Assembly: GCA_020050835.1 (NCBI GenBank)
Contig: JAGVKB010000046.1
Location: 1-64,000 of the forward strand
Length of the DNA: 64,000 nt
Direction: 5' to 3'
From: Candidatus Obscuribacterales bacterium
GTDB lineage: Bacteria > Cyanobacteriota > Vampirovibrionia > Obscuribacterales > Obscuribacteraceae
Made by a program: the position numbers and the translations under genes. The notes under the pieces were generated by a model that had not been told where the DNA came from, ran no database searches, and saw only the letters and a program-made list of their open reading frames with translations. Shown piece after piece: positions 1-64,000 of the stretch; position 1 is the stretch's first letter, and every line of letters begins with the position of its first letter.

Positions 1-1
1 G

Positions 2-106
2 GAATACGACGCTCAGCAAGCCGGCTGGCATATCTACCGCTCGAATCACACCTGCGATTCCTGCATCATCGAGGCGCAGTACGAGCAGGAGAAGTCCAGC
101 GCCTAA
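2..106 (+). CDS. C-terminal end of an unknown protein (partial)
   Basis: The frame beginning at base 2 is open to a TAA stop at 104-106 and gives the last 34 residues of a protein that starts outside the window. The tail has a Cys-x2-Cys pair (HTCDSC) followed by a charged Glu/Gln/Lys-rich end. A strong terminator 15 bases after the stop supports this being a real gene end. The family is not recognisable from so short a tail, though a Cys pair near the C-terminus could bind a metal. Confidence 0.6.
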   Translation, partial: EYDAQQAGWHIYRSNHTCDSCIIEAQYEQEKSSA

Positions 107-120
107 TTAGACCAAAGACG

Positions 121-158
121 AACAGAAAGGGCTGCCGATTCAGGCAGCCCTTTCTGTT
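121..158 (+). terminator. Intrinsic terminator after the partial gene
   Basis: A perfect inverted repeat (121-136 with 143-158) forms a 16 bp stem around the six-base loop GATTCA. The 5' arm begins AACAGAAAGG and the 3' arm ends CTTTCTGTT, so A and U tracts flank a GC core. It sits 15 bases after the stop of the upstream partial gene. Confidence 0.85.
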
Positions 159-350
159 TCAACCTGACCCGCAAAACTTCGCCACCCAATTTCATGCGCA
201 TTTACACCGCCGCCAACAGGCAGCAGCGGGAAGTAGTAGGGACTGGAGAGACAGTCGCTCCATCGATTTGTGAGAATGCTTTTCGTCTTGTGCGCAACAA
301 GCTGGCTGCTTGGCTGGCAAGCTGCTTGGACGAAAGGCTAACCAATTGAA

Positions 351-368
351 TATAGGCTATAACCTATA
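351..368 (+). promoter_or_regulatory. Distal operator of the hipBA locus (inverted repeat)
   Basis: TATAGG-N6-CCTATA forms a near palindrome. The 17-base core at 352-368 is the exact reverse complement of 428-444, so two copies of one site bracket the promoter region of the toxin-antitoxin pair. HipB proteins are known to repress their own operon by binding paired palindromes of similar size (TATCC-N8-GGATA in E. coli). Assignment to this HipB is inference from position. Confidence 0.7.
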
Positions 369-388
369 AATCGACACCGGTATATGTA

Positions 389-417
389 TTGATATGTAAT
401 AGGCAAAAGTAGATAAC
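389..417 (+). promoter_or_regulatory. Possible promoter of hipBA
   Basis: TTGATA at 389-394 resembles a -35 box, with GATAAC at 412-417 after 17 bases as a weak -10. It lies between the two operators, as expected for an autorepressed promoter. The -10 match is poor, so this rests mainly on position. Confidence 0.35.
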
Positions 418-427
418 TTCTCGAAAT

Positions 428-444
428 TATAGGTTATAGCCTAT
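428..444 (+). promoter_or_regulatory. Proximal operator of the hipBA locus
   Basis: This is the inverted copy of the 352-368 site, with 17 of 17 bases matching, centred about 76 bp downstream of it. It overlaps the only nearby ATG (443-445), so bound repressor would cover the start of the antitoxin message. Confidence 0.7.
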
Positions 445-720
445 GTCCGAAACATCCGGAAGAGGCGTCAGATTAGTCAATCCGAGCTTGGTGAGTCCTT
501 GGGCTTACCGCAGAGCCACATATCTGATATCGAGAAGGGGAAAAAGGATATCCGTCTAAGCACGCTGATAGAAATCGCCAGAGTCTTAGGGCTGGAGCTC
601 GTGTTGATCCCCCGAGAGCTGGTACCGGCTGTAACTAGCCTGTGCAGACCATCATCATCTCCGGGTAGAGAGGAACGCCCCGCCTATGATCTCGAAACAA
701 TGGATATAGATAATGAATGA
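443..720 (+). CDS. hipB: HipB-like XRE-family antitoxin, start codon displaced or frameshifted
   Basis: A DNA-binding antitoxin expected to neutralise the HipA kinase downstream and repress the operon. The frame ending at 720 encodes a whole Cro/C1-type helix-turn-helix: it opens VRNIRKRRQISQSELGE at about 445, then GLPQSHISDIEKGKKD, and ends with the LIEIARVLGLELVLIPRE segment typical of HipB. This frame is closed by TAG at 430-432 and has no ATG or GTG before the TTG at 499, which would remove the first half of the domain. The ATG at 443 is one frame away, and one extra base after it would join it to the HTH frame. Either the antitoxin uses a rare start or a base is lost here. The last codons overlap hipA by 8 bases. 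Confidence 0.75.
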
Positions 721-2035
721 GACCACGGCGAAACGAGAACTCGCTAACAGCGACCCGACTCTCAGAGTCTTTCTCAACGACACTCCGGTGGGAAGACTGT
801 CGCTCTTGCCAGGGGATATAAGCGTGTTCGCCTTTGACGACGCTTATGCCGACAATCCCGAAAGACCGACCCTCAGTCTATCTTTTAAGTCTGCCACTGG
901 CCAGTTGCTCAGAGACGTAAAGACCCGCAGGACGAAAATTGATCCATTCTTTTCGAATCTTCTTCCCGAAGGTCACATGCGTGAGTACTTGGCTCGGCGA
1001 GCCGGGGTCGACAAAGAGCGGGAGTTCTTTCTCCTGTCAGCGCTGAAAGATGATTTACCTGGAGCGATTAGACTTGAGGCGAACATTCCGTTGGACCAGA
1101 GCCAATATCAAGAAAACGCGGGAGGCTCTGAGCATGATGACGGTTCCTTGAGATTTTCGCTGGCGGGCGTTCAACTCAAAGTTTCAGCTTTGAGGGAAGC
1201 GAAAAAAGGGTTGACAATACCGGTATCAGGAGCCGGCGGGGACTGGATAGTCAAACTCCCATCATCAGCCTTTGACGCGCTTCCTGAGGCTGAGTTTTCA
1301 ATGATGACTCTGGCTGGATTGTCCGGCATAGATGTACCACAGGTGGTGCTTACTGAGACCGCTGAAGTAGGCGGATTGCCACCAGACCTTCCACCTTCCT
1401 TCGGTCCGAGCTTAGCGATCGAGAGGTACGACAGAAAACCTGGTGGACGCCGAATTCATGCTGAGGACTTTGCACAAGTATTCGGACTCTCTCCCGCGGA
1501 CAAGTATGGCAAGGCAAGCTACGAAAACATTGCTTACGTACTATGGACGGAAACCGGTGAAGAAGGGTTGACAGAATTTGTTAGTCGGCTTGTTTTCACG
1601 GTCTTGATAGGCAATGCCGATATGCATGTGAAGAACTGCTCCCTAATCTACCCCGACGGAAGGCACCCAAAGCTGTCTCCAGCTTACGATCTTGTACCCA
1701 CGATACTCTTTATGCCAAGCGACATAAATCTTGGACTCTCCTTTGGCAAGACTAAAAACATGCATTCCATAAACAGTGATGTCCTTCGAAAGTTCGCGGC
1801 CGGGGCTCGAGTGCCGGAGGCAATGGTGATGAAGACAGCCAGGCAAGTTGTGAATTCCACGCTAGAAGCCTGGTCGGCACACAAGGCAGAACTCCCGCTG
1901 TCCCAACGGCAGATTCAGGCGATCGAGCAACATATGGACTCAGTGCCGCTTACGAAAGAACTGTCCCACACTAGTGTTTCCGTAAAAACTCAAACCGCTT
2001 TCCTTCCCACTGTTCAACAGCCTCTTTCAGAGTAG
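713..2035 (+). CDS. hipA: HipA-family serine/threonine kinase toxin
   Basis: Toxin kinase of the HipA fold. Known HipA enzymes phosphorylate targets such as glutamyl-tRNA synthetase and cause growth arrest or persistence; the target here is unknown. At 440 residues it is of normal length. The N-terminal subdomain covers about residues 15-115, the ligand loop is RFSLAGVQLK (147-156), the ATP-binding lysine is in WIVKLP (178-183), the catalytic loop is GNADMHVKN (300-308), and the metal-binding Asp is in SPAYDLVPT (322-330). All key residues are present, so it looks active. The start overlaps the antitoxin end by 8 bases, the usual hipBA coupling. A decayed transposase runs antisense into its last 65 bases. 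Confidence 0.93.
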   Translation: MNETTAKRELANSDPTLRVFLNDTPVGRLSLLPGDISVFAFDDAYADNPERPTLSLSFKSATGQLLRDVKTRRTKIDPFFSNLLPEGHMREYLARRAGVDKEREFFLLSALKDDLPGAIRLEANIPLDQSQYQENAGGSEHDDGSLRFSLAGVQLKVSALREAKKGLTIPVSGAGGDWIVKLPSSAFDALPEAEFSMMTLAGLSGIDVPQVVLTETAEVGGLPPDLPPSFGPSLAIERYDRKPGGRRIHAEDFAQVFGLSPADKYGKASYENIAYVLWTETGEEGLTEFVSRLVFTVLIGNADMHVKNCSLIYPDGRHPKLSPAYDLVPTILFMPSDINLGLSFGKTKNMHSINSDVLRKFAAGARVPEAMVMKTARQVVNSTLEAWSAHKAELPLSQRQIQAIEQHMDSVPLTKELSHTSVSVKTQTAFLPTVQQPLSE

Positions 2036-2399
2036 ATGTATCGGCGACGTTGTGTGGATATTCGTTATGTCCAACGATGAAGCCATTATTGTCATTGAAC
2101 AGTGAAACCTTTGAACCATATTCATTGGGTTTGCTTCTTTTGCCTTTGGGAGTCGCCGCAACCTCAGGCTCATGCAGGCTCAGGACCTTGTTTGGAACGT
2201 GCACATCCTGCATACGATTTTCTGTCTGCTAGATAACGCGCGCAACTAATCCATTGAGCTGCTTAAACTCCTCTTTGGTCTTCTTGATCTTCTCCTGCTT
2301 CTTTGGGCTGAGTTTGGGATTCTTAGCTCTCATTACCGCTTTCACCGATTTCTGCATCGCGCGGTTAAGTCCATAGTGACTCCGATTGAGAGCAAACAA
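1971..2399 (-). pseudogene. Decayed ISNCY-type transposase fragment with one in-frame stop
   Basis: One minus-strand frame runs from about 2399 to 1971, broken only by a TAG at 2229-2231. Before it lies a basic helical segment (AKNPKLSPKKQEKIKK). After it come VPNKVLSLHEPEV, a GKRSKPNEYGSKVSL stretch and TLKEAVEQWEGK. The order RV..QT.., [K/I]..S[L/I].EP, GK...P.E.G..V, then a short helix, is as I recall it in ISNCY transposases. Both the N-terminal part and the C-terminal part with the remaining catalytic residues are missing, so this is a remnant. Its 3' end lies antisense to the end of hipA. The family call is from memory of the motif pattern. Confidence 0.6.
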
Positions 2400-2474
2400 T
2401 CAAAAGCGCGCATGGACAAGGACTGCAGCCTGTCTAAGCTCGCCTTTACCGTAGACGTTCGGGCAGATCGGCTT

Positions 2475-2480
2475 TATAAT
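2475..2480 (+). promoter_or_regulatory. -10 box for the small membrane protein gene
   Basis: A consensus TATAAT lies 20 bases before the ATG at 2501, giving a very short leader. No convincing -35 box is visible 16-18 bases upstream. Confidence 0.4.
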
Positions 2481-2500
2481 AGTGGCTTGCGACAATGTGA

Positions 2501-2920
2501 ATGCGTACAAGTTCGAGCATCATAAACCCTGCAATGAGAGCAAGTCTGATCGTGGTTGGAGTTTTATTGATCCTTCCCGCATCAGCGCTGGCTGGCGGCG
2601 ATCAAGACGCTTTTGCCACTAGCGTAAACTCAGCTGTAAAGCTGAACCCGCTGGCTGGCTTCGAATGGTTGATCGATATGGTCCTCACACTGGCTCAAAT
2701 TATTGGTGTGTTGTTGGGTGCGGGATGTCTCTGGCGAGGTATCGTGGCTAAACGGGCCAATACGCAACATGCTTTTGCCTCAATCGGACCGAAGCAGGCA
2801 AATGACTTGTGCATTGCCGGCTCTGTTATTTTAGTTGCAGGAATTGCACTGCGTTCAGTTTTTTGGTTTCTATTGGGCTGCGCAAGAGATGCGCAACTCC
2901 TTGACGGACTATTCCGCTGA
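2501..2920 (+). CDS. Small membrane protein of unknown function
   Basis: This 139-residue protein has a hydrophobic signal-like segment at about residues 13-31 ending in ALAGG, and two further membrane segments at about 55-77 and 103-125. The region between them is short and polar (residues 83-101). A cleavable leader followed by two membrane helices is the layout of TrbC/VirB2-type pilins and related small inner-membrane proteins, but no diagnostic motif confirms that and no other secretion gene is adjacent. An in-frame ATG at 2534 is an alternative start close to the signal segment. It lies in the accessory stretch between hipA and the tRNA gene. Confidence 0.55.
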   Translation: MRTSSSIINPAMRASLIVVGVLLILPASALAGGDQDAFATSVNSAVKLNPLAGFEWLIDMVLTLAQIIGVLLGAGCLWRGIVAKRANTQHAFASIGPKQANDLCIAGSVILVAGIALRSVFWFLLGCARDAQLLDGLFR

Positions 2921-3238
2921 AATCAATCAGTCGTTCCGCACGCAGGCGATCAGTTGTTCCGGTGATCGCCACTGAGCGACTGGGCTCCGAGGTGCGTATT
3001 CCGCTGAGATCGGCACTGGATTCCAGAGGGAAGCCGGCAAGCAATGCGGTGCACAAATGCGTTGAGAGGGCAAGTTTTGCACAGCTACTGCACAGCCACA
3101 ACCGAATACTCAGAATGCGTACCTGAGAAGAATTCTTAGTTCACGATATCAGGAATACCTTTCCAGTTCGCCGCGGCAGTCTGACGCGAGGTCTACCGAC
3201 TAGTTATGTTGTGCCACCTCTCAAGAACCTGATCGGAT
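2921..3238. other. Intergenic accessory DNA without a recognised gene
   Basis: No frame here looks like a protein. The one notable structure is an 8 bp inverted repeat (GGCGATCA at 2945-2952 with TGATCGCC at 2963-2970) shortly after the membrane protein stop. It lacks a T tract, so it is a poor intrinsic terminator. The stretch may be decayed coding DNA belonging with the WD40 remnant that follows. Confidence 0.4.
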
Positions 3239-3397
3239 ATGCAGAGGACCAGGTACCGGTCTGGCCGTACGCAAGAGTTACTGTGCGTGGATACCGTCTC
3301 GTCCAATAGTGCTTTGGCATATAGCCCAGACGGGGCTACTTGGGCCTCGGGTAGCAGTGACAAGACAATAAAAATCTGGACCCTGGAGCAACAATAG
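3239..3397 (+). pseudogene. C-terminal WD40 repeat remnant
   Basis: An ATG-to-TAG frame of 52 codons holds the end of a WD40 repeat: a SGRTQELL strand, ALAYSPDGATWASGSSDK, then TIKIW and a short tail. The Ser-Pro-Asp-Gly turn, the SGS.DKTIKIW strand and the spacing are those of a last beta-propeller blade. One blade cannot fold alone, so this is most likely what remains of a larger WD40 protein whose 5' part was deleted. The frame is clean to its stop, which suggests a recent loss. Confidence 0.6.
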
Positions 3398-3763
3398 GGT
3401 TCCCCGACACTCTTCTGGCGCGCCTGTGGCTATGGCTTGTATTACAAGTGGTGGCGCAGGCGGTGGCGCGTCTGCCCGTGAAGAATTCAGATTTAGTAGG
3501 GCTTAATTGAAATCACTTCGGGCAAGTCGTAATCTTGGAGCGACGACTGACAGTTCTAGGGCTCATGATGCATAAATGGTCTTTTGTGCACATGAATGAA
3601 GGCGGGCGAGAGTCTCGGTCCCCAGTGTGTTAGCGGGTCTGAGCGTCTATGCAACCGAAAGTCCGCGAGATTTCTAACACCACTCCTGGTTATTTCACAA
3701 TTTCTCGTCAAGTGGCCCAGAAAATATCCCGAGGCCGAACAGGCCGCACACACTGGAAAACTT
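3398..3763. other. Spacer between the WD40 remnant and the tRNA gene
   Basis: I see no convincing gene in these 366 bases on either strand. It is the 3' flank of the minus-strand tRNA-Thr, the side on which integrating elements usually insert. I found no second copy of the tRNA 3' end nearby that would mark an attachment site. Confidence 0.4.
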
Positions 3764-3835
<72 letters not shown>

Positions 3836-4030
3836 AGGACCAAAGTGGCAGATTCCATACATATTACCTGACCGCGCGGGGCTGCGTCGACCCCTGGTTT
3901 AACAGCGCTTAAGAGCTCCTGACTGGAACAGTTGCTTAAGTGTCCCTGGCAGCCTGTTCAGGGGCGGCGTGGCAGATATAGTCGGTTGTGTAAACAGAAG
4001 TTCAACCAGGGCTAATGACCCGAGGAGGAA

Positions 4031-4963
4031 ATGATGCTTCCCGTACCAGTAGTGTTAGACGCTCGGCCAGGCAACTTGCTAAAACAGACCGGCTGCGAAC
4101 GTAGTAAAGAAAGCTGCTCCAAGCAGTGCTTAAGAGCAAGGATTATGATGGCTGCTCAGGCTGCCTATTATTCGTCATTGCGAGGCTTACTTAAGAGCGT
4201 CGGTAGGATGAGCAAAGGCGTTCGTATCGGACTGCAGTACGGCTTCGATTCAGGCGAATCACTTGATTACGTCTATGAGGATGTCGCGCATGGCAAAACG
4301 GTGCTCTCCAGGCAACTCGACCGGTTTTACTTGAACGCCATCGGTTGGCAAGCAATGAGGGAGAGAAGGGTGAATTTGCAGAAAGCCCTGAGGGAAACTG
4401 TTCTTCTTCAGAACTATTACAAAGAGCCTTCGAGAATTGTAGATATTGCATCCGGACCCTCTCGCTATGTTCTAAGTACGATCGTTGGATTGCCGGAGCT
4501 GAACATCATTGCTCAGTTAAGGGATATGGATGATGACGGTCTTGAGCAAGGACGAAATTTGGCGCAACGAATGAATGTCTCGAATGTAGAGTATGTACAC
4601 GGTGATGCGTTTGATGAACAGTCACTTTCGGAGTTGGATCCCAGACCAAATATCGCGATAGCATCAGGTGTCTATGAGCTCTTTTCCGACAACAAATTGA
4701 TTGCGTCATCTCTTAGAGGATTGAGCAAGTCGCTCTGTGATGGCGGCTACCTCGTGTACACCAATCAACCGTCTCATCCACAACTGGAGCTTATTGCAAG
4801 AGTACTGACCAAACGTAACGGCAATCCCTGGGAGATGCGCTGCCGCACCCAGTCGGAAATCGATTCTCTGGTAGAAGCCTCCGGTTTTGAGAAAGTCTCT
4901 ATGGTAGAAGATTCCCTCGGTATATCGACGGTTTCCGTAGCGCGAAAGAAGCGTGCAGCATAA
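4031..4963 (+). CDS. SAM-dependent methyltransferase, Methyltransf_20-like
   Basis: A 310-residue class I methyltransferase; the substrate is not known. A family-like lead-in (residues 66-110) contains GFDSGESLDYVYE and LNAIGW. The SAM motif I is RIVDIASGPSRYVL (135-148), followed by the acidic motif II region near 165, GDAFD (191-195) as motif III, and GVYELFSDN as the strand-4 region. The tail GGYLVYTNQPSHPQLELIAR matches the PF12147 type as I remember it. The start is well supported by AGGAGG at 4023-4028, two bases before an ATGATG pair, although it adds about 50 residues ahead of the conserved part. The gene stands alone between the tRNA and a converging gene. Confidence 0.8.
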   Translation: MMLPVPVVLDARPGNLLKQTGCERSKESCSKQCLRARIMMAAQAAYYSSLRGLLKSVGRMSKGVRIGLQYGFDSGESLDYVYEDVAHGKTVLSRQLDRFYLNAIGWQAMRERRVNLQKALRETVLLQNYYKEPSRIVDIASGPSRYVLSTIVGLPELNIIAQLRDMDDDGLEQGRNLAQRMNVSNVEYVHGDAFDEQSLSELDPRPNIAIASGVYELFSDNKLIASSLRGLSKSLCDGGYLVYTNQPSHPQLELIARVLTKRNGNPWEMRCRTQSEIDSLVEASGFEKVSMVEDSLGISTVSVARKKRAA

Positions 4964-4981
4964 GCACTTGTTGCGAAGGTT

Positions 4982-5749
4982 TTACTTCTTTGGCTGAATT
5001 GAAATAGATGATAACAGCTCATCTATCTGGTTCAACTTAGGCGTAAACTCAGCTGGTTGTAGCTTGCCGAGGTAGTCCACACCTTGCTTTGACGGCAGAT
5101 TTTTCTTGAGTTTGGATGCCTGCACTGGAAAGAAAGCAGAGATGTAATACTTCCCATCGCTGGTTAATCCCTGGTAGGTGTAGAAGAAGTCACCATTGTT
5201 TATTGGAGCATCCTCTTGTCGATAGCAAGACAAAAATGCGACTCCGGAGCCTTGTTTAAAGTTTAGATACTTCACTTGATTGTGAAATGCTTCGTAAGCT
5301 TCGGCAGAAGGAAGCATAGGTAGCTCCTTTATGCCTTTCGTTGACTTGGTTTTGTTTATCTGCGTTAACTCGGACATGAGCTTGTCAAATGACGTCTTCT
5401 CTTTGCCGTGGAAAAGTGAAGCATATGGTGCCACTGGATAAATGAGCACTTGTCTATGTAAGTAATCGGTAAAATCCGGCAACTTGTCATTGTCGAAAAC
5501 GATTCGCAAGTGTTTCGGTTCGCCATTCATGAAGGGTGGCTCGTCCGGATTGTTCGTGGTGCCGGCAATTGTCTCCACCTTCTTAGATTTGGCAAGACTC
5601 GTGCTGACGAGTTCAACAGTAATGTTGGCGACATCGATTTGCTGTGGAGAGGCTTGATTGCCGGCAATGCTTTCACTGGCGCATGGTTTCGCTGCCAGGA
5701 TTAGGGCAGAGACTGCTACAGAGAGAGAGAATACTTGCTTCGATATCAT
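4982..5749 (-). CDS. Secreted protein of unknown function
   Basis: This 255-residue protein has a clear Sec signal peptide: positive n-region, hydrophobic core FSLSVAVSALILAA, and likely cleavage after about residue 25. The mature part is soluble, of mixed alpha/beta character, with a central FKQGSGVAFLSCYRQED segment and an aromatic stretch (FFYTYQGLTSDGKYYISAFF) typical of beta sandwich or ligand-binding domains. No catalytic motif or lipobox is apparent. It converges on the methyltransferase with an 18-base gap and no clear terminator between. The family is not recognised. Confidence 0.7.
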   Translation of the reverse strand: MISKQVFSLSVAVSALILAAKPCASESIAGNQASPQQIDVANITVELVSTSLAKSKKVETIAGTTNNPDEPPFMNGEPKHLRIVFDNDKLPDFTDYLHRQVLIYPVAPYASLFHGKEKTSFDKLMSELTQINKTKSTKGIKELPMLPSAEAYEAFHNQVKYLNFKQGSGVAFLSCYRQEDAPINNGDFFYTYQGLTSDGKYYISAFFPVQASKLKKNLPSKQGVDYLGKLQPAEFTPKLNQIDELLSSISIQPKK

Positions 5750-6444
5750 TCTGATTTCCTACTTCTTATGATGCATTGAACGCGGGCTTAACTTAGCACT
5801 AACCGCAAAGTCTCAGCCTGACGTTCAAGAGGAATTCTACGCTAAAAGCTGCTAGCTGTGCGGATTGTGATCACCGACAGTCAGGACTGGCGAAGAATGG
5901 TCAATTTGTTCTCAGTTCGATCAACATCTATGTAAGTAGTAATAGAAACTTGCATGGCGAATTTATATGTGATGTATATGCAAAGTCGCCAAGCCCTTTC
6001 ACGCGGATAGGCCCGGCGCTTGTTAATCGAAATTGATCTCCAAAAGATTCAGAAATAGTCACTATAAATACTGTCAAGTACTCGATCTTTAAATGTCCAG
6101 TGGGGTACTTCCATCTGCGTGCCACCATTGCTATTCTGTTTACAGAAACGGTGAGCAGTGAAGCGAAGTCACTGCTTCGAGCCGAGGGGCTTTGCGGAAA
6201 CGTCAGGTTGGCGCTAACCGGCAACGACAGCAAGTAGCCCGCCCCACGTGAAGGATTGGCTGAAGCGTGAGGAAATACTGAGCCTGTATCGCAGCAGGCA
6301 GCCAGGCAGTAGCGAAAACACCGCCGCGATTAAGTTCGGGTGGTGTTTTTGTTTTGGAGCATTTCCGCTAGAATTAGCCATGCAGGTAGGGGTGTGGAGA
6401 GCGATTGAGCTCTCCTAAATAAGTGTTCGACGAAAAAACAGGCA
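5750..6444. other. 695 bp intergenic region with hairpins and a terminator
   Basis: No protein gene is convincing here. The right half holds several inverted repeats, including AGCAGTGA (6154-6161) with TCACTGCT (6169-6176), and ends in an intrinsic terminator at 6315-6350 with no coding gene before it. This could be a small structured RNA transcribed left to right. It does not match the cores of SRP RNA, tmRNA or RNase P that I can recall. Past the terminator, TAGAAT (6369-6374) and a GGAGAGC/GCTCTCC hairpin (6398-6417 region) precede the M16 peptidase gene and may belong to its leader. Confidence 0.45.
6315..6350 (+). terminator. Intrinsic terminator with no obvious upstream gene
   Basis: AAAACACC at 6315-6322 pairs with GGTGTTTT at 6342-6349. 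The stem extends inward through a G-T wobble and two C-G pairs, and a T-rich tail (TTTTTGTTTT) follows. The A and T flanks could allow it to work in both directions. Confidence 0.65.
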
Positions 6445-7698
6445 ATGATAAAGAAGACAATTCTTCCAAACGGTACGAGAATTCTGACTGAGGTGGTAGA
6501 CGAGGTCTACTCGGCCTCAATCGGCATCTGGGTAGATGTCGGCTCGGAAGATGAGGAGGAGAGGAATAATGGTGTCTCCCACTGTTTAGAGCACATGTTG
6601 TTCAAGGGAACGGCCAAGCGAACCGCTCAGGAGATTGCCCAGGAGATTGAAGATGTCGGTGGCAGCTTGGGTGCTGCCACGAGCAAGGAGAATACCTGCT
6701 TCTACGGACGAGTGATGGGCGATCAGCTGCCAGTTGCGATCGAGCTTCTTGCCGACATGCTGAAGGATGCCAAACTCTCTCAGGACGATCTCGACCTCGA
6801 ACGGGAAGTGATTTTAGAAGAGATCAGAATGTATGAAGACGATCCCGAAGATCTCTCTCAGGAAATTTTACTCTTAAATATTTGGCCCGGTCATCCGCTC
6901 GGTCGCCCGATCACCGGTACGGAAGAGACGGTATCCGGCATCACCAGTGAGATGCTAAAGCATCATATCGACCGCTTCTACAGACCTGAAAACATGATCG
7001 TTTCAATCGCCGGTAAGTTCGATGAAAAGGAGACGATCGAGCAATTGAGCCGGGAGCTCGGTAAGATAGAGTGTGGCAAACCGAAGCCTGCGCTTGTCCG
7101 GCCACAGATGAAGCCTTGCCGAATCGTCAAGGACAAAGATATTGAGCAGGCTCATATCGCGATCGCAGCCGAAGGGATAGGCGTGACCGATGAGAGGCGC
7201 TATCAGCTTGCAGTGCTCGATCTCGGGCTGGGTGGCAACATGTCGTCCAGGCTGTTTCAAGAGGTGCGCGAGAAGAGAGGATTGGTTTACACAATCAATA
7301 GTTATAAGGCGAGCCACACGGATTGCGGCTTGTTTGGTGTGTATGCTGGAACTGGACCAGCAAAGGTAAAACAAGTTTTGGAGCTGGTGATGGAAGAGTT
7401 TCGCCGAGTGAAGGCTGAAGGATTGACTGACGCTGAAATCAATCGGGCAAAAGCTCAGCTCAAGAGCGACTTGTTGCTAGGGTTAGAGTCGATGCGCAAC
7501 CGCACCAGCCGAAATGCATATGGCGAGCTGTTCTTCGGCAGGCAGTTGGAAGTTGAGGAGATCTGCCGAGGCATCGAGCAAGTCAACAGTTCTGACGTGA
7601 AGAAGCTCGCCAATGAGTTGCTCGTCGGCGATCAGTTGTCGCTGGTCGTAGTCGGTCCGCAATCAGAGCTGAGCAAGGATTACGCTATTAGTTGTTAA
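6445..7698 (+). CDS. M16-family zinc peptidase (processing protease-like)
   Basis: A 417-residue single-unit M16B metallopeptidase of the mitochondrial-processing-peptidase/YmxG type. Such enzymes degrade or trim small unfolded peptides. The inverted zinc motif HxxEH is H46-C-L-E49-H50 within [16 protein letters not shown], and the downstream acidic helix [15 protein letters not shown] (118-132) supplies the distal Glu. The C-terminal half has the substrate-binding R/Y region, seen in [14 protein letters not shown]. There is no signal peptide, so it acts in the cytoplasm. It is followed by dut after 19 bases and by diaminopimelate genes, the same company this family keeps in many Gram-positives and cyanobacteria. 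The start has only a weak ribosome site (AGGC). Confidence 0.92.
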
Positions 7699-7717
7699 TT
7701 GGGTCAAGGAGGTCATT

Positions 7718-8200
7718 GTGACTGATTTGGTTAAACTGAAAGTGAAGCGCCTCCCTCATTGCGTGGAATTGCCGCGTTACGCGACAGCGGGTTCGGCCGG
7801 GCTCGACCTGACAGCCGCTATCGCCGAGCGGATTGAACTTCAGCCTGGCAAGAGGACGAAGATTCCAACCGGTATCATTCTGGAGATTCCGCCGGGTTTT
7901 GAAGGGCAGGTGCGTCCAAGGTCCGGATTGGCTGCTAAAGCCGGAGTTACGCTCACCAACTGTGTCGGCACCGTCGATAGCGATTATCGCGGTGAAGTAC
8001 AGGTGCTCGCCATCAATCTCGGCGATCAGCCTTACATCTTTGAGCCTGGTGAGCGGATCGCGCAGTTGCTGATCGTGCCGGTTCCCAGAGTCGAAATCGT
8101 AGAAGTAGACGAGCTTGATTCCGGCAACGAGCGCGGAGCCGGCGGGTTCGGCTCTACCGGCAGATTGGCGCTGGCGCCTGGAACTTCTCAGAATTCGTAA
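7718..8200 (+). CDS. dut: dUTP diphosphatase
   Basis: Hydrolyses dUTP to dUMP and pyrophosphate, keeping uracil out of DNA and supplying dUMP for thymidylate synthesis. All five trimeric dUTPase motifs are present: AGLDL (27-31), RPRSGLA (66-72), [11 protein letters not shown] (84-94, with the catalytic Asp), GERIAQLL (111-118) and the C-terminal [10 protein letters not shown] (139-148). At 160 residues it is standard length with a short polar tail. It starts at a GTG behind GGAGG, 19 bases after the peptidase gene, so both are probably on one message. Confidence 0.97.
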
Positions 8201-8325
8201 AGCCAACGAAAGGCGGCTGGCTCTGCGCCTACTTACTCTCTAGTAGCATCTTTGTGTCCCGGCTATACTGTTGGGGCGATTTGTGCGACGTAGCTGACTG
8301 CCTGAGCCGGGAGTGAGAATTTGCA

Positions 8326-9156
8326 GTGGGAGAAAAGATAAGAGTTGTAATAGCCGGAATCAACGGAAAAATGGGGCGAGCCAGCGCCCGCTGCATCCTT
8401 GAAGACCCGGGCTTGGAGCTGGTAGGCGCATTCGGTAAAGCGGACGCTGCATATGTAGGCTCCGATATCGGCGATCTTGCCTCTGTTGGCAAGATTGGTA
8501 TACTTGTCAGCAGCCGATTTCAGGACATTATTAATAGCCAACGTAAGCCGGATGTCTATCTGGATTTTACCTGTGCTGAAGCGGCTTACGGGAATTTCGC
8601 AGTGGCGCTGGCAAGCGACGTTAAGCCGGTGATTGGCACGTCGGGTCTCACTGAGAAACAGATTGGGGAGATTGTTGAGATGGCTGTGCCGGTTAAGTTA
8701 GGCGGAATGATCGTTCCGAATTTCTCAATTGGAGCTGTCTTGATGATGGAGTTCGCCCGCATGGCCGGAAGCCTTTTCTCCAATGTAGAGATAGTTGAAA
8801 TGCATCACACCAAGAAGCTCGATGCTCCCTCCGGAACCGCCATGCATACAGTTCGCAAGCTGGAGTCGACCGGTTCGTTGTTCAATGTTCGCGAAGTGGA
8901 AGAGAACGAACTGCTCGCCGGAGCGCGCGGTGGTGTTAGTTCGGCTGGTGTGCACGTCCACTCGCTGAGGCTGCCGGGACTGATCTCTCATCAGGAGGTA
9001 ATCTTTGGCGCTGATGGCGAACTGCTTACTGTCCGGCACGATAGTTACAACACGAATTGTTTTAGCAAGGGAATTCTGATGGCTATCAAAGCCGTAATCG
9101 GAATGGACCGGATGGTAGTCGGGCTTGATAAGTTGTTGAATCTTGCTGCTATTTAA
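8326..9156 (+). CDS. dapB: 4-hydroxy-tetrahydrodipicolinate reductase
   Basis: Reduces the dapA product with NAD(P)H in the diaminopimelate/lysine pathway. The dinucleotide-binding motif GINGKMG is at 11-17, GTSGL is at about 104-108, and the active-site signature EMHHTKKLDAPSGTA (158-172) supplies the catalytic His and Lys. GVHVHSLRLPG follows in the tetramerisation domain. Length (276) is normal. Translation starts at a GTG. A TATACT at 8264-8269 in the 125-base gap after dut could be a -10 element, so dapB may have its own promoter. asd and dapA follow in the same direction. Confidence 0.96.
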   Translation: MGEKIRVVIAGINGKMGRASARCILEDPGLELVGAFGKADAAYVGSDIGDLASVGKIGILVSSRFQDIINSQRKPDVYLDFTCAEAAYGNFAVALASDVKPVIGTSGLTEKQIGEIVEMAVPVKLGGMIVPNFSIGAVLMMEFARMAGSLFSNVEIVEMHHTKKLDAPSGTAMHTVRKLESTGSLFNVREVEENELLAGARGGVSSAGVHVHSLRLPGLISHQEVIFGADGELLTVRHDSYNTNCFSKGILMAIKAVIGMDRMVVGLDKLLNLAAI

Positions 9157-9185
9157 ACTAATGGACTTGGAGGAGACGGAGCGGA

Positions 9186-10238
9186 ATGGATAGAAGAGTA
9201 ACTGTTGCTATTTTGGGTGCTACCGGCCGGGTTGGGCAAGAGCTGCTTAAAGTGCTGGAGCAGCGTGATTTCCCGGTGGACCAGCTCAAACTGCTGGCGA
9301 GTGCGCGATCCAAGGATACGACAGTTACCTTCAAGGGCAAGGACTACGCAGTCACTGAACCGACGGCGGAGTCGTTTAAGGGTGTTGATATCGTGCTGTC
9401 GTCCGCTGGTGAAGCGATAAGTAAAGAGTGGGTGCCGATTGCCGTCGAGCAAGGTGCCGTCGTTATCGATAACACCAACGCTTATCGAATGGAGCCGATG
9501 GTACCGCTGGTGGTGCCTGAGGTCAATGCTCACGTTTTGCACAAGCATAACGGCATTATCGCCAATCCAAACTGTTCTACCGCTCAGCTTGTCGTCGTGC
9601 TGAAGCCGCTTCACGAGGCGGCGGGGCTGGAAAGGGTAATCGTATCAACTTATCAATCTGTCAGCGGCGCCGGCAAGGAAGCGATGGATGAGCTCGAGCA
9701 ACAGACTCGTGCCACACTTAATGACCAGGAGTTTAAGCCGCAGGTATTTCAGCGGCAGATCGCCTTCAATTTAATTCCTCACATCGACAAGTTCCTGGAC
9801 AACGGTTACACGAAAGAAGAGATGAAGGTGGTGAATGAATCGAGAAAAATGCTTGAGATTCCGGATCTGCCGATTACTTGCACCGCTGTTCGGGTACCGG
9901 TAGTGATAAGCCACAGTGAGTCTGTTACTGTTGATTTGAAGCGAGCGCTGAGCCCTGCTCAAGCACGTGAAATACTGGCTGACAGCCCTGCGATTGAGGT
10001 CTGGGATAATCCTGACGAAGCGCTCTATCCGACTCCACTCGATGCAGTCGGAGAAGATCCGGTCTATGTTGGGCGAATCAGGCGGGACACTTCTTCGCAG
10101 ACCGGTCTCAACCTCTGGGTCGTGGCCGATAACTTGCGGATCGGAGCGGCGCTGAATGCGGTGCGTATCGCTGAGTATCTGTTGAAACACAATTTGCTCA
10201 AGCAGGCAGCAAAGATAGCCGACTCAGCGGCAAAGTGA
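9186..10238 (+). CDS. asd: Aspartate-semialdehyde dehydrogenase
   Basis: Converts aspartyl phosphate to aspartate semialdehyde with NADPH, the branch point to lysine/DAP, threonine and methionine. It has the Rossmann motif GATGRVGQEL (11-20), the active-site NPNCSTAQ with Cys130, and the substrate-binding SVSGAGKEAMDEL segment. Length (350) is typical. A GGAGGAG-type ribosome site precedes the ATG, 29 bases after dapB. Having asd between dapB and dapA gives three lysine-branch enzymes in one probable operon. Confidence 0.96.
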   Translation: MDRRVTVAILGATGRVGQELLKVLEQRDFPVDQLKLLASARSKDTTVTFKGKDYAVTEPTAESFKGVDIVLSSAGEAISKEWVPIAVEQGAVVIDNTNAYRMEPMVPLVVPEVNAHVLHKHNGIIANPNCSTAQLVVVLKPLHEAAGLERVIVSTYQSVSGAGKEAMDELEQQTRATLNDQEFKPQVFQRQIAFNLIPHIDKFLDNGYTKEEMKVVNESRKMLEIPDLPITCTAVRVPVVISHSESVTVDLKRALSPAQAREILADSPAIEVWDNPDEALYPTPLDAVGEDPVYVGRIRRDTSSQTGLNLWVVADNLRIGAALNAVRIAEYLLKHNLLKQAAKIADSAAK

Positions 10239-10240
10239 TC

Positions 10241-10315
10241 ATGGAAGCAATTAGCAAGCCGAGCGAGACTTTGAAGAATTCAGAAGCGGATGTTACAAGG
10301 AGAATAAGGACGTGA
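10241..10315 (+). CDS. Possible 24-residue coupling ORF between asd and dapA
   Basis: An ATG two bases after the asd stop opens 24 codons (MEAISKPSETLKNSEADV, then a basic end). The TGA (10313-10315) overlaps the dapA GTG start as GTGA. No good ribosome site precedes it, so any translation would come from ribosomes finishing asd. It may only keep ribosomes moving into dapA, or may be chance: the gap is just 73 bases and dapA has its own AAGGAG. Confidence 0.25.
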   Translation: MEAISKPSETLKNSEADVTRRIRT

Positions 10316-11229
10316 TCGGAGCTGATGCCTCAATGTTCGGTCGAGTGATAACTGCGATGGTTACGCCGTTTGATGACGATCTCCAGATTGATTTCAAGGC
10401 GGTAGAGCGCATCGTCGATCATCTCCTGGATTCTGGTACGGAATCAATCGTCGTATCTGGTACCACGGGGGAAAGCCCGACTCTCGAGGAGTTCGAGAAA
10501 AAGGAGCTTTTGAAAGCGGTCAAGGCACGCGTTAAGGATCGCGCTAAGGTGATTATGGGAGCTGGAACCAACTCCACGTCCAAGACGATTAAGGCTTCCC
10601 AGGAAGCGGAAGCCAACGGCGCTGATGGCTTGCTGATTGTGGCTCCCTATTACAACAAGCCGAGTCAGGAAGGGCTGCTTGCTCACTTCGAGCAGGTGTC
10701 TCACGCGACCCGTCTGCCGATCATGGTTTATAACATCCCCGGCAGAACCGGCGTCAATATTCTCCCGGAAACGATGGTCGAGCTGGCCAGGCGTGCTCGC
10801 ACCATCTGTGCCCTTAAGGATTCGACTAATAGCGTCGAACAAGCCGCAGATATAGCCGGGAAAGCCCGCGATGACTTTCGCATCTATTCCGGCGATGATT
10901 ACCTGACCTTACCGTTCCTATCCGTAGGAGCGTGTGGTGTGGTCAGCGTTGCCACTCATCTGGTGGGCTCGGCGATAAGCGAGATGATCAATGCCTATTT
11001 CGCCGGTGACAGAGATAAGGCAAGAAAGCTCCACTATCAGTACTTGCCGCTGTTCAAGGGTATCTTTATGGCGCCAAATCCCACCTGTGTGAAGTATGCT
11101 CTCTCCAAACTCGGACTCTGTAAACCGCATCTTCGGCTGCCGTTGGTTCCGCTGGCCGACAAGCAGAGAGAGGCGATGGATGCTCTTCTCAAAGAGTTCA
11201 ACGCTTCTGTGAAGCTTCAAACCGCCTGA
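10312..11229 (+). CDS. dapA: 4-hydroxy-tetrahydrodipicolinate synthase
   Basis: Condenses pyruvate with aspartate semialdehyde, the first committed step to diaminopimelate. It is a TIM barrel with SGTTGES (49-55), the YYNKPSQEGL loop (113-122), Tyr140 in MVYNIPGRTGVN and the Schiff-base Lys169 in CALKDST. At 305 residues it is slightly longer than usual at the N-terminus. The start is GTG, nine bases after AAGGAG (10297-10302). ATG at residue 8 is an alternative. It is third in the dapB-asd-dapA run, with rnj 34 bases downstream. Confidence 0.96.
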   Translation: MIGADASMFGRVITAMVTPFDDDLQIDFKAVERIVDHLLDSGTESIVVSGTTGESPTLEEFEKKELLKAVKARVKDRAKVIMGAGTNSTSKTIKASQEAEANGADGLLIVAPYYNKPSQEGLLAHFEQVSHATRLPIMVYNIPGRTGVNILPETMVELARRARTICALKDSTNSVEQAADIAGKARDDFRIYSGDDYLTLPFLSVGACGVVSVATHLVGSAISEMINAYFAGDRDKARKLHYQYLPLFKGIFMAPNPTCVKYALSKLGLCKPHLRLPLVPLADKQREAMDALLKEFNASVKLQTA

Positions 11230-11263
11230 TTTATGATGGGCAAGACCCGAAAAGGAGTTTCCT

Positions 11264-13081
11264 GTGGTTTCAGATAATACAACGCCGACGGACGGACCGA
11301 AGAATAGTCGAAGCAGTGTAAGCGCGCAAGCGCAGAGCGTCTCGTCCGGCACCGCATCAATATCCGGCGCGGGGCTCAAAGTAATCCCGCTGGGCGGATT
11401 GGGCGAGATCGGCAAGAATACAATGGTCTTGCGTTACGGCAACGACATGATTCTTGTCGATGCCGGATTGGCGTTCCCCTCGGAAGATATGTTGGGAGTA
11501 GATCTAGTCTTGCCTGACTACAGCTTTCTGGTTGAGAATCAGGACAAAATCAGAGGCCTGGTAATTACTCACGGCCACGAGGATCACATTGGTGGCATTC
11601 CGTTTATTCTTCGGCATCTCTCGATTCCAGTAATCTACGGACCGTCTCTGGCGCTCGGTCTGCTGGAAGGAAAGTTGGCTGAAGTCGGACTGGAAGATCG
11701 CACCGTCATGCGAAAGGTCAAGCCGCGACAGGAAGTGAAGATCGGCTGTTTCTCCGTGAAGTTCATCCGTTGCACTCATTCAATCGCTGACTCCTACAGC
11801 TTAATTATTCGCACTCCGGTGGGAAATGTTGTGCACACCGGCGATTTCAAATTCGACTTCACTCCGGTGGATGGCGAGCAGTACGACATCGCCAGCTTGA
11901 CTGCCGCCGCGGAAGAAGGTGTGTTGCTGCTCATGAGTGATAGCACTAATGTTGAGCGTGAAGGCTTCACTCCGTCTGAGCGAACGGTTTGGAGAAAACT
12001 CGACGAAATATTTGCAAACGCCAAGAAGAGAATTATTGTCACCACATTTGCCAGCAATGTTCACCGAGTAAGGCAAGTGCTGCAGGCGGCGATGAAGTAT
12101 GAGCGCAAGGTAACTGTGCTCGGGCGCTCGATGCTCAATCTTGCCGGAATTGCCAGAGAGCTAGGTTACATGACCTATCCGGACGGGCTCATCATTCCGC
12201 CCGAAGAGACTAGAAAGTTACCGATGGATAAGGTGGTCGTTCTCACTACCGGCAGTCAGGGCGAGCCGCTGTCAGCGTTAACCCGCATTGCCAATGACGA
12301 GCATAAACAGATTAAGATAGTCGCCGGCGATACGGTGATCATTTCAGCAACTCCAATCCCTGGCAACGAGCGCTCGATTGCCAATACTATTAATGCACTG
12401 TTCGTGCGTGGAGCCGATGTGATTTACGGCCGTAATGCCGGTGTTCACGTCTCCGGTCATGCTTGCCGAGAGGAGCAGAAGATGATGATCAATTTCTGTA
12501 AGCCTAAGTTCTTCATGCCGGTTCACGGGGAGTATCGCATGCTGGTGCGTCACGGAGAACTGGCTGAAGAGTGTGGTATCAGCGGGCAGAACGTGTTCGT
12601 TATGGAAAATGGTGATGTGCTCGAGGTGTTTAAGGACAGGGCTCAAAAGCAGGCGGCGATCAAAGCTGGTGTCGTGTTGGTTGATTCGTCTCGCGAATGG
12701 GAGATAGACGATCAAATTGTCGAGCAGCGTCGTCATCTAGCTGAAGATGGCATGGTAACCGTCGCCGTCACTCTCGATCGCGGTAAGCGAATCGCTGCCG
12801 GACCGGACATTTCTATGAAAGGATTGATTCTTCCCAGGGGCTTGTCGCCAGAGGAGTTTCTAGTTCGTTTGAAAGCGGAGGTAGAGTCAATTCTCGAGAA
12901 GGGAGCGGTTGCAGCAAAGTCTCATGGAATGGATTTGCGAACGTATCTGCAGCACGAACTCGTCAATTTCTTTGTCGAGAAGATGAAATCCAGGCCTTTG
13001 GTGCAAATCGTTCTTCAAGAGGTTGTTACCAATGCACCAAGAACAAAGCCACAGTCCACGAAGTCCACGTCTAGAGATTGA
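11264..13081 (+). CDS. rnj: Ribonuclease J
   Basis: Metallo-beta-lactamase/beta-CASP ribonuclease with 5'-3' exo- and endonuclease activity, involved in mRNA decay and rRNA maturation. The zinc motif HGHEDHIGG is at 103-111. CTHSIADS, HTGDFKFD, the beta-CASP region with SDSTNVEREG, and the HVSGHACREE motif follow in order. The C-terminal domain is present. It has 605 residues against about 555 in Bacillus; the extra is a 37-residue Ser/Thr-rich N-terminal leader before LKVIPLGG. The start is GTG behind AAGGAG. The dapA-rnj neighbourhood is common in Gram-positive bacteria and cyanobacterial relatives. Confidence 0.95.
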   Translation: MVSDNTTPTDGPKNSRSSVSAQAQSVSSGTASISGAGLKVIPLGGLGEIGKNTMVLRYGNDMILVDAGLAFPSEDMLGVDLVLPDYSFLVENQDKIRGLVITHGHEDHIGGIPFILRHLSIPVIYGPSLALGLLEGKLAEVGLEDRTVMRKVKPRQEVKIGCFSVKFIRCTHSIADSYSLIIRTPVGNVVHTGDFKFDFTPVDGEQYDIASLTAAAEEGVLLLMSDSTNVEREGFTPSERTVWRKLDEIFANAKKRIIVTTFASNVHRVRQVLQAAMKYERKVTVLGRSMLNLAGIARELGYMTYPDGLIIPPEETRKLPMDKVVVLTTGSQGEPLSALTRIANDEHKQIKIVAGDTVIISATPIPGNERSIANTINALFVRGADVIYGRNAGVHVSGHACREEQKMMINFCKPKFFMPVHGEYRMLVRHGELAEECGISGQNVFVMENGDVLEVFKDRAQKQAAIKAGVVLVDSSREWEIDDQIVEQRRHLAEDGMVTVAVTLDRGKRIAAGPDISMKGLILPRGLSPEEFLVRLKAEVESILEKGAVAAKSHGMDLRTYLQHELVNFFVEKMKSRPLVQIVLQEVVTNAPRTKPQSTKSTSRD

Positions 13082-13084
13082 CGT

Positions 13085-14179
13085 ATGGTCTGGCGAGAGA
13101 TATCTGCTTCGCAAATGAATTCGCTCAAAGATCCATTGATCGTTGATGTGCGTTCGCCTTGCGAGCATGAGGCGGAGCGCATAATCAGCTCTAGGAATAT
13201 TCCGCTCTTGTCTAACGCCGAACGAGTGCTGGTCGGGACTTTATATGTTCAGCAAGGCGAGCTTGTTGCGCGCCGTCAGGCCGTAAAACTGATCGCCCCG
13301 AAAATTCCGGAGATATTGAATCAGATCTGCGAATTACGTAAGCCGGGACAGACGGTGGTTGTTCACTGCTGGCGCGGTGGTTTGCGCAGTGAAGCGGTTG
13401 CAAGCATGTTAAGTATCGTTGGTCTGGACTGCTTTCGCCTCACCGGCGGATACAAAGCCTGGCGCAGGCAGCTTTTGTCCGAATTTGCAGCCGGCGCTTA
13501 CGAGTTTGTACCGGTGGTCTTGCATGGCAACACCGGGGTGGGCAAGACAGAGCTATTGCGCGAGTTGGAGAAAGCAGGGCAAGCGGTCCTTGATTTGGAG
13601 GCGCTGGCAAATCATCGGGGTTCCGTGTTTGGCGGCATGGGTCTTGGTAAACAGCCGACTCAGAAGAATTTCGAGTCTTTACTTTGGTCTCGCTTACGGA
13701 GTTTCAGAGACGGCCATGTGTTCATGGAGGCCGAAAGCAGGAAGATCGGCAAGATTGCTTTGCCAGATTGTATTTTCGAGCGAATTCAGCATGGTCGAAT
13801 GGTGCTTGTCGGTGGAAGCTTAGAACAACGGGCAGGCAGAATTATTGCCGATTATGCACAGGTGCTGGACTCTGCTGCCAAGCAACAGGCTTTCGATTCA
13901 CTGATGTGCTTGAAAGAGAGATTGGGCGTCAAGCTGGTGCAAGAGATTCAAGAGCTGTTTTTGGCAGGAAGAGTTGTTGAGGCTGTAAAGATGCTCTTGG
14001 TCGAATATTATGACCCACTCTACAGCAGACAAATCAAGCAAGCTGGTACTTTCGAGCTTGAAGTCAACGGAGACGATCCGGTGAAGGCCGCCAGGCAGGT
14101 GCTTGCATGGTTGCCATCTAACGTGACTATCAGTGTAATTCCAGAAAGCAAGGTGCAACTTGACAAACACGTTTCATGA
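13085..14179 (+). CDS. mnmH: tRNA 2-selenouridine synthase (MnmH/SelU)
   Basis: Replaces the sulfur of 5-substituted 2-thiouridine at the wobble position of tRNA Lys/Glu/Gln with selenium, by way of a geranyl intermediate in the known enzyme. The N-terminal rhodanese domain has DVRSPCEHE (21-29) and the catalytic Cys95 in VHCWRGGLRSE. The second domain has the P-loop GNTGVGKTE (148-156), followed by ANHRGSVFGG and EAESRKIG, and ends with YYDPLY. Length (364) is standard. It starts three bases after the rnj stop and its end overlaps the next gene by 20 bases. Its presence implies a selenophosphate supply (selD) elsewhere in the genome. Confidence 0.95.
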   Translation: MVWREISASQMNSLKDPLIVDVRSPCEHEAERIISSRNIPLLSNAERVLVGTLYVQQGELVARRQAVKLIAPKIPEILNQICELRKPGQTVVVHCWRGGLRSEAVASMLSIVGLDCFRLTGGYKAWRRQLLSEFAAGAYEFVPVVLHGNTGVGKTELLRELEKAGQAVLDLEALANHRGSVFGGMGLGKQPTQKNFESLLWSRLRSFRDGHVFMEAESRKIGKIALPDCIFERIQHGRMVLVGGSLEQRAGRIIADYAQVLDSAAKQQAFDSLMCLKERLGVKLVQEIQELFLAGRVVEAVKMLLVEYYDPLYSRQIKQAGTFELEVNGDDPVKAARQVLAWLPSNVTISVIPESKVQLDKHVS

Positions 14180-14891
14180 ATTAGGAATTCCGTTCCCACT
14201 GTTTGAGGCGGTGACCGACGAAGCTTCCGAGTATGCCGGATTGGCATCCTGCTCTTTTTGCAGACATGGCGATCGCCACTGTTTTAACCTTGGAATCGGC
14301 TGCGCAGTCATGGTCAACTGCCCACATTGCGGGGATGTCAACGGTCTCGATGCTGATGACAAAGAGGATGTTGCCTGCCATTCCTGCGGGGAGGATGTAG
14401 CCTTTCCTGATCTGGTAGACGAAGAGATTCGAACTTGCTTTGAGTGTTTGCGTGCTGGAAAGGCTGCCATAACGAAGGACACAGCATTCGGAATGATCTC
14501 TTGGGAACAGGCGATTGAAGGGCTCACCCACGGAGTGCCAGGTCTTGCGACCTCTGATTTTGAGACCGTTTCGCAGGGGGCGAGCGACTGGGTTCGGGTG
14601 AAATTACCGGCTGAAGTAATGTTTGAGCTGCTTCGTACGCCTGGTTATCTAACCTGGCAGGGCGAACGTTGGCAGTTCTGTTGCCAACAACCGATGGTTT
14701 ATCAAGGCCCTTGGAAACGCGATGACTTTCTAAATAATGCCCCCGATGGCGACGGTCGGTCCTGTTTTGAGCGAATCGTTCAAGGTGGCACTGGCGAGTT
14801 CTGGGATCAAGGATTTAGCGATTGTACCGGCTTCTATGTTTTCAAGTGCAGAAAGTGCCAAGCGCTTGTTGCTCATTGGGACGTGGACTGA
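14160..14891 (+). CDS. CbrC/UPF0167-like cysteine-rich protein
   Basis: This 243-residue protein has many Cys pairs: CSFC near residue 31, CPHC near 54, CHSC near 73, CFEC near 93 and CRKC near 231, so it probably binds zinc. The order of segments (LPLF-like opening, the Cys-x2-Cys block, a C.FC..AG.AA stretch, RTPGYLTWQGERW, and a C-terminal KCRKCQALVAHWDVD) fits the CbrC family, which in E. coli affects colicin E2 sensitivity by an unknown route. The start is a TTG inside the mnmH end, preceded by AAGGTG. The 20-base overlap suggests translational coupling with mnmH. The biochemical role is unknown. Confidence 0.65.
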   Translation: MTNTFHELGIPFPLFEAVTDEASEYAGLASCSFCRHGDRHCFNLGIGCAVMVNCPHCGDVNGLDADDKEDVACHSCGEDVAFPDLVDEEIRTCFECLRAGKAAITKDTAFGMISWEQAIEGLTHGVPGLATSDFETVSQGASDWVRVKLPAEVMFELLRTPGYLTWQGERWQFCCQQPMVYQGPWKRDDFLNNAPDGDGRSCFERIVQGGTGEFWDQGFSDCTGFYVFKCRKCQALVAHWDVD

Positions 14892-14936
14892 ACGGAGTTG
14901 CCCTATCCACTGAGCAGCTTAACCAGGGCGGCAACA

Positions 14937-14960
14937 GGCTGCCAGCACCCGCTGGCAGCC
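14937..14960 (+). terminator. Hairpin after the CbrC-like gene, probable terminator
   Basis: GGCTGCCAGC (14937-14946) and GCTGGCAGCC (14951-14960) form a perfect 10 bp GC-rich stem with loop ACCC, 46 bases past the stop. The following bases (GTAATTTG) give only a weak T run, so termination would be partial. It ends the peptidase-to-CbrC transcription run. Confidence 0.5.
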
Positions 14961-15204
14961 GTAATTTGAACGCAGCGATAGCTTGGAAATGCTGTGTTAA
15001 CAGGGTGGACCTGGCCTCGGCATCAGCTCAAAGTTGCCCAGCCGTCCCGGTACGGCAATTGATGCTTCACCTCTAACCGGCAAGGAGAAGCAGCCGCAAG
15101 AGACTCAAGATGCCGGACCGCGATCCCTGCCCCAAAAAGAACTTCCCCCCCGCATGACTTTGGGAGGGAAGGACTTGTTGTGGTGGATTAGGTAAGGAGG
15201 AAAC
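14961..15204. other. Leader region ahead of a 14-codon ORF
   Basis: These 244 bases have no protein gene. Near the right end an imperfect 10 bp hairpin (CTTCCCCCCC at 15142-15151 with GGGAGGGAAG at 15162-15171, one mismatch) stands about 22 bases before a strong ribosome site (AAGGAGG at 15194-15200). No clear promoter is visible. The arrangement resembles the 5' untranslated region of a small gene. Confidence 0.4.
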
Positions 15205-15249
15205 ATGGCACCTGGCGGTTATTCCACCCTGTGCCTTGTAACCACATAA
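15205..15249 (+). CDS. Possible 14-residue peptide gene with a strong ribosome site
   Basis: ATG at 15205 follows AAGGAGG with four bases between, among the best ribosome sites in the window. It opens only 14 codons (MAPGGYSTLCLVTT) before TAA. A hairpin lies upstream and an intrinsic terminator about 55 bases downstream, so leader, ORF and terminator form a self-contained unit. It could be a secreted or modified peptide precursor, a tiny regulatory protein or a non-functional relic. The sequence is not recognised and no modifying enzyme is adjacent. Confidence 0.35.
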   Translation: MAPGGYSTLCLVTT

Positions 15250-15304
15250 TAGCAGCGGCAATTAGCGGTGGCGGTTAAAAAACTTGAAGAGGGACCCGTC
15301 CGAC

Positions 15305-15333
15305 CCAACACCGATGTTGGATGAGATTTTTTT
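15305..15333 (+). terminator. Intrinsic terminator
   Basis: CCAACA (15305-15310) pairs with TGTTGG (15315-15320) around CCGA. A seven-T run at 15327-15333 follows after six bases. The stem is short but the T tract is strong. It lies just before the converging end of sepF. Confidence 0.5.
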
Positions 15334-15342
15334 AATCGGTTC

Positions 15343-15873
15343 TCAGCTCTTGGGCCAAAGACTGCTTAGGCTGAGCCTGTCCGCCGTACCCGCTCCGCTG
15401 TAGAGGAAGTCGAGTGGATTCGGCTCCTTGGCAGTTTTGGCGCTCTCTTTCTCATTAGTTACTATACGGAAATTGCTCGGGCAAAAGAGATAAACCTGTT
15501 CACTCATTTTGTGAAAGTCACCATCAATTGCTGCTGAAGCTCCCGATACAAAGTCGACCAGGCGATTCGCATCTTGTTTGCGGAGGTTCTCCAAAGAGAT
15601 GGTGGCTGCGCATCGTGTTCGCAAACATTCCACTATATCTATTGCCTCGTCAAAGTTTGCCGGAGCAAACATCGAAATGTGAGGACCACTATTGGAAGGA
15701 ACGATTCGAGATGACACCATCGGCATGTTCTTGCGATCGATCACCGCCGGGAAAAGATCGACTTCCTTCTTGGTCTGCCGTCCATTCGTTCCGTTGGTTG
15801 AAGTCGGCTTATTTTCAGGCGTTTCGGTATTATCTTGAGACATAACTTCCTTTTGCCATCCAAACAGGTTCAC
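15343..15873 (-). CDS. sepF: Cell division protein SepF
   Basis: Membrane-associated FtsZ partner that bundles and anchors the Z-ring. The conserved domain spans about residues 63-140: HISMFAPANFDEAIDIVECL, ISLENLRKQDANRLVDFVSG, AIDGDFHKMSEQVYLFCPSNFRI. The opening MNLFGWQKEVM could be the usual amphipathic membrane-targeting stretch, which favours the GTG start at 15873 over the ATG at 15843 (the latter has an AAGGAAG site). A polar Asn/Thr-rich linker joins the two, and the C-terminal tail is longer than in Bacillus SepF. SepF replaces ZipA/FtsA-type anchors in cyanobacteria and Gram-positives. It is transcribed alone here, away from ftsZ. Confidence 0.85.
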   Translation of the reverse strand: MNLFGWQKEVMSQDNTETPENKPTSTNGTNGRQTKKEVDLFPAVIDRKNMPMVSSRIVPSNSGPHISMFAPANFDEAIDIVECLRTRCAATISLENLRKQDANRLVDFVSGASAAIDGDFHKMSEQVYLFCPSNFRIVTNEKESAKTAKEPNPLDFLYSGAGTADRLSLSSLWPKS

Positions 15874-15923
15874 AGGGTACCCCTCATTCTAGTGATTTTA
15901 AGCTAATTGGCAAGAGTTGATAC

Positions 15924-15929
15924 ATTATA
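15924..15929 (-). promoter_or_regulatory. -10 box for sepF
   Basis: On the minus strand a consensus TATAAT lies about 50 bases before the sepF start. No clear -35 box is seen at the normal distance. Confidence 0.4.
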
Positions 15930-16097
15930 AGCGCTGGGGGATCTTGTCACTCACCTTTTGCGCAACCTTAAGTTAGTCGGATGACGGCTCGTGTCCGTTG
16001 AGGTCTTGCTGAATCACTATTTCCCCGCGGATCGAATGGAGCACCTTCGGTGGTGGCGTGGTGACACGTGGAAGGCTATCACACAATGATCTCTCGT

Positions 16098-16835
16098 TCA
16101 ATCTTCCTGACCGTCGAAGGCTAAGACATTTGCGATCGCCTCGGCCAGGACGAGATCTTCAGGCTCAGTAACTTTCAGATTTAATTTTGAACCGCGCGCA
16201 GTGCTAACCGGATAGCCTGCTGCCTCGAGCAGCGCGGCATCATCAGTAGCTGTCAAATTGAGCTGTTGTCCCTGTTCGTGAGCTGCTACTAGCCATTCGA
16301 ACTTCGCTGCCTGCGGTGTCTGAACCAATACGAGCGAGTCCCTGTCAAGCGTCTCTGCGATGCGCTCTCCGTTTCTTCGCTTGATCGTGTCGGAAGCGGC
16401 TATGCAGGCTGTGCAGGCTCCATCTCGCCGAACTGTCCTGATTACCTCGTCAATTAATTCAGTACTCAGAAATGGCCGAGCGGCATCATGGACAATCACC
16501 ATTTCCGGTGGCGGGGCTATTTCGGAAATTGCCGACAAGCCTCGACTGACTGATATTTGTCTGGTTGCACCACCGGTGATTACGAGCACTTTGTCGCCTA
16601 TCCCCAACTGCTCCGCCTCGGAGCGAATAGTCGGCGCCATCGCCTCGAGTGTCGCAATAACGGTAAGTTTGATCTCCGGATGTTTGCACAACTGTAGAAG
16701 CGACCATTGATAAAGCGGCTTTCCTCTTAATTGCAAAAACTGCTTGGGTTTCGAGCCAGAGCTTTGTGCCAGGCGGGTACCGGCTCCGGCGGCAGCAAGA
16801 ATTGCATAGACCGACGGCTGCTTCGACTGATTCAT
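16098..16835 (-). CDS. ispD: 2-C-methyl-D-erythritol 4-phosphate cytidylyltransferase
   Basis: Third step of the MEP isoprenoid pathway: transfers CMP from CTP to methylerythritol phosphate. The nucleotide-binding signature is AAAGAGTRL (14-22) with KPKQFLQLRGKP (29-40), and VIVHDAARPF and the VQTPQAAKFEWL segments are in place. The final KVTEPEDLVLAE matches the family ending. Length (245) is typical. The ATG overlaps the stop of scpB by one base (TAATG), so ispD is the last gene of an scpA-scpB-ispD unit. The pairing with condensin genes is unusual. Confidence 0.96.
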   Translation of the reverse strand: MNQSKQPSVYAILAAAGAGTRLAQSSGSKPKQFLQLRGKPLYQWSLLQLCKHPEIKLTVIATLEAMAPTIRSEAEQLGIGDKVLVITGGATRQISVSRGLSAISEIAPPPEMVIVHDAARPFLSTELIDEVIRTVRRDGACTACIAASDTIKRRNGERIAETLDRDSLVLVQTPQAAKFEWLVAAHEQGQQLNLTATDDAALLEAAGYPVSTARGSKLNLKVTEPEDLVLAEAIANVLAFDGQED

Positions 16836-17599
16836 TAAAGTGCTGTTTCGGTAACCGTCGTCGGAGGCGGTACGACAGTATCAGTCGAAGCGGAGCCGAA
16901 AGTATTGTCGGTGGCAGTATCGGCCGTGGTGCCCGCTTGCACGCCAGGCTCGTCCTCAGCTACCGCAATTGCGGTGTCGAGCAGCTTCTCGATTGCTGCG
17001 TCGTAATCCCCTGAAGTAGATGGCTCGCTGACGGCAGTCTCCTCCTGGATGACGTTGGGCAGAGGCAAACCAAGCTGTCCGGCACCGCCGGCAGCGTCTT
17101 CCTGTGCTTTGACTGCGTCCTGCTTCTTGATCGTTTGCCGCAAGGACTTCGCGTCCTTGGTGAGTCTGAAATACTCCTGGAACCGCTTGGTGGTTGTCAG
17201 GATCGGCGAACGTCCTTCCTCCTTCTTGAGGATGAGCTCGCGAGCCAATAATTCCTTTATATGATCGTAGGCGCCGGCGCCTCGAACCCGGACGATCTCA
17301 GACTGCATGACCGGCTGTTTTATAGCGATTGCCGAAAGCGTTCTCAGTAGGGCGGCCGACATCTCCATCGGCAAAAACTCCTCGATGATCGAGCTGTATT
17401 CGTCCTTTACCTGGAACATATAACCGTTGTCTTGAGCTATTTCCAAGCCGCCACCACGCTCTTCATAGTCATGGATGAGCTCGAGCAGTGTCTGCCGCAC
17501 GATCTGCACGTCTGCATTGACAATGCGCGCAATTGCTGCGGCATGGATTGGCCGGTCGGTCAGGAACAAAACTGCTTCGATTTTTGCCTTTACGCTCAT
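16835..17599 (-). CDS. scpB: Segregation and condensation protein B
   Basis: Winged-helix subunit that, with ScpA, bridges the SMC heads and helps chromosome segregation. The two winged-helix domains cover about residues 1-165, with IEAVLFLTDRPI at the start, GYMFQVKDEYSSIIEEF, LLRTLSAIAIKQPVMQSEI and ILTTTKRFQEYFRL. Beyond about residue 175 there is an extra 80-residue tail rich in Ala, Thr, Asp and Glu, probably disordered and absent from most ScpB. The stop overlaps the ispD start. scpA lies 34 bases upstream. Confidence 0.95.
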   Translation of the reverse strand: MSVKAKIEAVLFLTDRPIHAAAIARIVNADVQIVRQTLLELIHDYEERGGGLEIAQDNGYMFQVKDEYSSIIEEFLPMEMSAALLRTLSAIAIKQPVMQSEIVRVRGAGAYDHIKELLARELILKKEEGRSPILTTTKRFQEYFRLTKDAKSLRQTIKKQDAVKAQEDAAGGAGQLGLPLPNVIQEETAVSEPSTSGDYDAAIEKLLDTAIAVAEDEPGVQAGTTADTATDNTFGSASTDTVVPPPTTVTETAL

Positions 17600-17633
17600 A
17601 GTTGCGATGAACTCTGGGGTTCAGTCTCCTTGA

Positions 17634-18521
17634 TTAGACCGCAATCGGTGCAGGCGGCACCGCCGGCGGCTGTTCGGCTCTTACTATGTACAACGGTCCG
17701 TAGAACTCTTCCTGCTCGAGGGTAATCTTACCTGCGTTAGAAAGAAAGAGCACGCCTAGAAAAGCATCGACCCAATCGCCGCCCCTACCAAGCAACTTTA
17801 TCAGCTCAAGCAATGGAATGAGGTCGTTTGTATCGACCAGCTTCAAGAGAATCTCTTCAATCCTTTGAATAACCAGCTCGATATCCTCGTCATGAGCGAG
17901 ATCCAAGATGTCCTCGACATCGTTGATCTCGTGTTGACCTTCCAGGTCTATTTTCGGGGTGTGACGTTTGTGCGAACGTTGAGTTTCGATCTTCTCTGCT
18001 TCGCGCAGAGCCTCGATTAGCTGTTCGAGTGTAACCTTTCGCTGGCGGAACTGCTTAGAATGGGCCCGCCTGACCAGAGCCCTTTCCAGATCTTGCAAGG
18101 TGATCTGGCGTGCGACCGGCTCGGTATGAGAATCGTAGATGATTGGACTGCCATTCTCGTCGAACTCCATGAAATCATCCAGCGCGAAGCTGTCATCATC
18201 ATTTGAGATGGCAAGCAATGCCTCGGCCTTCATGCGAAGGAGAACGGAAGCATGGAACAAGATCTTGCCGCTTTGTCTTAAGTTCTCTTTTGGCGCGGCT
18301 GCAATCGCCTTTAAGAATCTGTCGGTGACATCGATGATATCTATGTTCTTAGGATCTATCTCGTTTTTCTCCGCCATATGCACGAGAATTTCGATACCGC
18401 CTTCCTGCGCAGGCGGTGATTCGGCTGGAGCATTTGGGTCTGCAGCCGCTTCCAGCTCGACCTCAGCTAGAGCTGGCGCCGGATTAATATCTGAATGGTG
18501 GATGTCTTCAGGATTGCTCAC
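17634..18521 (-). CDS. scpA: Segregation and condensation protein A (kleisin)
   Basis: Kleisin that links the two SMC heads. Family features are GGIEILVHMAEKNEIDPKNIDI near residues 41-60, the LFHASVLLRMKAEALL helix, and a C-terminal winged helix (LIPLLELIKLLGRGGDWVDAFLGVLFLSNAGKI, split by a turn). A 40-residue acidic/Ala-Pro N-terminal extension precedes the conserved part. It lies between smc and scpB on the same strand, giving the full SMC-ScpAB complex at one locus. Confidence 0.95.
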   Translation of the reverse strand: MSNPEDIHHSDINPAPALAEVELEAAADPNAPAESPPAQEGGIEILVHMAEKNEIDPKNIDIIDVTDRFLKAIAAAPKENLRQSGKILFHASVLLRMKAEALLAISNDDDSFALDDFMEFDENGSPIIYDSHTEPVARQITLQDLERALVRRAHSKQFRQRKVTLEQLIEALREAEKIETQRSHKRHTPKIDLEGQHEINDVEDILDLAHDEDIELVIQRIEEILLKLVDTNDLIPLLELIKLLGRGGDWVDAFLGVLFLSNAGKITLEQEEFYGPLYIVRAEQPPAVPPAPIAV

Positions 18522-18598
18522 AGATTGCCTCTGCTTGGAATCCGCAATCTACACTGCTTCCGGAATTGATTCGCAATTGCATTATCCTTTCTCCGTCT

Positions 18599-21500
18599 CT
18601 ATGCCCCGACCGCTTGTTCTTCGGGGATATGGACCTCGCGAATACCAATTACTCTCGAATAGCCGTCAGCTCTGAGCGAGACGCCGATTGCATGATCGGC
18701 GTTTTCAATCATCGGTCTTCTCAAGCTGACCACAACAAATTGTGCGCTTCCCGACTGATGCCTGACCATGCGTGCGAGCCGGTCGGCATTGAAGCCGTCT
18801 AGCATCATGTCCACTTCGTCGAAGGCATAAAACGGTGCCGGCGCGTATCGCTGAAAGGCGAAGACGAAGGAAAGAGCGGTCAATGATTTTTCTCCGCCGG
18901 ACAGAGCCTCAATCCGTTGCATCTTCTTGTCGCGTGGTTGTGCTCTGATGATCAGTCCGCCCTGGAAAGGATTCTCGGGATTGTCGAGCTCCAGCCTGCC
19001 GTGACCGTGGGACAGCTCGGCAAAAATTTCTTGGAAATTCTTGTTGATGGCCTCGAAAGCTTCCATGAAGGTGCGCTTCTTGAGCTCATCGTACCCGCTG
19101 ATGCGCTGAAGGATCTCTTCCTTCTCGGTCGCCAGCGTATTTAAGGTATCGTCCAGCTCTTTGCGCCTGTTGTCGGTGTAGCTGTACTCTTCGAGCGCTT
19201 TCATATTGACCGGCTCGAGCGCTCGCATCCGTTTTTCCAGACGGTCCGTCTGTTGTTTGAGCTGGTCGACCGTGCCTTGAGAAGGCGGCTCATAGCCTGG
19301 ATTCTCTGCGAGAATTTGCTCGATCTCCGCCTTCAGTGCGACAACTTCTCGATCGAGATCGAAGTGAGCGAGCTTGCGCTCTTCGCGCTCCTCTTTGAGG
19401 TGGATGAGATCCTGATCGATCTTTGTCTTTCTGACCTGGACGGCGGTAATCTTTTCGTGGAGCTGATCTTTGCTTTCTTGAAGCTGTGTCAGCTCGGATG
19501 AAAGCTCGGTGACTTTCTTCTCTACTTCTGCAATTGCGCCCTTTAACTCATTGATAATTCGCTCGAACTCCGGACGCTGCGTGTTGAGTTCGTCCAGCTC
19601 GCCGGTAAGCTCTTCGAGTTGGCTCGACAGCGCGAGCTTGTTGTTTTGCTCCAACCGCTCCTCCGTCTCTATTTTGTCCAGCTCTCTTTGAACATCTTTG
19701 GCGCTGTTCTCGACATTCTCGACATCGGCGCGCAACTCCTCCGATTCGCCGATCAAGCGCTCAATCTGCGTGCGATTGCCGCTGCCGGTAATGTCGCCGA
19801 GCTGATCTTGCATCTTATTGATGTTCTGATCGAGCTCTTTGAGCGATTCTTGCAGCTGGCTGACTGCTTGATCTATCTTTTCAATCTCGTCGGCATTTGA
19901 TTTGAGACGAGGCTTTTGATCCTCGATCTCTTTGTCGACGGCCAGGCACTCTCTGCGCTTGGCATCCAGCTCTGCTTGCTTCTGTGCCAGGACGGCGCTT
20001 GAATCTGTATGTTTCTTGCGCTCATCGTTGAGCTGTGACACCAGCTCTTTCAAGGTATCCTGCAACCAGCGAATGTCGTCCGAAAGCGTCTTGACTTTAG
20101 CCTTGAGCACTCCGATATCGGTTTCACCCTTGTTGGAGAAGTGCAGTTTTGATTTGCCCTCGGCACCGCCGGTGATGGAGCCTGATTTCTCGAACAGCTC
20201 ACCTTCCAGCGTGACCATTCGAGCTTGGTTGATCAGCTTCCTGGCTGACTCGATCGTGTCGACGATGATCGTCTGCCCGCAAGCGTATTGGAAGGCCTTG
20301 GCGTGCTTTGGATTGAAGTCGACCAGGTTGTATGCGAACTCGATTACGCCCGGTCTGTTCGGTAAAAGACCGGGCGGCTGGGTGGCAATCTTGTTTAGAG
20401 GTACGAAGGTGGCCCGACCGCTCTGCGTTCGCTTGAGGAATTCGATGCATTCCTGCGCGACCAGATCGTCTTCGACTATGATGTGAGCCAACCTCGGTCC
20501 GATTACGATTTCGAGCGCCTTGGTGTAGCGGTCGTCGACCTGACCAAGCTGCCCGATAGTGCCATGCACACCGGCGATGCCGGAGGCCAACACTGCTTCC
20601 ACCGCCCTTCCATAGCCGCTTTCGCCTGCTACTTCACGATGAGTTTCGACTTGCACTACTTTGCGGTTCAAGGTTTCGAGCTCTAATCGCTTATGCTCGA
20701 TCTCCTCGCGCGTGGAGTCAATTTCCGCTTCGAGCTGACGAGTGTTGCGTTCGATTCCCAGGACGGTCGCCTGTTCGTCGGTGAATTTGCGCTCCATTGT
20801 TTGAATCAGCCCTTTCAACTGGGCAGACTTACCGATTGCTCCGGTTGCTGAATTGCGAATCGAGTCCAGCTCCTTTTCAAGACCTTCGCGCCTGGTTGCC
20901 AGCTCGGTCTTGCGAACGTCGCATTTGTGTCTTTGATCTCTTAGCTCTTGCAGGTCGGTGTGCAGGCTTGTCACCTGATCCGAAGAGCGATCTTTCTCTT
21001 GTCTCAATACTTCGATTTCAGCGTTGACTGCGCTTAGTGCACCTTGCTTCTCAACGAGCGCTAGCTGGATCGCTTGCAGGTCTTCCTGGCTTTGCTTCTT
21101 TTGCTTGGCAAGCTCGCTCAAATGCTTGTCGATTGTTTTAATCTGAGCTTGAAGGCTTTTTTGCAGTTTCGACTTTTCGCCGATTACACCAGACAGGTTG
21201 GAATACTTGTTCTCTTCGCGGGTTAGTTCCCCGCGCTTGTTCTCAGCTTCTTGCCGCAGCAGAAGCTGCTCATTGCCGCCCTTTTCGCGAATCTCCTGAT
21301 CGAGCCTGCCCAGCTCTGAACGCAAAGTCAAAAGCTCAATTTCAGCTTTCTCGAGCGCTTCCAAAAGATTCGTCTCTTTCTGATTTAGCCTTTCAATCTC
21401 AGCGAGCTCGGCTTTGGCCTTACTTTCCACTTCATTGACCCGAACGAAAATTAAGTCTCGCTCGACCTTCTCTTTTTGCTCTTTGAGATCGAGGTATTTG

Positions 21501-22117
21501 AGGGCCTGATCCCGGTCGGTCTGAAGCTGTTCCAGCCGAACGATAATCTCGGACAGAACGATTCTCTGGTGCTCGATCTTCTCTCCGACTGCGGAAAGCT
21601 CCTCGTTGGCTTGGTCGATGCGGCGATCGAATTCGGCAACACCGGCCAGTTCGTCGATAATTTTGCGCCGCTCGGTCGGGCTCATCGTCACAATTCCGGT
21701 CACATCGCCTTGCATGATTACGTTAAAGCCGGTCGGGCTAACGTTGTACTTTTGCAGCTCTTCGTGAATCTCTGAAAGTGTCGCGTTCTTTCCGTTTAGG
21801 TTGTAAGTGCTGGTGTAACCATTGTCTTTGACGCGAATTCGGCGGCTGACTTCGATCTCCTTTTTGTCTTCGCTCTGGAAGCGAACGGTCACTTTCGCCT
21901 CGTTCTTGCCGCTCAAATTGTTCAGCAGGTCGGGCAATCGCTCTGCCCGCATCGAGCGCGTCGAAGATAAACCGAGCGCAAACAGAAGGCTGTCGATGAT
22001 ATTCGACTTGCCTGAGCCGTTTGGCCCCGAAATTGTGGTGAATCCGTCTAGCAGCGGGATAGTGGTACGCCGGCCGAATGATTTGAAATTATCAAGTTCG
22101 ATCTCTTTTATCCGCAT
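18599..22117 (-). CDS. smc: Chromosome segregation protein SMC
   Basis: SMC condensin ATPase, 1172 residues, normal for bacteria. Walker A GPNGSGKSN is at 31-39. Long coiled coils flank a hinge domain at about 495-650 (GVHGTIGQLGQVDDRYTKALE and a GGAEGKSKL end). The ABC signature LSGGEKS starts at 1072 and Walker B is in FYAFDEVD at about 1096-1103. The tail VVVSLRRPMIENADHAIGV is the form I associate with cyanobacterial SMC. ATP binding and head closure drive DNA loop extrusion with ScpA and ScpB, encoded just downstream. scpA follows after 77 bases. Confidence 0.97.
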   Translation of the reverse strand: MRIKEIELDNFKSFGRRTTIPLLDGFTTISGPNGSGKSNIIDSLLFALGLSSTRSMRAERLPDLLNNLSGKNEAKVTVRFQSEDKKEIEVSRRIRVKDNGYTSTYNLNGKNATLSEIHEELQKYNVSPTGFNVIMQGDVTGIVTMSPTERRKIIDELAGVAEFDRRIDQANEELSAVGEKIEHQRIVLSEIIVRLEQLQTDRDQALKYLDLKEQKEKVERDLIFVRVNEVESKAKAELAEIERLNQKETNLLEALEKAEIELLTLRSELGRLDQEIREKGGNEQLLLRQEAENKRGELTREENKYSNLSGVIGEKSKLQKSLQAQIKTIDKHLSELAKQKKQSQEDLQAIQLALVEKQGALSAVNAEIEVLRQEKDRSSDQVTSLHTDLQELRDQRHKCDVRKTELATRREGLEKELDSIRNSATGAIGKSAQLKGLIQTMERKFTDEQATVLGIERNTRQLEAEIDSTREEIEHKRLELETLNRKVVQVETHREVAGESGYGRAVEAVLASGIAGVHGTIGQLGQVDDRYTKALEIVIGPRLAHIIVEDDLVAQECIEFLKRTQSGRATFVPLNKIATQPPGLLPNRPGVIEFAYNLVDFNPKHAKAFQYACGQTIIVDTIESARKLINQARMVTLEGELFEKSGSITGGAEGKSKLHFSNKGETDIGVLKAKVKTLSDDIRWLQDTLKELVSQLNDERKKHTDSSAVLAQKQAELDAKRRECLAVDKEIEDQKPRLKSNADEIEKIDQAVSQLQESLKELDQNINKMQDQLGDITGSGNRTQIERLIGESEELRADVENVENSAKDVQRELDKIETEERLEQNNKLALSSQLEELTGELDELNTQRPEFERIINELKGAIAEVEKKVTELSSELTQLQESKDQLHEKITAVQVRKTKIDQDLIHLKEEREERKLAHFDLDREVVALKAEIEQILAENPGYEPPSQGTVDQLKQQTDRLEKRMRALEPVNMKALEEYSYTDNRRKELDDTLNTLATEKEEILQRISGYDELKKRTFMEAFEAINKNFQEIFAELSHGHGRLELDNPENPFQGGLIIRAQPRDKKMQRIEALSGGEKSLTALSFVFAFQRYAPAPFYAFDEVDMMLDGFNADRLARMVRHQSGSAQFVVVSLRRPMIENADHAIGVSLRADGYSRVIGIREVHIPEEQAVGA

Positions 22118-22750
22118 TGGGGCTCCCCGTAGCGGCGAGGACCTGCCTCACCCAGCCGATATTGGGACGTTCCTTTGCCTGCCGAGCAGGTCATACCTGA
22201 CGCCCAATCTGAACTTGAATTGAAAACCACGAACGCTTCTTTCTGACTGCAATCACAGCCGAATTAGACTACATCCACGTTTTAGTGTCAAGAACAGACC
22301 AGTTGAATTGCCACGGTCTAGGAAGGTGATGACTGCTATCAGCATATATGAGCGAGATATTTCGGCGACACCAAACATCGACTTTCCTTCGGAACAATGC
22401 AACCAGAGACGTTTCCGAGTGGCTGATCTAAGCGGCTTCGGACCTGTCAGGTGCCACCATTATGGCATTGTAGCGTATTTGCGCCATGGTAAATCTACGC
22501 ATGCTATGTGATATTCATTGCATACGAGATCGCGTCCGAAGCGCTATGTGGTGGTATAAATAATGCTGGAAAGTCTTGCTGAGTAAGCAATTCGAACAGT
22601 CGACTTGTTGAACCTGGTAGATAAAATTTATCAGAAAGATCGATCAATTTCGTAGTCTTCCCATCGACATAGTGGTGGCAAAAATTAGTCTCGGTGCATC
22701 CTGCTAATGCCCGCTTTCGGTGGAAATTGGAGAATGCCGGAGGTCAGGGA
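22118..22750. other. 633 bp intergenic region between smc and the TPR gene
   Basis: The right part is downstream of the TPR gene and the left part upstream of smc. I see no protein with family character on either strand, no tRNA and no strong terminator hairpin. The base composition is more AT-rich than the flanking genes. It should hold the smc promoter on the minus strand, but I cannot place it. Confidence 0.4.
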
Positions 22751-24208
22751 CTAACCGCTGTGAGATAGTTGAGCTAACAACTTTCGCGCATTTGAGATGT
22801 CCGGATCTTGCGGAGCCAGCCGGATGAACTCCTTGAGCTCTCTGGCAGCCTCGTCGCTGTTGCCTTGTTTGACCAGCAAGAGCGCTAAGTTATAGTGCGC
22901 TTGCACCAGATCGTCTCTCAACGCCAGGGCTTTTCGATACTCTTGAATCGCTTCGGAAGTGTGCTGTTTACCGGGCAGCTGGGCGGCGATCCAAGCTCGG
23001 TTGTAGTGACAATCGGCGCTTTCTTGATTCGCTGAAATCCACTTGCGAGACAATTTGTCAGCTTCATCCATTTTGTTCATCGAGATGAGCACACGCAGAT
23101 ATGGACCGTATATCGATACTCTGGTTGCAAGTGGAGGGTCCAAATCGAGCGCCCGTTCAAATTGAACTCGAGCGGCGAGCTCGTCTCTGTTCATCTCCAG
23201 ATAGCGACCGAGCGCCAGATGACCATCAGCGAGATCCGGCGCGACGGTAGTAGCTTGCCGTGCTCGTTTGAGCGCATCGTCGAGATCGCCCAGCATTTGT
23301 GACATGTGGGCCGACTTAAGCAGCAATTGCGGATTGTTGGGAAGGACGAGCAGCGCTTTGAGATACCGCTGGCGAGCATTTTTATAATCACCGCCGGCAG
23401 CCATTGTGTCGCCCGACACCAGGATCGCCTGCGGGTCGGCCGGCCAATGTTTGATGGTGTCCTCGCTTACTTTCAGTGCGCCCTCTAGCTGTCCGAGCGC
23501 AATCTGAGCCTGCACTGCGGCGAATCTGGCTGGGCGCAGCTCCGAGTCAATCTGAAGCGCTTGGCGAGCATCGGCGAGTGCTTGCTCGAATCTCCCCTTG
23601 GCCAGATTGAGCCAGGCTTTATTGGTATGAGCCACAGCATAATCAGGCCGCATTTTAATTGCCAGTTCTAGCTGTTTCTCGGCCTTGTCAAGTTCGCCCA
23701 GCGTAGCCAGGCATGCTCCAAGATTATTGTAAAAACGCGGATTGCTTTGGGGAAATTCAACCGCTTCCTCGAACTCTTTGAGCGCTTGATTCAACTTTCC
23801 GCCTGAGACCAGATCGAATCCCCGGATAGAATGGAAATCGACCTTGTCAAGCTTCCCTTGCTTTTCGCCTGGCATCGGTAGAGTTTGCTCGAGCTCATCG
23901 ACGCATTCTGCTCCCTTTTCTGAGGCAACCGGAGTCAACCAGCCGAGCGTAAAGGTGTAAGGCTGTTGGTCGCCAACCAGTGTTAGCAGCGCCTGCACGA
24001 CCTCTTTGGCGTTGCTTTTTTCTTCGTGAAGAGAAATTCGTTGGTCATTTTGTTGGCGCAAGAAAATTGCCGGGCTCCGGGCGATCGCCTTGGCGATCGA
24101 ACTTGCGACTTCCACTGCTGGCGCGGCCAGATTCGTCGATTGGACGGCTATGGCAGTTAAAAGCGCTACTTTGATCGCTCGTTTGAACAATCTTGCCTCC
24201 GCCTTCAT
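22751..24208 (-). CDS. Secreted TPR-repeat protein
   Basis: This 485-residue protein has a signal peptide (basic start, hydrophobic VALLTAIAVQSTNLAAPA). About ten tetratricopeptide repeats run from near residue 127 to the end, for example PRFYNNLGACLATLGELDKA, YAVAHTNKAWLNLAKGRF and VQAHYNLALLLVKQGNSDEA. TPR arrays are protein-binding scaffolds; the partner is not known. Residues 40-125 are non-repeat. A second protein of the same design is at 36817-38277, so these appear to be a lineage-favoured type. It is divergent from tgt, with 82 bases between the starts. Confidence 0.85.
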   Translation of the reverse strand: MKAEARLFKRAIKVALLTAIAVQSTNLAAPAVEVASSIAKAIARSPAIFLRQQNDQRISLHEEKSNAKEVVQALLTLVGDQQPYTFTLGWLTPVASEKGAECVDELEQTLPMPGEKQGKLDKVDFHSIRGFDLVSGGKLNQALKEFEEAVEFPQSNPRFYNNLGACLATLGELDKAEKQLELAIKMRPDYAVAHTNKAWLNLAKGRFEQALADARQALQIDSELRPARFAAVQAQIALGQLEGALKVSEDTIKHWPADPQAILVSGDTMAAGGDYKNARQRYLKALLVLPNNPQLLLKSAHMSQMLGDLDDALKRARQATTVAPDLADGHLALGRYLEMNRDELAARVQFERALDLDPPLATRVSIYGPYLRVLISMNKMDEADKLSRKWISANQESADCHYNRAWIAAQLPGKQHTSEAIQEYRKALALRDDLVQAHYNLALLLVKQGNSDEAARELKEFIRLAPQDPDISNARKLLAQLSHSG

Positions 24209-24290
24209 GGCGATTATCTTCCGACTCCAAAAAGTTTAGCGTACCTGTATATTAAGTCGAGTTCCGATTGGATTGGAATAACACAAGCTA

Positions 24291-25412
24291 GTGAGCGGAA
24301 TTGAATTCCAGATAGAAACTGAATGTCCGTGGTCCGGCGCGCGTGTCGGGCGTCTTAAGACCGCCCACGGCGACGTTGAGACGCCGGTCTTCATGCCGGT
24401 TGGTACCAATGCGACGGTCAAGGCTTTGACCTGGCAACAGGTTGAAGCTTGCGGGTCGCAGATTGTGCTGGCTAATTCTTATCATTTGTATCTGCGGCCA
24501 GGGCATAGACTGATTGAGAGCTTGGGCGGCTTGCACAAGTTCTCGGCAGCGACCTTGCCTGTCCTAACCGATTCCGGCGGGTTTCAGGTATTCAGCCTCG
24601 ATCAGCTCAGAAAGATAGTTGAAGACGGGGTCTTCTTTAAGGATCATCGTACCGGTAAGGAGCATTTCATCGGACCCGAAAAGTCCATGGAGATTCAAAA
24701 CTCGCTGGGTGCCGACATTATTATGGCTTTTGACGAATGCGTTAAAAATCCAGCCACTGAAACTGAAGCGAAAGAGGCGATGGATAGAACGCATCGCTGG
24801 TTGAAGCGCTGTGTTGAAAGTCATCAGCGCCAAACGGATCAGGCCTTGTTCGCAATAGTGCAAGGCAGCATTTATGAAGATCTTCGTCGCGAATCGGCCC
24901 GGATTGTTACCTCGTTTGACCTGCCCGGTTTTGCCATCGGCGGAGTGGCGGTCGGAGAAGAGCGTGAGGCGATCGAGCGCATCGTCCTTTTCACCGCGCC
25001 GTTGTTGCCGCGTTTTCGACCGCGCTATCTAATGGGAGTGGGTACGCCCTGGGATGTAATATATGCCATCAGATGTGGTATCGATATGTTCGATTGCGTG
25101 TTGCCGACAAGACTGGCCAGGCATGGCGCGGCATTCACCAGCGAAGGACGGTTGTCGCTGAAGGGGGCTAGATTCGCCGAAGATCAATCACCGCTCGAGC
25201 CAGGCTGTCACTGCTATACCTGTCAGCAGCACTCGCGTGCCTACTTGCATCATTTAGTGAGATTGAAAGAGATGTCGGCCGCCAGCTTACTTTCCATCCA
25301 TAACATCCATCACTTGCATCAGCAAGCCAAAGCTTGCCGGCAAGCAATATTGGATGGGCGGTTTCGAGCGTATTTTGAGTCGCAAGCTAGTCTCTATTCT
25401 CGACCTGCCTGA
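24291..25412 (+). CDS. tgt: Queuine/preQ1 tRNA-guanine transglycosylase
   Basis: Exchanges guanine 34 of GUN-anticodon tRNAs for preQ1, a step in queuosine synthesis. It is a TIM barrel of 373 residues. VLTDSGGFQV with Asp94 is the base-binding acid, GGVAVGEE follows, MGVGTPWDVIYAI leads to GIDMFDCVLPTR with the nucleophilic Asp, and the zinc site is CHCYTC plus a downstream His in RAYLHHL. The start is GTG. Its last 26 bases overlap the end of the converging pspA gene. Confidence 0.97.
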   Translation: MSGIEFQIETECPWSGARVGRLKTAHGDVETPVFMPVGTNATVKALTWQQVEACGSQIVLANSYHLYLRPGHRLIESLGGLHKFSAATLPVLTDSGGFQVFSLDQLRKIVEDGVFFKDHRTGKEHFIGPEKSMEIQNSLGADIIMAFDECVKNPATETEAKEAMDRTHRWLKRCVESHQRQTDQALFAIVQGSIYEDLRRESARIVTSFDLPGFAIGGVAVGEEREAIERIVLFTAPLLPRFRPRYLMGVGTPWDVIYAIRCGIDMFDCVLPTRLARHGAAFTSEGRLSLKGARFAEDQSPLEPGCHCYTCQQHSRAYLHHLVRLKEMSAASLLSIHNIHHLHQQAKACRQAILDGRFRAYFESQASLYSRPA

Positions 25413-26145
25413 CTTCCTCTGCCTCGACTGCTTCCGCTTGTTTCTTTTCTATGAGGATGGGCTCTTTTTGCTCGTCGACCACTATCCTGGGCGGGTTGAC
25501 CGGCGTACCTTTGAGAGCGGCAAGTTCGGCTTCAATATCCGATTGACCTTCGAAGTTTTTGAAAGCTTTGTCTAACTGGTCGGTTCCGATGTCTTGGAGA
25601 GCTGCCGCTTTGGCCTCGCGCTCGTTGACCTTCTGCTCCATCCGCTCGATTACGGACATTGCTCCCGATGCACTGGTTTTCGCCAAGATTTCGTTGGCTT
25701 TCGTCGTAGCCTGGGCAGCCTTGTCACGGGCGATTAAAACTTGCTTCTTGGTATATGCCTTTTGAACTTCCGATTCCAGCTCGGTCAATCTCTGGCGAAG
25801 ACCTACGGTAGCCTGCTTTTGTTGGGCTAATTGTGTTTCGAGATCGGCGGCAGCTTGCGCGTACTGTTGTTTGCGCTGCAGCGCTTGACGAGCGAGGTCA
25901 TCATTATTCTGCTGAACAGCCAGGGCGGCACGATTCTGCCAGGTGGCGGACTGGTCCTTGTTCTTCTGAAGCTGCTGCTCCAGCTGCTTTTCAGTGGCGA
26001 TCGCCTGAGCGACGGCTTGCCTGACCTGAGTAAGGTTCTGCTGCAGCTCTTGCTGCATCTGCTCGAGCATCATTTCTGGGTCTTCGAACTTGCCCATTAA
26101 GGCGTTGAAAAAGGCCTGAACGAGGGAGACTAAGCGGCTGAACAT
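25387..26145 (-). CDS. pspA: PspA/IM30 (Vipp1) family membrane-protecting protein
   Basis: Peripheral inner-membrane ESCRT-III-like protein that oligomerises to protect or remodel membranes. At 252 residues it is almost entirely alpha helical. It opens MFSRLVSLVQAFFNALMGKFEDPEMML, the amphipathic membrane helix and family start; long coiled coil follows to about residue 160, then a NEREAKAAAL segment and an acidic tail (220-252) beyond the usual PspA end. Cyanobacteria carry Vipp1 with a C-terminal extension, and this could be the non-photosynthetic counterpart. It is divergent from the atp operon with 166 bases between starts. Confidence 0.92.
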   Translation of the reverse strand: MFSRLVSLVQAFFNALMGKFEDPEMMLEQMQQELQQNLTQVRQAVAQAIATEKQLEQQLQKNKDQSATWQNRAALAVQQNNDDLARQALQRKQQYAQAAADLETQLAQQKQATVGLRQRLTELESEVQKAYTKKQVLIARDKAAQATTKANEILAKTSASGAMSVIERMEQKVNEREAKAAALQDIGTDQLDKAFKNFEGQSDIEAELAALKGTPVNPPRIVVDEQKEPILIEKKQAEAVEAEEVRQVENRD

Positions 26146-26311
26146 GAAAAGAAGACTCCTTCTAAGCTGCTGACATTATTGACTGTGAGCCTCGCTTACT
26201 TAGTTTAGCAAATGAGCGGGCCTGAGATTTTTCTTCTATAGGATCAGAGCAGCATTCCCTAGCGTTGGTCATAATTGAACAGTTGACCCTTTTGAACTCC
26301 TTATATTGTAG

Positions 26312-26560
26312 ATGTCTCGCGAAGTGATTAATGCGATCTCTTCGGCCGGCGAATCGGTAGTCGGCATCGCCGTTATGGTTGCGCTCGGGGCGTGGGGCGG
26401 TATGTGGCTGGATGATCGCTTGCATACAACTCCCTGGCTGGCTATCTCCCTTTCGCTGCTTGGAATGGTTCTGGGTTTGACGCGCATGGTTGTGAAGGCG
26501 ATTCAGGCTGATAAAGCTGAAGGCGCTGACAGCTCAGGGCCATCTGCCGGCAGTAAATAA
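26312..26560 (+). CDS. atpI: AtpZ/AtpI-type ATP synthase accessory membrane protein
   Basis: An 82-residue two-helix membrane protein at the head of the ATP synthase cluster. The helices are at about 16-33 (VVGIAVMVALGAWGGMWL, with Gly-rich packing) and 41-60, joined by LDDRLHTTP, with a polar tail. Proteins of this PF09527 type sit in front of atp operons and help assemble the c-ring or handle magnesium. Family and place agree. Together with the next seven genes it gives the cyanobacterial atp1-type order. Confidence 0.85.
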   Translation: MSREVINAISSAGESVVGIAVMVALGAWGGMWLDDRLHTTPWLAISLSLLGMVLGLTRMVVKAIQADKAEGADSSGPSAGSK

Positions 26561-26640
26561 GCAAAGTTAGCTGGTCCTGGCAAGAACCAGACAAAAGGTA
26601 TTACACCAGAATTAAGATCGGCTGCCGGATGGCAGCAATC

Positions 26641-26649
26641 TGTTATCAT
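26641..26649 (+). promoter_or_regulatory. Extended -10 element upstream of atpB
   Basis: TG-T-TATCAT fits an extended -10 box with five of six core bases, 76 bases before the atpB start. No good -35 box is visible, as expected for this promoter class. Confidence 0.4.
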
Positions 26650-26724
26650 GCCTGGTTGTTTCCCGTCCGGGCAGACTCATGCGCGCTATCGCAGGGTTAA
26701 CCGGAAATCACGAGTAGTTTAAAA

Positions 26725-27480
26725 ATGCTTGGAAAAAACCTCCATCTCTCGCAGTTCGTCCCCGCCACAAACGAGATCGCCATCCCTGGCTTCGGTTCAC
26801 TGGGCGACGTTCATATTGATACGCTGCTGTTGACCTGGGGGTGCATGGGATTTGTCCTGGCCAGTGCCGCTCTGGTGACGCCGGCGCTCGTGGTTGAAGG
26901 TCCGGGCAGCAAGGGTCAGGCGGTTGTCGAGATGCTTTTCAAATTTGTCGACGATCTTGCTCATGGGCAGATCGGTCACAAATACCGCAAATTTTTCCCT
27001 TTGATCGCCGCAATATTTATTTTTGTGTTAATTGCTAATTTCAGTGGTGTGTTAATTCCGGGCAAGTTTTTCGAAAGCTTCTCCTGGTGGCCGAAGCTAC
27101 ACGACGGTGAGGCCTTCGAGCTGGCTTCTCCGACAACTGATTTCAATGTCACGCTTGGACTGGCTAGCATCGCGCTGGTCACTTACCTTTATTCAGGATT
27201 CTGGGCCCATGGCGGCAAATTCCTCAAGGTTTTGTTCGCCAGTCCGATGAGTCCGATTGAATGGATGGACCTGGTGGTTCGTCCTTCCACCTTGGCACTG
27301 CGCCTTCTGGCTGTTATTACAGCCGACGAGCTCATGCGCGGTGCGTTTCTTCTAATCATGCCTTTCCTGTTGCCGACTGCGGTAATGGGATTCGAGCTAT
27401 TCATCGGCGTGATTCAGGCGCTTGTCTTTGCGCTTCTGACCTCAATCTACATCGGCTTGACCGTAGCTGAGCATCATTAG
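26725..27480 (+). CDS. atpB: F-type ATP synthase subunit a
   Basis: Membrane stator subunit forming the proton half-channels against the c-ring. It has 251 residues and about five membrane helices. The essential Arg is R193 in STLALRLLAVITADEL, and Q231 lies in GVIQALVFALL; the end IYIGLTVAEHH resembles cyanobacterial subunit a (AYIGEAMEEHH type). One oddity: the nearly invariant RLFGN after the Arg is RLLAV here, so the conserved Asn is absent. The gene is second in the cluster, 164 bases after atpI. Confidence 0.95.
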   Translation: MLGKNLHLSQFVPATNEIAIPGFGSLGDVHIDTLLLTWGCMGFVLASAALVTPALVVEGPGSKGQAVVEMLFKFVDDLAHGQIGHKYRKFFPLIAAIFIFVLIANFSGVLIPGKFFESFSWWPKLHDGEAFELASPTTDFNVTLGLASIALVTYLYSGFWAHGGKFLKVLFASPMSPIEWMDLVVRPSTLALRLLAVITADELMRGAFLLIMPFLLPTAVMGFELFIGVIQALVFALLTSIYIGLTVAEHH

Positions 27481-27779
27481 GCGGCACAGTAGCAGCCAGC
27501 TTCTCCCACCTGTGAAATGGTTCATTTTGACCGGCACCGCTCCGGGCTGGACTGGATTGCCTTCGAAATCTACGTTCGCTTCAGGCATTAAGAGAACTTG
27601 CAGATCGCCGAAAGTATGAAAAATCGCCTGTTATAATCGACTGCGGCTTTCGTGGAGGAAGCTTGAGTTTCGCGTGTTTGACGCGGAACTATCGTGTAAA
27701 GGGGAAGTCTTTGACCGCCCCGTGAGTCTTGACCCGCAGGCGAAGCCAGCGCTTTGTCTCACCTGACAGGAGTACGTTA
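27481..27779. other. 299 bp spacer before atpE with an internal promoter
   Basis: This is by far the longest gap in the atp cluster. It has no gene, but carries an extended -10 element (27629-27637) and the atpE ribosome site AGGAGT (27769-27774 region). A separate promoter here would raise subunit c, which is needed in many copies per complex. Confidence 0.5.
27629..27637 (+). promoter_or_regulatory. Extended -10 promoter for atpE
   Basis: TG-T-TATAAT is a perfect extended -10 match, 142 bases before the atpE start. No -35 box is seen at the expected spacing, which extended -10 promoters can do without. Confidence 0.55.
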
Positions 27780-28073
27780 GTGGAACCGCAACTTATCGCT
27801 CAAGCAGGAACTGCAGCACTCGGAATGGATGCTACAACCCTCGTAAAGGCCGCTTCCCTGATTGGTTCGGGAATTGCAGCGGTCGGTGTATTCGGCCCTG
27901 GGATCGGAATCGGTATCGCCGGATCGCGCGCCCTCGAAGGAATGGCTCGCCAACCAGAGATGGCCGGCAAGCTTTTGGCTAATGCCATCATCATCGCCGC
28001 CCTGATGGAAGCTCTCGGTCTTCTGGCTTTCGTTGTGGCGATTCTGCTTTATTTGAACGGTACTAAGGTCTAG
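27780..28073 (+). CDS. atpE: F-type ATP synthase subunit c
   Basis: Ring-forming proteolipid, 97 residues when started at the GTG at 27780, which has AGGAGT at the right distance; a TTG 17 codons upstream lacks a site. Two membrane helices flank the polar loop RQPE (57-60). Helix one has the GPGIGIGIAGS run and helix two carries the ion-binding Glu77 in LMEALGLLAFVV. The sodium-ring Gln in helix one and Ser after the Glu are absent, so it should carry protons. The N-terminus is some 20 residues longer than in cyanobacteria. Confidence 0.95.
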   Translation: MEPQLIAQAGTAALGMDATTLVKAASLIGSGIAAVGVFGPGIGIGIAGSRALEGMARQPEMAGKLLANAIIIAALMEALGLLAFVVAILLYLNGTKV

Positions 28074-28247
28074 TCTTTCTCTCCGGACTCTCTTGTCCAT
28101 GCGCATTGCAAGGGCGAGAGATTCCGGTTGCCGGCAAGCTGACAGTCAGTATCTCCGTCACTCCGACCAAACTTTGGCAATGGAGCAACGAAGCGAGACG
28201 GTCAAGCCACTGGAAGGAAAAGACAGTCCTGAGGACGCACCGCAACC

Positions 28248-28724
28248 ATGTTTGACATAAACGCTACATATCTCATTTTTATCGCCAGCTTTCTGGTTTT
28301 CATCATGCTTTTAAACGAGATCATGTTGAAGCCGGTTGGTCGCGTGCTGGAAAAGCGCGCGGAGAAAATTCGCAATGACATCGAAGATGGGAAGTCAGCC
28401 CGCGTGCAGGCCGAGGAGGTACTGGACGGATACCACCAGCAGCTGTTCAAGACGAAGAGCGAGGCGCAAGCCATCATCAACGAAGCCTTAGAGAAGGCCA
28501 ACTATCACCGTAATACGGAGATGGCCAAGATTAAGGAAGAAGGGCGCAGACGGGTCGACGCTGCCAAAGCCGAGATTGCTGTTGAGCGCTCCAGTTTGAT
28601 GGAGGAGCTGACCAAGCAGGAATCCCAGTTGGTTAAAACCATCATGGAAAAGCTGCTCGGTGAGCCGGTCGTGGTCAATTTAGAACACGACAAAGTGCGT
28701 CGAGCTCTCGAGGAAGCGTGCTGA
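28248..28724 (+). CDS. atpF': F-type ATP synthase subunit b'
   Basis: First of two b-type stalk subunits, 158 residues. One N-terminal membrane helix (YLIFIASFLVFIMLLNEIML) is followed by a long charged coiled coil to the end. Paired b and b' genes are typical of cyanobacteria, chloroplasts and some alphaproteobacteria. The first of the pair, next to atpE, is b' in cyanobacterial order. Its stop overlaps the atpF start as TGATG. A partial inverted repeat (CTCTCTTG with CAAGGGCGAGAG) lies in the 174-base gap after atpE and might reduce read-through. Confidence 0.9.
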   Translation: MFDINATYLIFIASFLVFIMLLNEIMLKPVGRVLEKRAEKIRNDIEDGKSARVQAEEVLDGYHQQLFKTKSEAQAIINEALEKANYHRNTEMAKIKEEGRRRVDAAKAEIAVERSSLMEELTKQESQLVKTIMEKLLGEPVVVNLEHDKVRRALEEAC

Positions 28725-29239
28725 TGCTTCTGTTTGCAACTATGGAAAACACAAACACTCTATTTGCCTTGTTTGAGAATAACCTGTTTAACTGGGTGGT
28801 TCTGCTCGGGGCGGTTTTTTGGCTGTGCGGAAAGTTCATGCCAGGCCTGTTCGCTTCCAGAGAAGAGAGCATCAATACTGCTTTGCAGGATGCGTCGCGA
28901 GTGCGGGCCGAAGGCGAGGCTTTCCTCGAAGCTCAGAAGCAAAAAATTGCCAATGCCGAAAAAGAGATGGACAACATTTTGGCTGAGGCGGTGCAAGTTG
29001 CTAACGAGATGCGGCAACAGATGGAGTCTCAAACTCAAAAGGAGATGAATGATCTTCGGTTGAGAATCGAGCAAGAGATCGTCAACGAGCGTCAGTTGGC
29101 CATCTCGCAATTGCGTACGGCTGCTTCCAAAGCGGCAATCAAGTTGACAGAAGCAGCATTGCCTGCTGCCATCACTGATGGTTCGCGCGCGCGATTGCTC
29201 GATCAGTTCATAGACCAATTGGAGGTAGCCCGTAAGTAA
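28724..29239 (+). CDS. atpF: F-type ATP synthase subunit b
   Basis: Second stalk subunit, 171 residues from the ATG at 28724, which has AGGAAG (28711-28716) seven bases upstream and overlaps the b' stop. A GTG six bases earlier is also possible. It has a membrane helix (FNWVVLLGAVFWLCGKFMPGL, in part) and then a long amphipathic coiled coil ending LLDQFIDQLEVARK. It pairs with b' to hold alpha3beta3 through the delta subunit. Confidence 0.93.
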   Translation: MLLFATMENTNTLFALFENNLFNWVVLLGAVFWLCGKFMPGLFASREESINTALQDASRVRAEGEAFLEAQKQKIANAEKEMDNILAEAVQVANEMRQQMESQTQKEMNDLRLRIEQEIVNERQLAISQLRTAASKAAIKLTEAALPAAITDGSRARLLDQFIDQLEVARK

Positions 29240-29241
29240 TT

Positions 29242-29793
29242 ATGAAGACTGAACAGGCAAGAGTAGCTTCCAAATATGCCGAAGCCTTAATCGAGCTGGC
29301 TTACCAGGCTGGAGATAAAGTTGCCGAGTCTATCGCGGGCGATCTCAATGCGATCAACGAAGTGGTGGCATCTACTGCCGAATTCACTATTGTTCTCAAT
29401 CATCCGGCAATCCGCAGTGATGAGAAAAAGAGGCTACTGCTCAGTCTCTTCGAAGGCAAAGTAAATGAGTTGACTGCCAGGCTGGTAAGTTTGCTTTGTG
29501 ACAAGCGTCGCCTCGAGCTTTTGACACATATTGGAGGCGAGTACGTAAAACTTTTGCGTACCCGCAAGAATGTGGCGAGCGCCACGTTGACATCGGCCGA
29601 GCCGTTGTCAGATGCTTCAGTTGCTTCGATCAAAACCAAGTTGACGGAAAAACTTGGCAAGCAGCTGGAGCTCGATGTGTCGGTTGACCGTTCGCTTATA
29701 GGCGGACTGATGCTGCGCGTCGGCGATCAAGTCCTGGACGGCAGTCTGCGCGGCAAGCTCCAAGTGCTTGAGCGGACGCTTCTTTCCGTTTAG
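29242..29793 (+). CDS. atpH: F-type ATP synthase subunit delta
   Basis: Joins the top of the catalytic head to the b stalk. It has 183 residues with the typical helical N-domain ([37 protein letters not shown]) and the C-terminal [22 protein letters not shown] signature followed by a LRGKLQVLE helix. The start is two bases after the atpF stop, which indicates coupled translation. Confidence 0.95.
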
Positions 29794-29851
29794 ACAGGCA
29801 ATAAATAGTTCCCGACCAAAACGACCAAACGAACAGAGGTTCAGAAAAGAA

Positions 29852-31375
<1,524 letters not shown>

Positions 31376-31471
31376 TTGGCGATTCAACCGGCAAGCAATA
31401 GTGTTTGCTGGAGACTCTCCGCTAAAGCTGGTTCGAACCCCGCTACCCCAAAAACGATTTAAAAGAAAGCA

Positions 31472-32353
31472 ATGGCAAATCTCAAGGCAATCAGACGCAG
31501 AATTAAGAGTGTTCAAGCGACCCAAAAGATCACTCGCGCCATGCGATTGGTGGCCGCGGCCAAGGTGCGGCGCGCTCAACTGCGCGTGCAAGCCGCCCGC
31601 CCATTCACTACTCGCGTCGTGAAACTGCTGCGCGAAGTGGTGCGCGATACTGCAGCGATCGATTTGCAAGAGCTTCCACTTTTGCATCGCCGGCCGGTGC
31701 ACAATGTTGGGTTGATCGTTTTGTCTTCCGATCGCGGTTTGTGCGGCTCCTACAATACAACAGCATTTCGCGTTGTGTTGGAGCGCATCCAGCAGCTTGA
31801 AAAGGAAGGTAAGAAACCGCATCTCATTCTGGTCGGTTTGAAAGCGGTGGCCTTTTTTAAGCATGTCAAGGTGGAGAAGCTGAAGACTTATACTTTGCTG
31901 CCGGCGATTCCAACCGTGGAGGAAGCCAAGCTGATTGCGGATCAAGCTGCTGAAATGTATGTCAGCGGTAAGCTCGATGCCGTCGAAGTAATTGGCACGC
32001 AGTTTATCTCTATGTTGCGCTCGAATGTCGTCAACACCAAGTTCTTGCCGATTGATCTGCCTGCTGCCGAGGAGCACCATCCGCTTGAACCGCAGATGCT
32101 GTTTGAGCCGAGCATTCAAGAGGTGCTAGAGCTGCAGCTGCTGCCGAAGTATATTGAAAACGTGATCTTTCAGGCGCTCCTGGATGCATCCGCTTCAGAA
32201 TTGGCAGCCCGAATGAATGCGATGACGAATGCCTCCAATAATGCTCGCGATTTGATCAGCGCTCTCACGCTTGTATACAACAAGGCCCGCCAAGCCAGCA
32301 TTACGCAAGAGTTGTTGGAGATAGTCGGCGGTGCGGAAGCGCTTAAGGGTTAG
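31472..32353 (+). CDS. atpG: F-type ATP synthase subunit gamma
   Basis: Central rotor shaft, 293 residues. It opens ANLKAIRRRIKSVQATQKIT and has the SSDRGLCGSYN segment; the end ALTLVYNKARQASITQELLEIVGGAEAL is the conserved C-terminal helix. There is a modest insertion near residues 195-215 (DLPAAEEHHPLEPQ), roughly where cyanobacterial and plastid gamma carry their regulatory insert, but without the paired Cys of the plastid form. It is the last gene of the cluster; beta and epsilon must lie elsewhere. Confidence 0.95.
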   Translation: MANLKAIRRRIKSVQATQKITRAMRLVAAAKVRRAQLRVQAARPFTTRVVKLLREVVRDTAAIDLQELPLLHRRPVHNVGLIVLSSDRGLCGSYNTTAFRVVLERIQQLEKEGKKPHLILVGLKAVAFFKHVKVEKLKTYTLLPAIPTVEEAKLIADQAAEMYVSGKLDAVEVIGTQFISMLRSNVVNTKFLPIDLPAAEEHHPLEPQMLFEPSIQEVLELQLLPKYIENVIFQALLDASASELAARMNAMTNASNNARDLISALTLVYNKARQASITQELLEIVGGAEALKG

Positions 32354-32367
32354 TCTCTTGGCAACAG

Positions 32368-32394
32368 TTGACTCTTACTGCATCCCCCTATAAT
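32368..32394 (+). promoter_or_regulatory. Promoter for the SpoIID-like gene, possibly leaderless
   Basis: TTGACT (32368-32373) and consensus TATAAT (32389-32394) are 15 bases apart. Transcription would begin about at 32401, exactly the ATG of the downstream frame, which has no ribosome site. A short spacing lowers confidence. Confidence 0.5.
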
Positions 32395-32400
32395 TGGGTG

Positions 32401-33936
32401 ATGACTACGAGCAGTCCCAGTTTTGAGGATGAAAACGCCGACGAGATGGAAGCGGCTGCTGCGCTGTCGGCTGTTTTGTCGTGCCTGACCGAAGAGCAGC
32501 TCGGTTCGGCACCGTCAGATCAGTGCGAGTCTGTCAGTCTCTGGCAAGCTTCTACCCGCCTCAAGTCATGCGGACTCTCTGTCGGACGCTTGGAGCAGAT
32601 TTGGCCGGCTTCAGGACAGATGAGCTTGTGGCAGGCTTCCAACTTCAAGTACTTGCCTTGCCTATTTGCTCTGGCGCTGTCGTTGTTGTGCTCCGCCTTG
32701 CCAGCCGATGCGCGCCCATCTTCGAGCAGCACTGTTAGCGGTCTAAAGCAGGACAGCAGCGCCTTTAGGTCCACTGAGAAGGTTGCTGGCGCCCCGGGAA
32801 TTGCACCAACCTTCGAGCCTGTTTCGATTGAAAGCTCTTTCAAAATTCGAGTTGCTCTCTTGCTTGGTGCCGGCAAGCTGACTGTGACCTTGCCGGATGG
32901 TGCAGAGCTGAAATCTCCGGAAAACGGATGCACGATGGCATCATTGCCGGCAGACAGTCGTTGCACATTTGACTACAGTGCACCGGCCGGAGTGGCATGC
33001 GAAGTTCAAAACGCCGCTGCTGAATTAGTTGGGCAGAAAGGCGGTCAAAAGCGGATGGTGTCCCCGGGCAGATCTTTCATCGTCTCGGTGGGACCGGAAG
33101 CAGTTTTCGGGTTGGGCGACAAGCTCTATAGAGGCGCGCTGTTCGTTTGCTTGTCTGGCAATGGCAGCGGGCTTAATGCCGTCAACTTGGTCGACCTCGA
33201 AGAATATCTGCTCTCCGTGGTGCCGGCCGAGATGCCTGGCAGCTGGCCTCCAGAGGCTTTGAAAGCGCAGTCGATTGCTGCAAGATCGTACGCTGTTGCC
33301 AATCTCGGCAAGCACGAGCAAGATGGATTCGATCTCAATTGCAATGCAGAAGATCAAGTCTACAACGGAGTTGCCGCAGAGACGCACGCAACGAATCAAG
33401 CGGTGGCCGACACTGCTGGTCTGGTGCTGAAGCACGATGGGCGAGTGATTTCTGCTTTCTTTCATAGTACCAGCGGTGGTTACACCGAGCTGGCCGAGCA
33501 TGTCTGGGGCAGACCGGTGAAGTTCTTGAAGTCGGTTCCGGACTATGACGATACCGCTCCCTTTTTTACCTGGACTCAGAAGTTGACCCCGGAGACTATC
33601 GAGCAGTCGCTTCGCAAGAATGGTTACAATCCCGGCGATTTGCTTGGAATGTATGTGCTGGCGCGCGCGCCGACCGCCCGGGTGCGCCATGTGATGGTAG
33701 TTGGCAGCCAGGGTGTAAGGCTGATGGGCGGTGACGAATTTCGGAGACTGCTGAGCTTGCCCAGTAGCAATTTTAATGTCGGGCATGAGCATGGTGTTTA
33801 TCTGTTTGCCGGTCGTGGCCATGGACACGGTCTTGGTTTGTCTCAATGGGGAGCCCGGACGCTGGCGGAAAACGGATATAATGCAGCTCAAATTCTTACG
33901 TATTACTATAAGGATGTATCGCTGGACTACTTGTAA
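32401..33936 (+). CDS. SpoIID/LytB-domain protein
   Basis: Cell-wall protein of the SpoIID family, whose sporulation member is a lytic transglycosylase that cuts glycan strands. From the ATG at 32401 it has 511 residues: an acidic N-terminal part with SLWQAS twice (46-51, 75-80), a membrane or signal segment at about 84-103 ending PADA, and the SpoIID core from about residue 255. Core motifs are NLVDLEEYLLSVVPAEMPGSW, AQSIAARSYA, YNGVAAETHATNQAV, FFHSTSGGYTE and GHGHGLGLSQWGA. ATG at 32620 would start just before the signal segment and has an AGGA site, so either a cytoplasmic extension is real or the later start is used. No sporulation genes are seen nearby. Confidence 0.85.
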   Translation: MTTSSPSFEDENADEMEAAAALSAVLSCLTEEQLGSAPSDQCESVSLWQASTRLKSCGLSVGRLEQIWPASGQMSLWQASNFKYLPCLFALALSLLCSALPADARPSSSSTVSGLKQDSSAFRSTEKVAGAPGIAPTFEPVSIESSFKIRVALLLGAGKLTVTLPDGAELKSPENGCTMASLPADSRCTFDYSAPAGVACEVQNAAAELVGQKGGQKRMVSPGRSFIVSVGPEAVFGLGDKLYRGALFVCLSGNGSGLNAVNLVDLEEYLLSVVPAEMPGSWPPEALKAQSIAARSYAVANLGKHEQDGFDLNCNAEDQVYNGVAAETHATNQAVADTAGLVLKHDGRVISAFFHSTSGGYTELAEHVWGRPVKFLKSVPDYDDTAPFFTWTQKLTPETIEQSLRKNGYNPGDLLGMYVLARAPTARVRHVMVVGSQGVRLMGGDEFRRLLSLPSSNFNVGHEHGVYLFAGRGHGHGLGLSQWGARTLAENGYNAAQILTYYYKDVSLDYL

Positions 33937-34015
33937 GGCTAAACTTAAGATTGGCCAATTGCGGGTTTTGAGATAGTAGAGCAACCCGATTCAGCGACCT
34001 GATGAGGTACTTTCA

Positions 34016-35449
34016 GTGCTGCCTGTAATAGCTATATTAGTCATGCTGGGCATCCTCAGTTTGATCATAATCGTCCATGAATTTGGACACTATCTGGTGG
34101 CAAGGCTTTTCGGATTCCAGACCCCGGTTTTCGGTTTTGGACTGCCGTTTTTAGAAGGTGTGCCGCTGGTCGGCAAGCACTGGGTAATCGGGCATCGTTG
34201 GGGCACAGAGTTTCGCGTCCATGCGCTCTTGATGGGTGGTTATGTGGCGATTCCCGAACTCGGTGACGAGTCTTCTTTGCAAGAAGAGCTGGGTGGGATT
34301 GCTCTCAAGCCTTTCCGCAAATTTCCGATTTGGCAGAGAGTCTGCGTTGCTTCCGCCGGTGTAGCATTCAATATCATTTCGGCCTATCTGCTCATGCTTG
34401 TCATGTTCTTCACGCTCGGGCAACCGATTCAGCCGACCGTCGTTCACTCGCTCATCAAAGACAATCCGATCGCCATGAACGCCGGTGTCAAGGCCGGCGA
34501 TCAGCTTTACGCAATAGCCGGGCAAAAAGTATTGAGCCCGGATGACGCCGTACGTATTTTGGGTGGGCACAAAGCGCAAGAGATTCAGCTTGAATTGGTT
34601 CGCAACGGTGAGCGGAAAGAGATCTCGCTCGTAACGAATGCCCGCGGCAAGGTTGGCATGGCGCTCGTATCGCGAGGAAAGGCCAAGTGGGAGCCGGTAG
34701 AGGGCGATTTCTTCAGGGTTGCCGGGCTGGCCATGGCGCGTCTGTGGACGCTGACCGTCAATATGGTAGAGGCGATCGGGCAGCTCTTTTCCGGTATTTT
34801 TAGCGGCGGCGGCGGTGAGAAGGGACCGGCCCTTGGTCTGCAGGATCTGCACGGTGTCTTTGCCGTGATCAAGATCGGTGCTGATATTGCACAGCAGGAT
34901 TGGACGCAGCTATTCATCTTCACGATCATGATTAGTATGGATATCGCCATCATCAACATCATGCCGTTTCCGGTGCTGGATGGCTGGCATGTTCTCTGCT
35001 TCCTGCTCGAGAAGCTGCGTGGTAAGCCTCTTCCAGAGAAACCTAATGCTGAAATCATGAAGTGGGGAGTGATTACTCTGCTTGTGCTGATGGTGCTGGT
35101 GACGGTCAATGATGTCTCTGCCTGGCTGCAAGGCAAGCTTAACTTCAAGCTGGACAGAGACGAGAAGACTAAGCAATCAACACCTTCGGGAAAACAGTCC
35201 TCCGACGTTCCAGCCGGAACAGCAGTACCCGAGTCAGCCGACAGTCGAAAGTCGGACGGAGCATCCGGGGATAATCCGGCGGCAGAAGCCAATCCAGCTG
35301 GCCAAACTGCAAAATCAGAGTCGAGCGCAAGCGAGCCGACTGCAGATTCAAAGCCAGCGGCAGCGGGCAGCGCTGGTGTTCCGACCGCGCCTGAATCGAG
35401 CCCGCCCAATCAGCAGCCGGAAGTTACCCCACCGACCGACGGCAAGTAA
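34016..35449 (+). CDS. M50 site-2 protease (RseP/MmpA-like)
   Basis: Intramembrane zinc protease that cleaves single-pass regulators, in known cases releasing sigma factors. HEFGH (21-25) lies in the first membrane helix and the second metal motif NIMPFPVLDGWH at about 311-322. Between them is a PDZ domain at about 150-215 (NAGVKAGDQLYAIAGQKV). After the last helix at about 350 there is a 100-residue low-complexity tail rich in Ser, Pro, Ala and Glu, not usual in this family. The start is GTG. The substrate is unknown. Next to a SpoIID-like wall protein it recalls SpoIVFB-type company, but this is inference. Confidence 0.92.
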   Translation: MLPVIAILVMLGILSLIIIVHEFGHYLVARLFGFQTPVFGFGLPFLEGVPLVGKHWVIGHRWGTEFRVHALLMGGYVAIPELGDESSLQEELGGIALKPFRKFPIWQRVCVASAGVAFNIISAYLLMLVMFFTLGQPIQPTVVHSLIKDNPIAMNAGVKAGDQLYAIAGQKVLSPDDAVRILGGHKAQEIQLELVRNGERKEISLVTNARGKVGMALVSRGKAKWEPVEGDFFRVAGLAMARLWTLTVNMVEAIGQLFSGIFSGGGGEKGPALGLQDLHGVFAVIKIGADIAQQDWTQLFIFTIMISMDIAIINIMPFPVLDGWHVLCFLLEKLRGKPLPEKPNAEIMKWGVITLLVLMVLVTVNDVSAWLQGKLNFKLDRDEKTKQSTPSGKQSSDVPAGTAVPESADSRKSDGASGDNPAAEANPAGQTAKSESSASEPTADSKPAAAGSAGVPTAPESSPPNQQPEVTPPTDGK

Positions 35450-35489
35450 TACAATAGCTTTGTAGCCAGACTTTCAGGGACAGGAAACC

Positions 35490-35738
35490 ATGCCACAGTA
35501 CGACTATCGCTGCCAGGATTGCCGCGAGCCATTTTCGATTGAGCGCTCCATGAACGATAACACCGAGCCCAGCTGCACGCACTGCGGCAGCGGTAATGCT
35601 GCCAGGATCTGGAACGCTTTCATCATGACCAGCGGCTCTACTCAGGATGTCGGTCAAGGGGTCGACCAAGCAAGCGCGCCTTCCAAGAAGTCAGGCTGCG
35701 GATCTTGCAGCTCTCACTCCTGTGGAACCTGTCACTAA
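35490..35738 (+). CDS. FmdB-family zinc ribbon protein
   Basis: An 82-residue protein with the FmdB/CxxC_CxxC_SSSS domain: YDYRCQDCREPF with Cys8-x2-Cys11 and TEPSCTHCG with Cys29-x2-Cys32, forming one zinc ribbon. The tail (residues 66-82) has a second Cys-rich cluster, GCGSCSSHSCGTC. The family is widespread and often called a putative regulator; its biochemical role is not established. It follows the site-2 protease after 40 bases and may be co-transcribed. Confidence 0.88.
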   Translation: MPQYDYRCQDCREPFSIERSMNDNTEPSCTHCGSGNAARIWNAFIMTSGSTQDVGQGVDQASAPSKKSGCGSCSSHSCGTCH

Positions 35739-35823
35739 GCAACTCCAGCTTGGTTACAAGCTGAAATCTCCCATTTCGTGGAGATGCGCCGAGCGTTTCC
35801 AAAGGCGCTGTGTCACGAATCGG

Positions 35824-36705
35824 TTAGCAGCTCAGTTCGCCGTGGCTGATTGAGAATGTGTCGAGCAGCGCTCTCAACTTCTCTTCTTCGTCTTCAGGCA
35901 GGGCGAATGATTCATCGTCATTGGGAAAGCCTGTTCGTCTGACATCTTCGGCGTAGTCGGTGACCGACTGATTGCAGACTTCGGCCAGATTGGCGTAACG
36001 GCGAACGAAGCGTGGTTGAAAGTCGGTGTACTTGCCTAGCAAGTCGTCGGTCACCAGGATTTGACCGTCGCAATACTTGCCTGCACCGATTCCGACGGTT
36101 GGAATAGTCAACTGCTCGCTGATAATCTTTGCCACCACTGTCGGTACCATCTCCAGTACCAGGCTGAAAATGCCGGCTCTCTCAAGAGCTAGAGAATCTT
36201 GAATCAACTTAGCTGCTTGCTCGGCGCTGCGACCTTGCACCCGCGTGCCGCCCAGGGCGTGAATCGACTGCGGTGTAAATCCGAGGTGTCCCATCACAGG
36301 AATTCCCATATCAACCAGGCGGCTGACTGTCTCCAGGTTGAGCGGCGTGGCTCCTTCTAGCTTTACCGCTTCGGCTTGAGATTCTTTGATGAACCGTCCG
36401 GCATTGGTGATCGCTTGTTTCTGGTCGACCTGATAGCTCATAAACGGCAGATCGGCAACCACAAAGGCTCTGGTGACGCCCCGGGTTACCGCCTTGGTGT
36501 GATGAATCATCTCATCCATCGTCACGGCGTGAGTAGTCGGGTGGCCCAGTGCTACCATCGCCAGGCTGTCACCAACCAGAATTAAGTCGACGCCCGCCTT
36601 GTCCAGTATCTTAGCGGTCGAATAGTCGTAAGCGGTAAGACAGACTATCTTTCGCCCTTCTTGCTTGTACTTCTGAAATGTAAGGGTAGATACTTTTTTT
36701 GTCAT
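35824..36705 (-). CDS. panB: 3-methyl-2-oxobutanoate hydroxymethyltransferase
   Basis: First enzyme of pantothenate synthesis: adds a hydroxymethyl group from methylene-THF to ketoisovalerate. TIM barrel, 293 residues from the ATG at 36705 (MTKKVSTLTFQKYKQEGRKI). An upstream ATG at 36768 would add 21 atypical residues. Metal and substrate motifs are LILVGDSLAMV, VVADLPFMSY, KLEGA, MGHLGFTPQS and LVLEMVP. The catalytic Glu is in that last motif. The C-terminal 25 acidic residues exceed the usual length. No panC or panD is adjacent. Confidence 0.95.
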   Translation of the reverse strand: MTKKVSTLTFQKYKQEGRKIVCLTAYDYSTAKILDKAGVDLILVGDSLAMVALGHPTTHAVTMDEMIHHTKAVTRGVTRAFVVADLPFMSYQVDQKQAITNAGRFIKESQAEAVKLEGATPLNLETVSRLVDMGIPVMGHLGFTPQSIHALGGTRVQGRSAEQAAKLIQDSLALERAGIFSLVLEMVPTVVAKIISEQLTIPTVGIGAGKYCDGQILVTDDLLGKYTDFQPRFVRRYANLAEVCNQSVTDYAEDVRRTGFPNDDESFALPEDEEEKLRALLDTFSISHGELSC

Positions 36706-36816
36706 AAGTCCGCCCGCCGAATAAAGATATGCAAAAGCAACGTTGCATAGTGTATCTCGAATATTCAAAAAAGATACAGAGTTTCACCTGGAGATATCTT
36801 CATTTGGCTTGACGCC

Positions 36817-38277
36817 TCAATAGCCGCGTTTTCGCAATTGCTCTTGACGGGCTCGCTCGCGTGCGTCTTGCTGCTGGAGGGCGACGATATGTTTGGGGTC
36901 GTACGGATACTTGCCAGCAATCTCGTGGAACTTCTGATACATCATTCCAGCGTCGGCAGGAAGATTCATCTTCTCGAGCAGATACGCCATGTTGTAGACT
37001 GCACCATCGAACTTAGGCAGAATCATCATTGCCGACTGGAACTTAGCCATCGCGCCGTTGAGATCGCCTTCTGCTTCCAGGCAGAGACCGTAGTTCTGAG
37101 TAGCTTCGAAGCTAGTTGGGTTGAGCTCCATCGCTCGCTGAAAGGAGGCTTTTGCCCCCTCCATATCGCCGTTGTCGTACTGCCCTATCCCTTTGATCAC
37201 CAGCGCTTGAATCTCTTCTGGATCGTAAGTCAGCGGTTTCTTGCGGCTCTTTGCGCCTTTTCGCAGCTCCTTTTCAATCTCTATGATGTGCTTTTGAATG
37301 TCCTTGTTGGCGGGCATCATCGGTGCTAAGTCTTTCCAAGCTTCAACAGCATCAATCATTCTTCCTTTAAATTCATAGCACAGCGCCGTGCTGTACTTGA
37401 GCAGAAGCGGATCGACTTTGGGAAATCCTTCCTTTTCGGCATACAACGGGTTGATCTTTTCTGACTCCTTTATTTCGGCCAGGCAACGGTCGAGATCGCC
37501 GCGAAAGTATCTGAGCTTGCCCAGCTCCCAGTGCGCGGCAGCGAAACGACCGTCGCACATGAGCGCTCTTCTTAATTCTGCTTCGGCGTCGTCGAGCTTG
37601 CCGGTGGCACAGTGAATCTGACCCAAGTGGTAATGCACCATCGGATTATCAGGAACCAGCTTGGAAGCAATTGAAAGTTTCATCAGCGCCTCCGGGAGGT
37701 CGCCGGTTTTGGCTCGTTCGAAAACAGCCAATCCGAGATCGCGTTGAGCCTGCCAGTAATCAGGCTTGAGCTCGCAAGCGGTGTTGTACTCCTCGATTGC
37801 ATGGTCGAGATCGCCTCGGCGCTGCAAAACTTCTCCCAGGTGATGGTGCGCAAACGGGTATTTCGGGTTGATTCGCAAGCATTCGCCGAACTCATGCTGT
37901 GCTTCTTGCAGCTTGCCGCGCTTCATGAGGAACATCCCATGCGAGTTTCGACAATCCAGGAAATTGTAGTCGAGCGTGAGCGCGGCTTGGTAGTTCATTT
38001 CGGCATTATAGTTATCGCCGTTGTCCGCTTGGGCCTGAGCCATCAGCAGGAAGGCGTATTTATTGGCGTTGTCGGCGCCGATCGCCTTTTTGCAAAGGTT
38101 GATGGCGCTGACATAATCGTCCCCTTTATAAGCTTCCATCGCCTGCTGGTAAAACATGATTGATCTGGACTTACTCGGTCCGAATCTCTCTTGCCCAGCA
38201 GCTGACAACTGCGCGCCTCCATACAAGAGACCTACCAGAGCGCCTACCAGAAGCACAAGGGACAGTCTGCAAATCAT
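36817..38277 (-). CDS. Secreted TPR-repeat protein
   Basis: This 486-residue protein opens with a signal peptide (LSLVLLVGALVGLLYGGA, cleavage after about residue 27) and continues with about nine TPR units, for example YAFLLMAQAQADNGDNYNAE, FAHHHLGEVLQRRGDLDHAI and FEATQNYGLCLEAEGDLNGA. A less regular charged middle (about 300-350) separates two TPR blocks. The tail is strongly basic (ARERARQEQLRKRGY). It is of the same design as the protein at 22751-24208, but the sequences differ clearly. GGGAG lies nine bases before the ATG. The role is not known beyond protein binding. Confidence 0.85.
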   Translation of the reverse strand: MICRLSLVLLVGALVGLLYGGAQLSAAGQERFGPSKSRSIMFYQQAMEAYKGDDYVSAINLCKKAIGADNANKYAFLLMAQAQADNGDNYNAEMNYQAALTLDYNFLDCRNSHGMFLMKRGKLQEAQHEFGECLRINPKYPFAHHHLGEVLQRRGDLDHAIEEYNTACELKPDYWQAQRDLGLAVFERAKTGDLPEALMKLSIASKLVPDNPMVHYHLGQIHCATGKLDDAEAELRRALMCDGRFAAAHWELGKLRYFRGDLDRCLAEIKESEKINPLYAEKEGFPKVDPLLLKYSTALCYEFKGRMIDAVEAWKDLAPMMPANKDIQKHIIEIEKELRKGAKSRKKPLTYDPEEIQALVIKGIGQYDNGDMEGAKASFQRAMELNPTSFEATQNYGLCLEAEGDLNGAMAKFQSAMMILPKFDGAVYNMAYLLEKMNLPADAGMMYQKFHEIAGKYPYDPKHIVALQQQDARERARQEQLRKRGY

Positions 38278-38345
38278 AAAGCTTACTCCCGAGCCGTTAG
38301 TGCAAAATTGAGCTAGATATCATTCTAGCGTTTTGCGCTCGGTGG

Positions 38346-41129
38346 TTATTGATCCAGCTGGTTCTCTTTCGTATATCTGTGAATCAGATCGCCCATCATC
38401 AGTGTTGCGGCCATCGAGCCGTATCGTCTGGCTTGCCGGTCGGTGTGCTCGCGGGCCGCTTTCTGCAAGCCGAAGCTGTTGGCAATTCCTCGGCGAGTGA
38501 TTGTCATCGGCTCTTGCGTAAAGCGCCGAATGGCAGACGGAGCGGTGCCGACTGAAAACGGGTTGCCGTTTTCATATTGAGCCATCAGGCTGTCCCACAT
38601 GAGATTAATGTGGTCGAGCGACTTTGCTTCATCTTGACCTTTGGCGGTTGCCCGCTTCCAAGCTAGCAATGTCGCTGTCGAAACTTCAAACGGTCTGAAA
38701 TCTTCCTTGTTGAAAGGAGTCAAGAGGTTGTCCTTGCCCTTGCTTGCGGACTCCACCATTTGATCGGCCAGGAAGCTTATGCGCTTCCAGGTGGCCGGCA
38801 TGTTCGGCAGAATGTCGTTCAAGCTCTTGCCTTCCAGCGCTTGCAGAGGGGTTTCAAGCTGAGCTTTCACAAGGTGCTTGGCGACTGGGTCCCACCACTT
38901 GCGCGGGATGGCAAAATAGTCGCCTTTCTTGTCGGTGCTTGCAAAGACGTAATTGTCGCCCTGGCGGCTGACGAGATTGGCGACTTCCTCCAGTTCCAAG
39001 GCCAGGCTCTCGAGCTCTTTGTCGCCGCCGGCATGCTTGGCCCGCTGGCGTACGGTCTCAGCCGAGACTAAGAGCCGCCAGCGGTCCACACCGTGTGCTT
39101 CAAAGACATCATTGCCAAACTTCTGCCCGTAGACGCTTCTGGTTTCCAGTTTGCCGCCGGCTCTTAGTGATTTCAACAAAACTGTTAGTGAATCGGGCGT
39201 GCCAAGCACGGTTACGCCGGTGCCGCCGATATCTGACGTATTCTCGTTTCTTTGCGCGATCAGAATTTTCGTAAACAGCGTCTTGACCGGCACTTCTCCG
39301 GCGCCTGGCACCAGAATCTTGGCGTCCAACGGAATCTGCGCTTCTTTCATAGCAGCATCAACTGCTCCGCCTATGACGGTTTTGACCTGCTCGTCGGTAA
39401 ACTTCGCAAGCGTTGGAAACAGAGCATTGTGTCCGTACACTTCGTGCGCGTTGATCGGCTGAAACGGTCCGCGCAGTTCAACTTGCGAGCGCGGGAATTT
39501 AGTGACCGAGCCGTCGACCGTGCCGAATATGTGCGGTTGGGTGTAGTTATCGGTGCCGCCGACGCTGAACTTCGTGACCGCCACGCCGTCGAAGAGCGGC
39601 TTCTTGATGCCGGCTTGCTTCATACCGTCAATCAAGATACCCATATAATCTTCACCGGTAATATTCAGCCTTCTCACTAATGGGACGCCGAGCTCGGATT
39701 GCAGCGCTGCAGACGCGTGGTCGTTCAGCAATTGTCCGACGTACTCGACGTCTTCCTTAGTCTTGATTTGATTGGCGATGTCGATCAGTTGCCTGTTGGG
39801 TCTTTCGTAAATCGGATCGTAAAGCGGCACTTTGCGATCTTTGTCGATCACGCCCCAGAGCGGACCTTTGACCGCGTCTTGATAGTCGGCGATGCCGATC
39901 TGGAGAGGATCCCAGGCTTCCTGTCGCTTCTTCGCTTCGGCTGAGAGTTTGTCGAAAATCGGACCTTCATTTTCCGGGCTAACCTTTACGGCGGGCGTGG
40001 TTGGCGGTGTGCCGGCACTGCCGTCTCCAGGGGCTTTGACATCGACCGGCTCTGGAAAGACATCGCCGGCTATTTTAGCCACTTTCGCTTTGCCAGCCAG
40101 CTCGCCAGCTTCCGGTGTGAGCGCAGCGGCTGGATTGGCCGGTTTTACCTCGCCTGCCAGTTTCACGGCAGCCCAATCAGCCTCATGAGCCTTGTCACCG
40201 AGCTGTGCATTGATAGTCTCGCTGTATCCGATTCGTTTGCCATTGGCATCTAATGAGCCTTGCCGGTAGAAGCCGCCTTGTACAGGAGGGGGGTCGGTCG
40301 GAACCGTCTCTTTCTGCCCCAATCGCCAGAAGACGCTGTCCTCGATGTTCTGTGCACCCTTTCTAGCGGCGCTGACGACCGCGTCCTTCTGTTCTTTAAA
40401 CGAAAGCGTCGGAGCGACTATCTCCTTCGGTCTGACAGCTTCTGCGGCTTTGTCACAGGCCGAATCGAGTGTGCTGGCTATGCGCTTTAGTCCTTTGTTT
40501 AGTGGATTACCGTCCGCATTCCAGAAGGCATCTCTCGATTGCTCGAAGGTTAAGTAGCCGGCCGGTCCTCGGCTGGATTTGAGGTAATTGGCCATCCGCC
40601 GCTCGCCGCGCATGCCGACATAGCAACCGGTGATTGAATCAAAGGCGAAAAGTCCGATTCCTTTCGACATCTTTTCGGCAGCTCTGTCTACGCCTGCCAT
40701 ATCTTTGGCGTTGTAGGCTTCCTTCGATCCCTGCCAGATCGGCTTGGCGCCGTCATAAGCCATGTATCCCAGCATTAGTGTTCCCGCCAGCGCTTTGGTT
40801 ACGCCTTGTTCGGGCAGATAACGGCGCATGACCATTCCGGCCAGATAGGCGGTACCCATCTTGGTGGCGAATTCGACTGGGTGTGCAACGCTGTATTTGA
40901 CTGCATGCGCCAGTCCATCGGTCAGTCCGTGGAATACTCCTTTGCCGACGGCCACTGCGACTCGGGCACCGCCTGAAGTGTTGATGGTCGAGTCGACCGT
41001 TTCGCCGGCAGTGCGTGCAATCTTGTCGTCCAGGTCAGCCAGCCCCTGAAGCACCTCATTGATGGCATGGGCAGAGAAGCTATCATTTTGTCCAGGCTTT
41101 TTGTCATTGCCTTCAAAGCTTTCACCCAT
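38346..41129 (-). CDS. 927-residue protein of unknown function with an HExxxH motif
   Basis: I do not recognise this family. Start: ATG with AAGGAGA ten bases upstream. Residues 1-60 are polar. Two hydrophobic stretches at about 89-102 and 112-125 could be membrane helices, or buried helices in a toxin-like or glycine-zipper segment. An Ala/Pro-rich linker covers about 318-390. The C-terminal part (390-927) is the conserved-looking domain, with INAHEVYGHNALF giving HExxxH at 562-567, and NENTSDIGGTG at 628-638, which might supply a third metal ligand. HExxxH is the metal motif of TldD-type proteases, but the surroundings do not resemble TldD. There is no classical signal peptide. It diverges from the ADP-ribosylglycohydrolase-like gene. 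Confidence 0.7.
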   Translation of the reverse strand: MGESFEGNDKKPGQNDSFSAHAINEVLQGLADLDDKIARTAGETVDSTINTSGGARVAVAVGKGVFHGLTDGLAHAVKYSVAHPVEFATKMGTAYLAGMVMRRYLPEQGVTKALAGTLMLGYMAYDGAKPIWQGSKEAYNAKDMAGVDRAAEKMSKGIGLFAFDSITGCYVGMRGERRMANYLKSSRGPAGYLTFEQSRDAFWNADGNPLNKGLKRIASTLDSACDKAAEAVRPKEIVAPTLSFKEQKDAVVSAARKGAQNIEDSVFWRLGQKETVPTDPPPVQGGFYRQGSLDANGKRIGYSETINAQLGDKAHEADWAAVKLAGEVKPANPAAALTPEAGELAGKAKVAKIAGDVFPEPVDVKAPGDGSAGTPPTTPAVKVSPENEGPIFDKLSAEAKKRQEAWDPLQIGIADYQDAVKGPLWGVIDKDRKVPLYDPIYERPNRQLIDIANQIKTKEDVEYVGQLLNDHASAALQSELGVPLVRRLNITGEDYMGILIDGMKQAGIKKPLFDGVAVTKFSVGGTDNYTQPHIFGTVDGSVTKFPRSQVELRGPFQPINAHEVYGHNALFPTLAKFTDEQVKTVIGGAVDAAMKEAQIPLDAKILVPGAGEVPVKTLFTKILIAQRNENTSDIGGTGVTVLGTPDSLTVLLKSLRAGGKLETRSVYGQKFGNDVFEAHGVDRWRLLVSAETVRQRAKHAGGDKELESLALELEEVANLVSRQGDNYVFASTDKKGDYFAIPRKWWDPVAKHLVKAQLETPLQALEGKSLNDILPNMPATWKRISFLADQMVESASKGKDNLLTPFNKEDFRPFEVSTATLLAWKRATAKGQDEAKSLDHINLMWDSLMAQYENGNPFSVGTAPSAIRRFTQEPMTITRRGIANSFGLQKAAREHTDRQARRYGSMAATLMMGDLIHRYTKENQLDQ

Positions 41130-41608
41130 TGCGGTGTCTCCTTAATGTGCTGCGCCTTCCACTTACGGGGATGGCAACATCAAGGAGATTACGAGACTCC
41201 GCCCGGCCTGTGAATTCGGGGAATTACGATTCTGTTCGTAGATTCCCCATTATTAGCAGCGACAAAGGACTGATTATAGGTCTGAGGCTGCCTGGCTAAT
41301 GCTACAGTCCGAGTTCGACCCGGCCAGATAGATAAGGGACCGCTGAGTTTTTCTGTCATAATTAGCGGGTGTTATGCAGGAGGTCGACCAGAAGTGTTGA
41401 CGCATCCTATCTATCACTTGCCGGCGTGGCTAACACCACGTCAGAGCTTTTCGATGCAGCCGGAGATTTCGGCTCGAGAAATCTTTGCCGAAGTTTGTAT
41501 AACATCGAGCCGGGCGGTCTAGTGGCGGCCGGCTCCACAGTTTTTCCTGGTGTTTGAAGACGGCTGACCGAGCCGCTGCTACTGGTAAATCCAAGAAAGG
41601 ATTGGACC
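41130..41608. other. 479 bp divergent intergenic region
   Basis: This separates two divergently transcribed genes and must hold both promoters. No gene is convincing. The one strong structure is the hairpin at 41218-41248. A short plus frame at 41369-41557 shows no family character, and I treat it as chance. Confidence 0.4.
41218..41248. repeat. Strong 12 bp inverted repeat
   Basis: GGGGAATTACGA (41218-41229) pairs with TCGTA and ATTCCCC (41236-41240, 41242-41248) around the six-base loop TTCTGT, with one bulged G at 41241. No T tract follows on either strand, so it is not a classical terminator. It lies 89 bases before the 927-residue protein gene and could be in its leader or act as a protein-binding site. 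Confidence 0.6.
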
Positions 41609-42577
41609 GTGGACGACAAGATAATTGACAGAATTCGAGGAACCTTTCTGGGCAGCGCCTGCGCCAATTCGCTCGGTGGCAGTTGTGTCGGATTGAATCG
41701 CAAAGATGTGCTGGCAAGTTTGAGCACAGCTTGCCTGCGCGACTACAGTCCTGGACTTTCGCGCAGCTTCTTACCTGATCATCAACCCGGCGCGGTTCTG
41801 GCCGATACCTTTCTGGCTCTTGAGCTGGCTGAATCACTGGTCGCAAACGGTGGCGAGTTCGACGCAGGTGATTTAAGAGGGCGATATAAAAGGCTTTTGG
41901 AGTGCGATCGGTTTCTAGCCAGCGGGCCGGGTTCAAGTTGTCTGTCGGCGCTCAGGCGCAATGTCGACGGTGGCTCTGCCGTAAACGACGGCTCGCAGGA
42001 GGCAACTCACGATCATGGGGCGGCAAGAGCTTATCCGGTGGGATGCTTGCCTGACCGAGTCGACCCGGTCCAGCTAGCGACAGACCAAGCCAAGCTCTTT
42101 CAAGGAGACAGTCGTGTTTGGGCGGCTGCGGCGGTATTGGCGCACTCGGTTTCGCGACTGGTCAGGGGCGATCGGCTCGACACGGTCGACCAGGTGCGCG
42201 GTTACGTTCGGCGCGAATTCGAAATAGCCGGCGCAATCGACGAGCGATTCGCGGAATGGTGGGATGATGTCGCACCAGACCTCGATTACAGTCGTCCAGC
42301 CCACGAGCTACCTTATTCATTGGTAAATGTCTCCTGCGAAGTAAATGAAGCGGTGCCCACCGCCGTCGGAATTTTTCTCATTTTCAGGCACAACTTCGAG
42401 GAGGCGGTCTGTGCCGCTGCTTGCGCTGGTGGCGACACTGATACGGCAGCTGCAATGGTGGGAGCGCTAGCTGGTGCATATCATGGTGCTTCGGCGATCC
42501 CGAAACGCTGGCTTGACAAGCTCTCGGAATTGGACCGATTGGAAAAGGTAGCAGCCAGTCTGGTCGATCTCTGGTAA
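41609..42577 (+). CDS. ADP-ribosylglycohydrolase-fold protein, N-terminal metal motif altered
   Basis: ADP-ribosyl-(dinitrogen reductase) hydrolase-like fold, 322 residues. The C-terminal signature GGDTDTAAAMVGALAGAYHG begins at 274, and HGAARAYPVGCL (136-147) matches the central GAAMR.xP.G segment. The N-terminal motifs are changed: where the family has G.GDALG there is GSACANSLGG, and the SDDT metal motif reads LADT (64-67), so the first Asp is lost. Two magnesium ions are normally held by these and the C-terminal Asp residues, so activity may be weakened, changed or lost. Start is GTG behind AAAGGA. It is divergent from the HExxxH protein and 163 bases before fabG. Confidence 0.8.
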   Translation: MDDKIIDRIRGTFLGSACANSLGGSCVGLNRKDVLASLSTACLRDYSPGLSRSFLPDHQPGAVLADTFLALELAESLVANGGEFDAGDLRGRYKRLLECDRFLASGPGSSCLSALRRNVDGGSAVNDGSQEATHDHGAARAYPVGCLPDRVDPVQLATDQAKLFQGDSRVWAAAAVLAHSVSRLVRGDRLDTVDQVRGYVRREFEIAGAIDERFAEWWDDVAPDLDYSRPAHELPYSLVNVSCEVNEAVPTAVGIFLIFRHNFEEAVCAAACAGGDTDTAAAMVGALAGAYHGASAIPKRWLDKLSELDRLEKVAASLVDLW

Positions 42578-42740
42578 ACGTCACAGTTCTGTCATTGAAT
42601 TTGCGGCAAACAAGCGCGGAATCTGGAGCTTGTGTACAATCTGCCAGTGGCGCGAAAGTCGGCGCTTGACTGGCAGTGCCAAGAGACTTAAGCCGGAGAC
42701 GTTGCTTGATTGATAGTTTGAAATGGGAGGGACGCAGAAC

Positions 42741-43481
42741 GTGGGTAGTTTAGTAGACAAGGTGGCGATCGTCACAGGTTCCGGACGCGGAATTGGCAGA
42801 TCGATTGCTGAGGCGCTTTTAAATGAAGGAGCGCAGGTAGTTATCTCGGACATCAACGAGGAGCTAATCACACAAACCACCGCTGAGCTTACGAGCAAAG
42901 GCGGCAAAGTTCTCGGCGTTGCTTGCAATGTGACTGTCTCCGAAAGCATCGACAAGATGGTCGAAACGGTTATCAGCACTTGGGGCCGGGTCGATATCCT
43001 GGTCAATAATGCCGGCATCACCCGAGATGCGCTCTTCATGAGAATGAGCGAAGAGCAATGGCAAGCAGTAATCGACACCAATTTGACCTCGGCATTCAAG
43101 GTGACCAAACCGGTCGTCAAGGTGATGTCCAAGCAGCGGTCCGGGAGAATCATTAATATTGCCAGCACCACTGGAGTTCATGGCAACTTCGGTCAGGTCA
43201 ATTACGCAGCTGCCAAAGCCGGACTGATCGGATTGACTAAAACCGTTGCGCTCGAGTACGCCTCGCGTGGCATCACTTGTAATGCGGTTGCGCCGGGCTT
43301 CATAGACACGGCGATGACCCAAGCGTTGGGTGAGGAAATAATAAGCAAGGTGACTGAAAAAATCCCGATGGGCCGGATGGGCACACCGGATGATATCGCT
43401 CAAGCCGTGGTCTTCTTTGCTGGTCCCGGTGCTTACGTCACGGGACAAGTGCTGGAAGTAAATGGCGGTTTATACACGTAG
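42741..43481 (+). CDS. fabG: 3-oxoacyl-[acyl-carrier-protein] reductase
   Basis: NADPH-dependent ketoacyl-ACP reductase of fatty acid elongation. Short-chain dehydrogenase fold, 246 residues from the GTG at 42741, which has GGGAGGG (42726-42732) eight bases upstream; an ATG at 42723 lacks a site. Motifs: GSGRGIG cofactor loop, NNAG, the catalytic Ser in INIASTTG, YAAAK (Tyr and Lys), and the C-terminal GAYVTGQVLEVNGG. acpP and fabF follow in the same direction, giving a small fab cluster without fabD or fabH. Confidence 0.96.
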   Translation: MGSLVDKVAIVTGSGRGIGRSIAEALLNEGAQVVISDINEELITQTTAELTSKGGKVLGVACNVTVSESIDKMVETVISTWGRVDILVNNAGITRDALFMRMSEEQWQAVIDTNLTSAFKVTKPVVKVMSKQRSGRIINIASTTGVHGNFGQVNYAAAKAGLIGLTKTVALEYASRGITCNAVAPGFIDTAMTQALGEEIISKVTEKIPMGRMGTPDDIAQAVVFFAGPGAYVTGQVLEVNGGLYT

Positions 43482-43609
43482 GCCAATTTGTGAAGAGATG
43501 ATGCTGTGCCGGTACGGCTGCACGGACGACGTGATATTCTAAGTCCTCTGTCACAGCTTAGTAACAGCCACTCAATTGCCTTTTTCGGATTAGGGGGTAA
43601 TAACGACTC

Positions 43610-43849
43610 ATGGAAGAAAAGGAAGCCTTCGAGCGAGTAAAGAAGGTAACGGTCGCTCAGTTAAACGTGAACGCCGACGAAGTTACGATGGAAGCGAGCT
43701 TCACGAAAGATTTGGGCGCTGATTCGCTCGACACGGTCGAGTTGGTCATGGCCCTTGAAGAAGAGTTCGGAATGGAAATTCCGGACGAAGACGCCGAAAA
43801 GATTACAACAGTCGGCGAAGCGGTGAAGTATATCTCGCAGCACATCTAG
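43610..43849 (+). CDS. acpP: Acyl carrier protein
   Basis: A 79-residue acidic four-helix carrier. Ser39 in [13 protein letters not shown] takes the phosphopantetheine arm. The rest, [19 protein letters not shown] and a VGEAVKYI helix, is standard. AGGGGG lies about 13 bases before the ATG. A six-pair hairpin (CGCTCC-AACG-GGAGCG, 43856-43871) follows the stop without a T tract and may partly stop transcription before fabF. Confidence 0.97.
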
Positions 43850-43944
43850 GGTCCCCGCTCCAACGGGAGCGCCCTTGATCTGTCGCTGTCGACGCATGCG
43901 GGGCGGACTCCTGTGGTGAGCGGCCCCAGGAATCATCGTTTGCA

Positions 43945-45201
43945 ATGACCAATGAACGTGTAGTTATCACCGGGATCGGAACCGTCTCCTCAGTAGGGGT
44001 CGGTAAAGATGACTTTTGGGCAGGTATTCTCGCCGGCCGATCGGGCGTCAGCCAGATCAGTCTCGTCGCTGAGAAGTACCTGTCTGCTTGTCGGATTGGC
44101 GCTGAGATCAAAAATTTCGATCCGACCCAGTTTATGGAGCCTAAACAGGCGAAACGAATGGACCGGTTCATTCAATTTGCCGTCGCCGGCAGCAAGCTGG
44201 CGGTGCAAGATGCCAAGCTCGACATGACCAAGGAGGACGCCACAAGAGTCGGCGTTGTAGTTGGTTCTGCCGCAGGCGGATTTCAGACGATTGAGAATCA
44301 ACATACGGTGCTTTTGGAAAAGGGGCCCGGCCGCGTTTCGCCCTTCACCGTACCGATGCTGATAGTCAACATGGCGGCCGGTTGGGTCTCAATCATGCAT
44401 GGTGCTAAGGGACCAAACTCCTGCACAGTGACTGCTTGTGCTACTTCTGCTCATTCAGTCGGAGATGCCTTTCGAATCATTCAGCGCGGCGATGCCGATG
44501 TCATGCTGGCAGGCGGCAGTGAAGCGCCCATAACCGCGGTTTGCATGGCCAGTTTCGCGGCTGCGCGCACGCTGTCTACTCGCAACGATCAGCCGGAAGC
44601 GGCAAGCCGCCCGTTCGACAAAGACCGGGACGGTTTTGTCATGGGTGAAGGTGCGGCTATTCTCGTGCTCGAATCCTTGAAACACGCCCAGGCTCGTGGC
44701 GCATACATTTATGCTGAGCTGGTCGGCTACGCGATGACCGGCGATGCGTTCGATATCGTTCAACCGTGTGTTGACGGAGACGGTGCTCGCCGCGCGATGG
44801 AGCTTGCTTTAAAGGACGCTAGTTTGAAACCTGAGCAAGTTTCATACGTGAATGCGCATGGCACTTCGACCATGCTTGGAGACCGGGCCGAGACCACTGC
44901 CATCAAACGGGTTTTCGGTGAGCATGCCACCAGCAAGAAATTAGCAGTCAGTTCGACCAAGTCGATGACCGGGCATTTACTGGGTGCAGCTGGCTCACTG
45001 GAAGCAGCGGTTTGTGTTCTTGCTATTGCGCAGCAAGCTTTACCACCGACTATCAATCTGGATAATCCGGACCCTGAATGTGACCTCGACTACATTCCAA
45101 ACGTGGCCAGGAAAAATGTTCAGGTCAATGTCGCAATGTCCAATAGCTTTGGATTCGGCGGGCACAATGCTTGTCTGGTCTTTAAGAAGTTTGAGCAATG
45201 A
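43945..45201 (+). CDS. fabF: 3-oxoacyl-[acyl-carrier-protein] synthase II
   Basis: Condensing enzyme that extends acyl-ACP with malonyl-ACP. Thiolase fold, 418 residues. Nucleophile Cys165 in TVTACATSAHSVGDA, catalytic His residues in NAHGTSTMLGD and STKSMTGHLLGAAG, and the final SNSFGFGGHNACLVF are all present. It follows acpP by 95 bases, and gatA begins 64 bases after its stop. Confidence 0.97.
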   Translation: MTNERVVITGIGTVSSVGVGKDDFWAGILAGRSGVSQISLVAEKYLSACRIGAEIKNFDPTQFMEPKQAKRMDRFIQFAVAGSKLAVQDAKLDMTKEDATRVGVVVGSAAGGFQTIENQHTVLLEKGPGRVSPFTVPMLIVNMAAGWVSIMHGAKGPNSCTVTACATSAHSVGDAFRIIQRGDADVMLAGGSEAPITAVCMASFAAARTLSTRNDQPEAASRPFDKDRDGFVMGEGAAILVLESLKHAQARGAYIYAELVGYAMTGDAFDIVQPCVDGDGARRAMELALKDASLKPEQVSYVNAHGTSTMLGDRAETTAIKRVFGEHATSKKLAVSSTKSMTGHLLGAAGSLEAAVCVLAIAQQALPPTINLDNPDPECDLDYIPNVARKNVQVNVAMSNSFGFGGHNACLVFKKFEQ

Positions 45202-45265
45202 GCGGTCTGGCAGCTCGGGCCGACAACTTGCTTTCAGCTTTCAAAGCGCTTCGCTGGAGCCATTG

Positions 45266-46753
45266 ATGAACGAGATCGTTTGCAAATCGATTGCGGAGCT
45301 TCGTGGCTTGTTGCTTGCCAAGCAGGTGAGCGCTCGCGAAATCTTGGCAGCTCACCGACAGCATGCAAGCGAGTTAGAGCCTAAGCTAAATGCTTTCAAT
45401 TGCTTCACTTTCGAGTTAGCCGAACGTCAGGCCGAGCGGGTCGACCAGATGGTGGCTGCTGGTGAAAGTCTTCCACCTCTGGCTGGTGTTCCGGTCGCTC
45501 TCAAGGACAACATCTGTCTTGAAGGTTACCCGACTACTTGCTCCAGCAAAATTCTTGAGAGGTTTGTGCCGGTCTACCGGGCGACCGTAGTCGATAGGCT
45601 GCATGAAGCAGGAGCGCTCATCATCGGCAAGACGAATATGGACGAGTTTGCGATGGGTTCGTCTACTGAGAACTCCGCCTTCAAACTTACTTGCAATCCC
45701 TGGGACACCAGTACGGTGCCGGGCGGTTCTTCCGGTGGTTCGGCCGTTGCGGTGGCATCCGGTTGCTCGGTGGTTGCGCTCGGCTCCGATACCGGTGGTT
45801 CGATCAGACAACCGGCCTCCTTCTGTGGTGTCGTGGGGATGAAGCCGACTTATGGGCTGGTTTCACGTTTCGGATTGGTGGCATTTGCTTCCAGTCTGGA
45901 CCAGATCGGCCCGCTCGGACGAGTGGTAGAAGATGTCGCACTTACTCTGCAGGCAATTGGTGGTCCTGACCGGCGTGATTCGACGTCTTTGAACGCGGCG
46001 CTCCCGAATCTCTTAACTGGAATCGACTCCGACATTCGCGGAATGAAGATTGGCATTATCAGCGAGCTTTCTGCGGACGGCATCGACTCTGAAGTACAAA
46101 ATTCTGTCCAAGCGGCTGCCGCTACTTATCGTCAATTAGGCGCCGAAGTCTCCTCCGTCTCCCTTCCCAATGCCAAGCATGCTTTGCCTGTCTATTATTT
46201 AATTGCCACTGCCGAGGCCAGCGCCAATCTGGCCCGCTTTGACGGCGTCAGATATGGCTATCGCAATCTGGAGGCGCAAGACTTGCTGACTATGTACTGC
46301 AAGACCAGGCAGGAAGGCTTTGGACCAGAAGTGAAACGGCGGATTATGCTCGGAACCTATGCTTTATCGTCCGGTTATTATGATGCATACTACAAGAAGG
46401 CGCAGCAGGTCAGAAGATTGATCAAGAACGATTTCGATCAGGCGTTCCAGAACTTCGATTTATTGCTCAGTCCGACATCGCCCTCGGTGGCATTTGAGTT
46501 TGGAGCCAAGACTGCCGATCCGCTGCAGATGTATCTATCCGATATTGCTACGATCCCAGCCAATTTGGCTGGGATTCCTGGTATTTCGCTACCCTGCGGC
46601 TTCGGTCAGGGTGGGCGGCCTGTCGGTCTCCAGATCCTGGGACCGCTACAGGCTGACGCCAGGCTTTTACGGGCAGCCCATGCCTTCGAGCAAGCCACCG
46701 AGTTCCATAAAATGAAATCGCCAGTACTTTCTGCCGCTTGCGCGCGGTCCTGA
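45266..46753 (+). CDS. gatA: Glutamyl-tRNA(Gln)/aspartyl-tRNA(Asn) amidotransferase subunit A
   Basis: Amidase subunit of GatCAB, which frees ammonia from glutamine to amidate misacylated tRNA. From the ATG at 45266 it has 495 residues and opens MNEIVCKSIAELRGLL; an open frame further upstream lies antisense-like within fabF and is not used. The triad is Lys80 (VALKDN), Ser155 (PGGSSGGSA) and Ser179 (SDTGGSIRQPAS), which are in the positions expected from characterised GatA. gatB and gatC are not in the window. The neighbourhood with fab genes suggests a shared housekeeping operon. Confidence 0.97.
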   Translation: MNEIVCKSIAELRGLLLAKQVSAREILAAHRQHASELEPKLNAFNCFTFELAERQAERVDQMVAAGESLPPLAGVPVALKDNICLEGYPTTCSSKILERFVPVYRATVVDRLHEAGALIIGKTNMDEFAMGSSTENSAFKLTCNPWDTSTVPGGSSGGSAVAVASGCSVVALGSDTGGSIRQPASFCGVVGMKPTYGLVSRFGLVAFASSLDQIGPLGRVVEDVALTLQAIGGPDRRDSTSLNAALPNLLTGIDSDIRGMKIGIISELSADGIDSEVQNSVQAAAATYRQLGAEVSSVSLPNAKHALPVYYLIATAEASANLARFDGVRYGYRNLEAQDLLTMYCKTRQEGFGPEVKRRIMLGTYALSSGYYDAYYKKAQQVRRLIKNDFDQAFQNFDLLLSPTSPSVAFEFGAKTADPLQMYLSDIATIPANLAGIPGISLPCGFGQGGRPVGLQILGPLQADARLLRAAHAFEQATEFHKMKSPVLSAACARS

Positions 46754-46787
46754 AAGCAAGACAGCGCTTGCGCAAGGAGATAGTCTA

Positions 46788-47210
46788 ATGAACAAGAGAA
46801 TTCTACAGATCTTTACAGCGGCTGTAATTGCCGGCGCTCAAGCGCCGTGCGTACTGGCACAAAATGACTTTTTCGGCGGAAATCTGCCCAGCTCAGTTCC
46901 CAGTGCGGCCAATCCGCCTGCTACTGCAGGTGGTGCACAAGGCGGCGGTGATTACACCGATGATGAAAAGCGTATGCAGAAGAAGTACAAGTCGAGCATT
47001 CAGCATGCCAAGGATTTGGTGGGCAAAGGTGACTCCATGATGAAGAAGGGTGAGTCACGGCACAACGACAAAATGTACAAGAAGGGGAAAATCCTCAAGG
47101 AGATCGGCGAGAAACAGTTGGCAGAGCTTCAAGCCAACAATCCGTTTCCTGAGGATAAAGAGCCCAAGGATGGCAAGGAATCGAAAGATAAGAAGGCCGC
47201 GGCTCCTTAA
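46788..47210 (+). CDS. Small secreted Lys-rich protein of unknown function
   Basis: A 140-residue protein with a signal peptide (ILQIFTAAVIAGAQAPCVLA, cleavage before QND). A Gly/Pro/Ala linker (28-55) leads to a highly charged helical part with repeated Lys-Lys and Gly-Asp/Glu units (KYKSSIQHAKDLVGKGDSM, KKGKILKEIGEKQL), and the end is Lys/Glu/Asp-rich. No family is recognised. AAGGAG precedes the ATG. It follows gatA by 34 bases. Confidence 0.65.
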   Translation: MNKRILQIFTAAVIAGAQAPCVLAQNDFFGGNLPSSVPSAANPPATAGGAQGGGDYTDDEKRMQKKYKSSIQHAKDLVGKGDSMMKKGESRHNDKMYKKGKILKEIGEKQLAELQANNPFPEDKEPKDGKESKDKKAAAP

Positions 47211-47473
47211 GCCTCAATCGCCAGTTTGTTCGATTAAACTTTCAAATTCCACGAAAATTTCAGAGTCGCCTGTTAGATTTCCCTACAAAGGATCTGGCAG
47301 GTTTAAGTCCGACTGATAGCAAGACTGACTTTCCAGCTCCTCGATCTCCTCGCTCCAACCGGTTAAGCAAGCATGTAAACCGGGCCCAGATGGAAGATTG
47401 GGGGATTTCGCGATAGGCGTTCGACTGGATGGGTACATAGGTAGCAGCAGGACTGGCTGAGATTTAGGGGACT

Positions 47474-49291
47474 ATGGTACGACAGGACGAAGGAAATTCT
47501 GCAGATGGTGGACTCGGAGGCAATCCGAGCGAACGTTCTAGCAGAAATAGAGATACCTCGAACTGGTCGGGAGCGCCGCCCAGCACCGCTCCGGCCGGCA
47601 AGCCGCACAACCGGAATCAGCCTCCAGCTCCGCCCTCATCGCCTGAAAGCGTTGAAATTGAGCAAGTTAGCCGCAGCAACGACTTGCAATTCAAGCTGGC
47701 TGACCTTTACGCCCGTGAGAATTTTTCGGACGGAGCACCGTTCGACGAGACTTATCTGCTCTTGAACCAACGCGAGCTTGCAAAGGCGTTCCTCGAAAAG
47801 CATAAGAAGGAGTTCGCTCAGCTCTATTTGGCTCATCACTATGCAAAGGAAAACGGATTGGACCTGGCATATGTCGATCAGTATCCCGAGCAACTTGCTC
47901 AGAACTACATGATGGGACATGCATTGGAGCTCGCTCGCGGCTACGTAACCGAACACCGAGTTCAGTTAGCGGAGGAGTTCCTGGCGAGCAATCAGATGGA
48001 CTTGGCGCAGAGTTTCGTCGAAGAGCATCAACTAGATCTGGCGCAGCGATATGTTTCTGAGTATACGGAAAGGCTTGTTGCGTTAATGGATGGTAAGCGC
48101 GCCCAAGCAGCGTTAGCGAAGCTTCGGCAGGCTACGCCGGCTCAGGGAGCGGTCCAGGCTGCTGTTCAACCAGCTGTTCAGGCTACCGAACAAGTTCCGC
48201 CTAATTCATATATTGCTCCGCAGGCTCCAGCTGCCAGCGTCGCGGCCGGCGCCAATGACGTGCTTGCTGATCTGCCGACGATGGCCATCTTGACCAAGAA
48301 AACAGCCGAGTATTCTTCGATGTCTTCCGGACAGGCTGTTACTGAGGAGATGCCGATCTCCAATTATCGGCCGATGCCTCGCCTTCGGCCCCGCCGTCGC
48401 ACAACGACAACTCAGCTTCCGCTAATGAATCCCGGTCAGGCAAATCCAGCTGCGCCCGGCTTGCCTGCTGCTCCGGCTCAACAGCCAGCAGTGTCGCCAG
48501 CTCTACCCGAGCAGCCGCTCGTTCCGGCTCAAGTCGCTCAAACTCAACAGCTTCCGCTCTATCAAGCTTTGCAATCAAGCTATCAATCAGTTCAAGCGAG
48601 CGATTCCAGCAGCGGATCGGATGCCGGTGCATCGAATCAGACCAGCTCATATGCCAGCCAATCCAGCCGTTCGTCCGCTTCCCCGCCGCCAGCTTCCCCG
48701 CTGGAATCGTACGCGCCGCCGGCCACCGCTGAATCTAGCAGCGGGGCGAGCTCGTCGGCGAGTTTTAGCGCTGCTGAATCAGAGCCGTATCTGCGAGCTT
48801 CGGCGGTCGGCAGCCAGTCCTCTGAGAGCGCCTATACCGGGCATGAAGCACCGAGCTCGCCACTTGCCAATGAGCCGATACTGCCTGACAGCGAGGCGTC
48901 AGAACCTCGTCGCCCTCAATCAAACGCTCCGCCGCCCTTAAGTGGTGACTATACAAATGATGCTCGCAATGCTGTTTTGTGGGACCAGCTTGGTCAAGTC
49001 CCGCTGAGCACTGATGGCAGTATCTACGGTGCGGCTCCGCCTGTCTCCGCTGGCAGTGGCTTTAATTCGCTGACGCCACCAGCCTGGGAGAACGCCGGGT
49101 TGGCTTATCAAAGTGCAGCCAGATCGCAAGGCGCTGTACCGATGGGAATGGAAGATTTCATGTCTACCTTGAGCGAGTCAGCAATTTCAGCTCAAGCCAT
49201 TCCAGCCAAGGGGCTCGCGCGATTCGGCTCACCGCCGCCCAGCTTACGGTCGGACGGAGCAGCGACAGAAGTAACCAGCGCCTGGTTTTAG
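47474..49291 (+). CDS. Protein with tandem 12-residue helical repeats and a disordered tail
   Basis: This 605-residue protein is not a family I recognise. Residues 1-65 are polar and Pro/Ser-rich. Residues 100-205 hold a regular repeat of 12 residues with consensus [EQD]-L-A-x-x-[FY]-[VLM]-x-x-x-x-x, starting at 101, 113, 140, 152, 164, 176 and 188; a 200 unit is partial. Units include QLAQNYMMGHAL, ELARGYVTEHRV, QLAEEFLASNQM and DLAQSFVEEHQL. From about 210 to 605 it is Ala/Pro/Gln/Ser-rich low complexity, likely disordered, without a signal peptide or membrane helix. Its stop touches the stop of the converging c-di-GMP gene. The likely role is binding or scaffolding; this is inference. Confidence 0.7.
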   Translation: MVRQDEGNSADGGLGGNPSERSSRNRDTSNWSGAPPSTAPAGKPHNRNQPPAPPSSPESVEIEQVSRSNDLQFKLADLYARENFSDGAPFDETYLLLNQRELAKAFLEKHKKEFAQLYLAHHYAKENGLDLAYVDQYPEQLAQNYMMGHALELARGYVTEHRVQLAEEFLASNQMDLAQSFVEEHQLDLAQRYVSEYTERLVALMDGKRAQAALAKLRQATPAQGAVQAAVQPAVQATEQVPPNSYIAPQAPAASVAAGANDVLADLPTMAILTKKTAEYSSMSSGQAVTEEMPISNYRPMPRLRPRRRTTTTQLPLMNPGQANPAAPGLPAAPAQQPAVSPALPEQPLVPAQVAQTQQLPLYQALQSSYQSVQASDSSSGSDAGASNQTSSYASQSSRSSASPPPASPLESYAPPATAESSSGASSSASFSAAESEPYLRASAVGSQSSESAYTGHEAPSSPLANEPILPDSEASEPRRPQSNAPPPLSGDYTNDARNAVLWDQLGQVPLSTDGSIYGAAPPVSAGSGFNSLTPPAWENAGLAYQSAARSQGAVPMGMEDFMSTLSESAISAQAIPAKGLARFGSPPPSLRSDGAATEVTSAWF

Positions 49292-52093
49292 TTAATTGAT
49301 ATCTTCGCGTTCGAGGTTTTCCAGGACCGCCAGGAAAATGTCGATCAGGAATGGATCCCACTGGCTTCCCGCACCATTTTTGAGCGCTTGTCTCGCCTGC
49401 TCTTTGGACATCGCCGGCCGATACGGGCGGTTGGAGATCATGGCATGGTACGCATCGACTATAGAGACTATTCTTGCTGGCAACGGGATATCTTCGCCTT
49501 TTAATCCACGCGGGTAACCCGTTCCATCCCAACATTCGTGATGGTTTTCGACGATGTCACAAATCTCTTTCAGCGCTTGAATTGGTCGAAGCAATTGCGC
49601 CCCCAGCTGTGGGTGCTGTGTGATGATGTCCATCTCCTCTTCGGTGACTAACCCCGGCTTATTAATGATGTTTTCCGGGATCGATAATACACCCACATCA
49701 TGAAGAAGGCTTGCAACGCGGATTTGCTCGACTTGCTGTTGTCCTAATCCCATCACTCGCGCCAGCAGCTCGGCGAAGCGAGCGGTCTCCAGGTGATGCT
49801 CCTTGTTATACTCGGATTTGGAGTAAAGCGCACTGGCCAATGCCTTTACCATCTCCACGACTTCCGGCACCAGCTCTTCTTTCGATGGTTCCGCCGGTGG
49901 TGGCGCGTCCGCTTGCTCGGCCGGTGCTGCAGCCGGCTCGAGCGGAGGAGTTTCAGTTTCGGCCGGCGAATTCGGTGCGGCAATCGAGAACTCGGAAAAC
50001 ATTAAGTCGCTGGCAGTGTGGACTTGATTACGGCCCAGGCGTTTAGACATGTAGAGCGCCTTGTCGGCCAGATCGAGCAGGCTTTGATGACCTTCTGCAT
50101 CTTCCGGATAGGCTGCCACTCCTAAAGAGGCTGTGACTGTTATCTCGATCTCCTCATGAACTATCGCTTCTCGTGCGACGTGTCTCCTGATCCGCTCGGC
50201 TACAACGACTGCACCTTCTTGATTTACTTCCGGCAGGATCAGTAAAAATTCCTCCCCGCCATATCTGACCGGAATGTCCACGTCCCGGCAATTGCTTCTG
50301 ATCAGTTTGGCAACTGTCTTGAGTACCGCATCACCGGCGGGGTGACCGTATCTGTCATTGATTGATTTGAAGTGATCGACATCGATCATTACTACGGCAA
50401 GGTTGCGCTGATAACGTTCTGCCAGCCTCAATTGATCAGCCAACTTCTCTTGTCCGGTGCGGTGATTAAAGAGTCCGCTCAGTCCATCGGTGGTTGCTTG
50501 GCGCTGGACACGTGCATAAAGCCGGGCGTTGGTAACGCCGATTGCTACTTGATCGGCAACTGACTTGAAGAAATTCTTGTTCTCCATAGTCCATAGCTGT
50601 TCGGACTCGCATTTGTGTCCGCCAATCAATCCAAGCAGCTTTTCTTCGTAAGTGATTGGAACGTAAAAGAGCGACCTGACCGGGTAGGAAGAGAGAATTG
50701 ATTTGCGGAACGGCTCGACAAGCCGGTCGCGGCTGACATCGCTGACCACCAGGCATTGGTCCATATTGAAGTTAGACTTGAAAGTTTCAAGTATGGCCAG
50801 ATCTTCATCGCGGTCCATCAGTTTGTATTCGTCAGATGTTGCATACTCGCTCCTAACCGTGTCGGCCGGGTCATCTTCCGACGGCAAGATAACAAAGCAA
50901 CAGTCGAGCGAGAATCTCTGCGAGAGATCCTCTAACATTGTTCCGATATTCTCGTTGATGTTAAAGGACTTTCTGATAATATTGCTGATGCGATGCAGCA
51001 GCTCGGCTTGCCCGCTCAGGATCTGCTCTCTGAGCTTTGCTTGCTGCAATTCTAGATTGCGCTGCTCGAGCATCTGGTTGTTCTTTGAAAAACTTACGTT
51101 GGTTTGGCGAGCCTTTTCGAACTCCTCTTCCAGTCTCTGGGCATAGTCCTCGAGCAGCCGCCATTGAACTGCTAAGTCGCGCTCGGTCTTTCTCAGGCGT
51201 AAGGACGCATGTACTCGTGCCAGCAGCTCGGCATCATGGCATGACTCCGATAGGCAGTCCTCGGCGCCGAGATTCAGACCTTCAATCTTTCCTTGCAGGT
51301 CGGTTTCCAGTGTAACCAGAATGACGGGAATGTGTTTCCATTCTTTCGAGTCTTTCAAGACTCGACAAAGGCTGTGCTCCGACCTCCCCTTAATTTCGTT
51401 GTCTAGAACGATTAAATCGATGTGGTTTTCATTTAACAGCTCAAAAGTTTTGGGCTCTGAATCGGCTTCCAAGACATTGTACTTGGCGCTCAGAACTCTG
51501 CTTATGCGCCGTCGCAAGTGACGGCTCGAATGAACAACAAGTACCGATTCCGCTCCCAGCGTTTGAGCGGTGGGGTCGTCCTTGGGAGACAGAGTGCGCT
51601 GTCCTAGTTCGGAGAGACGGCCAGCCAGATGCCGGCAGAACAGACTCAAGGTCGAGAGATCTTTCTCTTCAATCGTTCTACTTTCGTCAAAGGCTACAAC
51701 TCTCACGAGCCCTTTTACAGTTCCTGAACTGTCGCCGGAATCATCCATGATTGGAACAATCGCATAGGGGTAACCGGATTCGCTGTCTGTACTCGAGAAA
51801 ACACGGCCTGTCCACGGTTTTTGAGTTTGCTTTACCTTTTGAGCAACCAAAGTATGTGCCACTGTCAGCGGTTGCTGGTGCTCATCTTGCAGGCTGTCAA
51901 TCAGCTCGGTGCGTTGTTCATCTTCGTTACCGGCGGAAAAGGAGACCAGGTTGACGATTTCATGTCCTTTAATCAAATCGATTAGACCGAAATCGAAGCC
52001 CAAGACGTGACAGATGTGCCGGCGCACGGCATCGAAGAACTCCTCCTGTCCGGGGAGCTCATGATCTGGAGAAACCCTGTTTGCGCTTGTCAC
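49292..52093 (-). CDS. Multidomain c-di-GMP protein: GAF, receiver-like, GAF, GGDEF, HD-GYP
   Basis: A 933-residue cytoplasmic signalling protein with both a cyclase and a phosphodiesterase domain for cyclic di-GMP. A GAF-like domain spans about 15-165. A receiver-like domain (182-300) keeps Asp231 in LIVLD, but the N-terminal acidic pair (VLVVHSS) and the late Lys-Pro (LSESC) are missing, so it is degenerate. A coiled coil (305-365) leads to a second GAF (375-525). GGDEF has GGEEF at 612-616 with an intact RxxD inhibitory site at 603-606. After a Pro/Ala/Glu linker (700-740), HD-GYP has HD (797-798) and HHECWDGTGYP (850-860). Both catalytic domains look competent. There is no membrane segment. 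Confidence 0.93.
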   Translation of the reverse strand: MTSANRVSPDHELPGQEEFFDAVRRHICHVLGFDFGLIDLIKGHEIVNLVSFSAGNEDEQRTELIDSLQDEHQQPLTVAHTLVAQKVKQTQKPWTGRVFSSTDSESGYPYAIVPIMDDSGDSSGTVKGLVRVVAFDESRTIEEKDLSTLSLFCRHLAGRLSELGQRTLSPKDDPTAQTLGAESVLVVHSSRHLRRRISRVLSAKYNVLEADSEPKTFELLNENHIDLIVLDNEIKGRSEHSLCRVLKDSKEWKHIPVILVTLETDLQGKIEGLNLGAEDCLSESCHDAELLARVHASLRLRKTERDLAVQWRLLEDYAQRLEEEFEKARQTNVSFSKNNQMLEQRNLELQQAKLREQILSGQAELLHRISNIIRKSFNINENIGTMLEDLSQRFSLDCCFVILPSEDDPADTVRSEYATSDEYKLMDRDEDLAILETFKSNFNMDQCLVVSDVSRDRLVEPFRKSILSSYPVRSLFYVPITYEEKLLGLIGGHKCESEQLWTMENKNFFKSVADQVAIGVTNARLYARVQRQATTDGLSGLFNHRTGQEKLADQLRLAERYQRNLAVVMIDVDHFKSINDRYGHPAGDAVLKTVAKLIRSNCRDVDIPVRYGGEEFLLILPEVNQEGAVVVAERIRRHVAREAIVHEEIEITVTASLGVAAYPEDAEGHQSLLDLADKALYMSKRLGRNQVHTASDLMFSEFSIAAPNSPAETETPPLEPAAAPAEQADAPPPAEPSKEELVPEVVEMVKALASALYSKSEYNKEHHLETARFAELLARVMGLGQQQVEQIRVASLLHDVGVLSIPENIINKPGLVTEEEMDIITQHPQLGAQLLRPIQALKEICDIVENHHECWDGTGYPRGLKGEDIPLPARIVSIVDAYHAMISNRPYRPAMSKEQARQALKNGAGSQWDPFLIDIFLAVLENLEREDIN

Positions 52094-52136
52094 TTCTGCT
52101 TAATGCCCTCCCCGCTTCGAGTCTAACATTATTTAT

Positions 52137-52191
52137 GCGCAGCGGGGATGCCGGCAAAACTCTTGATATTACGAAGCTTGCCCCGCTGCGC
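52137..52191. repeat. 11 bp perfect inverted repeat upstream of the c-di-GMP gene
   Basis: GCGCAGCGGGG (52137-52147) and CCCCGCTGCGC (52181-52191) are perfect complements 33 bases apart. A third partial copy, AGCAGCGGGGC, lies at about 52258-52268 next to the asnB end. The flanks are also rich in CTGCG and GCTTCG words. It could be a small dispersed repeat or the transcription end of asnB. Confidence 0.5.
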
Positions 52192-52280
52192 GAAAATACG
52201 CTGCGCTGCGTAAAGCTCCTCGCTTTGCTGTGCTTCGCTGTGCTTCTAGCCAAAAATAGCAGCGGGGCAGGACTGACAAA

Positions 52281-54173
52281 TTAAGAGCCTAAGAATTTGC
52301 GCCACCACCACTGGAACATCAACAGTGTCCAGAGCTCTTTTCGGCGGTCAACACGGCTGTCATTGTGCTCTCTCAACAGTCGTTGAATATATGGCCATTG
52401 GAAGATCTGCTGGCGCTTTACAAAATCTTCGCCGAGGAGTTCGTCTACGACGGATTTAAAGTCACTTTTGAGCCACTTGGCTACCGGAATGCCAAACCCC
52501 TTTTTGGGCCGTGCAACCGTCCGTTTCGGCAGGAATGGGCTCATCGCCTTCTTGAGTATGTATTTGCTCTTCATGCCTTTTACCTTCAAGGAAGAGGGCA
52601 GCGAGGCGGCAAACTCTACCAAGGGATAGGCCAGAAACGGCAGTCTCACCTCCAGCGAGGCGGCCATGGAAGCTCGGTCTGATTTAACTAATAGGTCGTC
52701 GGTTAGATATGTGGCGATATCAACTTGCATGATCTTTGATATCACATCCCTGCTCCTGGTGGATATCGGTGATGTGAGCGGCAGGTTTGGATAGAGCTTC
52801 TCTTCGCTGTCAATTGCGATTAATTCCGGTGCAATCAACTTGCTGTGCTCCGGTATTGGGATTGCTCCCATCCAGCGCAGGTGTCGCATGACCGGTGGCT
52901 CTTCGATTGCAGAGATAAACCGTTTGGCTTTGTAGTCGAAGCTTAAGTTGTTGTGCGATACCGGCAAGCTCTTAATTGCTGGTTCCAGTACTCCCTGCCT
53001 GAGCGATTTCGGCATGAGTTTCCAGAGTGAAGCGAGTCGGTGTGCCTGGTAAGTGGGATAGCCGCCGAACAATTCGTCGCCGCCTTCCCCTGCCAACGCG
53101 ACGGTTACTTGTTTGCGAGCCATTTTGGAAAGGAAGAAAGTCGGAATAATTGAGGCATCTGCCATCGGCTCGTCTAGCACCTGCCAGAGTTCTTCCATCG
53201 TGTCCAGAGCGGTATTGGGATCGAATTCGGCAACATGGTGATCAGTGCCGATATGGTCAGCTACTTCACGGGCGAACTCGCTTTCGTCGAACGATTTGTC
53301 TGCAAAGCCGATCGAAAAGGTCTTGATCGGCTCTGCCCTGCCGCGATTGGCCAGAGCGGCGATTGAAGAGGAGTCTACGCCGCCAGACAGGAAGATTCCC
53401 AGCGGAACATCTGAGATCAACCGCAGCTTGGTCGACTCGTTCAAGAGGGCCAGCAGCTTCTCCTCCGCTTCCTCCTCACTGATGCGAACCGGCTGATTGT
53501 TTGCTTCCCAATAGGCCTTTACTTTTACTTGTCCACGCTCGACAAGCATGAAATGTGCCGGCGGCAGTTTGTGAATGTCCTTGAAAATGGAATGCGGTGA
53601 CGGTACATATTCCAGCGCAAGGTATTTTTGCAGAGCGACAGGATCGAGTTGCTTGCTGACTTTAGGGTGAGCAAGGATGGTTTTTAGCTCTGAACCAAAG
53701 ATGAATTGACCATCAAAAACTCCCCAGTGAAGCGGCTTTTCTCCCATCCGGTCGCGAGCGATGAACATTCGCTGGCGTTCGTGGTCCCAGATTGCAAATG
53801 CAAACATTCCTTCGAGAAATTGCAGGCATTCGACCCCATACTCTTCGTAAAGATGGACTATTGTCTCTGTGTCGGTCCTAGTCTTAAGAGTATGTCCGTG
53901 AGCCAGCAACTTTTCTTGCAGCTCTTGAAAGTTGTAAATTTCACCGTTGAAGACAATCCAGGCTGAGCCGTCCTCCGTTCCGATTGGCTGATGACCAGTC
54001 TTTACGTCAATGATGGACAGGCGAGTCATACCGATGGCGGCTGGGCCCATGATTAGCATCCCTTCGTCATCAGGCCCCCGGTGCACAATCGTTTTGCACA
54101 TCCGCGCAAGGGTGTTCTCCTCAGGATTAAGTGAGCGCCCATTCAAGTTCAAGTATCCAGTTACGCCGCACAT
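52281..54173 (-). CDS. asnB: Asparagine synthase (glutamine-hydrolysing)
   Basis: Makes asparagine from aspartate, ATP and glutamine. It has 630 residues. The N-terminal Ntn glutaminase starts MCGVTGY with Cys2 as nucleophile after Met removal, and has HRGPDDEG, FNGEIYNF and the DTETI motif. The synthetase domain has the PP-loop FLSGGVDSSSI, then FADKSFDESEFAR and LAGEGGDELFGGY. Members of this family also modify other amides, for example in lasso-peptide or surface-polysaccharide loci, but nothing nearby suggests that. It is a single-gene unit. Confidence 0.95.
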   Translation of the reverse strand: MCGVTGYLNLNGRSLNPEENTLARMCKTIVHRGPDDEGMLIMGPAAIGMTRLSIIDVKTGHQPIGTEDGSAWIVFNGEIYNFQELQEKLLAHGHTLKTRTDTETIVHLYEEYGVECLQFLEGMFAFAIWDHERQRMFIARDRMGEKPLHWGVFDGQFIFGSELKTILAHPKVSKQLDPVALQKYLALEYVPSPHSIFKDIHKLPPAHFMLVERGQVKVKAYWEANNQPVRISEEEAEEKLLALLNESTKLRLISDVPLGIFLSGGVDSSSIAALANRGRAEPIKTFSIGFADKSFDESEFAREVADHIGTDHHVAEFDPNTALDTMEELWQVLDEPMADASIIPTFFLSKMARKQVTVALAGEGGDELFGGYPTYQAHRLASLWKLMPKSLRQGVLEPAIKSLPVSHNNLSFDYKAKRFISAIEEPPVMRHLRWMGAIPIPEHSKLIAPELIAIDSEEKLYPNLPLTSPISTRSRDVISKIMQVDIATYLTDDLLVKSDRASMAASLEVRLPFLAYPLVEFAASLPSSLKVKGMKSKYILKKAMSPFLPKRTVARPKKGFGIPVAKWLKSDFKSVVDELLGEDFVKRQQIFQWPYIQRLLREHNDSRVDRRKELWTLLMFQWWWRKFLGS

Positions 54174-54369
54174 CGTTTATCGTGCTCCACTAGCTCGTCT
54201 TCCCACCATGTCCGCGCGGAGATTTCTGCGGACGGCATGGCAGTATCTGTTTCAGCCTGCACTTCTGCCCTAATTGTCCACAATTATTGAACTGGCGGCA
54301 TTAATTGAGTGCAAGGGACCGGCTGCATGCCAGTATTTCCGCCTAATGGCGGTGTTAGGATATGGAATT

Positions 54370-54948
54370 GTGATTGACTTGACAAAGACCTACACTCAAT
54401 CTTTTTACGCAAGACCGACAGTGGCAGTAGCTCGAGACCTGCTCGGCGCGGTACTTTGCCGGCGCACGGATAATGGCGACATTCTGTCTGCCCCGATTGT
54501 GGAAGTCGAGGCCTACACTGAAGACGATCCTGCTTGCCATGCCTTTCGAGGCAAGACCGAACGAAATGCCGTAATGTTTGGTCCTGGTGGAAATGCTTAT
54601 GTTTACTTCATCTACGGGATGTATTATTGTCTAAATGCCGTGACTGAAATAGACGGAACGCCAGGAGCTGTGTTGATTCGGGCGATTGGTTCCGATGGTT
54701 GCAATGGGCCAGGAAGGTTGTGTCGCCGGTGGGAGATCAATCGAAAGCATAATGGCATGAGCCTTCTTGAGCCGAATGGAGAGCTGTGGATCTGTCCCGG
54801 AAGCAGGGTGCTCGACTTGCAGGTCGCCGTCTCTGGCCGAATCGGGATCAGACAGGAAGCTGCGATCGAATATCCATGGCGCTTTTACTTGAAGGATCAT
54901 CCTCAGGTATCGAGACTGACCGGAGTTAAGCGTAAGACAAGGGTATGA
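54370..54948 (+). CDS. 3-methyladenine DNA glycosylase (AAG/MPG family)
   Basis: Excises alkylated purines from DNA to start base excision repair. From the GTG at 54370, with AGGA ten bases upstream, it has 192 residues, close to family size; an in-frame start at 54274 would add 32 residues that fit nothing. Motifs: ARDLLGAVL, IVEVEAYTEDDPACHAFRGKT with the catalytic Glu, MFGPGGNAYVYFIYGMYYCLN, and GAVLIRAI followed by a GPGRLCR turn. Its end overlaps the VanZ-like gene by four bases. Confidence 0.93.
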   Translation: MIDLTKTYTQSFYARPTVAVARDLLGAVLCRRTDNGDILSAPIVEVEAYTEDDPACHAFRGKTERNAVMFGPGGNAYVYFIYGMYYCLNAVTEIDGTPGAVLIRAIGSDGCNGPGRLCRRWEINRKHNGMSLLEPNGELWICPGSRVLDLQVAVSGRIGIRQEAAIEYPWRFYLKDHPQVSRLTGVKRKTRV

Positions 54949-55418
54949 AAGAGAAAGAAATTTCAGCGCGCGAATTTGATGAAACTGACTGCTGGCCAGC
55001 CCTGGTACTAAGCCGGAGCAAAGTGGTTTCCTGGCTGCTGGTTTTGGGTTGGATGGTGGTTATCTTTTGCTTTTCCGCTCAAGCGAATTCCGGACATGAG
55101 ACTGGAAAGTATCTCGGCCAATACAACATCATGGTTAGAAAGTGCAGTCATGTGTTCGAGTTTGCTGTCCTCTTTCTGCTGATAAGGCGCGCCTGGGTGG
55201 TGACGTTCAAGACCGGTCGTCTAGGCCGGATAGCTACTCTTGCTTCCGCAGTCATTGCCATCCTGTATGCCGCAACCGATGAGTGGCACCAATCTTACGT
55301 GCCAGGCCGCAGCGCTACTTTTGACGATGTGCTGGTCGATTGCTGTGGTGTGTTTCTTGCTTGGGGAATTTGGTTGGCGATTTGCAAGCTGTCTCGCTCT
55401 TCTACCAGTCGAACCTGA
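54945..55418 (+). CDS. VanZ-like membrane protein
   Basis: A 157-residue protein with about four membrane helices and the VanZ pattern: LGWMVVIFCFSAQ near residue 35-47, VRKCSHVFEFAVLFLLI with the conserved Lys/His, and TDEWHQSYVPGRSATFDDVLVD. VanZ gives low-level teicoplanin resistance in enterococci, but most members are of unknown function. The ATG overlaps the glycosylase stop (ATGA), so the two are translated together. A direct functional link with DNA repair is not apparent. Confidence 0.85.
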   Translation: MKEKEISAREFDETDCWPALVLSRSKVVSWLLVLGWMVVIFCFSAQANSGHETGKYLGQYNIMVRKCSHVFEFAVLFLLIRRAWVVTFKTGRLGRIATLASAVIAILYAATDEWHQSYVPGRSATFDDVLVDCCGVFLAWGIWLAICKLSRSSTSRT

Positions 55419-55642
55419 AGGAGCTGCAAAGTTCGGAGATTTGTTCTCCACCGGGGCCGTAATGTTGACAGCCGCTTCGTCAGTGGGGTTTGCTTCTTGC
55501 CTGATTCCGGAGAACATTTCGTTCTTGCTGCTCGCTCGTGCCACCATATTTGGTGAGCAGTCGGGACTATCGGTATCGTGAGAGATCTGAGTCCAGGTGG
55601 GCCGCAATGAAGTCTTGGCTTTCGCACTCGTTCAAGATCGCC

Positions 55643-56533
55643 TTATGGAGAAGACGCGGTCAGGTCCTTTTGTTCGGAGACCTTCAGCTGTCCGTCTCCC
55701 TCGATAATCATTTTGAGTTGCAGATGGAGCGGACTGCCCAATTTTGTCTTTTCGTTGACTAACTGCGCATACACGTCTGTGAGTGCCAAATTGTTGCTCA
55801 GTCTCTTCGAGATCAGCTTGTTAATGATCACGGTCGTGTCTTGTGGCAATGCCTTTAACTGTCTCGAGCTTAAAGGGAAGCGAGTGTCTTGCCAGTACGT
55901 TTCGACCAGCTCTGGTGACATGGCAGCCATCGCTCTGATTTGAGAGACCTTATAAGTTCTGGGATTAAAATCAAGCATATTGGCGACGAATTGATGAACA
56001 AACGGCTCAACTTTCTTGGCAGCCAAAGGATCATTTGCGGATATTGCAGACTTTTGACCGGGCAACTTCAATGACTGTGTCATAAAAGCCAGCGCTACAC
56101 CGAGCAGTACGGTCAGGATGAGCGGTAGCGCAATGCCACGAGAACCGACCTTGACTAATCGGTGAGATCTTTTTCTGACCGGCTGAGCGGCAATCGTGGA
56201 GTTAAGCGCAGGCTCGGACGAAAGCCATTCTTGCCCGCGAGAGCTCAATGCTCGTCGGGGCGCCGGTTGATTGCCGTCGCTGAGAATGCGAGCCAGCTTG
56301 AGTGACTCGTCCGGAGTAAGGAGCACCGAGCTGCTTGGCGGAGTGCCTAGGCAGCGCTTCACAGACAGTGCCAGTCGTTCTTCGATGCGCTTGATCACCA
56401 CCAGAAAGCCTGACTGCGTTTCGACCGTTCGTTCGGATGTGGTCGGCGATTGCAGCACCAAATCTGGTGTATCAAAGATCGCTCCGGTCTCGTCTCCGGA
56501 AAACGGCGCTTGCGGAGAAGGTTGATCGTTCAT
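55643..56533 (-). CDS. Single-pass membrane protein of unknown function
   Basis: This 296-residue protein has a cytoplasmic N-terminal part (1-125, Ser/Thr/Pro-rich with a KRIEERLALSVKRCLG helix), one membrane helix at about 133-151 (ALPLILTVLLGVALAFM) and an outer domain of about 130 residues with SQIRAMAAMSPELVETYWQ and VYAQLVNEKTKL. A cytoplasmic start, one helix and an outer alpha/beta domain is the layout of VirB8/TraE-type proteins, but no partner genes are present and the similarity is only in architecture. It converges on the VanZ-like gene across 224 bases and lies downstream of the sigma factor terminator. Confidence 0.65.
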   Translation of the reverse strand: MNDQPSPQAPFSGDETGAIFDTPDLVLQSPTTSERTVETQSGFLVVIKRIEERLALSVKRCLGTPPSSSVLLTPDESLKLARILSDGNQPAPRRALSSRGQEWLSSEPALNSTIAAQPVRKRSHRLVKVGSRGIALPLILTVLLGVALAFMTQSLKLPGQKSAISANDPLAAKKVEPFVHQFVANMLDFNPRTYKVSQIRAMAAMSPELVETYWQDTRFPLSSRQLKALPQDTTVIINKLISKRLSNNLALTDVYAQLVNEKTKLGSPLHLQLKMIIEGDGQLKVSEQKDLTASSP

Positions 56534-56655
56534 TTGAGAAGCGCTCCGGATTGTCGATAGTGAACCATTGCTGGGACTTTACTCAGCGTGACAGGCTCTA
56601 ATGTTATCAGTAGTTGCTGACCCTTTGGAGTGCTTTTTTTTCTCCAATGAGAAAA

Positions 56656-56678
56656 GGGGCGGCCATTTTGGCCGCCCC
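56656..56678 (-). terminator. Intrinsic terminator of the sigma factor gene
   Basis: GGGGCGGCC (56656-56664) and GGCCGCCCC (56670-56678) form a perfect 9 bp GC stem with a five-base loop. Read on the minus strand it is followed by TTTTC. It begins 12 bases after the sigma factor stop. Confidence 0.85.
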
Positions 56679-56690
56679 CTGGCTTGCGCG

Positions 56691-57713
56691 TTAGAGGTAC
56701 TCGCGCAGACGGGAAGAGCGTCCCGGCTGCCTGAGCTTTCTCAACGCTTTGAACTCAATCTGGCGCACCCGCTCGCGAGTGACCGTAAAGAGCTGCCCAA
56801 CTTCTTCGAGTGTTCGCTGTCGACCGTCGTCAAGACCAAATCGCAAGCGCAGAACATCGCGTTCGCGTGGCGTAAGCTCATTGAGCATCTTGGCGAGATC
56901 TTGCCTCAACAGCTCATGTGTAACAGTAGTTTCCGGACGGTCCGTTTCACTGTCTTCGATGAAATCGCCCAGACGGGAATCTTCTTCTTTGCCGATCGGC
57001 GTTTCAAGCGAGATGGGCTCCTTGGCGGCCTTGATTATCTCGTGCAGTTTGCCAAGTGAAACTTCCATCGCCTTTGCCAGTTCTTGCTCGGTCGGTTTGC
57101 GGTTGAGCTCTTGGGCTAACTGGCGAGTTACTTTCTTCAACTTGTTGATGGTTTCGACCATGTGCACAGGAACGCGGATAGTTCTCGATTTGTCTGCCAG
57201 CGCCCGGGTGATCGCCTGCCGAATCCACCAGGTGGCGTAGGTAGAGAACTTATAACCGCGCTCGTGATCGAATTTCTCTGAAGCGCGAATTAGTCCGAGA
57301 TTGCCTTCTTGAATCAGATCGAGGAAAGAAAGACCGCGACCGATGTATTTCTTGGCGATCGACACTACCAGTCGGAGGTTGGCCTGCACGAGCTTGCGCT
57401 TTGCCATCATGTCGCCCTGGAGAATTTTACGAGCTAGTTCAATCTCCTCGTCCGGCTTAAGCAATTGAATGCGTCCGATCTCTCTTAAGTAGAGTCGTAC
57501 CGAATCCTCTGTGGCGATTTCTCGGCTGGATGGAATCTCGACCGGCTCATCATCATCGTCGAGATTGTCTTCTTCATCATCGATGATTGTGAACTGATCT
57601 GATTCGTCTAACAGTTCGAGATCTTCAAGCTCGCTGCGCTTGGCGATGTTTTCGTCTTCGACCAGCATATTGGTCATCGAGCGTTCGGTATCGGCGGATT
57701 TGGATTTTGCCAT
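56691..57713 (-). CDS. sigA: Primary RNA polymerase sigma factor (RpoD/SigA)
   Basis: Group 1 sigma-70 factor recognising housekeeping promoters. It has 340 residues, with no classical region 1.1; instead, an acidic N-terminal part has the run [15 protein letters not shown]. Region 1.2 is [16 protein letters not shown], region 2 has [25 protein letters not shown] and [13 protein letters not shown] (-10 reading), region 3 is [12 protein letters not shown], and region 4 has [15 protein letters not shown] and [12 protein letters not shown] (-35 reading). Length and short start are like cyanobacterial SigA. The terminator lies directly downstream. Confidence 0.96.
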
Positions 57714-58097
57714 GTTTCCCTCATTCGTTGGATAGTTATCGACGGCATGCGCAGCCTGGCTGCCGAAGCAGTAGATTCAGAGTTCGCTTGAGTCCCTACG
57801 GTTCGTCCAGTCTCTTACCCTAACTATCCTCAGGGTGGGCGCTCAGGCCCTAGAACGAATTCAGGCGGGAATTAAGACCATGGCAGCATCATATGTGAGC
57901 GGTACGTAATCAAGAGGGAATTAAATAATTCCATAAGATTCTGGCCAACTCCTCTCGAGCGTACACGCCGTAATGCTGCGCCAGTCCTGCTTGGCAAGGC
58001 TTGCCTGCCTAGTATAAGTGCGCATTCTGCCAGTGGCGCATCTTGTTAAGGTAGTTTAACTGCCATCAACTTAAGCGAACAATCGCCAGCCTGCACA
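57714..58097. other. 384 bp intergenic region between uvrB and sigA
   Basis: The uvrB stop is at the right and sigA begins at the left, both on the minus strand, so this holds the sigA promoter. I see no gene, tRNA or strong terminator. A short inverted word pair (GGCAAGGCTTGCC, about 57991-58003) stands near the uvrB end. Confidence 0.4.
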
Positions 58098-60128
58098 TCA
58101 GGACTTCTCCTGTCGCTTCTTGGCAGCATATTCCTGTAGAACTTTTAACTGATCTCTCAATTCGGCTGCTCGTTCAAAATCAAGCATTTTGGCAGCTTGG
58201 CGCATCTCGTTTTCGACTTTCTTAATCGCCTTGGGAAGCTCTTTGCCAAGTGAATTCAAAACCACGCTGTTTTCAGCGACGGCGGCCGGTTGGCTGGGCG
58301 GAAGCACCGTCTTACCCCTGAGCGTTTCAAGCAAGCTATTGGTAGTCTCTTTGACGATAGTGGTCGGCGTGATGTTGTGTTCTTCGTTATATGCCGATTG
58401 AATCTGCCGGCGCCGATTTGTCTCTTTCAATGCCCTGTCCATTGAATCGGTCGTGCGATCCGCGTAGAGAATGACGCGTCCGTCGACATTTCGAGCCGCT
58501 CGACCGATCGTCTGGATCAGCGAACGTTCTGCTCGCAAAAAGCCTTCCTTGTCTGCTTCCATTATGCAGACAAGCGACACTTCCGGCAGGTCCAGCCCTT
58601 CACGCAACAGATTCACGCCGACCAATACATCAAAAGCGCCCAGCCTGAGGTCGCGTAAGAGTTCGATCCGTTCCAAAGCTTTCACGTCGCTGTGCAGCCA
58701 GCGAACACGAATACCGATCTCCTGGAGATACTCGGTCAAGTCTTCCGCCATCCGTTTAGTCAAAGTCGTAACCAGAACGCGCTCTTGTCGAGCAGATCTC
58801 ACCTTAATCTCCTTAATCAGATCATCGATCTGGCCTTTAATCGGGCGTATCTCGACTTCCGGGTCTACCAATCCGGTTGGCCTGATAACCTGTTCGACCA
58901 CTTGGTCGCTAACCTTCAGCTCGTAGTCACCAGGAGTGGCTGAAACGAAGACAACTTTGCCTACTTTGTCCCAGAACTCAGCGGCTGTAAGCGGGCGATT
59001 GTCGCGAGCGCAGGGCAGTCTAAAGCCGTATTCCACCAGATTATCTTTGCGCGATCTGTCGCCGTGGTACATTCCTAGAAGCTGTGGAATAGTGACGTGC
59101 GATTCGTCTATGAAGGTCAGGAATCCGTCGCGTCCATACTTGCGGACGAAGTAATCCACCAGGGTCTGAGGTGGTTCTCCTGGTTGTCGTCCATCGAGGA
59201 TGCGTGAATAATTTTCAATGCCATTGCAATGGCCGACTTCTTTGAGCATCTCTATATCGAAGCGCGTTCGCTGATTCAAGCGCTGCGCCTCCAGAAGTTT
59301 GTTCTGGTGCTGTAGTTCGTCGAGTCGCTCCTTCAACTCTAACTCGATTTGCGTAATTGATTTCTCGAGCAGATCTTCATCGGCAACATAATGTTTGGCC
59401 GGGTAGATTTTGATAGTTTGTGGCACTTCTTCAATCTCGCCGGTGGTCGGATTGACGACAGCCAGGCGCTCAATCTCGTCGCCGAAAAGCTCGACTCGAA
59501 TGATCCGCTCTTCGTAAGATGGAAATATTTCGACGACATCGCCGCGGGCCCGAAAGCGCGAGCGCTCCACGACGATGTCGTTGCGGTCGTAGTGAATGTT
59601 GACCAGGGCCCGAGCCAGAACCTGTCTATCCATCACGGCTCCGACCGACAGATCAATTGCGGCTGACAGATATCGCTCTGGCACTCCCAGACCATAAATG
59701 CAACTGATCGATGCCACCACGATCACATCGTTTCGCTCCCAGAGCGATCTGGTTGTAGAATGGCGCAGTCTGTCTATCTCGTCATTGATGTTGGCTTCCT
59801 TCTCAATAAACGTGTCGGTCGAAGGAATGTATGATTCTGGTTGGTAGTAGTCGTAATAGCTGATGAAATACTCGACCGCATTGGCTGGAAAGAACTCTCG
59901 CATTTCGTTGCAGAGCTGCGCGGCCAGTGTCTTATTGTGGGCCAGCACGAGCGCAGGCAGCTTGGAGTCTTGAATCAGGTGAGCCATGGTCATGGTCTTG
60001 CCTGAGCCGGTCACACCCAGTAAAGTTTGATGCCTGAGCTTACGCTCGACTCCTTCGAGCAGTCGTGCAATGGCCTTGGGTTGATCCCCGGCAGGCTTAT
60101 ATTTGGAGACTACCTTGAAGTCGACCAT
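58098..60128 (-). CDS. uvrB: Excinuclease ABC subunit B
   Basis: DNA-damage verification helicase of nucleotide excision repair, taking DNA from UvrA and recruiting UvrC. It has 676 residues from the ATG at 60128; a TTG two codons earlier is the alternative. Walker A is GVTGSGKT near 38-45, the beta-hairpin region [20 protein letters not shown] follows, then [21 protein letters not shown] and QTIGRAARN (motif VI). The C-terminal UVR motif ([15 protein letters not shown], split) is present for UvrC contact. tatA lies upstream on the same strand with 38 bases between. Confidence 0.97.
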
Positions 60129-60166
60129 GTTCAAATTTCAAGCCGCGCAGGCCAAATGCCGCAACT

Positions 60167-60412
60167 TCAAGCGTCTGTAGCGACTTTCTTGCCCTCTACT
60201 TCGGATGCTTCTGGACTGGCCGCTTTTGCTGGTGTCGAGCTTCCTTCTGTTTTGAGCGCTCCCTTGACCTCGTCCTGGGCTTCCGTTAGCGACTTCTTGA
60301 AGTTGCCAATGCCCTGTCCCAAGGCCTTTCCTATCTCTGGAAGCTTCTTGGGACCGAACAGGAGCAAGAGCACTCCGCCGATTATCGCGATATCCACCGG
60401 GCTATTCAACAT
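60167..60412 (-). CDS. tatA: Twin-arginine translocase subunit TatA
   Basis: Pore-forming component for export of folded proteins. From the ATG at 60412 (GAGG eight bases upstream) it has 81 residues; a longer frame begins eight codons earlier with no site. One membrane helix ([12 protein letters not shown]) is followed by the hinge [19 protein letters not shown], an amphipathic helix and an acidic Ala/Ser/Pro tail. The FGPKKLPE hinge is diagnostic for TatA/E. tatC is not in the window. Confidence 0.93.
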
Positions 60413-60548
60413 TTTTAGCGCCTCTATGCGATTCAAACTCCAACCTTATTATAGCTGTTCCCCCGCTATCTGCCTGTGGCCACGTTCAGATGAGCAACTC
60501 AAATCGGCGGCTGTGTTAAGCGGGCAGTTTGAGCAGATTAGCCGCAGT

Positions 60549-62138
60549 TCAGGGTGATTGGTTCTTGCTTTCGCCTGCTGGCTTGTCGACTGTAGCGTCT
60601 GCGCCATTTGAATAATTGACCAGTGGCTCGGTCAGGGGGCTTGCGAGCTTCTTCATTCTTGTTCTGTCGGCCAGCTCGGCTACCAACGCGTCCATGAAAA
60701 CTGCATCAGGAAGAAGCCCTTCCGGCTCCAGATGGTGTTCAATCTGGGCGGCATCGACCGATGAATTGGGCGCATTATCGATGAAATTGCGAGCATTCAT
60801 CACAGCGATTTGACCGGCATAGAGAGGATCTGGATTGAGCCGCACCCAGACCTTGTTAGTAAAAAATGTGTTGTACAAGAAGGCGATTTGGGGATGATCC
60901 GGTTGTCCTTGCATATGATCTATGCGGCTGCCGAATACTGCAACCAGTAGCTTCGGCATCTGCTTGCAAAGCTCAACCAATTGACCCGACCCATCTCTGT
61001 CCTGGAAGTAGCGCTCGCTCTCGGCGACACTGGCTATCTCATCGGGAAAGATGGTGACTGTTTCCAACTTTTCCGGCTCTTCCTTCTTCTTCTCGACCGT
61101 TTGTTTCTTGGAAAATGGGTTCAAGCTCCTCTTTCTCTCCGGCTCGTCGTCGGATTCATCGTATGGACGCTTTTTCTTTTTCTTTACTGCTCTGGTCACT
61201 TCGAAAAGTTTTAGGCGCTCGATGGCATGCAGAATTGCCGGCGGATAAAACTGTTTAGAGAAGCCTGGGTAGCCGGCATAGGGAAAGGCGAATTCCGATG
61301 TTTCATCCCACTGCTGATTCTTATTTTCATCAAAGTACAAAACGCCTTTGACTTCCGGTTCGCCGATGCGCTTGTGCGCGCCGGGACTTTTCTGAGCGAC
61401 CGGTTGCCAGGCAAGCTTTCGGTAATCAACCAGGCAGTCGCCGGTGGCACAGCTGCCCTGCCGGTAGTGCCGGTTGATTACCAGATCTTGGGCGCTGCCC
61501 AGGAAAGGCGGGAAAAAAAGCGGGCCGATTGGACTTTCGTAAAAGGCTATCCATTTAACCGAGGCGAGCTCAGCGGCAAATCTTGCCAGCGTGATGACCA
61601 AAAGGTTGCCGCCGTTAGACCAGCCAACCAGACCGAGATTGGTATTGGCGACCTTTACCGGCAGGAGTTTGTTGATCTTGCGTCCTTGGTAGTCGTCTTT
61701 CTTGCCGGCGGTAAATAAGAGCACGTCGCGCAGCGCTTGTGCCGACTGCGAGCCGCGGTAATCGAAGGCGCCAGTCGACGACAAGCCTGGTTTGCCGCCG
61801 CCCGGAAATGCGAAACGCACCTCGGCAAAGCCGGCCTGGGCCGCGTGCATGGAGAAGTCCAGTCCATCGGAGGTCATGCCGCCCGGCACCACCACTACCA
61901 GTGGTGCGCCTTCGGAATAACGCGGTTTGACCGGATAGATGATGTTAACTGCCAAGCCCTTATCGGGAGCGGTTTCGGATGGGACAAACGTGCTGACCGA
62001 TTGTTCTGGCACCATCGGTGGTACCTTCACGCTGGTTGGTGGTACGTCGGAGGCGGCGGTGACCGGTTTAGCCAGGCTGGCAAGCAAGAGGATCTCAAGC
62101 AAGGCAGCAAGCAAAACCAGCGGCAATTTATTTGACAT
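60549..62138 (-). CDS. Secreted alpha/beta hydrolase-like protein with a basic insert
   Basis: This 529-residue protein has a signal peptide (PLVLLAALLEILLLASLAKPVTA). The alpha/beta hydrolase core shows GAPLVVVVPGGMTSDG near 77-92 (oxyanion region), the nucleophile elbow GWSNGGN at 172-178 with Ser174, and FGSRIDHMQG (402-411), where His408 could complete a triad. Two acidic loops resemble calcium loops: DENKNQQWDE from 270 and DRDGSGQL from 380; neither is a perfect EF-hand. Residues 318-360 are a Lys/Glu-rich insert including a run of five Lys. The substrate is not predictable. It follows glyS by 11 bases on the same strand. Confidence 0.7.
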   Translation of the reverse strand: MSNKLPLVLLAALLEILLLASLAKPVTAASDVPPTSVKVPPMVPEQSVSTFVPSETAPDKGLAVNIIYPVKPRYSEGAPLVVVVPGGMTSDGLDFSMHAAQAGFAEVRFAFPGGGKPGLSSTGAFDYRGSQSAQALRDVLLFTAGKKDDYQGRKINKLLPVKVANTNLGLVGWSNGGNLLVITLARFAAELASVKWIAFYESPIGPLFFPPFLGSAQDLVINRHYRQGSCATGDCLVDYRKLAWQPVAQKSPGAHKRIGEPEVKGVLYFDENKNQQWDETSEFAFPYAGYPGFSKQFYPPAILHAIERLKLFEVTRAVKKKKKRPYDESDDEPERKRSLNPFSKKQTVEKKKEEPEKLETVTIFPDEIASVAESERYFQDRDGSGQLVELCKQMPKLLVAVFGSRIDHMQGQPDHPQIAFLYNTFFTNKVWVRLNPDPLYAGQIAVMNARNFIDNAPNSSVDAAQIEHHLEPEGLLPDAVFMDALVAELADRTRMKKLASPLTEPLVNYSNGADATVDKPAGESKNQSP

Positions 62139-62149
62139 CTGGATTCCGG

Positions 62150-64000
62150 TTAGGTAAGCAGCGGCTGCAACTTGGGGAAGTCCGCAATCGAGCGGTAGTA
62201 GCGGTCCAAGTTCTTCAAGAGAGCATGGCGGTTGTCGCGCTTCGACTGGTTGGGATCATTGACCATTACCTTGTCAAAAAGATTGTCCACCAGCGGGGAC
62301 ACCTTTTGCAACAGGACGACTAACTGGGCATATTCCTCGGCCGATTTCGCAATCCTAAACTCGTCTGTCTGTTGCCAGTTCTTTACCAGACAGCCATTGA
62401 ATGCGTCCCAGAGTTCGGTCTCCGCTTCATCTTCAAAGAGTTCGGCTCGCACTGTCGATGGTGACTCGGCTGTCAAAATATTGCCAACGCGGACACCGAC
62501 CCGAATCAAATCGAGCCCGCTGTCGGCTGCTAGAAGCTTCTCCAGGCATTCCAATCTGGTTACCAGGTCGGGCAGATCGTTCAAGGCGTCTCTGGACAAT
62601 AGCGCCGCGTCGACGACTTCTCGCTTGAATCCTCTGTCGAGCAGCTTCAGCTTCACCCGTTGCAGGAGGAAGTCGCGAAGATCGGCGATACCCTTTTGAG
62701 CGCTTTGACCGTCGGACCAACGTTTGTTGGCGTTCAGCTTAGCGGTAAGCAATCCGAGCAAAGTCTGTGACAGGTTAGTTATGCTGATTCTGAAGTTCGG
62801 CAGCCCGTCGATCAAAATATCGACCAATCCTTGTGCTTGCCGGCGAAGTATATAGGGATCGCTTGAGCCGCTCGGACGCTTGCCAGTGGCAAAAATTGCA
62901 ACTAGATTGTCCAGCTTATCCACTATCGCCGCCATTTTTCCAATAGCGTCGGATGGAATGTCATCTTCGGTTGAACGTGGTGAGTAATGCGATGCGATTG
63001 CCGCCACTACCTCCGGTGGTTCTCCTTCCAGACGTGCATACCACGAACCGACATGCCCTTGCAGCTCGGGCAACTCTCGGACCAGGTTTGAGACCAGATC
63101 TAGCTTGCAAAGCTCGAGTGTTCGCTCCAGGCAGATAGCCAGCTTCGCTTCCAGCTTCAGCTCGTCGGCAAGTTTGCGGGCAGCCTGAGTCATGCGCTCC
63201 TGCTTCTCGACATAACTCCCCAAGCCCTCGTGGAACGTCAGTTGCGAGAGCGCTTCCTTCCTTTGCACAAGTTTGGTTTTTTGATCGTCGAAATAGAAGA
63301 AACGTCCGTCGGCCAATCTCGCTCTCAATACTCGCTCGTTGCCTAACTTTATCTGTGGTTTAGCATTGTCTCGGTCATTGTTGGCTACTGAGATAAAGTA
63401 CGGCAGCAGCTTGTTGCTTAGGTTCTGCTGGTCAGCTTTGCTTTCGACCGGAAAGTAGCGCTGGTGGTGCACCATTACTGTTTCAATCAGCGTATCAGGC
63501 AGGTCGAGATACTCGTCTGCGAACTGACCGAGAACAGCGCAAGGCCACTCGGTGATATTGACCACTTCCTCCAGGAGCGAGCCGCTCAACTGCCTCGGTG
63601 AGCCGGAGACGGACGCTGCCTCCGTTTGAACGGAGCGCTCGATCACTTGCTTGCGCTCGTTCGGGTCGGCCAGAACGAATGCTTTACGCAGCTCTTCGAC
63701 ATAAGTTTCCGGACCTTGAACTGTGACGGCGCCTGGAGCCAGAATGCGGTGTCCGAACGTCGTTTGACCGGACGGTATGCCGCCGACAGAAAACTTGACC
63801 TCTTCCTTGTCCAAGAGTGAAACCAACCAGCGGATTGGCCGGGAGAATTTAAAGTCGGAGTCTCCCCAGCGCATCAATCGTTCACCCGAAATCTGCTCGA
63901 TTACTTTGGGAACGAGCTCTGCCAGGACGGTTTTGGCCGGTCTGCCCTCAATTGTGAGGTTGGCAACCAGATAGCCGACGCCGGCTATCTCTTCCTGGTC
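62150..64000 (-). CDS. glyS: Glycyl-tRNA synthetase beta subunit (partial, N-terminus off window)
   Basis: Beta chain of the tetrameric bacterial GlyRS, which charges tRNA-Gly together with GlyQ. The frame is open to the window edge (the last full codon is GAC at 63998-64000), so the first part of about 70-80 residues is missing. Diagnostic segments: RLMRWGDSDFKFSRPIRWLVSL, ITEWPCAVLGQFADEYLDLP, VMVHHQRYFPVE, the HD-like region GSYVEKQERMTQAARKLA, and SDPYILRRQAQGLV before the anticodon-binding tail. The alpha/beta type of GlyRS is the usual form in cyanobacteria. glyQ would be expected upstream, outside the window. Confidence 0.95.
   Translation of the reverse strand, partial: DQEEIAGVGYLVANLTIEGRPAKTVLAELVPKVIEQISGERLMRWGDSDFKFSRPIRWLVSLLDKEEVKFSVGGIPSGQTTFGHRILAPGAVTVQGPETYVEELRKAFVLADPNERKQVIERSVQTEAASVSGSPRQLSGSLLEEVVNITEWPCAVLGQFADEYLDLPDTLIETVMVHHQRYFPVESKADQQNLSNKLLPYFISVANNDRDNAKPQIKLGNERVLRARLADGRFFYFDDQKTKLVQRKEALSQLTFHEGLGSYVEKQERMTQAARKLADELKLEAKLAICLERTLELCKLDLVSNLVRELPELQGHVGSWYARLEGEPPEVVAAIASHYSPRSTEDDIPSDAIGKMAAIVDKLDNLVAIFATGKRPSGSSDPYILRRQAQGLVDILIDGLPNFRISITNLSQTLLGLLTAKLNANKRWSDGQSAQKGIADLRDFLLQRVKLKLLDRGFKREVVDAALLSRDALNDLPDLVTRLECLEKLLAADSGLDLIRVGVRVGNILTAESPSTVRAELFEDEAETELWDAFNGCLVKNWQQTDEFRIAKSAEEYAQLVVLLQKVSPLVDNLFDKVMVNDPNQSKRDNRHALLKNLDRYYRSIADFPKLQPLLT

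Follow-up and report, generated by a model that had tools for sequence, protein, structure and literature searches.

Alpha-solenoids, among them the TPR, Sel1, HEAT, ARM and PPR families, are commonly protein-binding scaffolds. The unit of the leucine-rich variant (LRV) repeat has 24 residues and combines an alpha helix with a 3-10 helix; PopZ combines a helical interaction region with a long Pro-rich disordered region. Units of PPR, ARM, and Sel1 are about 31–44 residues long and contain two or more helices (PMC11514114), and 11-mer amphipathic motifs are described for group 3 LEA proteins (PMC10295645). The repeat array described here is real and unclassified, and the protein that carries it is an orphan. 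It is encoded in the window, that is, the whole stretch of 64,000 nucleotides analyzed, from a host genome of 7.0 Mb whose family probably comprises non-photosynthetic relatives of cyanobacteria.

Results

Coding status and layout of the repeat protein

The repeat ORF is very likely coding, since its frame is open against 12–40 stops in each of the remaining five frames and since GC1/2/3 in the repeat region (0.64/0.30/0.60) are as usual for coding DNA. A weak Shine-Dalgarno-like AGGGGA (47466–47471) lies close upstream of the ATG; a search for a sigma-70-like promoter of this ORF found none. The stop codon directly abuts that of the convergent GGDEF/HD gene (49289–49294), leaving no intergenic room for a terminator.

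A helical repeat domain, acidic in charge (24 D/E vs. 15 K/R), is flanked by an N-terminal low-complexity stretch and a long tail (Table 1). In the whole protein, no transmembrane segment was detected (best 19-residue KD mean 1.12), and no catalytic family of Pfam or NCBIfam was matched. Judged by composition, residues 1–65 are probably disordered. The same probably holds for the approximately 390 residues of the tail, where P/A/S/Q/G make up 54–62%; this composition, with the lack of a transmembrane segment, is the evidence that agrees with the disordered tail of about 400 residues described in the sequence-only reading.

Table 1 Features of the repeat ORF and its conserved neighbors. Positions refer to the window, residue numbers to the repeat ORF.
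Feature	Position	Strand	Basis
P140, upstream neighbor, 140 aa, Lys-rich, signal-peptide-like N-terminus	46788..47210	+	Synteny
Repeat ORF, 605 aa	47474..49291	+	Frame without internal stop
N-terminal low-complexity stretch, residues 1–65	47474..47668	+	Composition; no transmembrane segment
Helical repeat domain, residues 66–214	47669..48115	+	Two single-sequence AlphaFold2 runs; ~1% proline
Degenerate unit KLADLYARENFS (residue 74), followed by three extra residues DGA	47693..47728	+	Leave-one-out profile
Degenerate unit PFDETYLLLNQR (residue 89)	47738..47773	+	In register with next unit; weak, under profile-score cut
Unit ELAKAFLEKHKK (residue 101)	47774..47809	+	Motif match; leave-one-out profile
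Unit EFAQLYLAHHYA (residue 113), followed by five extra residues KENGL	47810..47845	+	Motif match; leave-one-out profile
Shortened unit DLAYVDQYPE, lacking two residues after the A and before the Y	47861..47890	+	Alignment by eye
Five strict-register units QLAQNYMMGHAL, ELARGYVTEHRV, QLAEEFLASNQM, DLAQSFVEEHQL, DLAQRYVSEYTE	47891..48070	+	Motif, shuffles, leave-one-out profile
Terminal degenerate unit RLVALMDGKRAQ (residue 200)	48071..48106	+	Register only
Ala/Ser/Pro/Gln-rich tail, residues 215–605	48116..49288	+	Composition; no transmembrane segment
Response regulator-GAF-GGDEF-HD protein, downstream conserved neighbor	49292..52093	-	Pfam; synteny

The 12-residue period and its units

BLOSUM autocorrelation over residues 101–205 gave z = 8.5 at lag 12, 5.5 at lag 24, and 3.8 at lag 36, compared with -2.3 at lag 11 and 1.5 at lag 34; the period thus differs from that of TPR (34), as had been noted from the sequence. 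As a control, 147 ORFs of the window and of 17 syntenic loci were scanned; the repeat ORF ranked second (lag-12 z = 8.9), ahead of the TPR proteins of the window (z = 7.4 and 5.4). Up to five motif units follow one another in register, whereas 200,000 shuffles of residues 66–214 yielded a run of two at most, reached twice. Autocorrelation peaks, scan rank, and shuffles together make the 12-residue pattern real. Adjacent and alternate units are equally alike (mean BLOSUM 22.8 vs. 21.0), and in this comparison a 24-residue super-repeat was not seen. The first rank in the control scan was held by an ORF on the reverse strand of another locus (L043:7856-9326), which carries near-identical 13-residue repeats (LPKGGAQTGQYNC).

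The motif [EQD]-[LF]-A-x-x-[FY]-[VLM]-x5 occurs at residues 101, 113, 140, 152, 164, 176, and 188. The claim of at least seven units, starting at residue 101 (window position 47774) and in strict register from residue 140 to 199, was therefore borne out, with seven motif positions within residues 101–199 and five consecutive units in register. The limits given for the array, residues 101–205, were too narrow: degenerate units begin at residue 74, and about ten units occupy residues 74–211, with small insertions and one deletion. Residues 125–139 consist of a five-residue insertion and the 10-residue unit DLAYVDQYPE. In a leave-one-out profile, the units at residues 74, 101, 113, 140, 152, 164, 176, and 188 outscore everything outside the domain, that at residue 74 scoring 9.5 against 5.5 for the best outside stretch; the units at residues 89, 130, and 200 were placed by register or by eye.

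The unit duplications look old, with the protein pattern retained, because third codon positions are near random (31% identity between units) and a DNA-level tandem repeat is gone. Identity at codon positions 1 and 2 is 55%, a value inflated by the choice of compared units, which had been picked for matching the motif.

Structure of the array

Two single-sequence AlphaFold2 runs, both made without an alignment, were almost wholly helical: run 1 (residues 66–214) with pLDDT 76.7, the one model of five that exceeded 59 (other four, 53–59), and run 2 (residues 99–205) with pLDDT 72.1. Helices in run 1 span residues 160–172, 174–184, and 186–196, the one-residue breaks falling on unit position 10 of the strict array; those in run 2 span residues 99–127, 138–157, 160–184, and 186–205, with 20–29 residues or about two units each. 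A break at H185 is common to both. The prediction that had been proposed as a check is thus consistent in giving an all-helical array and inconsistent over the breaks at residues 156–159 and 173. On repeat sequences, AlphaFold2 can give wrong models with high confidence (PMC11795689). Foldseek searches with the predicted models returned no fold match (best E 1.1 in PDB and 0.53 in the viral set).

The strict 12-residue spacing imposes a hydrophobic period of 4.0 residues, and the best hydrophobic periodicity of the array is found at 90 degrees, not 100. Calculated on an ideal helix, the hydrophobic moment drops with length, from 0.32 for 12 residues to 0.15, 0.10, and 0.08 for 24, 36, and 60 residues. 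A single long amphipathic helix, one of the two forms suggested at the outset, is disfavored because the moment is lost beyond one unit and because of the 90-degree angle. The other form, compact short helices, agrees with the moment, which is high over one unit and lost over several, as suits separate helices; the positions of their breaks differ between the runs. An arrangement of short helices, kinked once per unit near the His/Asn position, is consequently favored but unproven.

Search for relatives and known families

No homologue of the repeat protein was found in 60 relatives, among 50 genomes of the host's family, among 382–386 genomes of the class and phylum, or in the phages and viral contigs searched; among plasmids, the sole match was in Ensifer, at E about 1. 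Those weak matches in relatives that were inspected (E 0.004–0.8) were attributed to chance, being to a tRNA synthetase C-terminus, a universal stress protein, TPR, an acyl-CoA dehydrogenase, and low-complexity frames. Among the matches listed for a three-unit DNA pattern in the genome and viral contigs, nearly all were Ala/Phe/Leu-rich or simple-repeat frames, resembling the antisense of Lys/Ala-rich genes; a four-unit pattern allowing as many as three mismatches found only simple repeats outside the window in the family genomes. A profile from MAFFT-aligned unit pairs, just 12 positions long because the pairs were aligned out of register, was significant for the window's own units only.

The repeat protein passed the cut-off of no Pfam or NCBIfam model, no PDB sequence matched it, and neither did ARM and PPR profiles or, even at E up to 10, the TPR, Sel1, HEAT, and LRV models. 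The profile search, named beforehand as the check by which the array could lose its novelty, therefore assigned it to no known repeat family, and with Foldseek also silent the array still appears new. DhiT toxin (NF048015) was rejected at 12.7–18.6 bits against a curated cut-off of 100 bits. For idealized consensus arrays, some matches below cut-off turned up in Pfam, NCBIfam, and PHROG (best E 2.7e-6, PHROG 6443, function unknown). These queries were invented and of low complexity, the native sequence reached 0.00068 over 21 residues at best against PHROG models, and the matches were discounted as chance. Literature searches on 12-residue helical repeats returned nothing usable. Being unmatched by known repeat families and found in no other genome searched, the protein looks lineage-specific and is perhaps a scaffolding protein.

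Genomic neighborhood

The gene order fabF-gatA-P140-[slot]-GGDEF/HD-asnB is kept in much of the family. The variable slot, located between P140 and the GGDEF/HD gene (47210–49291 in the window; compared over loci L027-L043), is empty in two relatives (L028 and L029), and in others it holds unrelated genes, including those for cysteine synthase, TPR, and polyphosphate kinase-like proteins (named by eye); the repeat gene is therefore a lineage-specific occupant of this slot. At each of the 17 syntenic loci examined, P140, for which no Pfam match was found, lies next to gatA. Several tandem copies of P140 lie downstream of gatA in one relative (L035:1900-3092).

Discussion

Proposed explanation and alternatives

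Our working explanation, held tentatively and with slightly more doubt than belief, is that the gene encodes a soluble, lineage-specific repeat protein of short helices, which has a long tail rich in Pro/Ala/Ser/Gln and serves as a binding scaffold. Each 12-residue unit would form one short helix of about 9–11 residues, with Leu2, Ala3, Phe/Tyr6, and Val/Leu7 towards the core and His/Asn10 at or near the helix end, where the chain would kink before the following unit; about ten of these helices might stack as a small rod. The exposed variable positions 4, 5, 8, 9, 11, and 12 could bind one or more partners, and the tail of 390 residues could serve as a flexible spacer or provide a second region for binding. 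By its architecture, a scaffold or adaptor role through partner binding at the variable positions appears likeliest. Since no homologue was found, no cross-species covariation or conservation stands behind any part of this explanation.

The array might instead form one or a few long amphipathic helices, as a coiled-coil-like rod or an oligomerization stalk. The two-unit helices of run 2 would suit such a rod, but the hydrophobic period of 4.0 fits neither heptads (3.5) nor hendecads (3.67), the moment at 100 degrees over 60 residues is low, with 90 degrees as the best angle, and the chain breaks at H185 in both runs, which leaves this form unlikely. We regard it as similarly improbable that the array descends, with much divergence, from one of the known superfamilies of helical repeats (TPR, Sel1, HEAT, LRV), in which 12 residues would be half a unit. 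TPR proteins are common in the window, and the small residues of TPR, at positions 8 and 20, are likewise 12 apart; against this descent stand the failure of all four models at E up to 10, the lack of a lag-34 excess and of a 24-residue super-repeat, and the absence of any PDB fold match at E < 1.

The gene might also be an orphan, young or under weak constraint, whose repetitive helical sequence has little or no selected function; this would agree with its absence from all other genomes searched and with a slot that is empty in two relatives and filled by unrelated genes in others. Such an origin is nevertheless quite unlikely, given that 605 codons stay open where other frames carry 12–40 stops, and given a motif kept while silent sites were randomized, which must have taken time under selection. 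Tandem helical units with variable surface positions also recall a modular nucleic-acid-binding array reading one base or phosphate per unit in the PUF/TALE manner, and the diversity of tandem repeat proteins is mostly unexplored (PMC11417379). The excess of acidic residues in the repeat domain speaks against it. So does unit length, since the modular binders PUF and TALE have units of at least 31 residues. Those of PPR proteins, too, are no shorter than 31 residues (PMC11514114). We hold nucleic-acid binding of this kind to be very improbable.

That the array is a new alpha-solenoid class, with a single 12-residue helix as its unit and confined to a single genus within a side lineage of the cyanobacteria, is unlikely; such a unit would be shorter than in any family known to us. 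Should the repeating unit really be one 12-residue helix, helical repeat proteins would have a very small natural module, useful in design and in asking how solenoids arise. As one protein without relatives, the array is a structural curiosity and not a solved case.

Comparison with known systems

With the alpha-solenoids (TPR, Sel1, HEAT, ARM, PPR), the array shares tandem helical units and a few conserved small and aromatic core positions, and it may work in an alpha-solenoid-like way. This likeness is predicted: for the elongated superhelix of stacked helical units that marks the structural class, the alignment-free runs gave all-helical models with differing breaks, and Foldseek gave no match. 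It differs from these families in its unit of 12 residues, probably one helix, against about 31–44, and in matching none of their models. LRV resembles it as a short helical repeat whose unit equals two array units; unlike LRV, the native array has no 24-residue super-period and no LRV match at E up to 10. Group 3 LEA proteins likewise have short helix-forming units in tandem, each of about three turns; the array is set apart from them by a period of exactly 12 (lag 11 being negative), a conserved aromatic residue and His/Asn, and a non-continuous hydrophobic face. In place of the continuous stripe of 3.5–3.67 period that marks coiled coils, the array shows a moment lost beyond one unit and a 90-degree periodicity. 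To PopZ-type bacterial hub scaffolds the likeness is one of layout only: a helical interaction region joined to a long Pro-rich disordered region.
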